From the NCBI GenBank assembly GCA_020725625.1, contig DYET01000019.1:1-50690 (forward strand): 50,690 bases of DNA, read 5' to 3'. The DNA is from Desulfovirgula sp. (GTDB lineage Bacteria; Bacillota; Desulfotomaculia; Desulfotomaculales; Desulfocucumaceae). The position numbers and the translations under genes are program-made. The first letter of the stretch is position 1. Each line of letters starts with the position of its first letter. The notes under the pieces were generated by a model. It was not told the DNA's origin. It made no database searches and saw only the letters and a program-made list of their open reading frames with translations. Positions 1-50,690 of the stretch are shown in pieces.

Positions 1-92
1 GTCATTTCCTGTTGCCCCAATTTAATTTTACTCAATGGGTGCGGCCGCCGCCGGAGGAGCGGCTTTTGTCATTGCAATTTCTGGTGATGGGT

Positions 93-698
93 TTACCGGT
101 AGACGGCGGCATACACCAGAACGGACTGGATCAGGCCGATGGCAAAGCCCAAAACCCCGCCGATTACCTCGATGTGCCTGAGTTCCCTGGCAGAAACCGA
201 CAGAACGATTTGCTCCAGCCGTTCCGGGGAAAAACTGTTGACCCTTTCTTCGACGATGGACCGGAAGTCGACCTTCTCCTTGATCAACGCCCCGATACGG
301 TCAATCAGATCGGTGGTGACGGCGCGAATCTCTGATCTTATCCGGTCGGTGGCAAGATCCGAAACCGTCCTCCTGACCGCCGCCGGCAAAAAGGCCGGGA
401 GCCTGTCCATTATCCTGTCCCTTATGGAAACGGCAACCGCCGCCTCGATCCTGTCCATGACCTCAGCGGACCCCACCGCCCCGGCCAGGTCGTTCACCGA
501 AATCAGCTCCCTCTCCACCACCTGCCCGATAATTCTGGCCAGGTCGGACCGCCTCTTGGGGACCACCCCCTGGATTGCATACCCCATCAGGTTCACCGGC
601 CTGTGGGGCCTGAAAATCAGTATTACCGCCACCCGGTTGGTAAGCCAGCCGATGGCCGCCCCGACCAGGGGCAGGCCTGCCAGATAAAATGCCTCCAA
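93..698 (-). CDS. DUF445 family membrane protein
   Basis: A 201-residue protein of the DUF445 (YheB-like) family. The N-terminus (about residues 5-28) is a hydrophobic segment containing GWLTNRVAV, followed by IFRPHRPVNLMG, both typical of the family. A second membrane segment lies at the very C-terminus (about 178-200). The soluble middle is rich in charged helices. It is much shorter than the roughly 380-residue Bacillus members but matches the short clostridial form. The start is probably the TTG at 698, with a GGGAGG about 12 bases upstream. It follows ytxC in the same direction after about 200 bases. The molecular function of the family is unknown; in sporeformers it is thought to be a membrane component. 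Confidence 0.8.
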   Translation of the reverse strand: MEAFYLAGLPLVGAAIGWLTNRVAVILIFRPHRPVNLMGYAIQGVVPKRRSDLARIIGQVVERELISVNDLAGAVGSAEVMDRIEAAVAVSIRDRIMDRLPAFLPAAVRRTVSDLATDRIRSEIRAVTTDLIDRIGALIKEKVDFRSIVEERVNSFSPERLEQIVLSVSARELRHIEVIGGVLGFAIGLIQSVLVYAAVYR

Positions 699-797
699 AG
701 TCTATCCCGACCTCCCAGGGTATTTTACCAGGAATCGGGGAAAAAGTTAACCTCCGTCTTTCAACACCGTACCGGAAGGCGCACAGTGGAAGCCCAT

Positions 798-837
798 AAA
801 AGGTTCGGCCCGGCGGGATTCCCCACCGGGACCTTTT
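798..837 (-). terminator. Inverted repeat, probable terminator of ytxC
   Basis: AAAAGGT and ACCTTTT form the outer arms, and CCCGG/CCGGG form an inner stem. It lies about 60 bases past the ytxC stop and ends in a short T run on the minus strand. This is seen in sequence; the function is inferred. Confidence 0.5.
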
Positions 838-897
838 CCTGCACTGCCGCAAAACACCTGCCGCCCGGAAGCCCGCACCGGACCGGGTGCCTAAAAC

Positions 898-1806
898 CTA
901 CGTATTCCCGGCTGTGCACAGGTCACAGCCCCGGCACAGGCTCACCCGCTGGGAGAAGATGTTCCCGACGGTTTCCAGGGTGGCCGGGGGAACCTCGGCC
1001 TTTCCGGTATGAAAGACTATTTCCCGGGGGGCGATGGTGATCAGGGAACTGATCAGCAGGTCTTCGTAGTTGATTTCGCTTTCCACCAGGTCCATGATGA
1101 AACCTTCCAGGTACGCGCTGTTAATCGCCCTGTGGTCGCCGTCAAAAAGCTTGAAAACCCCGTTCGCTTTCATAACCACGTTGACCACATCGGTGCGGGA
1201 GTCCTGGATGTCGACAAAGTACCTCAAAAGCTGGATAAACTCCTTGTATTCCCTGTCCAGGAGAAAGTCGTCCACCGCTTTGTCCGCCGCTTCCTGAAGC
1301 TCCTTGATGTACTCCTTGAGCCTGAATCTGATAAAACCCTCAATCACAATCTGATTGCACGTGCTGAGAAAATCCTGTAGTTTGGCCAGGATTATTCTTT
1401 TCTTTCTCATTTTCAGGACTGAGTCCCGGTCACCGGAGTTGAAATCCTCAAGATAGTTGAGGGCGTTCCGGAAAATTGCCCGGCGTTCCTCTTCCCCGAA
1501 ATAATAATAGTTTTCCCTGATGATGTCCACCAGCATCGACTTCTGCCACTTGCACATGATCAGGTCGGTAAGGACGTCTGCCAAGTATTGCTTGAACAGG
1601 GCCAGGGCGTCTTCGTCGCTGCAGCCTCCGTTTCCCCGGCCTGACACGCTGCAGGAGAGAAAGACGTACTTACCGGCCGGGTTTTCCTGAATGTTGAACT
1701 TGAGCCCGCTCCTTTCAAGCTGTTTCAAGTCGCTGGCCAGCCGGGCCTTGATCAGTTCTATGTAATTCGAAGCCCCGATTGAGATCTGGTTCACCGCATG
1801 TCTCAC
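898..1806 (-). CDS. ytxC: Putative sporulation protein YtxC
   Basis: A 302-residue protein recognised as the YtxC family, a conserved protein of endospore formers whose biochemical role is not known. The sequence is largely helical and charged (a long segment around residues 95-210 rich in K, E and L). A C-terminal cysteine cluster CRGCDLC is present at about residues 292-298. The ATG at 1806 has a strong AAAAAGGAGTGAGAC ribosome-binding site directly upstream, so this start is well supported. The region before it has a perfect TATAAT hexamer on the minus strand (1888-1893) but only a weak -35. It is transcribed alone or with the DUF445 gene, from which it is separated by a hairpin. Confidence 0.8.
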   Translation of the reverse strand: MRHAVNQISIGASNYIELIKARLASDLKQLERSGLKFNIQENPAGKYVFLSCSVSGRGNGGCSDEDALALFKQYLADVLTDLIMCKWQKSMLVDIIRENYYYFGEEERRAIFRNALNYLEDFNSGDRDSVLKMRKKRIILAKLQDFLSTCNQIVIEGFIRFRLKEYIKELQEAADKAVDDFLLDREYKEFIQLLRYFVDIQDSRTDVVNVVMKANGVFKLFDGDHRAINSAYLEGFIMDLVESEINYEDLLISSLITIAPREIVFHTGKAEVPPATLETVGNIFSQRVSLCRGCDLCTAGNT

Positions 1807-2112
1807 TCCTTTTTCTTATTCGCAACAAACGCCTGAGTGAGAAAAGCCCGACAACTGCGGTTAAAAACAAGGCACATGCCGTGTTACATTATATGAACGG
1901 CTAAAAACAGGTATACAAATATAATTTGTTTTTAAAAAGTATGAACAAAAAAACGCGCATAAATGCCTTGAAAAATTTCTTGCGAATTCCTAGAACATGG
2001 AGTCAAGAATTTTTTTGGCGCAATCCGGGGCTTATATGAAGAATAACGGGTCAACTTGAAAAGGGAAAAAAAAAGCTTGCAAGAATATACATATCAGGGA
2101 AGGTGATTGCCA
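1807..2112. other. AT-rich divergent intergenic region
   Basis: No gene is seen. It lies between divergent genes and should hold promoters for both. On the minus strand a TATAAT hexamer sits at 1888-1893 (for ytxC), without a good -35. An AT-rich inverted repeat has arms at about 1973-1984 (AAAATTTCTTG-like) and 2005-2016 (CAAGAATTTTTT). It could be an attenuator or binding site. Base composition is clearly lower in G+C than the flanking genes. Confidence 0.5.
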
Positions 2113-2625
2113 ATGTTAAACATAAAACTGGCCGCGGATTTGAAAAAAGCGGGTCTTTCCTGGTCGCCGGAGGCCGGGGATTGGTTCGCCACCAAGCTTA
2201 CGCCGACATGGTGGCTCAAGGGCAAAAAAAGAGCGGAAGAAGATCTTTGCCTTTTGACCGCACAGCCCACTGAAAACGGGTGTTATGGCTGGAGTATAGT
2301 GGATACCGAGCCTTTTTGCGAGCTTTTGTCCCCCGACGGCACCCGCCAGGAAGAGAACTGGGATTGCCTGGAAAATAATTTCCTTTGGCTTCCCCGGGTG
2401 GACCAGTTGGCCAGGGAGCTGAGCATGCGCACAAAATCCTTCCACATCCTTTACAAGGGCCCCGGCTGCGACCCGTCGGACCGCACCGGATACTGGGTGG
2501 CATATACCACCGGAGACGGCGGCACCGGGAAAGCACCGGCCAGCGAGGATTTCTATTCCAATTCCCTGGAAGAGGCCCTGGCCCGCGCGCTCATCACCCT
2601 GCTTAATAAGGAAAAAGGAGGTTAA
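2113..2625 (+). CDS. Hypothetical protein
   Basis: A 170-residue soluble protein that I do not recognise. It is rich in tryptophan and acidic residues (WSPEAGDWFATK near the N-terminus, WSIVDTEPF around residue 60) and has no signal peptide or membrane segment. I chose the ATG at 2113 because GGGAAGGTGA lies about 6 bases before it. An in-frame TTG at 2107 abuts that site and is less likely. The gene ends 4 bases before the convergent small gene at 2630. Codon use resembles the neighbours. Confidence 0.6.
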   Translation: MLNIKLAADLKKAGLSWSPEAGDWFATKLTPTWWLKGKKRAEEDLCLLTAQPTENGCYGWSIVDTEPFCELLSPDGTRQEENWDCLENNFLWLPRVDQLARELSMRTKSFHILYKGPGCDPSDRTGYWVAYTTGDGGTGKAPASEDFYSNSLEEALARALITLLNKEKGG

Positions 2626-2629
2626 CGCG

Positions 2630-2806
2630 CTATTCATTGTGCTTCTCGGTGTAAAAACCGGGTATTTCTCCGGGATTCCTGTTCAAGCCCCGGGCCAGGG
2701 GAGTTCCGGTATCCGCCATTTGCCGGGCCCTCCGGGTCAGGTATTTGAAGTCGGGGTCCGGCCTCATCCTGGTGATTACCTTCTTTTCACCGCTGTTTTC
2801 CTCCAT
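2630..2806 (-). CDS. Small hypothetical protein, 58 aa
   Basis: A 58-residue, highly charged protein with no recognised domain. It begins MEENSGEKKV and is rich in Arg, Lys and Glu, so it is probably soluble and partly disordered. The ATG at 2806 is preceded by a good site (GGAGGTGTTTTG). Reading further upstream would extend it, but only without a ribosome-binding site. It converges with the gene at 2113 and is divergent from the phosphatase at 2915. Function unknown. Confidence 0.5.
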   Translation of the reverse strand: MEENSGEKKVITRMRPDPDFKYLTRRARQMADTGTPLARGLNRNPGEIPGFYTEKHNE

Positions 2807-2914
2807 CAAAACACCTCCAGTTGATATGATGATCAATTTTTTTCCGGACAATACTAATACAGCCCGATACAGTCCGAATTTTTGGAAAAGGATTTGGAAA
2901 AGGAGACCGATAGC

Positions 2915-3739
2915 TTGAAGGACGCAAGCCAAGCCCTTGAAAAGGCATCCGACATAGTTGTGGAGGCTGGAAAAATGGTCAGGGCAAACCTGGGAGGCCG
3001 ATTTTCAACAGGCTTCAAGTCCTGCCCGGCAGACCTGGTCACCGAAGTGGACAGGCGCTCCCAGTCCTTTATCCTGGAGGGCCTCGGCAAGGCTTTTCCG
3101 GACCACCGCCTGGTGGCCGAGGAGGATTTCACGGAGGATGACCTGGCCCTGGACGACCGGCCGGTGTGGTTTATTGATCCGCTGGACGGGACCACCAACT
3201 TCGTTTTCGGCATTCCCATCTGCGCCGTGACGGTCTCCCTTGCCTTAGGCGGGAGACCCGTTCTGGGAGCAGTCTACGATCCCTTCAGGGAAGAGCTTTT
3301 CACCGCCGCCAGGGGAAGTGGATCATACCTCAACAAAAAAAGGATACGGGTGGACCGGACCAGGAAAAAACTGGCCGAAAGCCTGATTGCGACGGGGTTT
3401 CCATCCTCCGACCGGTTTAAGGGGGAAATGCTCAGGGCAAATTTCACGGCCATATTTTCCAAGGCAGTGGACGTCAGGGCCTTTGGATCAGCCGCCCTTG
3501 AGCTGGCCTACATAGCCTGCGGAAGAATAACCGGGTACTGGGAAGTATGTTTGAGGCCGTGGGACGTGGCCGCCGGGATAGTCCTGGTGGAAGAGTCCGG
3601 CGGAAGAATCAGCGACCTGTGCGGTAACGACCTGCTGCTTGAAAACCACGTTTCCATCGCCGCCAGCAACGGTCTCATTCACGGGGAGCTTATTTCCGAT
3701 TTGGGTTTCCTGCCGGGTTCCAAACCATCAAATAAATAG
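2915..3739 (+). CDS. Inositol monophosphatase family protein
   Basis: A Mg-dependent sugar or inositol phosphatase of the IMPase/FBPase/CysQ superfamily. Visible motifs are DLVTEVD (about residues 41-47), the acidic metal motif EED, the signature DPLDGTTNF (about 90-98), and the C-terminal WDVAAG (about 205-210). Together these give the complete metal-binding active site. The length of about 274 residues is normal. I prefer the TTG at 2915 because AAAAGGAG lies 9 bases upstream. An in-frame TTG at 2882 would add 11 residues but has no ribosome-binding site. The substrate cannot be told from sequence; inositol-1-phosphate, fructose-1,6-bisphosphate and adenosine 3',5'-bisphosphate are all used by relatives. 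Confidence 0.88.
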   Translation: MKDASQALEKASDIVVEAGKMVRANLGGRFSTGFKSCPADLVTEVDRRSQSFILEGLGKAFPDHRLVAEEDFTEDDLALDDRPVWFIDPLDGTTNFVFGIPICAVTVSLALGGRPVLGAVYDPFREELFTAARGSGSYLNKKRIRVDRTRKKLAESLIATGFPSSDRFKGEMLRANFTAIFSKAVDVRAFGSAALELAYIACGRITGYWEVCLRPWDVAAGIVLVEESGGRISDLCGNDLLLENHVSIAASNGLIHGELISDLGFLPGSKPSNK

Positions 3740-4176
3740 CAATTCAAACTGAACCGGCCTTATTAAAAGAACGCAGGCAATATACTCGTTAAATCACCGG
3801 CCAGGAGCGTATACGGGGTTTGAGAAATATATAACATAATGATATTCTTCGATCAGGATTTGTTTAATATTTCACATACTCCGTCAGCAACCCTGCATAA
3901 ATCTTGCAATTCAAAGATAATAACCCACCTCTCCTTTCCCACACCCCGTATAGGGGCTTTTTTTTGGCCATAATTTTAAATTTGGGAGCGTTTGAAGACA
4001 GGGATCAAAGTTTGAGAAATTAGTAACAACTTTCCCGAAAACCCTTCTACATGCTATCTTTTTCACTTTTCTTCCCGGCTTCCCCTCCGGGTTCACAGCA
4101 TTTGTTGGATGTTTTTTTTACCTTTTTCTGCTTTAATATATATGGGCCAAAAATATACGATTTCTAGGAGGACAAA
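3740..4176. other. AT-rich intergenic region
   Basis: A 437-base stretch without a convincing gene. It holds a short hairpin (CCCC-GTATA-GGGG, 3944-3956) followed by a run of nine T, a possible weak terminator for the upstream phosphatase. Further on is T-rich sequence up to the AGGAGG site of the next gene. A possible -10-like TAATATAT lies near 4133-4140. Small open frames here lack ribosome-binding sites and family resemblance. Confidence 0.45.
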
Positions 4177-4713
4177 ATGAGAGAAGTAAAACAAATCTAC
4201 CGGTACGGCGAATTTTACCCGGAGGTGGACGAATCGGTGTTCTTGGCCCCGGGGGCCAAGGTGGTGGGAAAGGTCAAGATCGGCAGCCAGTCCAGCATCT
4301 GGTACAACGCCGTGGTGCGGGGAGACGCCGACAGGGTAGTCATCGGCAGCGGCACCAACATTCAGGACAACTGCACCCTGCACGCAGACCAGGGTTTTCC
4401 CCTGGTACTGGGGGACAGAATTTCAGTCGGGCACAATTCCGTACTGCACGGGTGCATAGTGGAGGATGACGTGCTTGTGGGTATGGGCGCCGTGATCCTC
4501 AACGGGGCGAAAATAGGGGCCGGATCGGTGGTGGGCGCAGGGTCGGTGGTTATTCAGGGCATGGAGGTTCCGCCGGAGCACCTGGTAATGGGCCTGCCGG
4601 CCAAAATCATAAGGCCGCTAAAACACGGCGAAGCCGCTGATTTCCGGGCCATGGCCGAAAGGTACAGGCTGAGGTCCCGCTTTGTCCTGGGCCTGGGCCC
4701 AACGCCGGACTAG
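4177..4713 (+). CDS. Gamma-carbonic anhydrase family protein
   Basis: A 178-residue left-handed beta-helix protein made of hexapeptide repeats of the [LIV]-G-x4 type (for example VVGKVKIG, VLVGMG, VVGAGSVV). It has the metal-ligand histidines of the gamma-carbonic anhydrase/YrdA/PaaY family in NCTLH and GHNSVLHG. Members form trimers with zinc or iron at the interfaces, and many have weak or no measured carbonic anhydrase activity. Length and repeat number fit the family. The ATG has a strong AGGAGG site 6 bases upstream. It stands alone, convergent with the helicase gene. Confidence 0.88.
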   Translation: MREVKQIYRYGEFYPEVDESVFLAPGAKVVGKVKIGSQSSIWYNAVVRGDADRVVIGSGTNIQDNCTLHADQGFPLVLGDRISVGHNSVLHGCIVEDDVLVGMGAVILNGAKIGAGSVVGAGSVVIQGMEVPPEHLVMGLPAKIIRPLKHGEAADFRAMAERYRLRSRFVLGLGPTPD

Positions 4714-4737
4714 GGAGTTCCCTCTTTTCGATAGTCT

Positions 4738-6516
4738 TTAGATACCTGGTATGGCTATTTCGTCGCGGTCCAGCCTGAGCCTAATGTTTTCGATTTGCCT
4801 GCGCAGTCCGGTGTCGTCACCGGCAGCCCTTTCAATCTGCCTCAAAAGATCTATCTCCCGCCTGATTATGGAGAAGATATCTCCCTCCTGGAGATTGGTC
4901 ATGGACAGCAGTTCCTCGAAAGAGGCCCCCTCGTACCAGGCCGAAGCAAGCGGCCCGGGCAAAGGCGACCAGACGCAAAAATTTTCGGGAACGCCGCTCC
5001 GCAGCAGCGACTTTCTCAGTGTTTCAACCTCCCGGAGGCTGTAGGGGCCGGGTTCCACGCTGTCGTCCCGGCCCGGCACGTAATCCACGCCGGCCAGGAT
5101 GGCCGCCACCAGCGCCGGGGGCATATCCCTGATTAGGCCGTTGAAAACAAGCTCGGTCACCAGTATCTCCTGTACGTGGAGGTGCAGGGCAAAGACGCCC
5201 CTGGGCAGAAGCTTTCTCCCCTCAACGTAGGACATGTCCTCCAGCAGGTCCCAGACCCTGTTGAAATCCCTCTCGTAATCCCTGGCATGGCTGCCCAGAA
5301 CCCTCATCCTCCGTTCAAGCCTGCTTTTTCTCTCGGCCAGGTCAGTCTGCTTCCTCCTGGCCTCGGTGCAGGGCCGGTGATGGCACTTCTTCTGGGCTGT
5401 TTTCAGCAGTTCCCGGATTTCCTCCCTGCGCTCCCGCATCCCGGGCCTTCCCCGCTTGTTTTTACGGGCCAGGGAACGCAGCTCCTTTTTCAGCTTTGAC
5501 CTCATCATATAGCAGGCCGGCGTGTCCACCTGCGGGCAAAAAACACCTTCAAGGGCAGCCAGCTTCTCTTCCAAGCCGGCAAGATCCTCCTTTATTTTTC
5601 TGCCCTCCCGGTTGTTCTGGTAGACCGCCAGGTTTTGGTCGAGCAGGCGGTTAATTTCCTCGTCGGTCTTCCAGTATAGAAGGCTTAAGACGGTGTTCGG
5701 GGAGATTACCAGGCGGCCCCTGACCGGCTCGATTTCCTCTTCACTGTAGAATCCGGCCTGATCCGGAAAGCGGTGGTCAATCCGGACATAAACCCTTCCC
5801 ACCGGATCAAATCCCCTTCTGCCGGCCCTGCCGGCCATCTGGAAGAATTCCCGGTTCAAAAGCCCCCTGAATTCACGGCCGTCCCATTTCCTGCAGGTGT
5901 CAAAAACCGTGCTGGCAGCGGGAAAATTTACACCCACGGCGAAGGTCTCGGTGCAGAAGAGCACGTATATCAATCTCATTTCATACAGCCTTTCCACCAG
6001 GTCCTTCAGGGCGGGGGACAGGCCGGCGTGGTGGTAGGCGATACCCTGGGTGAGAATTTGCTTTAATTTACCCCTTCTCGGTCCGAACAAGCCGGGATGG
6101 GTATCCTCGGTCTCTTTGATTATTTCCCTGACCCTGGCCTTTTCCCTCTGGTAAAGAAAATCCCATTCCCTGCTCAATTCATCTGCCAGGAGCTCTGTTT
6201 TTCCCCGGCTGAAGGTAAAATAAAGGGCCGGCAGGTAATTCTGGATGGCGTTGATTACCTCCGAGCACGAGGGGTTCCCGCCGGTCTGGGCCATTCTGTT
6301 CACCACCAATTTAGGCCGTAAGCCTTCAGACGTCAATGTCTTGGGCTGACAGCCCGAGGACTTCACTATTAAAGAAAGCGCCCGGGACAATCGACCCCGG
6401 GGAAACACTTCAAGGTCATTCCGCCGGTCACAGGCCGGAAGCCGCCTGCGGCCGAGAATCCACCTGCTCAGTCGCAGGCCAGGGCCTCGTCGCCGCCCTC
6501 CGGCAGAGCCGCCCAC
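4738..6516 (-). CDS. Ski2-type helicase, C-terminal part (broken gene)
   Basis: This frame carries the second half of a Ski2/Mtr4-like superfamily II helicase. Seen are the RecA-like domain 2 with YHHAGL, FAVGVNFPA and the signature QMAGRAGRRGFD, then a long coiled charged segment, and a C-terminal DSHCT-like arch region (DMPPALVAAILAGVDYVPG). It continues the helicase begun at 7271 but in another reading frame. The two frames overlap only at 6468-6516. The first 70 or so residues of this frame, up to VVNRMAQ, do not look like helicase and correspond to the inter-domain linker. Either an indel (real or sequencing error) splits one gene, or a separate protein starts near the ATG of MAQTGG with a weak ribosome-binding site. 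Confidence 0.7.
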   Translation of the reverse strand: MGGSAGGRRRGPGLRLSRWILGRRRLPACDRRNDLEVFPRGRLSRALSLIVKSSGCQPKTLTSEGLRPKLVVNRMAQTGGNPSCSEVINAIQNYLPALYFTFSRGKTELLADELSREWDFLYQREKARVREIIKETEDTHPGLFGPRRGKLKQILTQGIAYHHAGLSPALKDLVERLYEMRLIYVLFCTETFAVGVNFPAASTVFDTCRKWDGREFRGLLNREFFQMAGRAGRRGFDPVGRVYVRIDHRFPDQAGFYSEEEIEPVRGRLVISPNTVLSLLYWKTDEEINRLLDQNLAVYQNNREGRKIKEDLAGLEEKLAALEGVFCPQVDTPACYMMRSKLKKELRSLARKNKRGRPGMRERREEIRELLKTAQKKCHHRPCTEARRKQTDLAERKSRLERRMRVLGSHARDYERDFNRVWDLLEDMSYVEGRKLLPRGVFALHLHVQEILVTELVFNGLIRDMPPALVAAILAGVDYVPGRDDSVEPGPYSLREVETLRKSLLRSGVPENFCVWSPLPGPLASAWYEGASFEELLSMTNLQEGDIFSIIRREIDLLRQIERAAGDDTGLRRQIENIRLRLDRDEIAIPGI

Positions 6517-7271
6517 CGCCCCCGGCGCCTTTCCAAACGCTGCCTGATGTATTCCCTGGCCCCTCCTTCATCCAAAACGTCGCTTTCCGGGGTAATCCAG
6601 CCCAATTCCAGCGGGACCGCCCGGCACCTTTCCTCGATCACCTTCACCGGCCGGCCCCTGACCTCGGCAATCCAGGAAGCCAGCTCCCGGACATTGGGGA
6701 CGGTGGCCGACAGCCCGACAATCCTAATGTGAGGCGGAGCGAATATTATGCTCTCCTCCCAGGCGGTGCCCCGTTCCCTGTCATCCAGGTAGTGCAGTTC
6801 GTCGAAAATGACGTGGGTCATGCCGTCCAGCATCTCGGGGTTGGCAAAGCACCAGTTTCTGAATATCTCGGTGGTCATAACCAACAGCGGCGCCCTCTCG
6901 TTCACCGATACATCGCCGGTGATCAGGCCGACCTTCTCCACCCCGAACATGCCGGTAAAATCACGGTACTTCTGATTGGACAGGGCCTTGATGGGAGAAG
7001 TGTAGACAATCCCCCGGCCGCCGTCCAGAACCTGACCGATAAGCCTTTCGGCTATAAGGGTCTTGCCCGTCCCAGTGGGTGCGGCCACCAGCACATTGTG
7101 GCCCTCCGCCAGGAAGTTTATGGCCAGTTGTTGAAAAGGATCCAGCTGGATGGGCCCTGCCGGAACGGCCCTGCCGGAATCGCGCCTGAACGGGCGGCGC
7201 TTTGTTTTCTGCCTCGGCTTTTCTCCCGCAAACAAGTTTTTTCTCCTTTCACTGGCCCGCATCTCGCACAT
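6468..7271 (-). CDS. Ski2-type helicase, N-terminal part (broken gene)
   Basis: A 267-residue open frame holding RecA-like domain 1 of a Ski2-type DEAD/DEAH helicase: Q-motif-like LDPFQQLAI (about residues 43-51), Walker A PTGTGKT (about 64-70), SPIKALSNQK (motif Ia), Walker B DELH (about 137-140) and SAT (motif III). It stops at a TGA before domain 2. The rest of the helicase lies downstream at 4738-6516 in another frame. Alone this half could bind ATP but not work as a helicase. It begins opposite the zinc-ribbon gene at 7479 across a shared promoter region. The overlap has no slippery heptamer, so programmed frameshifting is not favoured. Confidence 0.75.
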   Translation of the reverse strand: MCEMRASERRKNLFAGEKPRQKTKRRPFRRDSGRAVPAGPIQLDPFQQLAINFLAEGHNVLVAAPTGTGKTLIAERLIGQVLDGGRGIVYTSPIKALSNQKYRDFTGMFGVEKVGLITGDVSVNERAPLLVMTTEIFRNWCFANPEMLDGMTHVIFDELHYLDDRERGTAWEESIIFAPPHIRIVGLSATVPNVRELASWIAEVRGRPVKVIEERCRAVPLELGWITPESDVLDEGGAREYIRQRLERRRGRWAALPEGGDEALACD

Positions 7272-7385
7272 TATGATTATATACTATTTTTAAGCAAATG
7301 AATCAATAAAAAACTTGATTTGTCCCGCAGCAGATGCCCTCCGGCAGTCCCTTGCCGGACCGGAAAAATATTTTCAAAGAATGAT

Positions 7386-7413
7386 TTGGAAAAACCCGAT
7401 CAGGTTATATAAT
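7386..7413 (+). promoter_or_regulatory. Sigma-A type promoter of zinc-ribbon gene
   Basis: TTGGAA and a perfect TATAAT are separated by 16 bases. They sit about 65 bases before the TTG start at 7479. Confidence 0.6.
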
Positions 7414-7478
7414 AGTATAATAATAATATGCCGTCCAGGAACCAGACCGCCATAACATCCTAAAGGAGGGGATGCCCG

Positions 7479-7685
7479 TTGAACCGGGATAACCGCCAGG
7501 CCGATTACCGGGTGAATACCAGGGATAACACCAACATCAGCGTTGAAATCAAGTGCTGTGGCCAACACATAGGGGAAATAAGGTTCAAGGACGGGGAGGA
7601 AAAGAAATGCCCCCGCTGCGGCAGGAGGCACCGGCTGCGTATCGGCCACAACCACTTTCACTTGACGCAGTATTCGCCCGAATAA
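7479..7685 (+). CDS. Small zinc-ribbon protein, 68 aa
   Basis: A 68-residue protein with a central zinc-ribbon-like motif: KCCGQHIGEIRF (about residues 25-36) and CPRCGRRHRLRIGHNH (about 44-59). That gives two cysteine pairs plus several histidines, probably one structural zinc. The N-terminus is polar. The TTG start is preceded by AAAGGAGGGG, spaced about 9 bases, and a good promoter lies upstream. It is followed by a stem-loop and T run at 7731-7772, so it is likely monocistronic. Possible roles such as nucleic-acid binding or a Com-like zinc finger are inference only. Confidence 0.65.
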   Translation: MNRDNRQADYRVNTRDNTNISVEIKCCGQHIGEIRFKDGEEKKCPRCGRRHRLRIGHNHFHLTQYSPE

Positions 7686-7730
7686 AGGTTTGGAATTCCC
7701 CTGGGGGCGGACAGGGTTTCTTACAGGTGA

Positions 7731-7783
7731 ATCTGATGCGGGCGAAAGCCCCGGTGGAGAACGCATCTGCAGTTTTTCTGGTG
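7731..7783 (+). terminator. Nested stem-loop terminator
   Basis: Outer arms GATGCG/CGCATC (about 7735-7764) enclose a GNRA hairpin GGGC-GAAA-GCCC. TGCAG and a T5 run follow. It fits an intrinsic terminator for the zinc-ribbon gene. Confidence 0.5.
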
Positions 7784-7793
7784 GACTGCTTTT

Positions 7794-8774
7794 TTATTTT
7801 TCCAGCACCCGGGCCAGGACCCTTAAAAAATTTTCACCCAGTATCTTCCGGACCTCACCTGCCGAAAAACCCCGCCTTAAAAGCCCCTCGGTGACCAGGG
7901 GCAGGGAGGCAGCATCAGCTAGTTCGGGTATCGCTGCATCCATCCCGTCGAAGTCCGATCCTAAACCGATGCAGTCGACACCGGCCAGGCCGGCCACGTA
8001 CTCCGCATGGTCCAGCCAGGATTCCAGGGAAGGGGTCTCCCTGTGGACGAAATCCGGGTAAAAGCACAGGCCCACCACTCCGCCCGCGGCCGCCAGGGCC
8101 CTGATCTGGTCGTCGTCAAGGTTTCTGGGGTGATCGCATAGCGCCCTGCAGTTGGAGTGGGAGGCGATGACCGGGGCGGCCGATTCCCTCATCACGTCCC
8201 AAAAGCCGCGGGCCGACAGGTGCGACACGTCGATGACCATCCCCAGCCGGTTCATTTCCCTGACCACGGCCACCCCGAACCGGGTCAGGCCGCCCCCCGT
8301 TCCGGACTCGTCCACCCCGTCCCCCAAGTCGTTTCTCCCGTTCCAGGTCAGAGTAATACCGCGCACCCCCAGGCGGTAGAACATGCGCAAAACCTCCAAA
8401 CGGCCGGCCAGGGCCTCTCCCCCTTCCACGGTGAGGAGGGCCGCCACCCTGCCGCCGGAAATTATCCTGGTGATATCGGAATAGGTGAAGGCAGGCTCCA
8501 CCAGGTCGGGACTGGCGCAGACTTCCCGGTAAAAAGTGTCGATGATTTCCATGGCCCTGGCCAGGGGATTGTCCCTGTATTCAGGGCCGATAAAGGCCGC
8601 GAAAAACTGGACTTTCACGCCCCCCAAAAACAAACGGGGCAAGTCCAAATGCCCGGCCCCGCTTTTCTCTGCCAGCCTGCGGCCCTGTTTCCCGAGGACC
8701 GTCAGGGTGTCGCAGTGGGCGTCCACCACCGGCGCTGAAAAGTGAAGGTCATTTAATGCCGATTGTTTTTCCAT
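7794..8774 (-). CDS. Membrane dipeptidase (peptidase M19)
   Basis: A 326-residue zinc dipeptidase of the M19 (renal dipeptidase) family, which cleaves dipeptides including D-residue ones. The metal ligands are visible: DAHCDT (HxD) near residues 20-25, the bridging Glu in TVEGGEAL (about 110), DVSHLS (about 182) and SHSNCRALCDHPRN (about 203-216). The DFDGM motif near 274 is also present. The start is the ATG at 8774 with a GGGGG stretch 9 bases upstream. An upstream in-frame start at 8837 lacks a good site. No signal peptide is present, so it is cytoplasmic. It lies after spoVS, separated by a strong terminator, so it is an independent unit. Confidence 0.88.
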   Translation of the reverse strand: MEKQSALNDLHFSAPVVDAHCDTLTVLGKQGRRLAEKSGAGHLDLPRLFLGGVKVQFFAAFIGPEYRDNPLARAMEIIDTFYREVCASPDLVEPAFTYSDITRIISGGRVAALLTVEGGEALAGRLEVLRMFYRLGVRGITLTWNGRNDLGDGVDESGTGGGLTRFGVAVVREMNRLGMVIDVSHLSARGFWDVMRESAAPVIASHSNCRALCDHPRNLDDDQIRALAAAGGVVGLCFYPDFVHRETPSLESWLDHAEYVAGLAGVDCIGLGSDFDGMDAAIPELADAASLPLVTEGLLRRGFSAGEVRKILGENFLRVLARVLEK

Positions 8775-8872
8775 CCCGATCGACCCCCTTTTTGTTGCGG
8801 CGCGGTCGTCCCCGGCCGGCGCGGCGTGGTCCCACACCGGAATTTTTGGAATTTGCCCTGCCGGTGCAAAGC

Positions 8873-8896
8873 AAAAAAGCCCGTGTTCGCACGGGC
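8873..8896 (-). terminator. Intrinsic terminator of spoVS
   Basis: A perfect 7-bp stem GCCCGTG/CACGGGC with a 4-base loop is followed on the minus strand by T6. It starts 15 bases past the spoVS stop. Confidence 0.85.
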
Positions 8897-8910
8897 CCGG
8901 GATTTAGTCT

Positions 8911-9171
8911 TTATCTGGGTTCTACGATAAGCTTGATGGCTGTCCTTTCCTCTCCGTCAATCATTATGTCGGTAAACGCCGGTATGCAGATAAGGTCAAC
9001 CCCGCTGGGGGCTACAAAACCCCTGGCAATGGCTACGGCTTTCACTGCCTGGTTCAGGGCGCCTGCTCCAATGGCCTGCACTTCCGCACAGCCCCTTTCC
9101 CTGATTACGCCCGCCAGGGCTCCTGCTACGGAATTTTGATTGGATTTTGCTGAAACCTTTAATACATCCAC
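8911..9171 (-). CDS. spoVS: Stage V sporulation protein S
   Basis: An 86-residue protein that matches SpoVS along its whole length: start MDVLKVSAKSN, middle GAGALNQAVKAVAIARGFV, end GEERTAIKLIVEPR. It is a small Alba-like fold protein needed for late sporulation stages in Bacillus and thought to bind nucleic acid. The ATG has GGAGG 6-8 bases upstream. It follows ymdB and rny in the conserved Bacillus-like order but has its own sigma-H-type promoter at 9228-9254 and its own terminator. Confidence 0.95.
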   Translation of the reverse strand: MDVLKVSAKSNQNSVAGALAGVIRERGCAEVQAIGAGALNQAVKAVAIARGFVAPSGVDLICIPAFTDIMIDGEERTAIKLIVEPR

Positions 9172-9227
9172 TGTGGTACCTCCTTCTGCCTGGTATTTCG
9201 TTTGCGAAGACGACCTGTAAAATTTAT

Positions 9228-9254
9228 ATTCTATAAATTACGGATAATTCCTCT
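9228..9254 (-). promoter_or_regulatory. Sigma-H promoter of spoVS
   Basis: On the minus strand AGAGGAATT, 11 bases, then ATAGAAT. Both elements match the Bacillus sigma-H consensus (RNAGGAWWT and RNNGAAT) at every defined position. It sits about 57 bases before the start codon. Confidence 0.75.
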
Positions 9255-9308
9255 CTTCTTGCGAAGAATTTATGCCAATTCAGCCAATAATAATAAAAAT
9301 CCGCCGCA

Positions 9309-10088
9309 TTATTCGTAATTTTGTATCCGCTTGATGGCCGACGCCCGGCCCGATTCCTCGTCGACATCAATCAGCACGGCGTTGAACTGGTACAGGCCTT
9401 CGGCCACCTCAAAACGCCTCGGCATCTGGGTCAGGAATCTCTCGATAACCATTTCCTTTTTGACCCCGATTACGGAATCCGCGGGGCCGGTCATGCCGAC
9501 GTCGGTGATGTAGGCCGTACCCCCCGGCAAAATCCTCTCGTCCGCCGTCTGGACGTGGGTATGGGTGCCGCAGACCGCGCTGACCCGCCCGTCCAGGTAC
9601 CACCCCATGGCCATTTTTTCCGAAGAGGCCTCGGCGTGGAAATCTACAAGAACAACGGCCTCCTTGCTTCCAAACCGGCCCACCAGCTCATCGGCCTTCC
9701 TGAAGGGGCAGTCCAGCTCCTGCATGAAAATCCTGCCCGAGATGTTTATCACGCCCACTTCCAGTCCCGATTTGGCCCTGAAGGATCCCCACCCCCGGCC
9801 CGGAGTCCCCGGGGGATAATTGGCGGGCCTTATAATCCTGGCCTCCTGGTTTACGTACGTGTATATCTCCTTCTGGTTCCATACGTGGTTGCCCATGGTG
9901 ATTACATCCACGCCGCAGGAAAAAAGCTCCTGTGCAATTTCCCTGGTGATTCCATTTCCGCCCGCGGCGTTCTCCCCGTTGGCAATCACCATATCTATAC
10001 CGAACTGGCCCACCAGGGCCGGCAGGTTTTGTTTGACCGCCCGGCGCCCCGGCCTTCCCACGATATCACCGATCATCAACAAGCGCAA
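9309..10088 (-). CDS. ymdB: YmdB-family metallophosphodiesterase
   Basis: A 259-residue calcineurin-like phosphoesterase of the YmdB/TIGR00282 family. In Bacillus the enzyme hydrolyses 2',3'-cyclic nucleotides and affects the choice between motility and biofilm. Metal ligands are all present: D8, E39-N40 (NGEN), N67-H68 (GNH), H151 (DFHAE), H176 and H178 (THTH). Length and the conserved C-terminus GLYQFNAVLIDVDE fit the family. It lies downstream of rny, as in Bacillus, but with one unknown gene (10104-10655) between. GGGGGGCAGG precedes the start. Confidence 0.93.
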   Translation of the reverse strand: MRLLMIGDIVGRPGRRAVKQNLPALVGQFGIDMVIANGENAAGGNGITREIAQELFSCGVDVITMGNHVWNQKEIYTYVNQEARIIRPANYPPGTPGRGWGSFRAKSGLEVGVINISGRIFMQELDCPFRKADELVGRFGSKEAVVLVDFHAEASSEKMAMGWYLDGRVSAVCGTHTHVQTADERILPGGTAYITDVGMTGPADSVIGVKKEMVIERFLTQMPRRFEVAEGLYQFNAVLIDVDEESGRASAIKRIQNYE

Positions 10089-10103
10089 GGAACCTGCCCC
10101 CCA

Positions 10104-10655
10104 CTACTTGTTAAACACCAGTACCCGGCCTTCTTCCCTGAAGGCGAACAGCTTTTTGTCCCCGGCGCAGTATTTTACGCTCTCCAGCATGTGATCGATT
10201 ATCTCTTCCTGAATCACCAGGTCTTCCTCGTAAAAGGATCCGCCGTCATCCAGAATCAGGCTGTTTTCAAGGTGCTGCCGGAACAGGGCGACAATCAGGG
10301 CTATTTCTTCCCGCACCAGGGTCTCCACGTCCCTTTGGATTTCGATCATCGTGAAGTTTCCGCATTCCCGGTAATCAATCATGCTCAGCCTGGTGACCTT
10401 GTTTTCCAGCTTGTTGAATACCTCCACGCTGTCCAGCAGCGTCCGGCTGAAAGAAGCCATTTCGCCGGGTTCCAGGGAACCGGAGGCAATAAAATTGAAT
10501 TTCAGTACCTGCTGGTCCGGATCGAAATTAATGGTGGCAACCTCGGGGTAGCGCACCAGGATCGAAATCAACAGCCCCACGCTGTCGGTGACGTCCTCTT
10601 TCCCGTTGTATGTAAAGCCCAAAACTGTCATCCTCCTCATCCTGCCGTTCATCAT
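10104..10655 (-). CDS. Conserved hypothetical protein between rny and ymdB
   Basis: A 183-residue acidic soluble protein with no family that I recognise. There is no signal peptide or membrane segment. The N-terminal third contains TVLGFTYNGKEDVTDSVG, and a helical acidic middle (about residues 105-160) is rich in E, I and L. The start is uncertain. The ATGs at 10655 and 10652 overlap the stop of a 23-codon open frame (TTATGATG), which suggests translational coupling. The ATG of MTVLGF directly abuts AGGAGG, and a TTG 9 bases beyond that site would be another option. It ends 15 bases before ymdB and is surely co-transcribed with it, so a role in RNA turnover is possible but unproven. Confidence 0.7.
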   Translation of the reverse strand: MMNGRMRRMTVLGFTYNGKEDVTDSVGLLISILVRYPEVATINFDPDQQVLKFNFIASGSLEPGEMASFSRTLLDSVEVFNKLENKVTRLSMIDYRECGNFTMIEIQRDVETLVREEIALIVALFRQHLENSLILDDGGSFYEEDLVIQEEIIDHMLESVKYCAGDKKLFAFREEGRVLVFNK

Positions 10656-10723
10656 AAGTTTCTTTTTTTATGAGCGTATTCCTGCCTGAAATGAAGCTTA
10701 TCCAGGGTAAAAAAATATTCCAT
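10652..10723 (-). CDS. Possible 23-aa coupled small ORF
   Basis: A 23-codon frame reading MEYFFTLDKLHFRQEYAHKK and three more residues. Its stop TGA overlaps the ATG of the next gene (TTATGATG). A GGGGGTTGAG stretch precedes its ATG. It may be a leader peptide that couples translation to the downstream gene, or chance. No homologue is known to me. Confidence 0.3.
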   Translation of the reverse strand: MEYFFTLDKLHFRQEYAHKKRNL

Positions 10724-10813
10724 CTCAACCCCCGCTGCCGGCCTCCCTGCCGCACCCGAACAGGCAACGCCGTACAGGTCAAAGAGGAGCCAGCCTTTTA
10801 AGGCAGCGGCGGC

Positions 10814-10850
10814 AAAAATTTAACGGCCCTCCGCGGGCCGCTAAATTTTA
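10814..10850 (-). terminator. Intrinsic terminator at the end of rny
   Basis: Long near-perfect arms AAAATTTA-ACGGCCC and GGGCCG-CTAAATTTT enclose a TCCGC loop. The distal T-rich arm gives the T run on the minus strand. The rny stop codon lies within the structure. Confidence 0.7.
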
Positions 10851-12389
10851 CTTGGCATAGTCCACCACCCGGGTCTCCCTGATTACCGTCACCTTGATCT
10901 GGCCGGGGTAGTCCAGCTCGTTTTCAATTTTTTTTGCAATCTCCCTAACCAGCTTGATGGCCCCAAGGTCGTCGACCCGTTCGGGCTTGACCATGATCCT
11001 GATCTCCCGCCCGGCCTGGATGGCGTAGGACTTTTCCACGCCGTCGAAGGCGCTGGCTATTTCCTCCAGCTTCTGGAGCCTCCGGATGTAGTTTTCCAGG
11101 GTCTCCCTGCGGGCGCCGGGCCTGGCCGCCGATATGGCGTCGGCCGCCTGCACCAGGACCGCCACCAGGGTCTTCGGCTCCTCGTCCCCGTGGTGGGCCG
11201 CGACGGCGTGAATAACCTCGGGGTTTTCGCGGTATTTTTTGGCCAGGTCGACCCCGATAGCAACGTGGGGACCCTCCACCTCGTGGTCTACGGCCTTGCC
11301 GATGTCGTGAAGCAGGCCGGCCCTCTTGGCCAGTTGCACGTCGGCTCCCAGTTCGGCGGCCATCAGCCCGGCCAGGTGGGCCACCTCGGTGGAATGCTTG
11401 AGTACGTTCTGGCCGTAGCTTGTTCTGAACTTCAGCCTTCCCAGCAGGTTGACCAGTTCCGGGTGCAGGCCGTGCACGCCTGTTTCAAAGGTGGCCTGTT
11501 CCCCCGCCTCCCGGATTTGAATGTCCACTTCCTTTTTGGCCTTCTCGACCATTTCCTCGATGCGGGCCGGGTGAATCCTGCCGTCCACGATCAGTTTTTC
11601 CAGGCTGATCCTGGCCACCTCCCGGCGTATCGGGTCAAAGCCGGACAGGATCACGGCCTCCGGCGTGTCGTCGATAATCAGGTCAATCCCCGTAAGCGTT
11701 TCAAAGGCCCTGATGTTTCTGCCCTCCCGGCCTATTATACGCCCCTTCATCTCGTCGCTGGGCAGGGGTATGACCGCCACCGTGGTCTCGGCCACGTGGT
11801 CGGCGGCGCACCTCTGGATTGCCAGGGAGATGATGTCCCTGGCCTTTTTTTCCCCTTCCTCCCTGGCCCGGTCCTCGATTTCCTTAATCAGCTTGGCCGC
11901 CTCGTGCTGCATTTCTTTTTCAATGTCTGCCAGCAGGGTCTGGCGGGCCTCCTCGGAGGTCATGCCCGAAATCCTCTCCAGTTCAGAAACCTGCCTGCTG
12001 TATATCTGGCTCAGGTCCTGCTTGATCCTGTCGACCTCGGCTTCCTTCCTGTTGAGAATATCCTCCTTTTTCTCAATGGCCTCGGTTTTCCGGTCCAGGC
12101 TTTCCTCCTTCTGCATCAGGCGGCGCTCCATGCGCTGGAGCTCCGAACGCCGCTCTTTGTTCTCCCTCTCCACCTCGTTGCGCAGTTTTAAGACCTCTTC
12201 CTTGGCCTCCAGCAGCGCCTCTCTCTTCTTGGCCTCGGATGCCTTTTCGGCCTCCTCGATGATTTTCCTGGCCTGAATCTCAGCCGAGGCAATTTTTGCC
12301 TCTGCTATCGATTTTCTTACCAAATATCCAATCGTAAAAGAAATCAGTATTGCTGCTATGGTTAGCAAAATGACGTAATTTGTTTCCAC
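10848..12389 (-). CDS. rny: Ribonuclease Y
   Basis: A 513-residue membrane-anchored endoribonuclease that starts mRNA decay in Firmicutes. Seen are an N-terminal membrane helix (about residues 3-25), a long coiled coil (about 30-195, rich in K, E, R and A), a KH domain with [15 protein letters not shown] (about 218-232), and an HD domain with the catalytic [12 protein letters not shown] (about 360-371). The GTG at 12389 is preceded by GGGAGGTGAAAGG and gives the standard family length. Continuing to 12440 would add unrelated residues. It stands between recX and ymdB, bounded by terminators on both sides. Confidence 0.96.
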
Positions 12390-12440
12390 CCTTTCACCTC
12401 CCCGTATAATCTTGGCTTCAACCGAAAGTGACTGCGGCAC

Positions 12441-12469
12441 AAAAAATAAAAAAAACCGAGTTTACTCGG
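12441..12469 (-). terminator. Intrinsic terminator of the recA-recX unit
   Basis: The stem CCGAGT/ACTCGG is followed on the minus strand by an almost unbroken T run (T8, A, T6). It separates recA-recX from rny. Confidence 0.75.
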
Positions 12470-12673
12470 CAGAAAATGAATTAGGATCTACTTTTACTTG
12501 TCCGCAATGGGCGGGAGAAAACCATCGCAAATTCCGGAGGTTTAACTCCACAAGCAAGACTGCGGCTTCTACCCCGGGGGAATACAAAAGCCACGGCTTA
12601 TTCTGTTGAATATATTTCAAACCGGCAAGTAGTAGAAATCCAATTCTATTTTCTCCCACAAAACATTGTACAT
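12462..12673 (-). pseudogene. Possible frameshifted small ORF after recX
   Basis: An ATG at 12673 directly follows the recX stop, with AGGAG 7 bases before it. It opens a frame (MYNVLWEKIELDFYYLPV) that stops after 18 codons. The overlapping next frame continues openly to 12462 and ends inside the terminator. Joined by one indel, they would encode about 70 residues. The sequence is unrecognised and its codon use is more AT-rich than the neighbours. It could be a decayed gene, a real short peptide, or chance. Confidence 0.3.
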
Positions 12674-12682
12674 TTTTATCTC

Positions 12683-13156
12683 CTAACTGTCAAGATCCCG
12701 TGGCTGATGCTCCTCCAGGTAGCTGCAGACCCTGTCCACAACCTCCTGGTTGAAACCCCTTCTCCTCAAAAAGACGGCCATGCTTTCCAGCGGATAGTCG
12801 CCACCCCTGCGCTTCCGCCTGTTCAGGGCCTGGGACAGGGCGATCCTGAATTCGGCCTCCGGGTCCAGACCCTCCAGCGCCTTTTCAATGACCGACTCCC
12901 GGATTCCCAGACTCCTCAATCTTCCCGCCACCACGGCCCGGGACCAGGATCCCCTTCTGGAAACAAAATCCTCCGCAAAGGTCCTGTCGTCCAGCATCCG
13001 GTAATCCCTCAGGCTTTTGATGACTTGGCTTATGGTGTCCCTGTCGAAGCCCTTCCGGGAAAGCTTCTCGACAATCTCGTACTCGCTCCTCGCCCGGTGG
13101 GTCAGAATCCTGTATGCTGCCTTGCGGGCCTTTTCGAACTGATCGCCGTACTCCAT
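12683..13156 (-). CDS. recX: Regulatory protein RecX
   Basis: A 157-residue RecX protein, a modulator of RecA filaments. It is made of three-helix repeats. Conserved stretches include AAYRILTHRARSEYEIVEKL (about residues 13-32), DDRTFAEDFV (about 56-65) and LRRRGFNQEVVDRV (about 128-141). The length is typical. It begins 12 bases after the recA stop, so it is co-transcribed and likely co-regulated with recA. The ATG is preceded by a weak site, which fits low expression relative to recA. Confidence 0.93.
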   Translation of the reverse strand: MEYGDQFEKARKAAYRILTHRARSEYEIVEKLSRKGFDRDTISQVIKSLRDYRMLDDRTFAEDFVSRRGSWSRAVVAGRLRSLGIRESVIEKALEGLDPEAEFRIALSQALNRRKRRGGDYPLESMAVFLRRRGFNQEVVDRVCSYLEEHQPRDLDS

Positions 13157-13168
13157 TCAATCACCCAG

Positions 13169-14206
13169 TTAAATTTCATCGGAGTGATCTGCACCGCCGC
13201 CGTGCGGGTCCGGCCGCAGGTTGAGCTGGTCCCTGATCTTTCGCTCGATCTCGCCCAGCAAATCGGGCCGGCTTTTCATCAGCTCCTTGACATTTTCCCT
13301 GCCCTGGCCCAGGCGGTCGTCCCCGTAAGAATACCAGGCCCCGCTCTTGCTGATTATGTTCAGGTCGGCAGCCACATCCAAAACAGCACCCTCCCGGGAA
13401 ATACCGGATCCGTACATGATGTCGAAGTCCGCCTGTTTGAAAGGTGGGGCCACCTTGTTTTTTACCACCTTGACCCTGGTCCGGCTGCCAACCACGTCGT
13501 TACCCTGCTTGAGAGATTCAAGTTTGCGCACCTCCAGCCTCACCGAGGCGTAAAACTTGAGGGCGCGGCCGCCGGGGGTGGTTTCCGGGTTGCCGAACAT
13601 CACCCCCACCTTTTCCCTGAGCTGGTTTATAAAGATTACCACCGCCCTGGACTTGCTGGTAATTCCGGTGAGCTTTCTTAAGGCCTGGGACATTAGGCGG
13701 GCCTGCAGGCCGACGTGGGCGTCCCCCATTTCACCGTCGATTTCGGCCTTGGGCACCAGGGCGGCCACCGAGTCGATGACCACGATGTCAACCGCCCCGC
13801 TGCGGACCAGATGCTCGCAAATCTCCAGCGCCTGCTCGCCGGTGTCCGGCTGGGCCACCAGCAGGTTGTCTATGTCGACGCCGATACTTTTCGCGTAATT
13901 GGGGTCCAGGGCGTGCTCGGCGTCGATAAAGGCTGCAATCCCGCCCAGCTTCTGGGCTTCGGCAATGACGTGGAGGGCCACGGTGGTCTTGCCGGAGGAT
14001 TCGGGCCCGAATATCTCAGTGACCCGGCCCCGCGGCACCCCGCCCAGCCCAAGGGCGATGTCCAGGGAAATGGCCCCGGTGGGGATGGTTTCTATATTTA
14101 GCCTGGCCGGGGAATCCCCCAGCTTCATAATCGCTCCCTTGCCGAACTGCCGTTCAATCTGGGCCAGGGCCGTGTCCAGGGCTCTTGTTTTGTCCATAGC
14201 TGCCAT
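13169..14206 (-). CDS. recA: Recombinase RecA
   Basis: A 345-residue RecA, the ATP-dependent strand-exchange and SOS co-protease. It has Walker [10 protein letters not shown] (about residues 66-74), the conserved DAEHALDP, Walker B VIDSVAAL (about 141-148), the L2 DNA-binding loop region [16 protein letters not shown] (about 203-218) and an acidic C-terminus. It is full length. GAGG precedes the ATG by several bases. A possible sigma-A promoter lies at 14308-14336. I saw no clear LexA box in the upstream 120 bases. Confidence 0.98.
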
Positions 14207-14307
14207 GGTTTATGGCTTACCTCCTCAGTCCCCGGTTTGGTCGACCGGCTCCGGGATTTGCACGGAAACCATTTTTCCGGGCTTAAGTGCGGGAATCAAT
14301 TACCAAT

Positions 14308-14336
14308 ATTTTACCCTATGGTTCAGCGGCCGTCCA
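14308..14336 (-). promoter_or_regulatory. Candidate recA promoter
   Basis: TGGACG, 17 bases, then TAAAAT on the minus strand, about 100 bases before the recA start. The -35 match is moderate. Confidence 0.35.
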
Positions 14337-14339
14337 CTC

Positions 14340-14396
14340 TTTTTCAGCCGCCGTTTAGCGGTAATCAGTCACTATTAGTCAGCTATCAGCATGTTT
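14340..14396. repeat. Degenerate short tandem repeat
   Basis: An intergenic stretch built from AGTCA/AGCTATCAGC-like units (around 14356-14390). It resembles the other simple intergenic repeats in the window. Confidence 0.3.
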
Positions 14397-14452
14397 TTAG
14401 CCGTTTTGACTCCATTCAGGCATCCTTTCCACCGGTTTACACGTTGCACGAT

Positions 14453-16042
14453 TTATTGTCTGTGCCTGGCCGGCTCGACGCTGATCCGGCGCCCCTTGAT
14501 GTTCTGCCGGTGCATGTAGCCGATGACGCAGTTGGCCCACTCCTCGGGCACCTCGATAAATGTAAATCTTTCATGAATCCTGATGTCGCCGACCAGGTTC
14601 GCCGGGATTCCGGTCTCGCTGCACAAAATCCGCACCAGTTCCGCGGGCCTGATGTTTTCCGCACGCCCGATGCTTACGAAGAGCCTGACCATCCCGGGCT
14701 TGGCTCCCGTGTCCTTGAGAGCGGCTTCGGCGCTTCCGCCGTCCTGAGGTGCCTCCTCCGGGTCAAAGATCATTTTCAGGGCTGCCGCTGCGATGTCCAC
14801 CGGATTATAGTCATCCAGCAGGGGGTCGATTGCGGTCCTGTAGTATCCCAGCTTGCCTTCCTGAATGACCAGCCGGATTTTTTCCTTCAGCCCCTCCATC
14901 TGGCGCTCGGCGACGTCGGCGGGGCCGGGAAGATATTCCCTGCGGATCCGGGTCTTGGTCAGTTTTTCTATCAGCCTCAGCTGGGCATAGTCCCTGGGCG
15001 TAACCAGGGTAACTGCCACCCCGGCCTTCCCGGCCCTGCCCGTGCGGCCGATGCGGTGCACGTAGAATTCCACGTCCTGCGGCAGGTCGTAGTTTATGAC
15101 GTGGGAGATGTTTTCTATGTCCAGTCCCCGGGCGGCCACGTCGGTGGCCACCAGCACTTCCGCCTGGTTGTTTCTGAACCTCCTCATCACCTGGTTCCTC
15201 TGGTACTGGCTCATGTCCCCGTGCAGCCCGGCCACCGGGTAGGCCCTGGCCTCCAGCCTGGCCACCAGGTCGTCCACACCTCTTTTGGTGCGGCAGAAAA
15301 CGATGGCCTTGGAGACATTCAGCGTGTCCAGGAGCCTGGTCATGGTCTCCAGCTTGTTGCGATCCTTTGTCTCATAGTATACCTGGTCGATCTGGGGAAC
15401 CGTGATGCTCTCGCGGCTTACGGTGACAAGCCGGGGGTCCTTTAGGTAGCTCCGGGCCAGGTCCTCTACCTCTTTGGGGATGGTGGCGGAAAAAAGCAGC
15501 GTTTGCCTGTTTTCCGGCACGGCTTTCAATATCTCCTCCACGTCCTCGATGAAGCCCATATCCAGCATTTCGTCGGCTTCATCCAGCACCACCGTCCCCA
15601 CCCGGTCCAGGTTGAGGGTGCCCCTCCTCAGGTGGTCCAGCAGCCTTCCGGGGGTGCCTATGACCACCTGGACACCCTGTTGCAAGGCCCTGATTTGCCT
15701 GTCGATGGACTGTCCCCCGTATACAGGCAGTGTCCTTACCCTCCGGTAACGGCCGAGACGGGAAATCTCCTCGGCCACCTGGATGGCCAGTTCCCTGGTT
15801 GGGGTCACCACCAGGGCCTGGACGCCCTCCCTCATGTTCACCTTTTCCACAATGGGGATGCCGAAGGCCGCGGTCTTGCCAGTGCCGGTCTGGGCCTGGC
15901 CGATGATGTCCCTTCCCTCGGAGAGCAGGGGAATGGCCCTGGTCTGAATTGGCGTCGGCTCCTCGAACCCCATGTCTGCCAGCGCCTGGGCAACCTTGCG
16001 GCTAATCTTCAAACATCCGAAATCAACATACTCGATAGGCAA
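14453..16042 (-). CDS. DEAD-box ATP-dependent RNA helicase
   Basis: A 529-residue DEAD-box helicase of the CshA/DeaD type. It has an FxxLxxxL-like Q motif with PTPIQ, Walker A AQTGTGKT, PTRELA, GTPGR, DEAD in VLDEADEMLD, SAT, and the domain 2 motifs ATDVAARGLD and HRIGRTGRAG. After the core (about 400 residues) comes a linker and a C-terminal DbpA-like RNA-binding domain (about 445-520: RLFVSIGRAENIRPAELVR). The TTG at 16042 has AAAGGAG 7 bases upstream; a further upstream TTG would read through that site. It probably acts in cold-shock RNA remodelling or ribosome assembly. Confidence 0.93.
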   Translation of the reverse strand: MPIEYVDFGCLKISRKVAQALADMGFEEPTPIQTRAIPLLSEGRDIIGQAQTGTGKTAAFGIPIVEKVNMREGVQALVVTPTRELAIQVAEEISRLGRYRRVRTLPVYGGQSIDRQIRALQQGVQVVIGTPGRLLDHLRRGTLNLDRVGTVVLDEADEMLDMGFIEDVEEILKAVPENRQTLLFSATIPKEVEDLARSYLKDPRLVTVSRESITVPQIDQVYYETKDRNKLETMTRLLDTLNVSKAIVFCRTKRGVDDLVARLEARAYPVAGLHGDMSQYQRNQVMRRFRNNQAEVLVATDVAARGLDIENISHVINYDLPQDVEFYVHRIGRTGRAGKAGVAVTLVTPRDYAQLRLIEKLTKTRIRREYLPGPADVAERQMEGLKEKIRLVIQEGKLGYYRTAIDPLLDDYNPVDIAAAALKMIFDPEEAPQDGGSAEAALKDTGAKPGMVRLFVSIGRAENIRPAELVRILCSETGIPANLVGDIRIHERFTFIEVPEEWANCVIGYMHRQNIKGRRISVEPARHRQ

Positions 16043-16073
16043 AATAACACTCCTTTTACGATCCAAAAACAGG

Positions 16074-16604
16074 TCAGAGACAGAAAAGTCTCCCCGACTC
16101 CTGCTGGCCGTCCTGTCCTTTCAGCAAGTAAAAGTAGAGCATCTCCAGAGCGGCGGCGGCAGTGGCCGTCCTTATTTCCGCCCGGCTGCCCCTGAGGCGC
16201 AGCTCTCTGCAGAGGGTTCCCCAGGGGCCGTCCAGGGCCGCATACACAAGCCCCACCGGCTTGCCGGGAGTCCCGCCGCCCGGCCCGGCAATCCCGGTCA
16301 CAGCCAGCCCGATACTGGTGTTTAAAAGGGTTCTTACCCCCGAGGCCATGGACCGGGCAACCTGCTCGCTGACCGCGCCGTATACGGCCAGTTCTTCAGC
16401 CGGTACGGACAAAACCTTCTCTTTTACCCGGTTGTCGTAGGCCACCACGCCCCCGGAAAAATAGGCCGAACTGCCCGGAATTTCGGTAATCCTGGCCGAA
16501 ATCATACCGCCGGTGCAGGACTCGGCCAGGGCCAGGGACATTCCCCGGCCTTCCAGGAGCCTTCCCGCCAATTCCTCCGGTCTGCCGCCGCAACGGCAAT
16601 CCAT
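16074..16604 (-). CDS. pncC: CinA C-terminal domain (nicotinamide-nucleotide amidase)
   Basis: A 176-residue stand-alone CinA C-terminal (PncC) domain, which deamidates nicotinamide mononucleotide in pyridine nucleotide salvage. Family motifs: LALAESCTGGMISARITEIPGSS split by the active-site region (about residues 24-45), FSGGVVAYDN, YGAVSEQVA, and the loop GIAGPGGGTPGKPVGLVY. The N-terminal MoCF-like domain of full CinA is absent. I chose the ATG at 16604 with GGTGAGGGAA just upstream; a TTG at 16640 is possible. It is separated from the helicase by 31 bases and may be co-transcribed with it. Confidence 0.88.
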   Translation of the reverse strand: MDCRCGGRPEELAGRLLEGRGMSLALAESCTGGMISARITEIPGSSAYFSGGVVAYDNRVKEKVLSVPAEELAVYGAVSEQVARSMASGVRTLLNTSIGLAVTGIAGPGGGTPGKPVGLVYAALDGPWGTLCRELRLRGSRAEIRTATAAAALEMLYFYLLKGQDGQQESGRLFCL

Positions 16605-16654
16605 TTCCCTCACCCCGGAAATCTGACGTGATTCACCCAAAAATCAGAGCTTTC

Positions 16655-16700
16655 ACATTCTGTCTTCTGTCTCCTGTCTCCTGACTCCTGACCGGTAAGG
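16655..16700 (-). repeat. Heptad repeat (GGAGACA type), copy 1
   Basis: Read on the minus strand: ACCGGTCAGGAGTCAGGAG, then GGAGACA-like units, then CAGAATGTGAAAGC. The same block occurs on the plus strand at 39442-39482. The shared sequence includes the flanking CCGGTC and AATGTGAAAGC. Confidence 0.75.
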
Positions 16701-16768
16701 TTTTCGGGGTAGCTATATTATACCTGAGAACAGGTGACAGAACAAGAGTTCTGCCCCCGGTCGCCTTG

Positions 16769-16839
16769 AAAAAAAAGCTGCAAAAGACCGGCCTCCGGCG
16801 CGAAATGGAAAACCGGCTTGCCGCGCCTTGTGGGAGGCC
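16769..16839 (-). terminator. Terminator of the FtsH-like gene
   Basis: Arms GGCCTCC/GGAGGCC and GGCGCG/CGCGCC form a stem, followed on the minus strand by a T8 run. It lies within 115 bases of the stop codon. Confidence 0.6.
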
Positions 16840-16882
16840 GTCTTTACAGCCCTCGGCGAAGTTTTGCCGGTGCAAAGACAAT

Positions 16883-18367
16883 TTATGCACACCCGGTTTC
16901 CTGATCCAGGATCGATCTTAACTGGTGTCCTGAAATTTTTTCCTGCTCCAGCAGGAGGTCCACCACCCGGCCCAGTTCCTTTTTCTTCATCTCCAAAAAG
17001 TCCCGCACCCGCTGCTCCTGGGCCAGCAGGATCTTTTTCTGGGTTCTGTAGCGCAGGCTTCTGGGCAGCATTTCCGGGTCGATGACACCCAGATCCGACA
17101 TGCCGCAGTTGATAATCTGGTCGGCGGTTTTAGTCGCCTGCAGGTAGTCGTTGCCCGCCCCGGTGCTGCGCCCCCCCAGCATCATCTCCTCGGCCACCGC
17201 GCCGGCCAGCATTACCGCCACCTGGTTCTCCAGGTAATCCCTGGTGTACAGGTAGGTGTCGTCCTCCGGCGTCTGCCTCATGTAACCCAGGGCCTGTCCC
17301 CTGGGGGTGATGGTCAGGGTGGAAACCGAACCCCGGCGCAGGTGCTCGCTGACGAAGGCGTGGCCGGCCTCGTGAATGGCCACCCTTTTCAACTCCGCCG
17401 GCGCCGGCTGGCGGTCCAGCCGGTCCCCCATCATGACCTTGTCGACGGCCTCGTGAAAGTGCCTGTGGTGGACCTGGCGGAGCTTTTCCCGCATGGCCAG
17501 GATGGCGGCCTCGTTGGCCAGGCTTTCCAGGTGAGCCCCGCTGAAGCCGAAGGTTTCCCGGGCGATGGCGTCCAGGTTGACGTCGCCGGCCAGGGGCTTG
17601 TTCCTGGTATGAAGCTTAAGTATTTCGAGTCTCCCCTCCCTGTCCGGCAGCTCCACCTTTACCTGGCGGTCAAACCGCCCCGGCCTCAGCAAGGCGGGAT
17701 CCAGCATGTCCACCCGGTTGGTGGCCGCGATGAGCAGAACCCGCACCCTGTCGTCCACCTTGAGGCCGTCCATCTGCACCAGGAGCTCGTTCAGGGTCTG
17801 GTCGTATTCCAGGTGACTGGTTATCTGGCCGCGCTTTCCTCCTAGAATTTCGATTTCGTCGATGAAAATGATGGAGTTGTTTTTGCCCATGCGCAGGGAG
17901 GTTTCCCGGGCGACTTGAAAGATTTTTCTGACTCTCTGGGCGCCCACCCCGGCGTACATCTCGATGAATTCACTGCCCGAGGCGGTTACGAAGGCGGCGT
18001 CGGTGTACCCGGCGGCGGCCTTGGCCAGCAGTGTTTTCCCGGTACCGGGAGGGCCGGTCAGAAGTATGCCCTTGAGGGGCCTGATGCCCAGTTTCTGGAT
18101 ATCGCTCTGGTTTTTGATAAATTCCAGGGCCTCTTTCAATTCCTTGATGGCGGTGGCCTGGCCTCCGATGTCCTCAAAGGTGACATCGGGCTTTACCCCG
18201 CTGCCGCCGCCGGCAAAGCTCCTGGCGACCAACCCCCTGGACCTGGCTATGAAATAAAGGGCGGTTCCGGCCGCGGCCAGGAATATAAGCGGGAAAATGT
18301 CATAACCGGCCGCAGCCAGAAAAATTACTGCGGCCAGTGCGAAGCCTATCCCAACCTCCTTAATCAG
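16883..18367 (-). CDS. FtsH-like membrane AAA zinc protease, CTG start
   Basis: A roughly 494-residue FtsH-related protease. Two closely spaced hydrophobic segments at about residues 7-40 form the membrane anchor. The AAA domain follows with Walker A GPPGTGKT (about 105-112), Walker B IIFIDEIE and the SRH RPGRFDRQ. The zinc peptidase motif HEAGH is near 330, with a downstream Asp in GNDYLQATKTA. It is shorter than classical FtsH (about 600) because the periplasmic domain is missing. No ATG, GTG or TTG lies before the membrane segments in this frame. A CTG at 18367 has AAAGGAGG 8 bases upstream and overlaps the stop of the preceding gene as CTGA. A TTG at 18232 would lose the membrane anchor. 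Confidence 0.85.
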   Translation of the reverse strand: MIKEVGIGFALAAVIFLAAAGYDIFPLIFLAAAGTALYFIARSRGLVARSFAGGGSGVKPDVTFEDIGGQATAIKELKEALEFIKNQSDIQKLGIRPLKGILLTGPPGTGKTLLAKAAAGYTDAAFVTASGSEFIEMYAGVGAQRVRKIFQVARETSLRMGKNNSIIFIDEIEILGGKRGQITSHLEYDQTLNELLVQMDGLKVDDRVRVLLIAATNRVDMLDPALLRPGRFDRQVKVELPDREGRLEILKLHTRNKPLAGDVNLDAIARETFGFSGAHLESLANEAAILAMREKLRQVHHRHFHEAVDKVMMGDRLDRQPAPAELKRVAIHEAGHAFVSEHLRRGSVSTLTITPRGQALGYMRQTPEDDTYLYTRDYLENQVAVMLAGAVAEEMMLGGRSTGAGNDYLQATKTADQIINCGMSDLGVIDPEMLPRSLRYRTQKKILLAQEQRVRDFLEMKKKELGRVVDLLLEQEKISGHQLRSILDQETGCA

Positions 18368-18924
18368 GACGGATTCCTCCTTTCCCCGCCTTCGCCGGAT
18401 ACTACCCCGAATGCCCTGGTGCGGGGTATTATCTCGTAAAGGTAGTGGCTGCCGCGATCAACCTGGATGTAGAGGCGGTCCTGATCGATCAAGACCCGGG
18501 CGCGGGCCCCCTCCCGGGCCGCCAATTGTGAAATGTAAGCCTCCATTTCCAGAAAATTGCCCCGTTCCAACGCCTCGAAGGCGGCCAGCCTGGTGTGGTA
18601 GTATATTCCCTCCAGGGCCGGGTCGCGCTGGTCCCGCAATATTATCCTGAAGCTGCGCCGCCCCACAACCTCCTGCAAAGACCGGTGCAGGTTGCTGTAA
18701 GACTGCTGGAGGTTGTCCACTCTGCCCAGCTTGACCTCCAGTTCCAGCACCGGCCCGCCGTCATTTATCCTGTACTCGGCAACATCCCCGTTTTCCTCGA
18801 GAAGCTGGGCCAGGGGACGCTCGTAATTAAACCTGTTGTACAGCCACTGGGCTCCCCAAAAAGTGCCAAGTCCCACCACCAGGGCCATGACCACGACCGG
18901 GATGCGGATTCCATTCCACTTCAT
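18364..18924 (-). CDS. Membrane-anchored hypothetical protein, partner of FtsH-like protease
   Basis: A 186-residue protein with an N-terminal membrane helix (about residues 8-28, IPVVVMALVVGLGTFWG) and a soluble remainder of mixed charge. I do not recognise the family. Its stop codon overlaps the proposed CTG start of the protease gene (CTGA), so the two are translationally coupled and probably work together at the membrane. Since the protease lacks the usual extracytoplasmic domain, this partner might supply an adaptor function; that is inference. An extended -10 (TGCTATAAT) at about 18987-18995 lies 65 bases upstream. Confidence 0.75.
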   Translation of the reverse strand: MKWNGIRIPVVVMALVVGLGTFWGAQWLYNRFNYERPLAQLLEENGDVAEYRINDGGPVLELEVKLGRVDNLQQSYSNLHRSLQEVVGRRSFRIILRDQRDPALEGIYYHTRLAAFEALERGNFLEMEAYISQLAAREGARARVLIDQDRLYIQVDRGSHYLYEIIPRTRAFGVVSGEGGERRNPS

Positions 18925-18986
18925 GCCAACCTTCCCCCCGCAACTTCATCTGGCAGCCGGCGGCCGAAAGGATGCAACAACAAGTA

Positions 18987-18995
18987 ATTATAGCA
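18987..18995 (-). promoter_or_regulatory. Extended -10 element
   Basis: TGCTATAAT on the minus strand, with a poor -35 region. It is placed just after the terminator of the DUF362 gene and before the membrane protein gene. Confidence 0.45.
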
Positions 18996-19002
18996 CAGCC
19001 GG

Positions 19003-19042
19003 AAAAAATAATAAGCAGGTAATGGCTGTAAACCTTACCTGC
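19003..19042 (-). terminator. Intrinsic terminator of the TRAP/ior operon
   Basis: Perfect 8-bp arms GCAGGTAA/TTACCTGC are followed on the minus strand by TTATTATTTTTT. It lies about 53 bases past the DUF362 stop. Confidence 0.75.
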
Positions 19043-19094
19043 CTTTGCCCGTATACGGCGTCCCGGCGTTTCGTCCCCGCCTTAACCGGCACCT

Positions 19095-20393
19095 TTAATC
19101 ATCCGGGACCTGGAAAAGTGCCATGTCGAACCCTTCCCGGCCCAGGTAACGGTCGTAAAGGTGTTGCCGGAACCGGACGTACTGGTTATAATCGCACCGG
19201 ATGCCCTCTTCAGCCAGCAGCCTTTCAAATTCCTGCAAGTCGGGCGGGCACCCCTTGACGGCGACAGCCTTCCTGATGTTCGGGTTGCCCGTGTTCTGGT
19301 CGCAGGCGCACTTGCCGAACAGGACGGTGATGTTGAAACCCGGGGAAGCCTTTTGCCTCTTGCCGGTGATTACCTCAACCCCCGGGAAGGGATCTCCCCT
19401 GAAGGCCGACATCAACAGGACCAGCATCGGGTTGTACAGCTTGGAGCAGGCGGTGCAGAGGGAATTGTCGTATTTTCTCAGGGCGATTCCGGTGATGCCC
19501 CGTTTTCTGAAGCCCACCGGCCCGGTGTTGTCTTCCGTCCATTCCCAGTCGTTTTCCAAATACTGCCGGTGGTCCTCCACCGCCTCCCCGCGCACCTCAA
19601 CCTCCGACAAATCCAGGCTGCGGCCGTTGCGCCGGGCGTAAAACGCCAGGTGTTCCACCTCCGCGGCATCGTAGCCCAGCAGCGCTGCCCCCACCAGGTC
19701 GCAGGCAAAGACGTCCCTGGAGACCGCCAGGATGTCCTTTCTATAGGCCTTCCCCGTGGCCGCCGGCCCCCTGGCCAGGGCGAAAATGCCGTCGATAACG
19801 GTAAGGGCCGCGGGCAGTTTTTCCACGAGGCGGGGGAAGGTGTGATCCAGTTCCCAGTCCCTGCCGTGGCAGTGTATCTTCGACTTGCGGTTGAGGCAGC
19901 CCTTGAAATTCTTTATACCCAGGGAAACCTTGCACTGGTTGTGGGTTTTGAGCACCGGCACGCTGATTATCCTGTCGGACTCCAGGGCCTTCACGGCCAC
20001 GGACAGGGTAATCCCGTCCAGGTCAATTTTTTCGAATTTGCCTTCATTGAAATCTGCCAGTTCGACCCCGTACCTGTCACGGAGCTTCGGATAACCCAGA
20101 ACCCCGAAAATCTTCCCGGCCACCGACCCCTTGATCCCCAGCGAGGCCTCGCCGATTGTAAGATTGGTGTATCCCCCCTCGTGGAGAACCCTCACCAGGG
20201 CGTGCATCACCGCACTGGTGGTGACAACCCCGTAGGGGGGGAAGGGAAGGTCGAAATCCCACGACACCAGGTTCGGCTTGATCAGGATCCTGTCTCCAGG
20301 CCTGAAGTCCCTGAGCCCGTCGCAGATTTCCAGCGCCTTTTTCAATGACAGGTAGGTGTCCCCGTGCCTGACGACGGAAACAGCCCCGGACAT
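19095..20393 (-). CDS. DUF362 domain-containing protein
   Basis: A 432-residue protein of the DUF362 family, a group of unknown biochemistry often found with iron-sulfur and LarA-type proteins. Seen are the N-terminal ILIKPNLVSWDF (about residues 36-47), VPVLKTHNQCKVSLGIKNFKG split around residue 145-165, and a C-terminal cysteine-rich part (CTACSKLYN, GKCACDQN, KGCPPD) that may bind a cluster. No signal peptide is seen. It is the last gene before a strong terminator, 48 bases after the truncated synthetase. Its place in the operon suggests a link to the hydroxy- or oxo-acid pathway. Confidence 0.78.
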   Translation of the reverse strand: MSGAVSVVRHGDTYLSLKKALEICDGLRDFRPGDRILIKPNLVSWDFDLPFPPYGVVTTSAVMHALVRVLHEGGYTNLTIGEASLGIKGSVAGKIFGVLGYPKLRDRYGVELADFNEGKFEKIDLDGITLSVAVKALESDRIISVPVLKTHNQCKVSLGIKNFKGCLNRKSKIHCHGRDWELDHTFPRLVEKLPAALTVIDGIFALARGPAATGKAYRKDILAVSRDVFACDLVGAALLGYDAAEVEHLAFYARRNGRSLDLSEVEVRGEAVEDHRQYLENDWEWTEDNTGPVGFRKRGITGIALRKYDNSLCTACSKLYNPMLVLLMSAFRGDPFPGVEVITGKRQKASPGFNITVLFGKCACDQNTGNPNIRKAVAVKGCPPDLQEFERLLAEEGIRCDYNQYVRFRQHLYDRYLGREGFDMALFQVPDD

Positions 20394-20441
20394 GATAACC
20401 CCCCTTAAAAGATTTAATGTGACGGCCCGCCCCCGGCCTGA

Positions 20442-20924
20442 TCAGGACCCCGCCTTTTCTTTTTCCTCCTCGACCAGCTTTCTTCTCAAAAACTTGCCGG
20501 CCGCGGTTTTTGGCAGTTCCCGCCTAAATTCCACCTGTTTCGGCACCTTGTACGGAGCAAGCCTTTCCCTGCAGTAATTTATAATTTCTTCTTCGGAAAT
20601 CCCTGATCCTTCCTTGAGAACGACATATGCCTTGACGGTCTCCCCCCTGTACTGGTGGGCCACCCCCGCCACGACGGCCTCCATGACCTGGGGCAGCTCG
20701 TAAATGACCTGCTCCACCTCCGTGGGGTAGATGTTGTAGCCGCCGGCTATGATCATATCCTTTTTCCTGTCCACGATGTAAACGTAGCCTTCGTCGTCGA
20801 TACGGGCCGGGTCCCCGGTGTAAAGCCAGCCGTCCCGGAGGGCGATCCTGGTTTCATCGGGCTTGTTCCAGTATCCCTTCATCCTGCCGGTGAATTTTAA
20901 GCCAAGGTTTTTCCATTCGTTCAT
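20442..20924 (-). pseudogene. Acyl-CoA synthetase, C-terminal remnant
   Basis: A 160-residue frame matching only the C-terminal lid domain of an AMP-forming acyl-CoA synthetase: [11 protein letters not shown], the ATP-binding Asp in [22 protein letters not shown] split at the hinge, GGYNIYP and the catalytic lysine region [11 protein letters not shown]. The N-terminal 380-400 residues, with the P-loop and most of the substrate pocket, are missing. The first 14 residues do not match the family, and nothing of the missing part lies upstream. This points to a deletion that fused a remnant to new DNA. It cannot be a full ligase. It might persist as a free lid domain, but decay is more likely. Confidence 0.75.
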
Positions 20925-20970
20925 CCTCCATAAATCAGGTCTCTTTTCAGGGCGCCGTTATTCCCGCGAA

Positions 20971-22215
20971 TCACGCCTTGCAGCACGGCCTGACCAGGTT
21001 TCCGCAGCCGTCGAATTCCGCCGGCCGTGGGCCCCCGACAATCTCCAGCGGTGCGCCTTGGTTAGCCTCTATAACCCGGTCCGTAACCCAGAACTCCGAG
21101 AGGCTCAGCGTGTTTCGAATCCAGGCCGCCTCCACGAGTTCCGGCCTTTTGCCGCCCAGGGTCGAAAGGACGGCTTCGAGGACTTCCCTGTCGGTGTCGA
21201 AATGGACGGGTATAAAGGCGGCCGAGGGCCTCATGGCGGTCAGGGCGTTGGTGTACGTGGCCTGAAGGTTTATCTTGCGCACCAGGCGGGTGGTGGTGAA
21301 GTCCGCCCTTCCCAGACCTATGGCGTTGCCGGCGCTGGCTGCCGTCAGGTCCCGCACAAAGACCCTGGCGATCCTCGGCCCGCCGCAGTATTCGCCGCCC
21401 TTTCTGCCCAGCACGTTGGGATCCATTCCGGCCCCGCTGATGTCCTTGCCCATTTCGTCCACTATAAGCAGGTCAAGGTGGCCGAGGGGAATCCGGGGCG
21501 TCATTTCCCGGGCCCTTTCCAGCAAAAGGGGCTCCACCGTCTCCAGGTCTGCCGCCCCGACAACCGTAATTTGGGCGGTTTGGTCATGGCCGTTCTCCAG
21601 CACGGCCACCCCTCCCAGCAGGGATGCCCTTTTCTTGATCACCGCGGCGGCTTCCAGCAGCAGGCTGCTGCCGGTGCCGTGATCCACGGTGGCCTGGTGG
21701 ACCGCCAGCGCGCCGAGGTGCTTGCCCAGCCCCATGACCAGCATTTTAATCAGGCCGCTTTCCACCGGGCCGGAAAATATCATGTGAGGCTTAACCTTGT
21801 TTATTAACAGCACCTGGTCGGCCGAGAGGGCGGTCCTGGACCAGTAAACCGGGACCCCCCGGGAGGTGGTTCCGATCTGTTCCACCTCCATCGAGGAAAT
21901 AACCGGGCAGCCCATTTTCCCTTCGGAGATTCCGTAGCTTTCCAGCAGCCTGGCCTGTCCTTCGGCGGTGGCCCCGCCGTGGCTGCCCATGGCCGGAATA
22001 ATGAAGGGGAAGGCCCCGCTCTCCCTTATCCACCGGACCGTTTCCCGGACAATCACCGCCAGGTCGGCAATGCCCCGGCTGCCCACGGCCACCCCGACGC
22101 GGCCGCCCCTTTTCAGGGAGGGCAGCAATTTCGCCAGTTGTTGGTTGGTTTCCCGGGCCGCGTCGGGTAACCTGCCGCCGTAAACCGCCTGTCTCACCTT
22201 GAACCAGCTGAACAA
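20971..22215 (-). CDS. LarA-superfamily (lactate racemase-like) protein
   Basis: A roughly 414-residue protein related to nickel-dependent lactate racemase LarA and the DUF2088 group. Seen are GSHGGATAEGQ (about residues 93-103, place of the first LarA histidine), INKVKPHMIFSGPVESG split near 150-165, and MGLGKHLGALAVHQ with lysine and histidine in the positions expected for cofactor binding. LarA enzymes racemise or epimerise 2-hydroxy acids with a pincer nickel nucleotide; the maturation genes larB, larC and larE are not in this window. I take the TTG at 22215, after GGGGAGGGG. A TTG at 22248 is upstream of that site. It follows iorB by 33 bases. Confidence 0.75.
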   Translation of the reverse strand: MFSWFKVRQAVYGGRLPDAARETNQQLAKLLPSLKRGGRVGVAVGSRGIADLAVIVRETVRWIRESGAFPFIIPAMGSHGGATAEGQARLLESYGISEGKMGCPVISSMEVEQIGTTSRGVPVYWSRTALSADQVLLINKVKPHMIFSGPVESGLIKMLVMGLGKHLGALAVHQATVDHGTGSSLLLEAAAVIKKRASLLGGVAVLENGHDQTAQITVVGAADLETVEPLLLERAREMTPRIPLGHLDLLIVDEMGKDISGAGMDPNVLGRKGGEYCGGPRIARVFVRDLTAASAGNAIGLGRADFTTTRLVRKINLQATYTNALTAMRPSAAFIPVHFDTDREVLEAVLSTLGGKRPELVEAAWIRNTLSLSEFWVTDRVIEANQGAPLEIVGGPRPAEFDGCGNLVRPCCKA

Positions 22216-22248
22216 ACCTAACCCCTCCCCCCGGAAAATAATTTTCAA

Positions 22249-22923
22249 TCATACTTGCGATTCCGGAATCCCGAAGCCCGTGAATACTGCAGCACCAGCC
22301 TCTTGGTTCGAGTCTCCAACCGCCTCCATTCCCAGCCTGAAGGCGGCCAGATTGACGTCCTTAAACCCGGGCCTGAAGAAGTCCTTGATAACCTGCTCGA
22401 AGTTTGCGGCCGGGATGTCCAGGCAGTTAAGGCCGGCCAGGGCGCCCACCATGACAATGTTCGCCGACATGGCGCTCCCCGCCCGGAAGGCCAGGTCGGT
22501 GGCCCGAATTACCTCTACGCGGCCGGCAAGCCCGCGGATCCTGTCGATGATTCCGCCCGGCTCGGGGTAGTCTTCCTCCCCTGCCAGGACGTTCAGGGGG
22601 TAAACCGGCCGGTCGTTGACAATCACCCGGGTCTCGCGGTTGCCGTACAGCATCAGGATGCGCAGGGTCTCCAGCGGCTCGAATCCCGCGATCAAGTGGG
22701 CCCTGCCCGCGGGAATAAGCGGCCCCACTGTCCTGTCACCCCGGAAAACCCTGACGTGACTCATGACCGTACCTCCCCGCTGGGAGGCGCCGAAGGTTTC
22801 CCCCACCGTCACCTTCAGCCCGGACCGGGCCGCGGCCAGAGCCGTTATCTTGGAGGCGATGACATTGCCCTGGCCGCCCACGCCGGCAAAGATTATATTG
22901 TAAGGCTGCATTCCCGAGGTCAT
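22249..22923 (-). CDS. iorB: Indolepyruvate oxidoreductase subunit beta
   Basis: A 224-residue gamma-type subunit of a 2-oxoacid:ferredoxin oxidoreductase (IorB). It has the N-terminal FAGVGGQGNVIASKI (about residues 11-25) and GETFGASQRGGTVMSHVRV split around 43-60, both characteristic. With IorA it oxidatively decarboxylates aryl or branched 2-oxo acids to acyl-CoA, reducing ferredoxin. The ATG at 22923 lies 2 bases after the iorA stop and has GGAGGAGG upstream. A longer frame reading into iorA is out of register with the family. Length is normal. Confidence 0.92.
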   Translation of the reverse strand: MTSGMQPYNIIFAGVGGQGNVIASKITALAAARSGLKVTVGETFGASQRGGTVMSHVRVFRGDRTVGPLIPAGRAHLIAGFEPLETLRILMLYGNRETRVIVNDRPVYPLNVLAGEEDYPEPGGIIDRIRGLAGRVEVIRATDLAFRAGSAMSANIVMVGALAGLNCLDIPAANFEQVIKDFFRPGFKDVNLAAFRLGMEAVGDSNQEAGAAVFTGFGIPESQV

Positions 22924-22925
22924 GA

Positions 22926-24821
22926 TTAAGCCTCCTCCAGCTTGATGGCCCCCTGCGGGCAAAGCGTTGCGCACACGCCGCAGCCCACGCAAACGGCCTC
23001 GTCTATCCGGGCCTTGCCGGCCTCCCGGTCCCATATGTTGGCGGGACAGCCGAACACCCGGCTGCAGAACCTGTTGCATCCGCAACCGTCCCCCAGGCAC
23101 AGTTCAGGGTCGACGAAGGCCCTGGGGCGCCTTTCCCCCCTGGCCGCCGCCAGGGCACAGGCACGCCTTAATACAAGCACCCGGGGGCCGCTTTCGGACA
23201 GCAGTGAAGTGATCAGCCCGACCGTAGAAGGGATGTCGTAGGGGTCGCAGACGAGAACCGGCAGCCCCAGCCCCCGGATCAGATCCTCCATGCCCACCCG
23301 GGGCGAGGGGTTTCCCGATGCGTCCCGGCCGCTGCCGGGGTGGGGCTGGTGGCCGGTCATGGCCGTGGTTTCATTGTCCAGGATTACGCACAGGAAGTCG
23401 GAATTGTTCGCCCTGGCGTTGATCAGGGCGGGCACCACAGCGTGATAAAAGGTGGAATCGCCGACCACGGCCACCACCGGCTGGCTGAAGGAAAACCTGC
23501 CCAGCTTGCCGAATCCGTTGGCCAGGCCGACCCCCGACCCCATGGAATGGACGGAGGACAGCAGGTAAAACCCGGTCCGGCCCCGGCCTATGGCGTAACA
23601 GCCGATGTCCCCCAGCACGAAGCCGTCTCTCCCGTCCAGGGCCAGGGCGGATTTGATCGCCCAGTAGGAGGCCCTGTGGGGGCACCCGGCGCAGAATGAG
23701 CGGTCCCGTCCCGGAAGGGGGCCGGCCCGTTCGGGCTGTTCTTTCCCGGGGAGATTCCCCGGGTAGTTCAGTCCCATTATCCCGGCCAGGGAATTAACCA
23801 TTATGTCCGGGGTTAATTCCCCTATACCCGGTCCAAGGGGCCCGGCCACATGGCCCGACCGCTTCCCGAAAAAGCGCGGCTGGCTGAGATCCGGCCAGTG
23901 ATAAGCCGCAAAACTGGTTACGTTCTCCTCGATAAAGGGTTCGATCTCCTCCGCAAAAATTACCTCCCGGGCCTGCCCCAAGTATTTGAGAAGATCCCTT
24001 TCGGGCAGGGGCCAGGTCCGCCCCAGCTTTAAAATCCCGACCAGTCCGTCCAGCTTTAAGATTTCAAGGGCCTCGAGGCAATAGGCGTACGCGGGGCCTG
24101 CAGTAACAATTACGGTCCGGGCGCCTTCGGGCCCGGTGTATGAACAGCCCCCGCCGGCGGCGGCCAGTTTTCTCAGCTTTTCCTCAAGAAGGGAGTGGGC
24201 CTGGGGCGTGCAAAAAAATTTTTCCTTTAATCCAGGCCTTGCCTCCGGGCGGCACAGCCTTCCCAGCTTGACCACCGCACTGGCGTGGCAGATCCTGGTC
24301 ACGCAGCGGACAACCACCGGCAGCCCAATCTGTTCAGAGAGGTCGAAGGCCTCAAAAGTCATGTCCTTGGCTTCCTGAACAGTGGCCGGCTCGAACACGG
24401 GCAGGTGGGCCAGCCTTGCCAGGTAGCGGGAGTCCTCCTCCTTAATGCTGGAATGGGCACCGGGGTCGTCGCCGACCATCAGGACCATGCCGCCTCTGAC
24501 ACCCGAAAGGCTGAGGCTGGTAAAAAAATCGACGGCCACGTTGAAACCGTCCGGCTTCATTACGGCCAGCGACCTGATCCCGGCGAAGGAGGCCGCCGCG
24601 GCTCCCTCGGCCGCCACTTTTTCATTGACCGACCACTCGGCGTACAAATCGAATTGCGCGGAAACCGCCGCCAGTGTGTCCAGTACCTCGGCGGAGGGGG
24701 ATCCTGGGTAGGAGGCGGCGTACCTGACACCGGCTTCCAGCGCCCCCCGGGCCACGGCCTCGTTTCCGGTCAGAAGCACCTCCAGGCCCGGGGATTCCAG
24801 CTTCACGTTTTCGATGCCCAT
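22926..24821 (-). CDS. iorA: Indolepyruvate oxidoreductase subunit alpha
   Basis: A 631-residue IorA. The N-terminal pyrimidine-binding domain has GNEAVARGALEAGVRYAASYPGSPS split near residues 18-42. The TPP-binding part has CAGCPHRA (about 375), GDIGCYAIGRG (about 403) and GDSTFYHA (about 450) with DNETTAMTGHQPHP. The C-terminal ferredoxin domain (about 570-628) carries two cysteine sets, CLGDGCGCNRFC with a following CP and CVGCGVCATLCP, for two [4Fe-4S] clusters. It is full length. Its start overlaps the end of the upstream LUD gene by 19 bases. The reaction uses TPP, CoA and ferredoxin. Substrates of relatives include indolepyruvate, phenylpyruvate and hydroxyphenylpyruvate. Confidence 0.95.
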   Translation of the reverse strand: MGIENVKLESPGLEVLLTGNEAVARGALEAGVRYAASYPGSPSAEVLDTLAAVSAQFDLYAEWSVNEKVAAEGAAAASFAGIRSLAVMKPDGFNVAVDFFTSLSLSGVRGGMVLMVGDDPGAHSSIKEEDSRYLARLAHLPVFEPATVQEAKDMTFEAFDLSEQIGLPVVVRCVTRICHASAVVKLGRLCRPEARPGLKEKFFCTPQAHSLLEEKLRKLAAAGGGCSYTGPEGARTVIVTAGPAYAYCLEALEILKLDGLVGILKLGRTWPLPERDLLKYLGQAREVIFAEEIEPFIEENVTSFAAYHWPDLSQPRFFGKRSGHVAGPLGPGIGELTPDIMVNSLAGIMGLNYPGNLPGKEQPERAGPLPGRDRSFCAGCPHRASYWAIKSALALDGRDGFVLGDIGCYAIGRGRTGFYLLSSVHSMGSGVGLANGFGKLGRFSFSQPVVAVVGDSTFYHAVVPALINARANNSDFLCVILDNETTAMTGHQPHPGSGRDASGNPSPRVGMEDLIRGLGLPVLVCDPYDIPSTVGLITSLLSESGPRVLVLRRACALAAARGERRPRAFVDPELCLGDGCGCNRFCSRVFGCPANIWDREAGKARIDEAVCVGCGVCATLCPQGAIKLEEA

Positions 24822-26947
24822 CGCTTTTCACCCCCGGTATTGTTAACCGACATAATCAACAGATCGGAAATGTGCAGGACCTGATCCCGGCTGCCCTGCC
24901 GGTACAGCCCCTCGGAAAGGTGGTAGGCGCAGCCCGGGCAGGAGGTGACCGTTAGCTGCGGCCCGCAGCTCAGGAGCTCCCCGAGCCTGCGCCGGCGGAT
25001 AGCACCGGACAGGCTGTAAAAATCCAGGCTGAAAGCACCCCCGAACCCGCAGCAGCCGGCCTCTTTAACGGGGCTGTACGCAAGCCCGGTGATATTTCTT
25101 AAAATATGTTCGTCCGCAGCGGCCCCCTCGTCGTCAAGGTGGCAGGGGCGGTGGTAGGTGGCCGATGTTCCGGGAAGGGAAAGAGGCCCCAGTTGATGCA
25201 GGCGGTCGGCGAGGAAAGCGGAAAGGCTCCGCACCCTTCCGGCCAGCACCCGGCTTGCCTTAAGCCATCCTCCCGCGTCAGATTCGAAAATTTCGTGGTA
25301 GCGGGAAAGGCCGGTTCTGCAAGTGGGGCAGTCCACCAGCACCGGGGAGCAGCCCATATCCATGAAAAAGGCAAGGTTGCGGGCGGCCGCCGCCCTGGCG
25401 GCGCCTATGTCTCCTGCCGCCAGGGCGGGATATCCGCAGCAGGCCTGGTCCGGCGGGAGGACCGCCCGGGCCCCGGTTTTTTTCAGCAGTTCCACCGCTG
25501 CCACACCCGTCCGGACGAAAAAAAGGTTGTGCATGCAGCCCGGAAAATAAATCACCGTCTCGCCGCTGCAGGCTTCCCTCTCATACTTGCCTAACATGCC
25601 TGTGAGGGGCCGGGCGGCCAGGTCCGGTACAATGTTCCTGCCCGCCACTTTCACCCTGGTCTTCCGGTAGAGGCCGTGCCTCACCCCGATCAGCCCCTGG
25701 ATCCTGTAGAAAACCTTTCTTTTCATGGGAGACAGGTTGATCAGGTTCCTGACCAGGTGTTTTTTAATCGCGGCCAGGCCGTGCTTTCTCACCCGCTGCC
25801 GGCGAACCAGGGCGATCAGGTCGGGCGTTTGAATTCCGGCCGGGCACGCACTTGTGCAGCGCCTGCAGCCCAGGCACAGGTCCAGCCCCGAGAGGTATGC
25901 TCCATCCGGGTCCCCCTTGGCGGCCACCTTGAGAACGCCGATCCCCCCGTAAAAAGGTTTTCCGTACAGCTCCCCCAGTTCGCAGAAAACGGGGCAGACC
26001 CTCAGGCAGTGGCCGCAGTTGATGCACTTCAGCGTTTCTTCCAGGGGCGTCCCGACAACTTCGCGCCGTCCTTTTTCCAGCAGTACGACGTGGACCTCCA
26101 CGGGCCCCCTGGGCCGGAACAGCGAGTCCTTGCCGGCGGGGCCCGAGATCACCGAAACATATGTCCCGATTTCCTGTCCCACCCCGAACCCCGCCGTACA
26201 CTTGACCACGTCCAGGCAGTCTTCCAGGGTGGGCACAATCTTTTCAATTCCCGCCACCACCACCAGCACCGGGGGAACGCTGACCGCCATGCGGATATTG
26301 CCCTCGTTTTCGGTCAGTACCACCGATCCGGTGTCGGCGGCGATGGCGTTGGCCCCGGTGATGGCCAGATCGGCCTTTAGCAGCGTGTCCCGCAGGCTCT
26401 CCCTGGCCCAGCGCACAAGTTCAGGGGGATCCGGGCTCAGCCTCTCCCCTGCGTGATTGCTTAAAATTTCAGCCACCCTCGCCACCGGGAGGTGCGCGGC
26501 GGGCCCCAGGGGATGGGCGGGGTCCACCTTCCCCAGTTGGCAGATGCGGTCGCCCAGGTCTGTTTCCACCACCTCTATCCCCCTTTTCTCAAGGTGGCGG
26601 GAAAGGTTTATCTCCTTGGCGGCGTTGCTTTTTGTCTTCACCACCGGGCCTTTTACGGCGATGCCGTCAATGTAGTCCAGGGCTTCCTCCGGGGACCCGG
26701 CGAAGAAAACCGCAAAGCCGTTGCCCTTCATCCGATCGGCCGCCTGGGCCACCAGTTCGGCCAGGCCCGCCAGCGCCTGCCCCTTTACCTGCCGCAGCCT
26801 GACTTCAGCCTCCGGGTGGGCCCTGCGGAAGGCGTCCACCTTCGGCCGGCGCAGCGAAAACACCCTGCTCCTGAAATCCGCAGTCCCGGCTTCCAAAAGG
26901 GCCGCTGCAAGCCGCCGGTCAAGTTTTTTCCTTACAGCCCTGGACAT
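24803..26947 (-). CDS. LUD / dicluster ferredoxin / CCG fusion oxidoreductase
   Basis: A 714-residue fusion. Residues about 30-300 are a LUD domain of the LutB/LutC type (ALDYIDGIAVKGPVVKTKS, TGANAIAADTGSVVLTENEGN region). Two [4Fe-4S] motifs follow: CINCGHCLRVCP (about 306-317) and CLGCRRCTSACP (about 358-369). Then come two CCG domains like LutA, GlpC and HdrB: FPGCMHN with DQACCGYP (about 466-500) and YHRPCHL with CCGFGG and SCPGCAYH (about 590-690). It thus joins LutB and LutA functions in one chain. Such proteins oxidise lactate-like 2-hydroxy acids. The ATG at 26947 shares one base with the SDR stop (TGATG). Confidence 0.88.
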   Translation of the reverse strand: MSRAVRKKLDRRLAAALLEAGTADFRSRVFSLRRPKVDAFRRAHPEAEVRLRQVKGQALAGLAELVAQAADRMKGNGFAVFFAGSPEEALDYIDGIAVKGPVVKTKSNAAKEINLSRHLEKRGIEVVETDLGDRICQLGKVDPAHPLGPAAHLPVARVAEILSNHAGERLSPDPPELVRWARESLRDTLLKADLAITGANAIAADTGSVVLTENEGNIRMAVSVPPVLVVVAGIEKIVPTLEDCLDVVKCTAGFGVGQEIGTYVSVISGPAGKDSLFRPRGPVEVHVVLLEKGRREVVGTPLEETLKCINCGHCLRVCPVFCELGELYGKPFYGGIGVLKVAAKGDPDGAYLSGLDLCLGCRRCTSACPAGIQTPDLIALVRRQRVRKHGLAAIKKHLVRNLINLSPMKRKVFYRIQGLIGVRHGLYRKTRVKVAGRNIVPDLAARPLTGMLGKYEREACSGETVIYFPGCMHNLFFVRTGVAAVELLKKTGARAVLPPDQACCGYPALAAGDIGAARAAAARNLAFFMDMGCSPVLVDCPTCRTGLSRYHEIFESDAGGWLKASRVLAGRVRSLSAFLADRLHQLGPLSLPGTSATYHRPCHLDDEGAAADEHILRNITGLAYSPVKEAGCCGFGGAFSLDFYSLSGAIRRRRLGELLSCGPQLTVTSCPGCAYHLSEGLYRQGSRDQVLHISDLLIMSVNNTGGEKRWASKT

Positions 26948-27702
26948 CAGAAAGCCGTACTCCCCCCGTCGATGAAAAAGGTCTGCCCGGTCAAGAAGTC
27001 CGAAGCCTCCGAGGCCAGGAGCAAAACCAACCCCTCCAGGTCCTGTTCGGTGCACAGGCGCCCGGCGGGGATCCGCCTGACCACCTCGGCCTCAACCTGC
27101 CTGAGATATTCTGCGGTCATGGGGGTTTTTACGTAGGTAGGGGCCACAGCATTGACCTGGACGTTGTAATCGGCCCATTCCAGGGCCATCACTTTGGTCA
27201 GCTGGATGACTCCCCCCTTGGAGGCGCAGTACGCTCCCAGGCCGGGCCGCCCCCTAACCCCGGCCACCGAGGCGGCGTTTATTATTTTTCCTTTCCTCCG
27301 GGCGGCCATTATTTTCCCCACCTGTTGCCCGACCAGGAAAACTCCCTTCAGGTTGGTGTCCACCACGGTGTCCCATTCTTCCTCCGACAGGTCCAACAGC
27401 GGTTTTCTGATATTGGTTCCGGCGTTGTTGACGAGGATGTCAATGCGTGAAAACTTTTCCAGCGTTTTGCCCACCATGTCAACGACATCCTCTTTTTTTG
27501 TCACATCGGCCCTTACGGCCAAGGCGTCCCTGCCCAGGGCCCGGGCCTGGCGGGCAACTTCCCCGGCCTCGTCCCGGTTCCGGCTGACAACCGCCACGTG
27601 GCAGCCCGCCCGGGCCAGGAATATGGCCATGGCCCTGCCCAGGCCCCTGCTTCCCCCGGTTATCAATGCAATTTTACCATCCAGGTCATCCGCCCGGATC
27701 AT
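26947..27702 (-). CDS. SDR family oxidoreductase
   Basis: A 251-residue classical short-chain dehydrogenase/reductase. It has the cofactor motif TGGSRGLGRAMA (about residues 14-25), NNAG (about 91-94), catalytic Ser in NAASVAG and YCASK (Tyr and Lys about 155-160), and the C-terminal FLTGQTFFIDGG. This layout is like FabG and 3-hydroxyacyl or polyol dehydrogenases. The ATG at 27702 follows GGAAGGAGG by 7 bases; earlier in-frame codons overlap that site. It lies 50 bases after the TRAP permease and overlaps the LUD fusion gene, so it acts in the same pathway. Substrate unknown, perhaps a 2- or 3-hydroxy acid. Confidence 0.9.
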   Translation of the reverse strand: MIRADDLDGKIALITGGSRGLGRAMAIFLARAGCHVAVVSRNRDEAGEVARQARALGRDALAVRADVTKKEDVVDMVGKTLEKFSRIDILVNNAGTNIRKPLLDLSEEEWDTVVDTNLKGVFLVGQQVGKIMAARRKGKIINAASVAGVRGRPGLGAYCASKGGVIQLTKVMALEWADYNVQVNAVAPTYVKTPMTAEYLRQVEAEVVRRIPAGRLCTEQDLEGLVLLLASEASDFLTGQTFFIDGGSTAF

Positions 27703-27752
27703 CACGGGACCTCCTTCCAAAGACGTCTTTTAAAAAGGTCCGGGCCGCGGTT

Positions 27753-29756
27753 TCAACTCATGGGAAGGCCGGTACCTTTTGAGGCCGCGGACCTCTTTTT
27801 CTCGTTGACCCACTGGATCACAACGACAACCAGGGCCGGGACGACCCCTACAATGTCGGTGACGAGCCCCGGGTCCACCAGGGCCACGGCCGAAACAAGC
27901 AGCAAGACCCTCTGCCACAGGGGCGTGGCGTGGATCAGATAGGCCTGGAGGGCCGAGGCGAAGGCCATCAAGCCGAACGCCGCCGTGGCCGAGCTGCGGA
28001 TTACCGTTACGATGTCGCCCTGCAGGAGAAGGGCGGGGTTGTATACGAACATGAACGGCAGGAGGAAACCGGCGATGGCGATGCGAAACGCCTGGAAAGA
28101 AGCCTTGATCGGGTCGGCCTTGGCTATGCCGGCCGCGATATAGGAGGTGATCGCCACCGGCGGGGTAATCCCGGATACAATGCCGAAATAGAACACGAAC
28201 AGGTGGGCGGCCAGGGGTGTAACCCCGACTTTGATCAGGGCGCTGCTGGCCACGGTGGCCAGCACCACGTAGGCCGAAACCGTCGGCATGCCCATCCCCA
28301 GGATCAGGGAGGCAATCATGATCAGCAGCAGCATGGGCAGCAGTTCCCCGCCGGAAAGTTCAATGGCCAGCCGGGAAAAGCGGACTCCCAGCCCGGTCAG
28401 CATAATCGCACCGGTGATGATGCCCGCGCCGGCGCAGGCCATGGTGGTGACCACAGAGTCCCGTACCCCGTCTTCCAGGGCGGCCAGCAGACCCATCAGG
28501 TTCATCCTTGTCGCCCTGCGGATGAAGCTGAGCGCAAAGGTGAGGAGAAGGGCCCAGAGGCCGGCCATCATCGGGCTGTATCCGACGATCATCAGGGCGA
28601 TAATCATGATCAGGGGCAGTAAAAGGTACCCCCCTCTGAACATCACCTCCCTGAAGCTTGGGAGCTGCTCCCTGGACAGACCGGTCAGCCCCCGCTTGCG
28701 GGCCTGGAGGTAAATGACCATGCCGGCCACCAGGAAGTAAAGAACGGCGGGAATGGCGGCATACCCGGCAATCTTGATGTAGGGTATCCCGATGTATTCC
28801 GCCATGATGAAGGCCGCCGCCCCCATGATGGGAGGCATTATCTGGCCGCCCTGGGAGGCTGTGGCCTCCACGCCGGCGGCAAACTCCGGCCGGTAGCCCA
28901 CCTTTTTCATCAGGGGTATGGTGAAGGACCCGGTCATGGTGGCGTTGGCCGCCCCGTTGCCGGTGATGGTCCCCACCATCGCGCTGGAAAGAACCGCGGC
29001 CAGGGCGGGGCCTCCCCGTATGGTGCCGGTCAGGCTGAAGGCAAATTCTATAAAAAACTGCCCGGCCCCCGTCCTCAGCAGGAGGGAGCAAAACAGGAGG
29101 AACATGATCAGCACGGTGGAGGCCACGTAAATGGGGTCACTGAAAATGCCGCTGGTGGTAATGAACAGGGAGTCGATCATTTTTGTATAGGTAAAGCCCG
29201 GGTGGCTCAGCAGCCCGGGGAACCAAGGGCCTATGAAGATGTACGCCAGAAAAAAGGAGGCGATGATTGTCATGGCCCAGCCGTTGGTTCGCCTGACCCC
29301 TTCCACGATCAGGAGGATCATGGCGGTTCCGGCCACCATGTCCAAAACCGAGGGGTTGCCTTCCCGCAGGGAAATGTCAGGGTAGGCGGTAAGGGTGAAA
29401 ACCAGCAGGCCGATGGACAGCATCAGCGGCAACAGGTCGAACAGGGGGTGAAACTTCTTTCTTCCCCTTTTATATGGAAACCAGCTGAAGCACAGAACCA
29501 GGCCCACCGCGGTGAACACCGCCCTGTGCTGCCACGCCGGAAGGCCGCCGTACCAGGTGGAAAAGATTATGTACAAAGCAAGCCCGATGGACAGAAAAGA
29601 AATCAGCAACCGCCACAGGCGGAGGAGGAAAGCCGCGTTGTCCGGATTGTACACGGCTTTTTCAAGGTCGGTGGCCATGACCGGCTTCGGTATGGAAAGG
29701 TCTATTTTTTCAACTGTTTCCGTTCGGGCTTTGCTGGCATCCGTCAATTTTTTCAT
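27753..29756 (-). CDS. TRAP transporter fused permease (4TM/12TM)
   Basis: A 667-residue membrane protein in which the small (DctQ-like) and large (DctM-like) TRAP permease subunits are fused, the form that pairs with TAXI binding proteins. About sixteen hydrophobic segments are visible. The DctM part holds the family glycine-rich stretches GNGAANATMTGSF, GQIMPPIMGAAAFIMAE split near residues 295-320, and MGMPTVSAYVVLA (about 495). The N-terminal 35 residues are polar and cytoplasmic. GGGAGGG precedes the ATG. It imports carboxylates driven by an ion gradient. It is 140 bases downstream of the TAXI gene. Confidence 0.92.
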   Translation of the reverse strand: MKKLTDASKARTETVEKIDLSIPKPVMATDLEKAVYNPDNAAFLLRLWRLLISFLSIGLALYIIFSTWYGGLPAWQHRAVFTAVGLVLCFSWFPYKRGRKKFHPLFDLLPLMLSIGLLVFTLTAYPDISLREGNPSVLDMVAGTAMILLIVEGVRRTNGWAMTIIASFFLAYIFIGPWFPGLLSHPGFTYTKMIDSLFITTSGIFSDPIYVASTVLIMFLLFCSLLLRTGAGQFFIEFAFSLTGTIRGGPALAAVLSSAMVGTITGNGAANATMTGSFTIPLMKKVGYRPEFAAGVEATASQGGQIMPPIMGAAAFIMAEYIGIPYIKIAGYAAIPAVLYFLVAGMVIYLQARKRGLTGLSREQLPSFREVMFRGGYLLLPLIMIIALMIVGYSPMMAGLWALLLTFALSFIRRATRMNLMGLLAALEDGVRDSVVTTMACAGAGIITGAIMLTGLGVRFSRLAIELSGGELLPMLLLIMIASLILGMGMPTVSAYVVLATVASSALIKVGVTPLAAHLFVFYFGIVSGITPPVAITSYIAAGIAKADPIKASFQAFRIAIAGFLLPFMFVYNPALLLQGDIVTVIRSSATAAFGLMAFASALQAYLIHATPLWQRVLLLVSAVALVDPGLVTDIVGVVPALVVVVIQWVNEKKRSAASKGTGLPMS

Positions 29757-29856
29757 CCCTCCCGTCGCTATTCACTTCAATTTCGATGCCAAATATCCGG
29801 GGTATGCATGCCCGGCCGGTCACGTAACGCCGCGCTTTAACCCGGAAGCCGGCCTT

Positions 29857-29890
29857 TTAACAATAGGAGGGGGAATACCCCCCCATTCCA
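29857..29890 (-). other. Intercistronic hairpin between TAXI and TRAP genes
   Basis: A GGGGG-AATA-CCCCC stem at 29870-29885, just past the TAXI stop. It may protect or partly terminate the binding-protein message. No good T run follows. Confidence 0.35.
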
Positions 29891-29896
29891 GCCGGG

Positions 29897-30937
29897 TTAT
29901 TTCGCCACGCCGATTTCCCTGTAGTATTTAAGCGCACCGGGGTGAATGTTCTTGTCGGGATTGAATATTCCCTTGTAACCCGTGGCCGGGTCAAACCATT
30001 TTCCCCTGGCGGGCTGCTCTTTTTTGATTCGCTCCACATTCTTCCAGAGGGCCTTGGTCATCTCGTAGGCCAGTTCCTCGCTGACGCTCTTGTTCACGAT
30101 CAGGACCCCCATGGTGGCCACGCAGGGCACGTCTTCCTTCTGGTTCTTGTAAGTGCCGGCGGGAATTTTCTGGTCGATTGAGTACCCGTATCCCTTTTCG
30201 TCCAGCTTTTTCAGGGTCTCCTGGGTCAGGGGCAGCGGGCGGACGGGCTTGGTGGCATCCACTTCCGAGAAGGCGATCACGTTTGGCGCCCCGCCTCCCA
30301 CGGCGATATCGGCAATCCCGTCCCGCAGCATCTTGGCGCCGTCGCCGTACGTGGCCAGCGACACCTTGCCGCCTTCCTTCTTGAATTTTTCATAGTCGTA
30401 GCCGTACAAATCCAAAACCCTCCGGGTCAGCTGCTCGGCAGCGTCGCCCGGCTTGCCGGGAACGATATGCCCCTTCTTCTGGATGAATTCCTCAAATGTC
30501 TTGTAGGGACTGCTGTCCAGGGTAATGAAGTTCCAGAAGGTGGGATACAGGGCGGCCAGGGCCATTACGTTCTCCTGCTTGTTGTTTTCAAAAGCCCCCC
30601 GGCCTGCTATGGCGTCGGCAAAGTCCGACCCGAAGGTGAGACCCGACTGGGCGTTGGTTCCCTGGTTCACCGTCTTCACGTTGCCAACGGCGCCGCCCTC
30701 TATTACCGTCACGTTCAGCCATTTGATTTCCGACATCCAGATGTCCGAGAACAGCACCGAAATCGGGTACCACCCCGATCCGCTGGGGCCCGAGGCCGTC
30801 ACGTGCTGCACCGTCTCGCGCTTTTCGGTCTTGCCGCCGGTTCCGCCCGGGCTTTTGCCGCCGCAGCCGGTTAACGCCAGGACCAGGGAAACCGCAAGAG
30901 CGGCTGCAGCCACAAGAATTTTATCCTTCTTCACCAT
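29897..30937 (-). CDS. TAXI family TRAP solute-binding lipoprotein
   Basis: A 346-residue TAXI-type binding protein. A signal peptide with lipobox LALTGCGG puts the lipidated cysteine at about residue 25, followed by a Gly/Lys/Thr-rich linker. The mature part has ASGPSGSGWYPISVLFSD (about 49-66), GNVKTVNQGTNAQSGLTF split around 83-100, and GGAPNVIAFSEVD (about 214), typical of TAXI proteins. It feeds the fused TRAP permease downstream. The ligand is not evident; TAXI members bind dicarboxylates, glutamate and other acids. The ATG has GGGAGGG upstream. A sigma-54 promoter lies about 155 bases upstream of the start. Confidence 0.92.
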   Translation of the reverse strand: MVKKDKILVAAAALAVSLVLALTGCGGKSPGGTGGKTEKRETVQHVTASGPSGSGWYPISVLFSDIWMSEIKWLNVTVIEGGAVGNVKTVNQGTNAQSGLTFGSDFADAIAGRGAFENNKQENVMALAALYPTFWNFITLDSSPYKTFEEFIQKKGHIVPGKPGDAAEQLTRRVLDLYGYDYEKFKKEGGKVSLATYGDGAKMLRDGIADIAVGGGAPNVIAFSEVDATKPVRPLPLTQETLKKLDEKGYGYSIDQKIPAGTYKNQKEDVPCVATMGVLIVNKSVSEELAYEMTKALWKNVERIKKEQPARGKWFDPATGYKGIFNPDKNIHPGALKYYREIGVAK

Positions 30938-31092
30938 GATTCCCTCCCATATTTTTTATTTTATGTCGGGATTTTCCACTTCCAGGAGCCTCTCTGTCCC
31001 CATCAGTCACCCCCCGCGCAGCGATTTGAGGCGGAACTCCCCGCCTTTCCCGGCGAAGCAACCTTGTCTTTAAGCCGTTGTATAAAACTTAT

Positions 31093-31108
31093 TACAAGAA
31101 TTGTGCCA
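31093..31108 (-). promoter_or_regulatory. Sigma-54 promoter of TAXI-TRAP/ior operon
   Basis: On the minus strand TGGCACAATTCTTGTA. Compared with TGGCACGN4TTGCW it differs at two positions and keeps the invariant GG, with the G of the -12 element in the right place. It points at the TAXI gene, and a sigma-54 activator gene lies divergently next to it. Confidence 0.75.
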
Positions 31109-31211
31109 AAATTCATAAAACGTAAGGAAAAGGATTTTTTTATTAAAATATAGAATATTTTTAATGGTGTACAAGCATTTTTAATAACGCTTAAGTCAAG
31201 GAGGGAGTACA

Positions 31212-33287
31212 ATGCTGGCCAGTCACATAATGGAGCACTGTAACACGCCCCTCTGTTGCGGAGATCCGGTTTCTGCCGCGCTGGAGATGTTTAGAAAACT
31301 CAAGGTCAAAGCCCTGCCCGTGGTCAACGGCAAAAACAAGCCTGTGGGCGCAGTAACCCCGGAGTCCATAATTCTCCACCCGCAGTTTGATCAAACTGCC
31401 CCCGTTGACAACTTCCTGGTGGAGATTGAACTGGTGAAAGACAACGTGCCGGTGCGCCTGCTGCATCAAAAAAACAGCCGGGAGGTTTTCGTGGTTTATA
31501 AAAGAAGGGTCCTGGGAACAATCACCCGGGAAATGATCGACCGGTACATGTCCCGGCAGTTGGCCGCAGAAAACGACCTTTACCTGAAGATCCTGGAATC
31601 GATTCACTACGCCGTCATCTCCATAGATATCAGTGAAAAGGTGACCTTTTTAAACAGGCCCGCGGAAAAAATACTGCGCACCAGCAAGGCGGCCGCCGTA
31701 GGACAGCACATTTCCAGGGTAATCAACACCACCGGCCTGGTTGACGTGCTGAAAACGGGAAAACCTCAAATCAACTACGAGCACACCACCAAATATTTCA
31801 ATAAATCCACCAAGTCCTTCATTTCCCACCGCACCCCCATCATAGAAAACGGCAGGGTTGCCGGGGCCGTCAGCGCCTTCCAGAGCATCGAGGAACTCGA
31901 CTCGATATCGCACAAGCTGAAAGCCTTCGAGCAGCTTAACAAGGAACTGGAGGCCCTGATCGAGGCTTCCTACGACGGCATTCTGATCGCCAACCCGGAC
32001 GGAATCATTATCCGGGCCAATAACGCGTACTGGCGCCTGATCGGCCGGAACGCCTCCATCATCACCGCGCCGGACAAGACCAGGCTCGACGGAATTCAGA
32101 AAAATCTGATCAACGACGTCATCGCCAAAAAGGGGATTGTCAACTGCACCATCAACACAAACCACAACCAGCTCCTGCTGACCGGCACCCCCGTGCTGGA
32201 CGGCGAAGGAAAGCTTTTCAGGGTCCTGGTAAACATCAGGGACCTGACTGAATTGAACAGCCTGCGCATGCAGCTGGCCAGAAGCCAGGAACTCACCCAC
32301 CGCTACCACGCCGAGGTGAGCCACCTGAAAGAAAAAATACTGAAGAAGGAGGGACTGGTGATCCACTCCCTGCCCATGCGCCGGCTCCTGGACCTGGCCC
32401 TGAGGGTGGCCCAGGTCGACTCAACGGTCCTCATACTGGGCGAGTCGGGCGTCGGGAAGGGAGTCCTGGCCAAGATAATTCACGAAAACAGCAGGAGGAA
32501 CAAAAGCCCCTTCGTCAAGATCAACTGCGGGGCTATACCCGAAAACCTCCTGGAATCCGAACTGTTTGGCTACGAGCCCGGCGCCTTCACCGGGTCGAGC
32601 AGGAAAGGGCACGTCGGGTTGTTTGAGCTGGCCAACAACGGGACGATATTGCTTGATGAAATAGGGGACCTGCCTCTTCCCCTCCAGGTCAAGCTGCTGA
32701 AGGCCATCCAGGACAAGGAAATATACCGGGTGGGCGGGTCCCGGCCGATACAAATCAACGCCCGCATCCTGGCGGCCACCAACAAGGACCTTAAGGCCAT
32801 GGTGGAAAAGGGAGCTTTCCGGGAAGATCTTTATTTCAGGCTCAATGTCGTGCCCCTCACGGTCCCCCCCCTGCGGGAGCGGAAAGACGAGATTATAAGC
32901 CTGACTGAAACCTTTGTGCGTAAATTCAACAAGGCGTACGGACTAAAAAAGGATCTGTCCCAGGAGGTCATCGACTACTTCCTGGATTACAACTGGCCGG
33001 GAAACGTAAGGGAACTGGAAAACATGGTGGAAAGGATCCTGGTCACCGCGCCCCACAGGAAGATCACCCTGGCCGACCTGCCCGTGCAGTTAAAGAAGGA
33101 TTTGAACACCAGCCACCCCATCCTGGTCAACAATCTCATCCCACTGAAAAAAGCCATTGCCGAGCTGGAAAAACAGCTTATCGTCAAGGCAGTCAAGGAA
33201 TACGGGAGCACCTACAAGGCGGCCAAGGTCCTGGACGTCAACCAGTCCACCATAGTCAGAAAGATCCAGAAATACGGCGCCACGTGA
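31212..33287 (+). CDS. Sigma-54-dependent activator with CBS and PAS domains
   Basis: A 691-residue enhancer-binding protein. A CBS pair (about residues 1-110; KVKALPVVNGKNKPVGAVT and FVVYKRRVLGTITREMID, split here) is followed by two PAS domains (about 118-230 and 243-355), and a sigma-54 AAA domain with Walker A GESGVGKG (about 409-416), GAFTGS (about 457-462), Walker B ILLDEIGD and the R-finger region PLRERKDEI. A C-terminal Fis/TyrR-like helix-turn-helix (about 645-690) is present. There is no receiver domain, so control is by ligands: CBS domains often sense adenine nucleotides or CoA/AdoMet-type ligands. GGAGGGAGTACA precedes the ATG. It lies between two sigma-54 promoters and is the likely activator of both. 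Confidence 0.93.
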   Translation: MLASHIMEHCNTPLCCGDPVSAALEMFRKLKVKALPVVNGKNKPVGAVTPESIILHPQFDQTAPVDNFLVEIELVKDNVPVRLLHQKNSREVFVVYKRRVLGTITREMIDRYMSRQLAAENDLYLKILESIHYAVISIDISEKVTFLNRPAEKILRTSKAAAVGQHISRVINTTGLVDVLKTGKPQINYEHTTKYFNKSTKSFISHRTPIIENGRVAGAVSAFQSIEELDSISHKLKAFEQLNKELEALIEASYDGILIANPDGIIIRANNAYWRLIGRNASIITAPDKTRLDGIQKNLINDVIAKKGIVNCTINTNHNQLLLTGTPVLDGEGKLFRVLVNIRDLTELNSLRMQLARSQELTHRYHAEVSHLKEKILKKEGLVIHSLPMRRLLDLALRVAQVDSTVLILGESGVGKGVLAKIIHENSRRNKSPFVKINCGAIPENLLESELFGYEPGAFTGSSRKGHVGLFELANNGTILLDEIGDLPLPLQVKLLKAIQDKEIYRVGGSRPIQINARILAATNKDLKAMVEKGAFREDLYFRLNVVPLTVPPLRERKDEIISLTETFVRKFNKAYGLKKDLSQEVIDYFLDYNWPGNVRELENMVERILVTAPHRKITLADLPVQLKKDLNTSHPILVNNLIPLKKAIAELEKQLIVKAVKEYGSTYKAAKVLDVNQSTIVRKIQKYGAT

Positions 33288-33332
33288 GTGGACGCATGCG
33301 CCGCTGCATCGGTTTCGGGCCGTAATTTCCTG

Positions 33333-33364
33333 CATTCCCGCCCGGTTTGTCCCGGGCGGGAATG
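33333..33364 (+). terminator. Perfect 13-bp hairpin after the activator gene
   Basis: CATTCCCGCCCGG and CCGGGCGGGAATG pair completely with a 6-base loop. No T run follows, so it may be a processing or stability element rather than a simple terminator. Confidence 0.5.
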
Positions 33365-33426
33365 AATAACGAATTGTCTGAATGCGTTGAAAGTAAAGTA
33401 TTATCGGTATTTAGATTTTTAATTGT

Positions 33427-33462
33427 GATGCCGGCGGGCATGAGGCAATGCACGCCGGCATC
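33427..33462 (+). other. Perfect 10-bp inverted repeat
   Basis: GATGCCGGCG and CGCCGGCATC are separated by 16 bases, about 50-85 bases upstream of the sigma-54 promoter. It could be an activator binding site or a stem-loop. Confidence 0.45.
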
Positions 33463-33475
33463 GGCTTGAACAAAT

Positions 33476-33500
33476 CCGGGGCCCGGGCGGCCTTTTTTTT
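33476..33500 (+). terminator. Possible intrinsic terminator
   Basis: GGCC-CGGGC-GGCC is followed by T8. It lies just ahead of the sigma-54 promoter and would insulate it from the activator gene. Confidence 0.5.
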
Positions 33501-33512
33501 GTCTATTGTCCT

Positions 33513-33528
33513 TGGAATCAATTTTGCT
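33513..33528 (+). promoter_or_regulatory. Sigma-54 promoter of the dehydrogenase/Liv unit
   Basis: TGGAATCAATTTTGCT: invariant GG and GC are exactly 10 bases apart, and the -12 element TTGCT is perfect. The -24 element is partial. It precedes the dehydrogenase start by about 116 bases. Confidence 0.65.
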
Positions 33529-33574
33529 AAATAATCTTTATATTCGTAAACTTCCCAGCAACGGGAACAGACCG

Positions 33575-33591
33575 GGGAACATAATGTTCCC
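33575..33591 (+). promoter_or_regulatory. 17-bp palindrome in the leader
   Basis: GGGAACAT-A-ATGTTCCC is a perfect palindrome with one central base. Additional GGAACA copies at 33564-33569 and 33592-33597 flank it. It lies downstream of the expected sigma-54 start, so it could be a repressor operator or an RNA hairpin. Confidence 0.5.
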
Positions 33592-33643
33592 GGAACATCG
33601 GGAGGTACTTCCGGTGCCCCTGAAATTTAAAAGGGAGATGGCC

Positions 33644-34600
33644 ATGACTCAGGTCCTGATTACGGCCCCGATACAGCAGAGCGCTTTCAACAGCGTTGTG
33701 GACACCTTTCCGAACGTGACCTTCCACCTTCAGCCGAGCTCAAACTCCAAGGACCCGCAGCTTCTCTCGGAATGCGAGGTCCTGGCCACCTTCGGTGAAG
33801 ATTTCGACGCCGCGATTATTGAAAGCATGCCCAGGCTTAACTTTCTCCAGGTTTTCAAAGCGGGTGTGGACAACCTGCCGTTAAAGGAACTGCAAAAAAA
33901 GGGGGTGTTGGTTTCCAACGTCCGGGGCATCCACCGCAACTCGGTTTCCGAGTACGTTTTCGGCTGTATCCTGTCGCTTTCACTCAACCTTTTCGCCTTC
34001 CGGGAAAATCAGAAGGATAAAGTCTGGTTCCGCAACATAAACAGGGAGGAACTCTTCCAGAAAACCATCGGAGTTATCGGGGCCGGCAGCATCGGCCGGG
34101 AAGTGGCCAGGAAGGCAAAGGCCTTCGGTATGTACACCCTGGGCATAAATTTTACGGGGAGGCCCGTGCCGCACTTCGACCGCGTATATCCGCCCGGCGG
34201 GATCAGTGAATTGTTGGCCTCAAGCGATTTCGTCCTGATGGCCCTCCCCCTGACAGAAGCCACCCGCCACTTCATGGACGACCGGAAATTCGCCATGATG
34301 AAACCGGACAGCTGCTTCATAAACATTGCCCGGGGGCGGGTGGTGGATGAGCAGGCCCTGATCAGGGCCCTGGAAAGAAAAAAAATTAGGGCGGCCGTCC
34401 TGGACGTTTTCGAAAGGGAGCCCCTGCCGGCCGACAGCCCGCTCTGGGCGATGCAAAATGTAATCCTTACACCGCACATCGCGGGGGTGTCACCCGTTTA
34501 CATGGAGCGGGCGATGGAAATATTCAGGCACAATTTGTCGGTTTACCTCGGCACCGGCCGGAACTTCATCAACCTGATCGACCTTGAAAGAGGCTATTGA
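33644..34600 (+). CDS. D-2-hydroxyacid dehydrogenase
   Basis: A 318-residue NAD-dependent dehydrogenase of the phosphoglycerate/hydroxyacid dehydrogenase family. The NAD motif GVIGAGSIGREVA is at about residues 146-158. NIARGRVVDEQAL (catalytic Arg region), DVFEREPLP (Glu) and the catalytic His in PHIAGVSP (about 283) are visible. It would interconvert a 2-oxo acid and a D-2-hydroxy acid. The ATG at 33644 has GGGAG suitably spaced; upstream in-frame ATGs abut or precede that site. It is the first gene after a sigma-54 promoter and stands before the Liv importer genes. Confidence 0.9.
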   Translation: MTQVLITAPIQQSAFNSVVDTFPNVTFHLQPSSNSKDPQLLSECEVLATFGEDFDAAIIESMPRLNFLQVFKAGVDNLPLKELQKKGVLVSNVRGIHRNSVSEYVFGCILSLSLNLFAFRENQKDKVWFRNINREELFQKTIGVIGAGSIGREVARKAKAFGMYTLGINFTGRPVPHFDRVYPPGGISELLASSDFVLMALPLTEATRHFMDDRKFAMMKPDSCFINIARGRVVDEQALIRALERKKIRAAVLDVFEREPLPADSPLWAMQNVILTPHIAGVSPVYMERAMEIFRHNLSVYLGTGRNFINLIDLERGY

Positions 34601-34613
34601 TTTGGGTTAAGGA

Positions 34614-34634
34614 TACCATCTTCGGGGAGGTGGT
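34614..34634 (+). other. Hairpin between dehydrogenase and livK-like gene
   Basis: TACCATCT/AGGTGGTA arms with a TCGGGG loop. No T run. Possible mRNA processing or stability element. Confidence 0.3.
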
Positions 34635-34726
34635 AATCGGGGTCGGTTATTTTCCGGAGGGGCGTCAACCGGATTGCACACGGAATTAATTGTACGGGAA
34701 TTCATTAAAAAGGGGGAATTGAACGC

Positions 34727-35998
34727 ATGATTAACCGGAAAGCAATTGCCGTTGCCTGTGTACTGGTCCTCTCTGCACTGGCCCTGGTCGGCTGCGGGGG
34801 CAAGGAGTCCGGCCAGAAGAGCGGGGAAGGCCAGCAGGCCAAAATGGAAACCATCTACATAGGGTTCACCGGCCCCACGAGCGGCGGGGCGGCCAAATAC
34901 GGGCAAAACTGCATCGACGGAATGAATCTCGCCCTCGAGGAAATCAACAGCAAGGGGCTGTCCGTGGGCGGGAAGAAGTACAGGCTGGAAGTAGCCGTCC
35001 TGGATGACCGCTACCGCCCCAATGAGGCTGCAACCAACGCCCGGAGGCTTGTCCAGCAAAACAAGACCTCGGTAGTATTCTGCCCGCACTCCGGCGGGAT
35101 TAACGCCTTGGCGCAGTTTAATGAAAAGGAAAACTTCCTGATCGCGGGCTACACCTCCAGTCCCGCGGCAGAGCAACTCGGCAACAAGCTTCTGATCAGG
35201 ATACCTACTCCCTTCACCTGGTACCTGGTTGAAGGAGGCTTCATCGACCAGGCCATGCAGCGGTTCGGCAAGAACGCCGTCTGCGTTCCCGGAGTGCACG
35301 AATACGCCAAGGCCTGGACCGACGTGTTCATCAAGGCCTGGGAGAAAAAGGGCGGTAAAATCTTGGGCAATTACCCCGTGGATTACACCAGCGAGGCCGA
35401 CTTTTATACCCCGGTGAGCAAGGCGCTGGCCGGCAAGCCCGACGTGATGTTCATCGGCGGCCCGTCTGAGCCTACCGGCCTGGTTATCAAGCAGGCCAGG
35501 GAACTGGGCTTCAAGGGCGGATTTGTAGTCATGGATCAGGCCAAGCAAAATGAAATCGAGCGCTTCCTGAAAATGGAGTACCTGGAAGGGTTTATAGGAA
35601 CGGGGGCCGTCGAGGACTATGCCACCTCCTCGGACTACGCCACCAAGGTCGGTAAAACCAACAAGGGCGCCGTCGTCTTCCTGGAAAAATGGAAAAAGCG
35701 CTTCGGCGACAAGGAGCCTACCTCCGAGGCCAGCTACCATTACATGACCATGTTTATCATCGCCAAGGCCATAGAATTGGCCGGCACCTACACCGACCCC
35801 AAGGCTATCTACGCCAAGCTGCCTGCGGCCATAGAGGCCCTGCCGGATGAACAGATGACCCGGGTGATCGAAGGCATTTCCGACACAGGCGGATTCATCA
35901 ACGTGACCCTGGGCTGCCACGTCAAGAACGGCAAGCGCGAATCCTTCACCATGTTCGCCCCGCCGGAATACAAGGCGAAAAAGGTCCAGCCCCGTTAA
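34727..35998 (+). CDS. Liv-type ABC transporter substrate-binding lipoprotein
   Basis: A 423-residue periplasmic-type binding protein of the branched-chain amino acid/amide/aromatic acid (LivK, type I) family. A signal peptide with lipobox ALVGCGG puts the lipidated cysteine at about residue 22. The mature domain starts ETIYIGFTGPTSGGAAKYGQ (about 44-63) and includes LEVAVLDDRYRPNEAATNARRLV split around 86-108. Partner permease and ATPase genes follow. The ligand need not be an amino acid: relatives bind aromatic acids, amides and short fatty acids. AAAGGGGG precedes the ATG. A terminator-like hairpin after it probably raises its level over the permeases. Confidence 0.9.
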   Translation: MINRKAIAVACVLVLSALALVGCGGKESGQKSGEGQQAKMETIYIGFTGPTSGGAAKYGQNCIDGMNLALEEINSKGLSVGGKKYRLEVAVLDDRYRPNEAATNARRLVQQNKTSVVFCPHSGGINALAQFNEKENFLIAGYTSSPAAEQLGNKLLIRIPTPFTWYLVEGGFIDQAMQRFGKNAVCVPGVHEYAKAWTDVFIKAWEKKGGKILGNYPVDYTSEADFYTPVSKALAGKPDVMFIGGPSEPTGLVIKQARELGFKGGFVVMDQAKQNEIERFLKMEYLEGFIGTGAVEDYATSSDYATKVGKTNKGAVVFLEKWKKRFGDKEPTSEASYHYMTMFIIAKAIELAGTYTDPKAIYAKLPAAIEALPDEQMTRVIEGISDTGGFINVTLGCHVKNGKRESFTMFAPPEYKAKKVQPR

Positions 35999-36013
35999 AC
36001 TGATTTGAACCGC

Positions 36014-36059
36014 CCGGCCCCGTCCCCTCCAGGTGCGGGGCCGGCGCTGAATTATTTTT
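36014..36059 (+). terminator. Intercistronic hairpin, partial terminator
   Basis: CCGGCCCCG/CGGGGCCGG is followed 7 bases later by ATTATTTTT. It lies between the binding protein and livH, a common place for partial termination. Confidence 0.55.
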
Positions 36060-36090
36060 CTGAAACCCAGTGACTTGATACGGGAGGTCG

Positions 36091-36960
36091 ATGCCGGTGG
36101 ATCTTTTTCTCCAGCAAATTATCAACGGGCTGACGACGGGCAGTATCTACTGCCTGGTGGCCCTTGGTCTGACCCTGGTTTACGGGGTGATGCACCTGCC
36201 CAATTTCGCCCACGGCAGCCTTTACATGATGGGAGCCTTTATAACCCTGACCCTGATTAAATCCTCGGGCCTCAACTACTGGCTGGCCATGCTGGCTTCA
36301 GCGGTTGCCCTGGCCGCCATTGGTATAGCCGCGGAGAGACTGGTGTTCCATCCCTTGAGAAACGCCCCTCACGCCAACAACCTGATTGCTGCGGTGGGCC
36401 TGCTGCTGTTCCTCGAGGGACTGGCCCACGTCATCTGGGGACCGGAATTCTGGCAGTTGCCGACGCCTTACGACCGGGTGGTGCAGTTCCTGGGCCTGAC
36501 TATCACCCAGCAGCGGCTGTTCATCGTCGCGGCCACCCTGGTTTTACTGGCCGGGCTCTACCTGTTCCTTAAAAAGACACTGGTGGGGGCCTCCATCGAG
36601 GCCATGTCCCAGGACCGCAAAGGGGCTTCCCTGGTGGGAATTAAGGTGAGCAGGGTATCGATGCTTACTTTTGCTATCGCCACCGGCCTGGCCGCGGTGG
36701 CCGCCTCGCTGGCCGGCCCCATCAACCTGGTTTACCCCTCCATGGGGCACATAGTCATTTTGAAAGCCTTTGTCATCATCGTGCTGGGCGGGATGGGAAG
36801 CCTGCCGGGGGCGGTCCTGGGAGGCTACATCCTTGGCCTGGCCGAAAGCATGGGAGCTACATACATCTCCATGGCCTACAAGGACCTGATCGCCTTCGCC
36901 ATCCTGGTGCTGATCCTGTCGCTGCGGCCCACCGGCCTTCTTTCCGGGGGGGTGAAGTAA
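36091..36960 (+). CDS. livH: Branched-chain amino acid type ABC permease LivH
   Basis: A 289-residue inner-membrane permease with about eight hydrophobic segments. Family motifs: GLTTGSIYCLVALGLTL (about residues 11-27), YGVMHLPNFAHGS (about 31-43) and the ATPase-contact loop with VLGGMGSLPGAVLGGYILG split around 231-250. GGGAGG precedes the start closely. The ATG at 36091 is only 3 bases from it, so a GTG two codons later is an alternative. It is followed by livM after one base and forms the channel with it. Confidence 0.93.
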   Translation: MPVDLFLQQIINGLTTGSIYCLVALGLTLVYGVMHLPNFAHGSLYMMGAFITLTLIKSSGLNYWLAMLASAVALAAIGIAAERLVFHPLRNAPHANNLIAAVGLLLFLEGLAHVIWGPEFWQLPTPYDRVVQFLGLTITQQRLFIVAATLVLLAGLYLFLKKTLVGASIEAMSQDRKGASLVGIKVSRVSMLTFAIATGLAAVAASLAGPINLVYPSMGHIVILKAFVIIVLGGMGSLPGAVLGGYILGLAESMGATYISMAYKDLIAFAILVLILSLRPTGLLSGGVK

Positions 36961-36961
36961 C

Positions 36962-37957
36962 TTGGCGCTTTTTACGAGAAAAAACTGCCCGGCTCTGGCC
37001 CTGGTCATCTTATCATTAATTCTGCCCCTTGTGATTACCAATAAATACTTCATGCACGTAATCATCATGGGCTACATCTGGGCGATAGCTGTATACGGGC
37101 TAAACATCATCCTCGGCTACACCGGACAGACAGCCCTGGGCCACGCCGGATTCATGGGTATAGGGGCGTACACCGCCGGGCTCTTGAATTTAAAGCTGGG
37201 GTTGTCTTTCTGGCCGGCGATGGTTCTGGCCTGTCTGTTTACGGCCTTTCTCGGCTGGCTGGCGGGAATTGTTTCCCTCAGGACCCGGGGCCATTATTTT
37301 TCAATCTTCACCCTTTGCGTGGGAGTCATCATCCATGTGGTCATAACCCGGTGGGACGACTTGACCGGCGGCATGAACGGGCTGATCGGAATCAGCGGGC
37401 CGCCTCCCGCCGGGCCCGTTTCCTTCGACAGCCTTCAGGCCCAGTACTACCTGGTCCTGTTCTTTCTCCTGGCCACCATTTTCGTGGCCGGCAGGGTGGT
37501 CAACTCGCTGGTGGGCCGCACGCTGACGGCCATAAAAACCAGCGAGGAGCTGACCGAGGTGCTGGGCATCAATACGATGAAAAACAAAATCTTTGCCTTC
37601 GTCCTGGCAACTTTCTTCGCCGGCCTGGCAGGGGCGTTGTACGCAGGCTACATAAAATTTCTCGGTCCCCAGATGTGCAGTGTCAGCATGACCTTTGACA
37701 TGCTCCTCTACCTGTTTGTGGGAGGAAACGGCACCATCGCCGGCCCCCTGATCGGTTCCCTGGTGTTGTCGACAATCACCGAGTCCCTGCAGGTGGTCCA
37801 GGAATACCGGACGGTCATTTTCGGGCCCATTCTCATTGTCCTGATCATCTTCTTCCCCAGGGGACTGTATGGAGGCTACGAGATCCTGCGCGACAGGATC
37901 CGGCGGCGGCTTCCGGCCAGGGAAGCCCCGGAGGGCGCCAAAGAGGAGGTGTGCTGA
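36962..37957 (+). CDS. livM: Branched-chain amino acid type ABC permease LivM
   Basis: A 331-residue permease with about nine to ten membrane segments. It has YGLNIILGYTGQTALGHAGFMGIGAY split around residues 41-66, RTRGHYFSIFTLC (about 102-114) and GGNGTIAGPLIGS (about 257-269), all typical of LivM. The C-terminus is basic and cytoplasmic. The TTG start at 36962 lies 2 bases beyond the livH stop, with GGGGTGA in the livH end as ribosome-binding site. The end overlaps the beginning of livG. Confidence 0.93.
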   Translation: MALFTRKNCPALALVILSLILPLVITNKYFMHVIIMGYIWAIAVYGLNIILGYTGQTALGHAGFMGIGAYTAGLLNLKLGLSFWPAMVLACLFTAFLGWLAGIVSLRTRGHYFSIFTLCVGVIIHVVITRWDDLTGGMNGLIGISGPPPAGPVSFDSLQAQYYLVLFFLLATIFVAGRVVNSLVGRTLTAIKTSEELTEVLGINTMKNKIFAFVLATFFAGLAGALYAGYIKFLGPQMCSVSMTFDMLLYLFVGGNGTIAGPLIGSLVLSTITESLQVVQEYRTVIFGPILIVLIIFFPRGLYGGYEILRDRIRRRLPAREAPEGAKEEVC

Positions 37958-37959
37958 AA

Positions 37960-38733
37960 TTGCTCCTCTCCACCGTAAACCTGAGCAAGAGTTTCGGCGG
38001 CCTGATGGCCGTCAACAGTGTGGACTTTTCCATCAAAAAGGGGCAGATCGTAGCCATCATCGGCCCCAACGGATCCGGGAAGACCACCTTTTTCAACGTT
38101 GTCAGCGGCATCCATAGGCCCTCCGCGGGGAAAATCTTTTTCAACGGCGAAGACATAACCGGCGCCCCGGTTTACGAAAGGACACTTAAGGGGATAGCCA
38201 GAACATTCCAGACAACCACCCTTTTCTCCAACGCAACCGTCCTGGATAACGTCATCGTCGGCCACCGGCTGCGCACCAAAACCGGGTTCTGGGACGTGCT
38301 GACCAGGAACCGGCGCTTTAAGGAGGACGAAAGGAAGTGCCGGGAAAAAGCCCTGGAGGTGCTGGAGTTCGCCGGCTTGAGCAACCTGGCGGACCGGCCG
38401 GTGGAGAACATCCCCCAGGAAGCCCGGAAGCGGGTGGCCATCGCCATGGCCCTGGCCACCGACCCCCAGTTGGTTTTGCTGGACGAGCCGGCCGCGGGGA
38501 TAAATTTCGATGAAACAGCCGGGATAACCGAACTGGTCAGAAAAATGCAAAAGCGGGGGCTTACGGTCTGCCTGATCGAACACAAAATGCAGATGGTGAT
38601 GAACCTGGCCGAACACATCATGGTGCTCAACCAGGGGATGAAAATTGCGGAAGGCACGCCGGAAGAGGTGGCCAACAACAAGGTGGTCATTGAAGCCTAC
38701 CTGGGGAGTGACGACGATGCTGAGGATGATTGA
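37960..38733 (+). CDS. livG: Branched-chain amino acid type ABC ATPase LivG
   Basis: A 257-residue ATPase subunit. It has Walker A GPNGSGKTT (about residues 35-43), the LivG-specific RTFQTTTLFSNATVLDNV (about 81-98), a signature region written NIPQEARKRVAIAMAL rather than the usual LSGGQ-like form, Walker B QLVLLDEPAAG (about 168-178) and the switch His in CLIEHKM. The sequence at the signature (PQEARK) is a natural LivG variation (commonly PYGxQR). I prefer the TTG at 37960, 10 bases from GAGGAGG; GTG at 37951 is too close to that site. Confidence 0.9.
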   Translation: MLLSTVNLSKSFGGLMAVNSVDFSIKKGQIVAIIGPNGSGKTTFFNVVSGIHRPSAGKIFFNGEDITGAPVYERTLKGIARTFQTTTLFSNATVLDNVIVGHRLRTKTGFWDVLTRNRRFKEDERKCREKALEVLEFAGLSNLADRPVENIPQEARKRVAIAMALATDPQLVLLDEPAAGINFDETAGITELVRKMQKRGLTVCLIEHKMQMVMNLAEHIMVLNQGMKIAEGTPEEVANNKVVIEAYLGSDDDAEDD

Positions 38734-39424
38734 CGTGTCGGTGAATTACGGGCACTTCCGGGCCCTGAAAAAGATCAGTCTGGAAGTGAACGAGGGGGAA
38801 ATGGTCGCGCTCCTGGGAGCCAACGGCGCCGGCAAAAGCACCATTTTTCAGACCATCAGCGGCCTGATCAAGCCCGCCGGCGGCGCCATCGAGTTCATGG
38901 GCAAAAGAATCGACGGCCTGCCCCCGGATCAAATCGTCCGCCTGGGCGTTTCTCAGTGCCCGGAAGGCAGGCACCTGTTTCCCCAGATGTCGGTTTACAA
39001 GAACTTGATTTTGGGCGCCTACGTCCGCAGCGCGGACAGAAAGGGAACAGCCGAGACCCTGCAGGAAATTTACAAGCTGTTCCCCATCCTGGAGGAGAAG
39101 AAAAACGACCCCGCCGGGTCTTTGAGCGGGGGCCAGCAGCAGATGCTGGCCATCGGCAGGGCGCTGATGTCCAGGCCCAGGCTTCTTCTGCTGGACGAGC
39201 CCTCCCTGGGCTTAAGCCCCCTGGTGACAAAGGAGGTGTTCCGGGTCGTCAAGGAAATCAACCGGGCCGGAACAATGGTACTGCTGGCCGAACAGAATGC
39301 CAACGTCGCCCTGCGGCTGGTCGGCCGGGGCTATGTCATTGAAAACGGCGAAATAGTCCTGGAGGACAGCAGCAGGGGCCTCCTAAGCAACGCTCAGGTC
39401 AAAAAGGCCTACATCGGGGCGTGA
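38717..39424 (+). CDS. livF: Branched-chain amino acid type ABC ATPase LivF
   Basis: A 235-residue ATPase subunit with Walker A GANGAGKST (about residues 34-42), the family stretch CPEGRHLFPQMSVYKNL (about 83-99), signature LSGGQQQMLAIGRAL (about 136-150), Walker B LLLDEPSLGLSP (about 157-168) and LLAEQN (switch). The ATG at 38717 overlaps the end of livG by 17 bases and has GGGGAG 9 bases upstream. It completes the importer. No terminator is obvious right after its stop, so transcription may run on into the repeat-rich region. Confidence 0.93.
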   Translation: MLRMIDVSVNYGHFRALKKISLEVNEGEMVALLGANGAGKSTIFQTISGLIKPAGGAIEFMGKRIDGLPPDQIVRLGVSQCPEGRHLFPQMSVYKNLILGAYVRSADRKGTAETLQEIYKLFPILEEKKNDPAGSLSGGQQQMLAIGRALMSRPRLLLLDEPSLGLSPLVTKEVFRVVKEINRAGTMVLLAEQNANVALRLVGRGYVIENGEIVLEDSSRGLLSNAQVKKAYIGA

Positions 39425-39441
39425 TCTATCCTGAAAATCCT

Positions 39442-39482
39442 ACCGGTCAGGAGACAGGAGACAGGAGACAGAATGTGAAAGC
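39442..39482 (+). repeat. Heptad repeat (GGAGACA type), copy 2
   Basis: CCGGTCA is followed by three GGAGACA units and GAATGTGAAAGC. It matches the minus-strand block at 16655-16700, including the flanks. Confidence 0.8.
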
Positions 39483-39722
39483 CCTACTTTGTGGGTTATC
39501 CCAACAGTGCTGGAGTGTACGGAGGGGGTGGATTTCAAAGCCGAGCGGATATTCCGGAGGCTGGCTACCGACACTTGGCGACGGAGCATACGGGATGCCG
39601 GGCAGGCTGCAGGATGCAGCCGCAGCTTAAGTGTGCATGGAACGTACGGAGGCGGTCGGCAGGCCGTAAGCGACGAGCATAGAGCCGGTTTAAGCCGGAG
39701 GATCGAGTAGCGGGGCTTTAAT
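39483..39722 (+). ncRNA. Candidate structured RNA or element remnant
   Basis: A 240-base non-coding segment with several compact stems: GGCTGCA-GGA-TGCAGCC (about 39604-39620, perfect 7 bp), TACGG/CCGTA (about 39636-39667), CCGGTTTAAGCCGG (about 39684-39697), and GGG/CCC elements at the start. GTACGGAGG occurs twice (near 39518 and 39634). Three overlapping frames are open but have no ribosome-binding site or family, which is usual for structured RNA. It resembles ORF-less mobile RNA elements such as HEARO/omega-RNA remnants in layout, but I cannot name it. Confidence 0.35.
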
Positions 39723-39745
39723 CCACTCCCGGCCCCGAATTTTCA

Positions 39746-39775
39746 TTGTTCGTGGTGGCGCTTGCGGCATGGGCG
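39746..39775 (+). repeat. Dispersed hairpin motif, copy 1
   Basis: TTGTTCGTGGTG followed by GCGCTTGCGGCATG. A copy with a longer hairpin is on the minus strand at 50662-50690. The shared 12-base head and the GCGGCATG end suggest a dispersed element end. Confidence 0.55.
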
Positions 39776-39817
39776 ACTACCCTGAAATGCTTATACTGAG
39801 TGACTTATTCTGTCAGT

Positions 39818-39843
39818 ATTCAGAATCCAGGATCCAGAATGGG
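39818..39843 (+). repeat. Heptad repeat (CAGAATC type)
   Basis: CAGAATC-CAGGATC-CAGAATG: three consecutive 7-base units that differ slightly. It is preceded by TCAGTATT. The period is the same as that of the GGAGACA repeat nearby. Confidence 0.6.
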
Positions 39844-39890
39844 AGTGCTTGAATCGAGGGTCAATGTTTTAAAAGTAAGGGGGCTGACCA

Positions 39891-41318
39891 ATGAGAACTT
39901 TTGAGCAGTACTTCGAGGGGCTTAAAAAGATGCGCCCCAACGTCTACCTGGGAGGCAGGATCGTGCCCAGGGACGACCCGGTTTTCCTGCCCGGGATCAA
40001 GGTGATAGGGACGACTTTTGAGCTGGTGAAGGACCCCGGGTACCGGGACCTTTTCACGGCGGAGTCCCACCTCACCGGCAAGACGATAAACCGCTTCACC
40101 CACATTCACCAAAGCCAGGACGACCTGCTGAAGAAGCAGAAGATGACCAGGCTGTACTGCCGTCGGGTGGGCCGCTGCGTCCAGCGGTGCATGGGAGTCG
40201 ACGCCCTGAACGCGCTGTCGGTGGTGACCAGGCGCATGGACGACGACCTGGGCACCGATTATTACAGCCGTTTTGTAAAATACCTGGAGTACTACCAGGA
40301 AAACGACCTGGTGGGCAACGCGGCGCAGACCGACGTCAAGGGCGACAGGAGTTTAAGGCCTTACCAGCAGGACGACCCGGACATGTACCTGAGGGTGGTG
40401 GAGAAGAGAGACGGCGGCATCGTGGTCAGGGGCGCCAAAGCCCACAACACCATCGCTCCATACGCCGACGAGATAATCGTCGTGCCGACCAGGGCCATGA
40501 CCCCCCAGGACGCCGATTACGCGGTGGCCTTTGCCCTGCCGGCAGACACCGAGGGCATGTACCTGGTGTCGGTGGCCCACAACCAGCGGTCCAGAAAGCA
40601 TTTCAAGGCGCCCATCGGGGAGACCGGGACCGCCCATTCCATAACCATTTTCGACAACGTTTTTGTTCCCCGGGAAAGGGTGTTCATGTGCGGCGAAACC
40701 AGGTACGCCGGGCAGCTGGCGGGCCTGTTCGCCACCTACCACCGCCACAGTTACACCGGCTGCAAGCCGGCCCTGACGGATATACTGATGGGCGCCGCCG
40801 CCCTGGTGTCGGAATACAACGGCATTGAAAAGGCCTCCCACGTCCGCGACAAGCTGGCTGAGCTGGTGACGGTGGCCGAATTGGTCTATGCCGCCGGGGT
40901 GGCCGCAGCCGTGAACAGCACCAGGGCTTCTTCGGGAACCCAGGTTCCCGACGTGGTCTATACCAATGTGGGCAGGTACCACGCCGGCGTTCACGTCTAT
41001 CCCGAATTTGAGATTCTGGCCGACCTGGCGGGAGGGCTGGCCGCAACCCTGCCCCTTGAGGACGACTTTGTGGAGCCCACGGTGGGGCCCCTGCTGAACA
41101 AATACATCAAGAGAAAAAGCGGCGTTCCCAGTGAAAAGGTTCACCGCTGCTACAGGCTGATTGAAAACCTGATCGCCTCGGCCCCGGGGGCTGCCTCCCA
41201 GATCAGCGGAATTCACGGAGGCGGGTCGCCGGTGATGGAAAAAATAGCCATCATGGCCCAGTACGACATCGAGGAGAAAAAGGAAATCGCCAAGTACCTG
41301 GCCGGCATCGCCGACTGA
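39891..41318 (+). CDS. 4-hydroxybutyryl-CoA dehydratase family protein
   Basis: A 475-residue flavoprotein of the 4-hydroxybutyryl-CoA dehydratase/vinylacetyl-CoA isomerase (AbfD) family, related to HpaB. In Clostridium aminobutyricum the [4Fe-4S] cluster is held by C99, C103, H292 and C299. Here the equivalents are C96 and C100 (GRCVQRC) and H284 and C291 (YHRHSYTGC), with identical spacing, so the cluster is probably present. This separates it from plain FAD-dependent HpaB hydroxylases. The family converts 4-hydroxybutyryl-CoA to crotonyl-CoA by radical chemistry. AAGGGGG precedes the ATG. Downstream crotonase, dehydrogenase and thiolase genes in the window would finish the route to acetyl-CoA. 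Confidence 0.87.
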   Translation: MRTFEQYFEGLKKMRPNVYLGGRIVPRDDPVFLPGIKVIGTTFELVKDPGYRDLFTAESHLTGKTINRFTHIHQSQDDLLKKQKMTRLYCRRVGRCVQRCMGVDALNALSVVTRRMDDDLGTDYYSRFVKYLEYYQENDLVGNAAQTDVKGDRSLRPYQQDDPDMYLRVVEKRDGGIVVRGAKAHNTIAPYADEIIVVPTRAMTPQDADYAVAFALPADTEGMYLVSVAHNQRSRKHFKAPIGETGTAHSITIFDNVFVPRERVFMCGETRYAGQLAGLFATYHRHSYTGCKPALTDILMGAAALVSEYNGIEKASHVRDKLAELVTVAELVYAAGVAAAVNSTRASSGTQVPDVVYTNVGRYHAGVHVYPEFEILADLAGGLAATLPLEDDFVEPTVGPLLNKYIKRKSGVPSEKVHRCYRLIENLIASAPGAASQISGIHGGGSPVMEKIAIMAQYDIEEKKEIAKYLAGIAD

Positions 41319-41393
41319 AAAAACAGCCCGGCCGGGCAGGCCGGGGGATATTCTCGCCCCCCCCGCGCGAAAAATCTTCCTGGAGGTATTACC

Positions 41394-41585
41394 GTGGAAA
41401 CGTCAGGCAGCCCCCGCAAACCGGGGGACGAGGTTCCGGCCGGAGACCTGTGCGCAGGCTGCGGGGCCTGTGCAGGCCTCTGCCCGTATATATACGCGGT
41501 CAAAAGTCCCTATCTGAAAATCCCGGACGATTACCTGAGGGCGTTTTTCACGGCCGAAGGCAGACTGGCGGCGAACGGCCTGTGA
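41394..41585 (+). CDS. Mini-ferredoxin, 63 aa, single 4Fe-4S motif
   Basis: A 63-residue protein with one [4Fe-4S] motif CAGCGACAGLCP (about residues 20-31) and a C-terminal tail rich in aromatic residues. It is shorter than a normal 2[4Fe-4S] ferredoxin and resembles the N-terminal cluster of larger redox subunits. The GTG at 41394 has TGGAGG 7 bases upstream. Its stop overlaps the GTG of the next gene (GTGA), so the two are translationally coupled. It probably passes electrons to or from the LUD protein or the dehydratase. Confidence 0.7.
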   Translation: METSGSPRKPGDEVPAGDLCAGCGACAGLCPYIYAVKSPYLKIPDDYLRAFFTAEGRLAANGL

Positions 41586-42586
41586 AGGGCGCGGGCCGGC
41601 ACGACCTCGGCCGGAAAATCGGCGGGATCAAGGAAAAGTGCATAAACGACATGGACCGGCTGGCCGGCCTGGCGGAAATGAAACTCAGGGAAAACGGGTT
41701 TATCGTCGAGGTGGCGGAATCCGCCCGCAGGGCTGCGGAATACATAGCTTCCCTGGCGGAAGCAGGCCCCCCGGTCCTCCTGGCCGGGACCGGCGTGGAC
41801 AGGGAACTGGACCTGTACGGGTTTCTGTCGGCCAGGGGCCGGACGGTGGTCGACCCGGGCGAGGCCAACCGCGCCCTGCGCATCCTGGGCCTCATACCCA
41901 GCCACCCCCTTTTCCCCCTGTTTCTCTATGAAGAAAACCAGATATACAAAAGGCTAAAATCCCACTACGGGCCGGAATGGGTTTCCATCGGGGACTGGCG
42001 GGAGATGCACTTCAATCTCCTGGCCTCCGCCGGGACCGGCATCACCGGCTGCACTGCGCTGGCGGCGCAGGAGGGAACCGTTCTAATCACCGAGCAGGAG
42101 GAAAACGCCCATCTCGCCTCCACCCTGCCGCCCGTGCACGTCGTGGTGGCCGGCCTGGACAGGATCGTCCACGACATCGGGGAGGCCCTGCTGGTGGCCA
42201 GGGGGATTTCCTGGTACGGGGCCGGCAGGGCCATGGCCAGGAATATCTTTTTCATCAGCGGCCCCAGCGCCACCGCCGACATCCAGGGGATAACCGTGAA
42301 AGGCATGCACGGCCCCCGGGAGGTGCATGTCATACTGCTGGACAACGGCAGGTCCTCGGCCCGGAACGGTCCCGACAGGGACCTTCTGAAATGCATGGAG
42401 TGCGGGTGCTGCCTCGGGGCATGCCGGGTCTACCGGGAAAGGGGGCCGGTGTTCCCGGAACACAGGGCCGCACCCTTCAACAGCTGCTGGGCCCTGGCCA
42501 GGGGGGGCTATGACGGGGAGTGCCTGGGCTGCGGCAGCTGCGCCGGTTCCTGTCCCCTGGGAATAGCAGCGCCCCTCGGCCGCTGA
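41582..42586 (+). CDS. LUD domain iron-sulfur protein (LutB-like)
   Basis: A 334-residue protein: a LUD domain (about residues 25-255; GTGITGCTALAAQEGTVL and TLPPVHVVVAGLDRIV, the latter shared with the fusion protein at 24803) and two C-terminal [4Fe-4S] motifs, CMECGCCLGAC (about 270-280) and CLGCGSCAGSCP (about 314-325). It stops right after the second motif, so the CCG domains of the longer homologue are absent and no LutA partner is next to it. The GTG start at 41582 overlaps the mini-ferredoxin stop. The role is likely electron transfer linked to 2-hydroxy acid or CoA-ester metabolism. Confidence 0.82.
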   Translation: MKGAGRHDLGRKIGGIKEKCINDMDRLAGLAEMKLRENGFIVEVAESARRAAEYIASLAEAGPPVLLAGTGVDRELDLYGFLSARGRTVVDPGEANRALRILGLIPSHPLFPLFLYEENQIYKRLKSHYGPEWVSIGDWREMHFNLLASAGTGITGCTALAAQEGTVLITEQEENAHLASTLPPVHVVVAGLDRIVHDIGEALLVARGISWYGAGRAMARNIFFISGPSATADIQGITVKGMHGPREVHVILLDNGRSSARNGPDRDLLKCMECGCCLGACRVYRERGPVFPEHRAAPFNSCWALARGGYDGECLGCGSCAGSCPLGIAAPLGR

Positions 42587-42606
42587 CGGCGGCGCGGCTG
42601 CGGGGC

Positions 42607-42643
42607 GGAAAAGGCGGGCAACGGCCCGCCGGCCCTGCCCGCC
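42607..42643 (-). terminator. Bidirectional hairpin between convergent operons
   Basis: GGCGGGC/GCCCGCC arms with an inner G+C-rich loop are followed on the minus strand by T4. It lies between the ends of the LUD gene (plus) and the DUF35 gene (minus). A second imperfect inverted repeat (CCTGTATGC... GCATACACAGG) lies at 42651-42709. Confidence 0.45.
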
Positions 42644-42738
42644 ATTAGCCGTCCTGTATGCAAAAATGCAAAAGCTGTGCGCTGATGCACGTACCCAGGC
42701 ATACACAGGCGTCACTGCAATTCCCGGTTACGTCCTGA

Positions 42739-43155
42739 TCATACCGGCCGGAATTTGAACCCGTACCGGATAACTCCCTCTTCCTCGTAAATCCTCCGGA
42801 AAACGGCCTCCACCTTCATGCCCACGGTTATTCCCTCCTCAGGGGGATCCACCAGCTGGGCTATGATCCTGGGGCCCTCCTCCAGTTCAACCAGGACAAC
42901 GGGGTAACTGCCCTTGCAGCGGGCTTCCTCCGAGAACTCCGGCGGGGCGCCGCCCCCGGCGATAACAGTGTACGAGTATACGGTGCCCCTCCCGCTGAGC
43001 CGCACGCTGTCGAACCCTGTCCCGGTCCGGCAGTACCTGCAGACAGCCTTGGGCGGAAAATTCACCCGTCCGCACGCCGTGCACCTTTGCCCGGCCAGGC
43101 GGTAGCGCTGGGGAACAGTCCGCCGGTACATGGGAATGGATATATGGGCGCCCAT
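42739..43155 (-). CDS. DUF35 (Zn-ribbon/OB-fold) acyl-CoA partner protein
   Basis: A 138-residue protein: N-terminal rubredoxin-like zinc ribbon CTACGRVNFPPKAVCRYC (about residues 25-42), then an OB-fold domain (GRGTVYSYTVI, ARCKGSYPVVLVELEEG). DUF35 proteins pair with thiolase-fold enzymes. Examples are the archaeal thiolase/HMG-CoA synthase/DUF35 channelling complex, the ChsH2 hydratase partner and BbsA with BbsB in benzylsuccinate breakdown. It is the last of a three-gene block with the HMGCS-like and thiolase genes, only 9 bases from the former, so a ternary complex is likely. Confidence 0.88.
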   Translation of the reverse strand: MGAHISIPMYRRTVPQRYRLAGQRCTACGRVNFPPKAVCRYCRTGTGFDSVRLSGRGTVYSYTVIAGGGAPPEFSEEARCKGSYPVVLVELEEGPRIIAQLVDPPEEGITVGMKVEAVFRRIYEEEGVIRYGFKFRPV

Positions 43156-43164
43156 GACATCACC

Positions 43165-44172
43165 TCAGATAATCCTTTTTAGCTTGAGATAGTGGATGTA
43201 GCCGATCTGCCTCTTCTTTTCCAGGAGCGACCCGACCGGTCTCGGGGAGGCAGGGAGCGGGCCGTTCAGGCAAAAGCTCATGGAATGACTTCCGGACCCG
43301 GCCCCGTAAGTACAGACCAGAATTTTTTCACCGGTGCCGGCGCTTTCCAGTGCCCTGCAGAGGCCCAGGAACGGAGTGCAGCACCCTGCGTCGCCCACCA
43401 GGTTGTAAACCAGGCCGTCCCTGGTCTGGTCCTCGCCGAAACCCATTTTTTTGGCCAGGGCCGTGTCCGCCCTGACATCCGCCTGAGGCATCACCAGGCA
43501 CCGGTAGTGGCCCGGTATCCTGCCCATCTTTTCAAGGATTCCCGAAAGCGAAGCGCTTACCGTCTCATTGTATGCCATGGAGGAGTACGCACCTACACCA
43601 ATGTCCCTGACGCCGGTCTCACCGGCTGTCCTGTAGCGCAGGCCCATGAACTCGCCGGCGCGGGAGCACGCTCCTTCAAACTCCAGGCCGGAACCGTCCC
43701 TGGCCAGGACAAAGGCGCAGGCGGCCGCCCCGAAGCCGTGGTCCAGCCCCGACGACGGGCTGGCCTGCGGGGCGTCGGAGACAATCACCAGGGCGTATTC
43801 CCGGTCGGTCTGGTCCAGCAGGCCCAGCGCGGCCAGGAAGGCCTCGGAACCGGCCAGGGCGGAACCTCCGTGATGGCTGGTCAGAACACTGCCGCTCAGC
43901 CCCAGGGCCTCCACCAGGGTACCGGCGATAAATTTTTCCCCGTAGGGAAAATTGGCCGAGGCCAGGGCCAGGACCCCAACCCGGGCCGGGTCGACCCCCG
44001 CCAGGGCGTCCGAGGCCGCCTCCACGGCCATGGTCACCGTGTCCTCGTCTATATCCATGACCGCTTTTTCCTTTATATCGGCGCCGCAGCTTCCCAGGGC
44101 GCTTATATACTCCTCCCTCCTGATGCGCAGGAAGGGGATGTAGGATCCGTAAGACACCACGCTTTTAGCCAT
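43165..44172 (-). CDS. HMG-CoA synthase-like protein lacking catalytic Cys
   Basis: A 335-residue thiolase-fold protein similar to archaeal-type HMG-CoA synthase (SYGSYIPFLRI near the start; YGAGSGSHSMSF, about residues 297-308). At the nucleophile position, where the family has a Cys in an AC-x-AG context, it reads SHHGGSALAG (about 100-109), and the HQPN histidine motif is replaced by MPQADVR. The active site is thus degenerate, suggesting a structural or channel role. The ATG at 44172 overlaps the thiolase stop (TGATG), with GGGAGGGGG upstream. It sits between thiolase and DUF35 genes, the gene set of the archaeal complex. Confidence 0.78.
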   Translation of the reverse strand: MAKSVVSYGSYIPFLRIRREEYISALGSCGADIKEKAVMDIDEDTVTMAVEAASDALAGVDPARVGVLALASANFPYGEKFIAGTLVEALGLSGSVLTSHHGGSALAGSEAFLAALGLLDQTDREYALVIVSDAPQASPSSGLDHGFGAAACAFVLARDGSGLEFEGACSRAGEFMGLRYRTAGETGVRDIGVGAYSSMAYNETVSASLSGILEKMGRIPGHYRCLVMPQADVRADTALAKKMGFGEDQTRDGLVYNLVGDAGCCTPFLGLCRALESAGTGEKILVCTYGAGSGSHSMSFCLNGPLPASPRPVGSLLEKKRQIGYIHYLKLKRII

Positions 44173-45350
44173 CACTGACCCCCTCCCTGATAGATGAAAA
44201 CGGCGGCCGTCCCGCCGGATCCCCCGACATTGTGGGACAGGGCAAGCCTGGCGTTTTTAACCTGCCTGGAGGGTTCACTGGCCTCTCCCCTGAGCTGCCT
44301 GAATATCTCGCAGGCCATCCCGCATCCGGTGGCCCCGATGGGGTGGCCCTTGGCCTTGAGGCCGCCGCTGACGTTGACCGGCAGCCTCCCGCCCAGCTGG
44401 GTGACCCCTTCCTCCAGAAGGTGGTGGGCGCGCCCCTCCTCGCAAAAGCCCAGGTCGGCGTAAGCCAGTATTTCGGCAATGGTAAAGCAGTCGTGGACCT
44501 CGGCAAAGTCTATTTCCCGGGGGGAAACGCCGGCCTGCCTGTATGCCTCCGCGGCCGCCTTCCGGGTGGCGGCCAGGCCGGTGATGGAGTCGCGGTCGTG
44601 AATGGCCAGGTAGTCGCTGGCCGCCCCGAATCCCCTGAGGTATACCGGCCTGTCGGTGAAGTTTGCGGCCATTTTGGCGCTGCACAGCAGAACGGCCGCC
44701 GCTCCGTCACTGGTGGGGCTGCAGTCCCAAACGTTGAACGGGTAGGCTACCGGGGCCCCCTTCAGGGCCTGATCAATGGTGATTTCCCTGCGGAACTGCG
44801 CCTTCGGGTTGTTCACGGCGTGCCGGTGGTTTTTGACCGCCACCATGGACAGGTGTTCCCTTTTCAGGCCGTACTGGTGCATATACCTGGCCGCCATCAG
44901 GGCATAAATCCCGGCAAAGGTGGACCCGGCCAGGCGCTCGTACTCCGTGTCCCCGGACACACCCAGCCAGTACCTCCCCTTGCTGGAGGAAACATCCCGC
45001 ATCTTTTCCACACCGGCGGCCAGAACCAGGTCGAACTTGCCGGAAGCCACCGCGCAGGCGGCGTTGAACAGGGCGTATCCCCCGGAGGCGCAAGCGTTTT
45101 CAACCCTGACGGCGTTGACGCCGGGCAGGCCCACGTGCCCCATGAGCAGCGGGGCCAGCTGCCCCAGCTGAAACCCGCCGCCGGCGCTTAGGCACCCTAT
45201 ATATGCCGCCTGGATCATCCCAGGGTCAAGCCCCCGGTCCACGCTCCGCAGCATCTCAAAATACGCCTGGGCGAACAGCTCCTTGACGCCCAGGTCGGGG
45301 AAGTCACCGTACCGGGTTTGCCCGGCACCGATGATGGCCACGCCTTGCAC
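44172..45350 (-). CDS. Thiolase, SCP-x type
   Basis: A 392-residue thiolase of the sterol-carrier-protein-x/archaeal ACAT type. The nucleophile Cys lies in VENACASGG (about residues 83-91), the HDCFT box replaces the NEAF of classical thiolases, and GHPIGATG holds the catalytic His (about 335-342). The full family length is present. Such thiolases work with DUF35 proteins. Its stop overlaps the HMGCS-like start, and it is separated from the crotonase gene by 63 bases. It probably cleaves or makes a 3-oxoacyl-CoA, perhaps branched or aromatic. Confidence 0.9.
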   Translation of the reverse strand: MQGVAIIGAGQTRYGDFPDLGVKELFAQAYFEMLRSVDRGLDPGMIQAAYIGCLSAGGGFQLGQLAPLLMGHVGLPGVNAVRVENACASGGYALFNAACAVASGKFDLVLAAGVEKMRDVSSSKGRYWLGVSGDTEYERLAGSTFAGIYALMAARYMHQYGLKREHLSMVAVKNHRHAVNNPKAQFRREITIDQALKGAPVAYPFNVWDCSPTSDGAAAVLLCSAKMAANFTDRPVYLRGFGAASDYLAIHDRDSITGLAATRKAAAEAYRQAGVSPREIDFAEVHDCFTIAEILAYADLGFCEEGRAHHLLEEGVTQLGGRLPVNVSGGLKAKGHPIGATGCGMACEIFRQLRGEASEPSRQVKNARLALSHNVGGSGGTAAVFIYQGGGQ

Positions 45351-45413
45351 TCATTCACACCTTCTTTCGTTTAATGGTTACAGGCACCGCAGAAATCCGC
45401 TTTGAAAGAGTGT

Positions 45414-46193
45414 TTACTTGCCTTTGAAATCCGGTTGGCGCTTTTCCAGAAAGGCAGTGGTACCCTCAATCCGGTCCCCGGTGGAGAAGGCAATGGTCTG
45501 GGCGAATTTCTCAAACAAAAGGCCGGAATTGATATCGGTGTTGGCGCCCACGTTGATGGCCGCCTTGGCCAGGCTTACAGCCACCGGCCCCTTGGAGATT
45601 ATCTTTTGGGCCATTTCCCTGGCTGCCGGCAAAAGGTCCTCCGGCTGTTCCACTACCTTGTTGACCAGGCCGATTTCCCTTGCCTCCTGGGCGCTTATAA
45701 TTTCCCCGGTAAAGATCAGCTCCTTGGCCTTCCCTATGCCCACCAGCCTCTGCAGCCTCTGGGTTCCGCCGGCACCGGGAATTATGCCCAGGTTGACCTC
45801 GGGCTGGCCCAGCCTGGACCGGGCCGTGGCAATCCTGATGTCGCAGGCCATGGCCAGCTCGCAGCCGCCGCCCAGGGCAAATCCGTCTATGGCGGCAATC
45901 ACCGGCTTGTCGAGGTTTTCTATGTCGTTTAAAGACTCCTGGGCCTCAGCCCGCAAAACATCCAGGGTCTCGCGCTCCCTCAGGGAGCGGATGTCGGCCC
46001 CGGAGGCGAAGGCCTTGCCGCCGGCCCCGGTGATGATGACCACCCGGACGTCCCGGTCAAAGCGGCAGTCCCTGACGGCGCTCCGTATCTCGGCCCAAGT
46101 CCTGGGGTCAAGGGCATTGCGCACCTCCGGCCGGTTCAGGGTTATCAGAGCGATGTGCCCGTCCTTCTCCAGGAGAATATTTTGAAAATCCAT
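45414..46193 (-). CDS. Enoyl-CoA hydratase (crotonase family)
   Basis: A 259-residue crotonase-fold enzyme. The oxyanion-hole segments are GKAFASGADI (about residues 60-69) and DGFALGGGCELAMACDI (about 103-119). Both catalytic glutamates of true hydratases are present, in GGGCELA and QPEVNLGIIPGAGGTQRL split at about 130-147. It hydrates crotonyl-CoA to 3-hydroxybutyryl-CoA or a related step. The ATG at 46193 follows GGGGGG by about 9 bases and gives standard length; longer readings enter the thiolase gene in another frame. It is co-transcribed with the beta-oxidation genes around it. Confidence 0.94.
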   Translation of the reverse strand: MDFQNILLEKDGHIALITLNRPEVRNALDPRTWAEIRSAVRDCRFDRDVRVVIITGAGGKAFASGADIRSLRERETLDVLRAEAQESLNDIENLDKPVIAAIDGFALGGGCELAMACDIRIATARSRLGQPEVNLGIIPGAGGTQRLQRLVGIGKAKELIFTGEIISAQEAREIGLVNKVVEQPEDLLPAAREMAQKIISKGPVAVSLAKAAINVGANTDINSGLLFEKFAQTIAFSTGDRIEGTTAFLEKRQPDFKGK

Positions 46194-46210
46194 GAGGTCA
46201 ATCCCCCCTA

Positions 46211-47401
46211 TTAAATATTTTCCAAAACAACCGCCATTCCCTGCCCGCCCCCCACGCAGAGGGTGGCCAGGCCCCGGGCCAGGCCCCGGCGCTTCATTTC
46301 GTACAGCAGGGTTACGCAGAGCCTGCAGCCCGTGGCCCCCAGGGGGTGGCCCAGGGCAATCCCGCCCCCGTTGACGTTGACGCGGTTCAGGTCCAGGCCC
46401 AGTTCCCTGATGCAGGCCAGGGCCTGAGAGGCGAAGGCCTCGTTCAACTCGACCAGGTCTATTTCCGCCAGGGAAAGGCTGAGCTTGCCAAGGAGCATTT
46501 TCACCGCCGGGACCGGTCCGATGCCCATGTAACGGGGAGAAACGGCGGCGGCGCTGAAGCCCGCCAGCCTGCCCGCCGGTGCCAGTCCCAGTTTCTTCAC
46601 CGCGCTGCCCGAGGCCAGCACCATTACCGCCGCCCCGTCGTTCCTGCCGCACGAATTCCCGGCCGTAACCGAACCGCCCTGCTTGAAGGCGGGTTTTAAA
46701 CCGGCCAGGACCTCCAGGGTGGTGTCGGGGCGGACGTGCTCGTCGGTGTCAAAGAGGACGGTTTTTTTCCTGCCTTTTATCTCCACCGGGACGATTTCCT
46801 CCCTGAACCTGCCCTCGTTGATGGCGCTGGCGGCCAGCCGGTGGCTGCGCAGGGCGAAGGCGTCCTGGTCCTCCCGGCTGACGTTGTACTTTTCGGCCAC
46901 GTTTTCCGCGGTCATGCCCATGCCCAGGTCCGGGCCGTAGATTTCATTGGGCTGGGCGCCAGGGCCCCCTTCTAGGTTGGAATCGATGAGCTGCACCTGC
47001 CCGTCCCCCCAGCGGGCGTTGCGGATGTAATGGGGTGCCCGGCTCATGTTTTCAGCCCCGCCCACGACAACGACCCCGGCCTCGCCGGAGGCCGCCAGGA
47101 GGTAGCCGCTGTACATGGCCTGCATGGCCGAGGCGCACAGGCGGTTTACGGTGAAGGCCGGAACCTCCTCGGGAAGGCCGGCCCTCAGGGCGGCCACCCT
47201 GGCCATATTGGCCGACTCGGTGCTCTGGCGCACCTCCCCCATGATTACCTCGTCCACCTGGTCCGGTGATATGCCGGCCCTCCTCAGTCCCTCCTTGATC
47301 ACTATCGATCCCAGGTCCCCGGATGTCACCGTGCGGAGTGTCCCGCCGTAACGGCCGATGGCGGTTCGCACCGCGCTGATGATGAAAACATCCTCTTTCA
47401 A
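46211..47401 (-). CDS. Acetyl-CoA acetyltransferase (thiolase II)
   Basis: A 396-residue classical thiolase. It has nucleophile Cys89 in NRLCASAM, NEAFASQA (about 320), GHPLGATG with catalytic His (about 351) and the second Cys in CVGGGQG (about 381). It condenses or cleaves acetoacetyl-CoA. The TTG at 47401 has AAGGAGGG 9 bases upstream and gives the normal N-terminus (KEDVFIISAVRTAIG). It ends 17 bases before the crotonase ATG. Confidence 0.95.
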   Translation of the reverse strand: MKEDVFIISAVRTAIGRYGGTLRTVTSGDLGSIVIKEGLRRAGISPDQVDEVIMGEVRQSTESANMARVAALRAGLPEEVPAFTVNRLCASAMQAMYSGYLLAASGEAGVVVVGGAENMSRAPHYIRNARWGDGQVQLIDSNLEGGPGAQPNEIYGPDLGMGMTAENVAEKYNVSREDQDAFALRSHRLAASAINEGRFREEIVPVEIKGRKKTVLFDTDEHVRPDTTLEVLAGLKPAFKQGGSVTAGNSCGRNDGAAVMVLASGSAVKKLGLAPAGRLAGFSAAAVSPRYMGIGPVPAVKMLLGKLSLSLAEIDLVELNEAFASQALACIRELGLDLNRVNVNGGGIALGHPLGATGCRLCVTLLYEMKRRGLARGLATLCVGGGQGMAVVLENI

Positions 47402-47449
47402 CCCTGAAAACCCTCCTTGTAAAATTAAGCTGTAGAACACAGAAAAAAG

Positions 47450-47480
47450 CTGCCGGCTGTTGGTTGTTGGTTTTTGGTTA
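47450..47480. repeat. Simple TTGGTTG-type repeat
   Basis: GCTGTTGGTTGTTGGTTTTTGG: short GTTGGTT units between the dehydrogenase stop and the thiolase start. Confidence 0.4.
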
Positions 47481-47502
47481 TCTAATACCCGGTAGAAAAC
47501 TG

Positions 47503-48360
47503 CTATTTATAGTCATAGAACCCCTTGCCGGTTTTCCGTCCCCATTCCTTCTTCAGGTACTTTTCCACGATCAGGGGCGAGGGCCTGTACCTGGGGTCCC
47601 CGGTTTCCTGGTAACGCTCCATGCCTATGTGGTAGGTGAGATCGATCCCGGTCAGGTCCATGAGCCTGAAGGGGCCCATGGGGTATCCCAGGGCGTGAAC
47701 CACGGCCGTGTCGATGTCTTCATAGGAGGCGATGCCCATATCGTACAGGTAGATGGCCTCGTTTTTAACGGCCGATACTATCCGGTTGACCAAAAAGCCG
47801 TAGATTTCCTTTTGCAGCAGGACGGGTATTTTTCCCATTTGCCTGGACACTTCCATGACGGTGCCGGCGGTCTCCTCGGAGGTGTGGGGCCCCTTGACCA
47901 CTTCAACCAGCTTATTGACCAGGGCCGGGTTGAAGAAGTGCATGTTGCAGACCTTTTCCGGCCGCCCCGTGACATCGGCGATTTTGGAGCTGACTATGTA
48001 GGAGCTGTTGGTGGCCAGGATTGCGTGGGGCGGGCATATTTTATCTAGCTGGGCGAACAGCTTCCTCTTTACGTCCAGCTTTTCAATCACCGCCTCGATA
48101 ACCAGGTCGGCGCCCCCCGCCGCCTCTGCCAGGTCCCCCGTGAACGATATCCTGGCCCGGGCGGCCCCGGCCTGATCCCCGGTCAACTTCCCCTTGGCCA
48201 CCCGCTCGGGAAGGTAGGTATCGGCAAAATTCTCGGCCTTGCGTAAAATTTCCCCGTCAATGTCGGTACAGGTGACCGTGTACCCCGCCAGGGCGGCGCT
48301 CAAGGCAATCTGGTGCCCCATGTTTCCGGCTCCCACCACGCAAATGGTCTTAACTTCCAT
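47503..48360 (-). CDS. 3-hydroxyacyl-CoA dehydrogenase (3-hydroxybutyryl-CoA type)
   Basis: A 285-residue short-form 3-hydroxyacyl-CoA dehydrogenase. It has the NAD motif VVGAGNMGHQIA (about residues 7-18), EAVIEKLDVKRKLF (about 89-102), TNSSYIVSS, the catalytic His in NMHFFNPALVNKLVEVV split at about 139-155 with the family Glu-His pair, and the C-terminal GRKTGKGFYDY. It oxidises 3-hydroxybutyryl-CoA to acetoacetyl-CoA. The ATG at 48360 has AAAGGAG 9 bases upstream; GTG and TTG codons just before it are alternatives. It follows acyl-CoA dehydrogenase by about 140 bases. Confidence 0.94.
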   Translation of the reverse strand: MEVKTICVVGAGNMGHQIALSAALAGYTVTCTDIDGEILRKAENFADTYLPERVAKGKLTGDQAGAARARISFTGDLAEAAGGADLVIEAVIEKLDVKRKLFAQLDKICPPHAILATNSSYIVSSKIADVTGRPEKVCNMHFFNPALVNKLVEVVKGPHTSEETAGTVMEVSRQMGKIPVLLQKEIYGFLVNRIVSAVKNEAIYLYDMGIASYEDIDTAVVHALGYPMGPFRLMDLTGIDLTYHIGMERYQETGDPRYRPSPLIVEKYLKKEWGRKTGKGFYDYK

Positions 48361-48500
48361 CACCAAACACTCCTTTGTAAAAATTAAATACCCGGGGGTT
48401 GCAAGCTGCCGTTTGAAGCCATGGGTGTGCGGACGCTTTCAACCAGGTAGACCTCTCTCATCTTTCCAAACCCCCTCGCCGGTGATTATCACGCCGCAGG

Positions 48501-50339
48501 TCAACCGGCCAGGAAGGCCTCTTCAGGGCATTCCAGGGCCGTTGTGTCGGCCTCCCTGATCAGGTCGGCAAGAACATAAACGTTGGGCAGAATACTGTTG
48601 ACAAAATACCTGGCGGAGCATAATTTGCCCGCGTAGTACGAATAATCGGGGTGATCCGGGGCCGTTGCGGCCATTTTCCGCCTGGCCACCAGGGCCTGAT
48701 CCAGTATGGACTCGGCGGCAAAAAGCTGTGCGCAGCAGGAAAGCACCCTGGGAGCGAAAAGCGGAATCAGCCGGCCCTTTTCCGCCATGTTCTGATAGTA
48801 CGAGGCATATATGTCCTTGATTTCATCCACGCAACGGTAAGCCTTTTCCAGTTTGGACATCTCCCTCCCGAACCCTTCCGCACCCCTGTTTTTTTCTATA
48901 AACTCCTTCCTGTCATCCATCCAGTCGGCAAAGGGCCGCCCGTTCTCCATCCGCATCTTGCGGCCCACCAGGTCCATGGCATGGATGAATGACGTCCCCT
49001 CCCAGATGGAGAGAATCTTTACGTCCCGGGCGTACTGGGAGACCGGGTACTCCTCGGTGTAGCCGACACCCCCGTAGACCTGGATGGCCTGCCCGATCAT
49101 GGCCCAGGCGGTTTCGGCGGCATAAGTCTTGATCAGGGGGGTCAGTATGTCCGCCAGCCCCTGGCACCTGGCCGCCTTCACCCCGTCGCGGCCGTGCTCG
49201 GCTATGTCGATATAGTAAAACCCCTTGAAAACCATAGCCCTGATTGCCTCAACCTGGGCCTTCATTTCCATCAGCATTCGCCTTACATCCTCGTGCTTGA
49301 TAATGGGAACCCGGCCGGCCTTGGGGTCGGTGAAGGGACGACCCTGAATGCGCTCGGTGGCGTACCGGGCGGCGAAGTAGTATGCGGCCGCCATCTGGGC
49401 CAGGGCGTTATGCCCGGTCCCGATGCGGGACTCGTTCATCATGTGGAACATCATGGCCAGGCCCTTGGAGATGCCCCGGCTGTCCGGGGGGTCACCCACC
49501 AGGATGCCGCGGCAATTGTCGTTTTCCCCGAAGCTCAGCATCGCCGTGGCCGACGCCTTCAGGCCCATCTTGTGCTCCACCGCGATGCAGGTGACATCGT
49601 TTGGACCCCCGAGGCTGCCGTCGTCGTTTACCCATATCTTGGGCACGATGTAAAGGCCCAGGCCCTTCGACCCCGGTGCCCCGCCCTCGGGCCGGGCCAG
49701 AACCATGTGAATGATGTTTTCCGTCAGGTCTGTTTCGCCGCCGGTGATAAACATCTTGGTCCCCTTGATCTTGTATATGCGGGGGTCCTCGGTGGGGTAG
49801 GCCCTGGTGACGGCGTCCCCGACGTCCGATCCGGCGTTGGGCTCGGTCAGGCACATGGTGCCGCTCCACTTTCCGCTCACCATGTTTTCCAGGAATTTCT
49901 CCTTGTCCCTGTCCGTCCCGAACCTGTAAATCAGGTTGGCCGCCCCGGTGGTGAGCTTTATGTAGGAGGTGAGGGCCGGGCAGGCCGCCATCAGCATTTC
50001 ATTATAGGCCCTGTAAAGGGTCAGGGGCATGATGGCATCCGAGGCCAGGGATTCGTTGGCCGTGCCCCACCCGTTCTCCTGCAGGAATTTGTAGGCCCTG
50101 ACATAACCCTGGGGAACCCTTACCCTGCCGTTTTCAAACTTGAGCCCGACCTGGTCGCCTTCTCTGTTTATCGGGAAGACGACCTCCCTGGCCAGTTTAT
50201 ATACCTCGTTGAGTATGAAGTCCACGTCTTCCGGCCCGTAATTGTCCTTGAACCTGTCGAGGCTGAAGACCTCTCCCATGTCGATCCACTCGTTCAAGAT
50301 GAATTTCAAGTCCCTGACGTCATATACAAACTCCGCCAT
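48501..50339 (-). CDS. Acyl-CoA dehydrogenase (long, DmdC-like form)
   Basis: A 612-residue FAD-dependent acyl-CoA dehydrogenase of the long form with an extra N-terminal segment and a C-terminal extension (about residues 470-612), like DmdC-type enzymes. The FAD/substrate motifs CLTEPNAGSDVG (about 157-168) and KMFITGGE (about 184-191) are present, as are GVGYTEEYPVSQYARDVKI split near 420-440 and the catalytic Glu in WEGTSFIHAMDL (about 444). It would make a 2-enoyl-CoA from an acyl-CoA. It is the first gene behind a near-consensus sigma-54 promoter. GGGAGGGG precedes the ATG. Confidence 0.93.
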   Translation of the reverse strand: MAEFVYDVRDLKFILNEWIDMGEVFSLDRFKDNYGPEDVDFILNEVYKLAREVVFPINREGDQVGLKFENGRVRVPQGYVRAYKFLQENGWGTANESLASDAIMPLTLYRAYNEMLMAACPALTSYIKLTTGAANLIYRFGTDRDKEKFLENMVSGKWSGTMCLTEPNAGSDVGDAVTRAYPTEDPRIYKIKGTKMFITGGETDLTENIIHMVLARPEGGAPGSKGLGLYIVPKIWVNDDGSLGGPNDVTCIAVEHKMGLKASATAMLSFGENDNCRGILVGDPPDSRGISKGLAMMFHMMNESRIGTGHNALAQMAAAYYFAARYATERIQGRPFTDPKAGRVPIIKHEDVRRMLMEMKAQVEAIRAMVFKGFYYIDIAEHGRDGVKAARCQGLADILTPLIKTYAAETAWAMIGQAIQVYGGVGYTEEYPVSQYARDVKILSIWEGTSFIHAMDLVGRKMRMENGRPFADWMDDRKEFIEKNRGAEGFGREMSKLEKAYRCVDEIKDIYASYYQNMAEKGRLIPLFAPRVLSCCAQLFAAESILDQALVARRKMAATAPDHPDYSYYAGKLCSARYFVNSILPNVYVLADLIREADTTALECPEEAFLAG

Positions 50340-50384
50340 TAGTATGGAACCCCTCCCTGTCTGTTGAAACTGTCATAAATAACT

Positions 50385-50400
50385 AGCAAATAAGGTGCCA
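50385..50400 (-). promoter_or_regulatory. Sigma-54 promoter of the beta-oxidation operon
   Basis: On the minus strand TGGCACCTTATTTGCT. It matches TGGCACGN4TTGCW at every defined position except one. It lies 46 bases before the acyl-CoA dehydrogenase start. Confidence 0.85.
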
Positions 50401-50446
50401 TTCGGTCTTGATTAAAAAAATTTGTTAGTGCCGGCTAAATAAAAAA

Positions 50447-50476
50447 TTCCGGGATTGGAAAAGGAATCCCGGATGT
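50447..50476 (-). terminator. Intrinsic terminator of an upstream minus-strand transcript
   Basis: ATCCGGGATT and AATCCCGGAAT form a 10-bp stem with a loop, followed on the minus strand by T6. It ends a transcript that enters from the right end of the window. Confidence 0.75.
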
Positions 50477-50690
50477 TTCATTATGCAACCCGGGCTGCCC
50501 GCACGGCCCGGCTGACCGGACGGGCCACGGTCGGCTGCCGTAATTTCGCCCACGACCCATTTTACGGTTTCACTTCCGGACCAAGGGCGACCCCACCCCC
50601 CGGCGCAACATCCCCCGGACTTTCAATTTACCTTTCCGGTACTGATTTCAAATCAGACCCTCATGCCGCTATAAGCGGCACCACGAACAA
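50477..50690 (-). ncRNA. Candidate structured non-coding transcript, cut by window end
   Basis: No open frame of note is present on either strand, yet the segment ends in a strong minus-strand terminator. Read on the minus strand it has several stems: TGCCGC/GCGGCA at the start, CTGATTTGAAATCAG, CCGTAA/TTACGG, GGCCCG/CGGGCC and CGGGCAGCCCG. This could be a structured RNA or the 3' leader or tail of an unseen gene. I cannot assign it to a known RNA family. Confidence 0.35.
50662..50690 (-). repeat. Dispersed hairpin motif, copy 2
   Basis: Begins TTGTTCGTGGTG on the minus strand and continues with TGCCGC-TTATA-GCGGCATG. It shares its head and end with 39746-39771 and may extend past the window. 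Confidence 0.5.

Follow-up and report, generated by a model that had tools for sequence, protein, structure and literature searches.

Three adjacent genes in the window, the whole 50,690-nt stretch of DNA that we analyzed from the anaerobic bacterium Desulfovirgula sp., probably encode one multi-subunit, CoA-dependent 3-oxoacyl-CoA thiolase that contains a non-catalytic subunit related to HMG-CoA synthase (HMGCS) and finishes short-chain β-oxidation; its substrate, we infer, is most likely acetoacetyl-CoA, used in the cleaving direction. All three genes lie on the minus strand in the order thiolase, HMGCS-like protein and DUF35 protein, and the ORF coordinates given by an earlier sequence-only reading proved exact. 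The SCP2-type thiolase (44172–45350, 392 aa) is the predicted catalytic subunit, the HMGCS-like protein spans 43165–44175 (336 aa, or 335 aa if the ATG at 44172 is used), and the DUF35 protein (42739–43155, 138 aa; PF01796 and PF12172), with a zinc ribbon and an OB fold, is the putative bridging subunit. The HMGCS-like start overlaps the thiolase stop (GTGATG), the DUF35 start lies nine bases beyond the HMGCS-like stop, and a ribosome-binding-like GAGGTGAT precedes the DUF35 ATG. Among solved structures, the archaeal complex 6ESQ is the best match for each of the three proteins. The thiolase matches its counterpart (6ESQ_A) at 7e-89 with 42% identity, the DUF35 protein at 1.6e-26, and the HMGCS-like protein at E=6.8e-32, compared with 2e-28 for PhlA in the sequence search. 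The homology is far beyond chance; the three ORFs, their adjacency and these matches bear out the earlier proposal of a thiolase/HMGCS-like/DUF35 trio in the gene order of the archaeal complex.

Thiolases are enzymes of fat breakdown, and the thiolase of the trio carries the nucleophilic Cys, HDCF and GHP elements of the SCP2 type (Cys87, His286-Asp287-Cys288-Phe289 and Gly335-His336-Pro337) together with Asn374. Its catalytic residues are invariant in 12/12 orthologues, it passes NF004720 (468.9 bits, cut-off 420), and the nucleophilic Cys is present in all 43 aligned thiolase rows, including the partners of fused relatives. The zinc-site residues of the DUF35 protein (Cys25, 28, 39 and 42) are likewise invariant in its 12 orthologues. 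An HMGCS-like protein without Cys and Glu adjoins this intact thiolase and DUF35 protein, which is the plan of complexes of the PhlABC kind.

The HMGCS-like protein lacks all four HMGCS catalytic residues. We aligned it with M. thermolithotrophicus HMGCS (Mth, the numbering reference), S. aureus MvaS, PhlA, chain A of 9VBO and 56 homologues. Glu82, Cys114, His238 (of the HQPN motif) and the triad Asn270 of Mth are replaced by Ala74 (codon 43954–43956), Ala106 (43858–43860), Pro230 (43486–43488) and Asp262 (43390–43392), all on the minus strand; the last position holds Asp in 17/17 members of the clade of the window protein and in PhlA. For PhlA, the alignment places Gly115 opposite the Cys and Cys83 opposite the Glu, and this reproduction of published assignments (PMC6392133) validates it. 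Loss of the nucleophile, already recognized in the sequence-only reading, is confirmed, but the lost Cys lies just after SHHGG (SHHGG-S-A, in the context S-H-H-G-G-S-A-L-A-G-S) and not within it.

Neither Cys nor Glu occupies its catalytic position in any of 59 homologues (56 distinct proteins and three further paralogues from the genome of the window), and we found neither another Cys in the place of the nucleophile nor a homologue that keeps it. The only Cys-bearing match, a KASIII-like protein whose Cys-His-Asn triad is intact, was used as a control. The conserved Cys30, considered as a replacement nucleophile, sits in the N-terminal loop, distant in sequence. Loss of the His is correct for the window protein, but 11 of the 17 clade members retain it at the catalytic position; its loss is local to the window protein and no family trait, so that of the Cys/His pair suggested as a clade marker only Cys is missing throughout. 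Both HMGCS family profiles are missed (TIGR00748, 140.2 bits, cut-off 353; NF003274, 222.5 bits, cut-off 244). Judged by its replaced residues, the subunit is probably non-catalytic as a synthase, which favors the non-catalytic scaffold previously offered as one option.

The homologue search covered sixty relatives, 398 genomes from the phylum and, by tblastn, plasmids; one scan of genome contigs yielded one relative. The order of the trio is identical in 18/18 related loci, usually within a short-chain β-oxidation operon that encodes acyl-CoA dehydrogenases, crotonase, 3-hydroxybutyryl-CoA dehydrogenase, ETF, a CoA-transferase (acetyl-CoA hydrolase/transferase-type) or acyl-CoA ligase, and often a second thiolase. 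Fused or distant homologues have a same-strand adjacent thiolase in 41 of the 42 cases tested. In the tree, the window protein belongs to a supported group of Bacillota proteins without the fusion, which fused haloarchaeal sequences join (98/92); most fused HMGCS-DUF35 proteins stand apart, and PhlA is on another branch. The root is uncertain, and the tree therefore does not decide between one and several catalytic losses. A PhlA-like protein from the same phylum (L071/L092, contig C116 of G332) has a FAGKSGT motif and groups with PhlA (97/82), and no thiolase was found beside it within the 4-kb locus. The genome of the window (G000) encodes five more HMGCS-like proteins (L095–L099, on contigs C20, C34, C79, C160 and C195), each fused to DUF35, adjacent to a thiolase and without the catalytic Cys and Glu. 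At three same-genus loci (L087–L089, in G106, G144 and G178), dS is 0.06–0.15 for the trio versus 0.8–1.8 for the crotonase and dehydrogenase in one genome, which suggests an exchange of the trio or of its neighbors, or else a comparison with a paralogue.

Upstream of the trio on the same strand lie an acyl-CoA dehydrogenase of 612 aa (48501–50339), likely the first gene of the operon, a 3-hydroxybutyryl-CoA dehydrogenase (47503–48366), a second, classical thiolase of the BktB/AtoB type (46211–47440) and an enoyl-CoA hydratase (crotonase; 45414–46193, the C-terminal part of ORF 45414–46652). The two dehydrogenases were assigned from family profiles and related operons, the classical thiolase from family profiles, and the crotonase from family profiles and related operons (median identity of 88% in 10 of them). 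The window operon contains only β-oxidation genes, without a type III polyketide synthase (PhlD); set against the related operons, it is missing the CoA-transferase and one acyl-CoA dehydrogenase, and a BktB-type thiolase is present. Two plus-strand genes lie at lower coordinates than the DUF35 gene: a LUD-domain plus 4Fe-4S protein (41450–42586) that adjoins the trio, with a 60% relative near the trio of locus L042, and an HpaB-family protein (39891–41318) of which a copy, 89% identical, adjoins the L042 trio (14645–16087). The motifs of the HpaB-family protein, CVQRCMG and HRHSYTGCK, presumably resemble those of 4-hydroxybutyryl-CoA dehydratase AbfD.

In the assembly that we propose, all bond breaking would be done by the SCP2-type thiolase, with Cys87 taking the acyl group and the HDCF and GHP residues acting as acid/base. 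The DUF35 protein would serve as a zinc-ribbon/OB bridge, and together with the HMGCS-like chain it would form the wall of the CoA site that the subunits share, and also the oligomer on which the thiolase depends, the HMGCS-like chain doing for the thiolase what PhlA does for PhlC. By analogy to 6ESQ and PhlABC, the three proteins would form a physical complex, in which the dead subunit may be required for thiolase activity; in 6ESQ, CoA is reportedly bound at the interface of all three proteins. The active archaeal HMGCS can pull an unfavorable condensation forward. Cleavage would need no such pull, and HMGCS chemistry could therefore be lost while the chain is kept. Consistent with the thiolase assignment, Cys and Glu are absent throughout the homologues, including the five fused paralogues, and the partner thiolases keep their Cys. 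Against it stand the HMGCS-like site, which is not fully random, and the classical thiolase of the window operon, which leaves no obvious need for the trio in cleaving acetoacetyl-CoA here. In loci L045, L049 and L050 the operon has no thiolase other than that of the trio; a divergent cluster of L045 holds a further SCP2-type thiolase.

An AlphaFold2 model of the HMGCS-like protein, built from 29 sequences (window and genome-locus rows only, with plasmid-derived rows left out), has a pLDDT of 92.3 and a pTM of 0.92 and displays the HMGCS fold. Foldseek ranks 6ESQ first (TM 0.92, 28% identity), followed by PhlA of two species (PhlA TM 0.92), MvaS and MucABC. PhlA is thus the next-best structural match, and similar residue losses occur in PhlA and in the 9VBO (MucABC) chain. 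Both points would fit an enzyme like PhlABC or MucABC, an acyltransferase or C-acylase that transfers an acyl group to a non-CoA acceptor without cleavage by CoA. We regard this function as unlikely: the thiolase fits the archaeal acetoacetyl-CoA thiolase far better than PhlC (8e-35), the genes reside in β-oxidation operons with ETF and CoA-transferase and without a polyketide synthase, and the HMGCS-like protein shares only 29% identity with PhlA, from which it is separated in the tree by lying on another branch.

Ser105 (43858–43863 encode residues 105–106) and Asp262 are invariant in 17/17 clade members, and Cys30 (codon 44086–44088) is found in 15/17; the only explanation offered is that they may serve structure or CoA binding. 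There is a slim chance that the former active site of the HMGCS-like subunit has taken on a new, essential task; it might, for example, bind CoA or the 3-oxoacyl chain via Ser105, Asp262 and Cys30 and so hand the acyl group to the thiolase or regulate it. If true, this would be a general control of thiolases by pseudo-condensing enzymes in Bacillota, Pseudomonadota and haloarchaea. New chemistry with a rebuilt site, in which the His of the relatives, Ser105 and Asp262 would carry out acyl-CoA hydrolysis, decarboxylation or deprotonation, appears improbable. The conservation of these residues and of Cys30 and a dN/dS well below 1 speak for it, but the window protein itself has Pro230 in place of the His, and the HMGCS-like protein is the fastest-evolving subunit. 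The nucleophile position is hypervariable, with ten different residues (T, L, A, Q, I, S, M, V, P or G) in 56 homologues; its occupant is thus not a conserved alternative nucleophile, which counts against the new chemistry at the dead site that had been put forward as the other option.

The trio subunits evolve at different rates. Across 12 orthologues, all-pairs identity has a median of 84% for the thiolase, 77% for the DUF35 protein and 56% for the HMGCS-like protein, and dN/dS, a rough measure here since many dS values are near saturation, is ~0.10–0.20 for the HMGCS-like protein versus 0.03–0.12 for the thiolase. The HMGCS-like protein is therefore the fastest-evolving subunit yet under purifying selection, constrained but relaxed; its gene is no pseudogene, and the constraint is weaker than on the adjoining enzymes. 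Its rate, the highest in the operon, could suggest a decaying remnant that is merely carried along, but this is very improbable: in 18/18 loci the gene is intact, has the correct spacing and keeps its place, and its product has a confidently predicted fold and, in another branch, a stable fusion to DUF35. On dN/dS and conserved gene order, we reject a decaying pseudogene. Gene order and fold like those of the archaeal complex notwithstanding, HMG-CoA synthesis for a bacterial mevalonate-type pathway is ruled out for practical purposes by the loss of all four catalytic residues, scores below both archaeal-type NCBIfam HMGCS cut-offs, the β-oxidation operon, and a genome that carries Dxr of the MEP pathway, has no canonical HMGCS (PF08540) and is therefore apparently not using mevalonate.

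Proteins of this type score near HMG-CoA synthase families and are easily misnamed, and predictions for anaerobic bacteria that take them as a sign of mevalonate chemistry would be mistaken. The family also suggests that the plan of dead HMGCS, thiolase and DUF35, so far seen in two acyltransferases, is widely used in catabolism. The active archaeal HMGCS, the dead relatives that bear the His, the fully dead window protein and the fused HMGCS-DUF35 proteins form a natural series that lets one ask why a thiolase retains an inactive condensing enzyme as its partner.

Thiolase/DUF35 assemblies with a dead HMGCS-like subunit are already known: PhlABC, CsATase and, by the present alignment, MucABC. 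The widespread catabolic branch appears to be unreported in a literature search that was thin on subscription papers; nothing on the trio was found in the Desulfotomaculum literature. In the available portions of a report on acetone-grown Desulfotomaculum, an induced DUF35 protein adjoins a thiolase, and those portions name no HMGCS-like gene (PMC8084838). BbsAB benzoylsuccinyl-CoA thiolase (7PXP), suggested earlier as the comparison, also pairs an SCP2-type thiolase with a DUF35 zinc-ribbon protein in anaerobic β-oxidation, but it has two subunits and no HMGCS-like chain, and the window proteins score far below the NCBIfam cut-offs for BbsA (42.9 bits, cut-off 250) and BbsB (216.5 bits, cut-off 750); PhlABC and MucABC are the direct precedents. 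The steroid aldolases Ltp2-ChsH2(DUF35) and Sal-Shy(DUF35) (6OK1, 9MYR) likewise join a thiolase-fold enzyme to a DUF35 domain, yet they are retro-aldolases with altered thiolase residues and no HMGCS-like subunit.

MucABC of Streptococcus macacae (9VBO, 9VBT) has HMGCS-like, thiolase-like and PhlB-like subunits, and in our alignment Cys, Glu, His and Asn are all replaced in its HMGCS-like chain; identity is only 21%, the name acyltransferase comes from the PDB title, and the literature searched yielded no paper on this complex. The archaeal 6ESQ complex has the same three subunits and is the closest by sequence for all of them and by fold for the HMGCS-like protein, but its HMGCS is active (Cys114, Glu82) and serves mevalonate synthesis, whereas the window trio has a dead site and a catabolic operon. 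The monoacetylphloroglucinol acyltransferase PhlABC of Pseudomonas protegens (5M3K, 5MG5) and Chromobacterium CsATase (9SKH) share the three-subunit assembly, a (A2C2)2B4 dodecamer in the PhlABC kind. PhlA lacks the Cys (Gly115) and the Glu (Cys83), and all three phl genes are needed although PhlC alone is catalytic (PMC6392133); our alignment adds His to Gln and Asn to Asp replacements in PhlA. Unlike the window trio, PhlABC is CoA-free and belongs to an antibiotic biosynthesis cluster that includes the type III polyketide synthase PhlD. Its thiolase subunit has diverged most from 6ESQ (28.9% identity, versus 38.5% for PhlA; PMC6392133), whereas in the window trio it is the HMGCS-like protein that has done so (31%, versus 42% for the thiolase).
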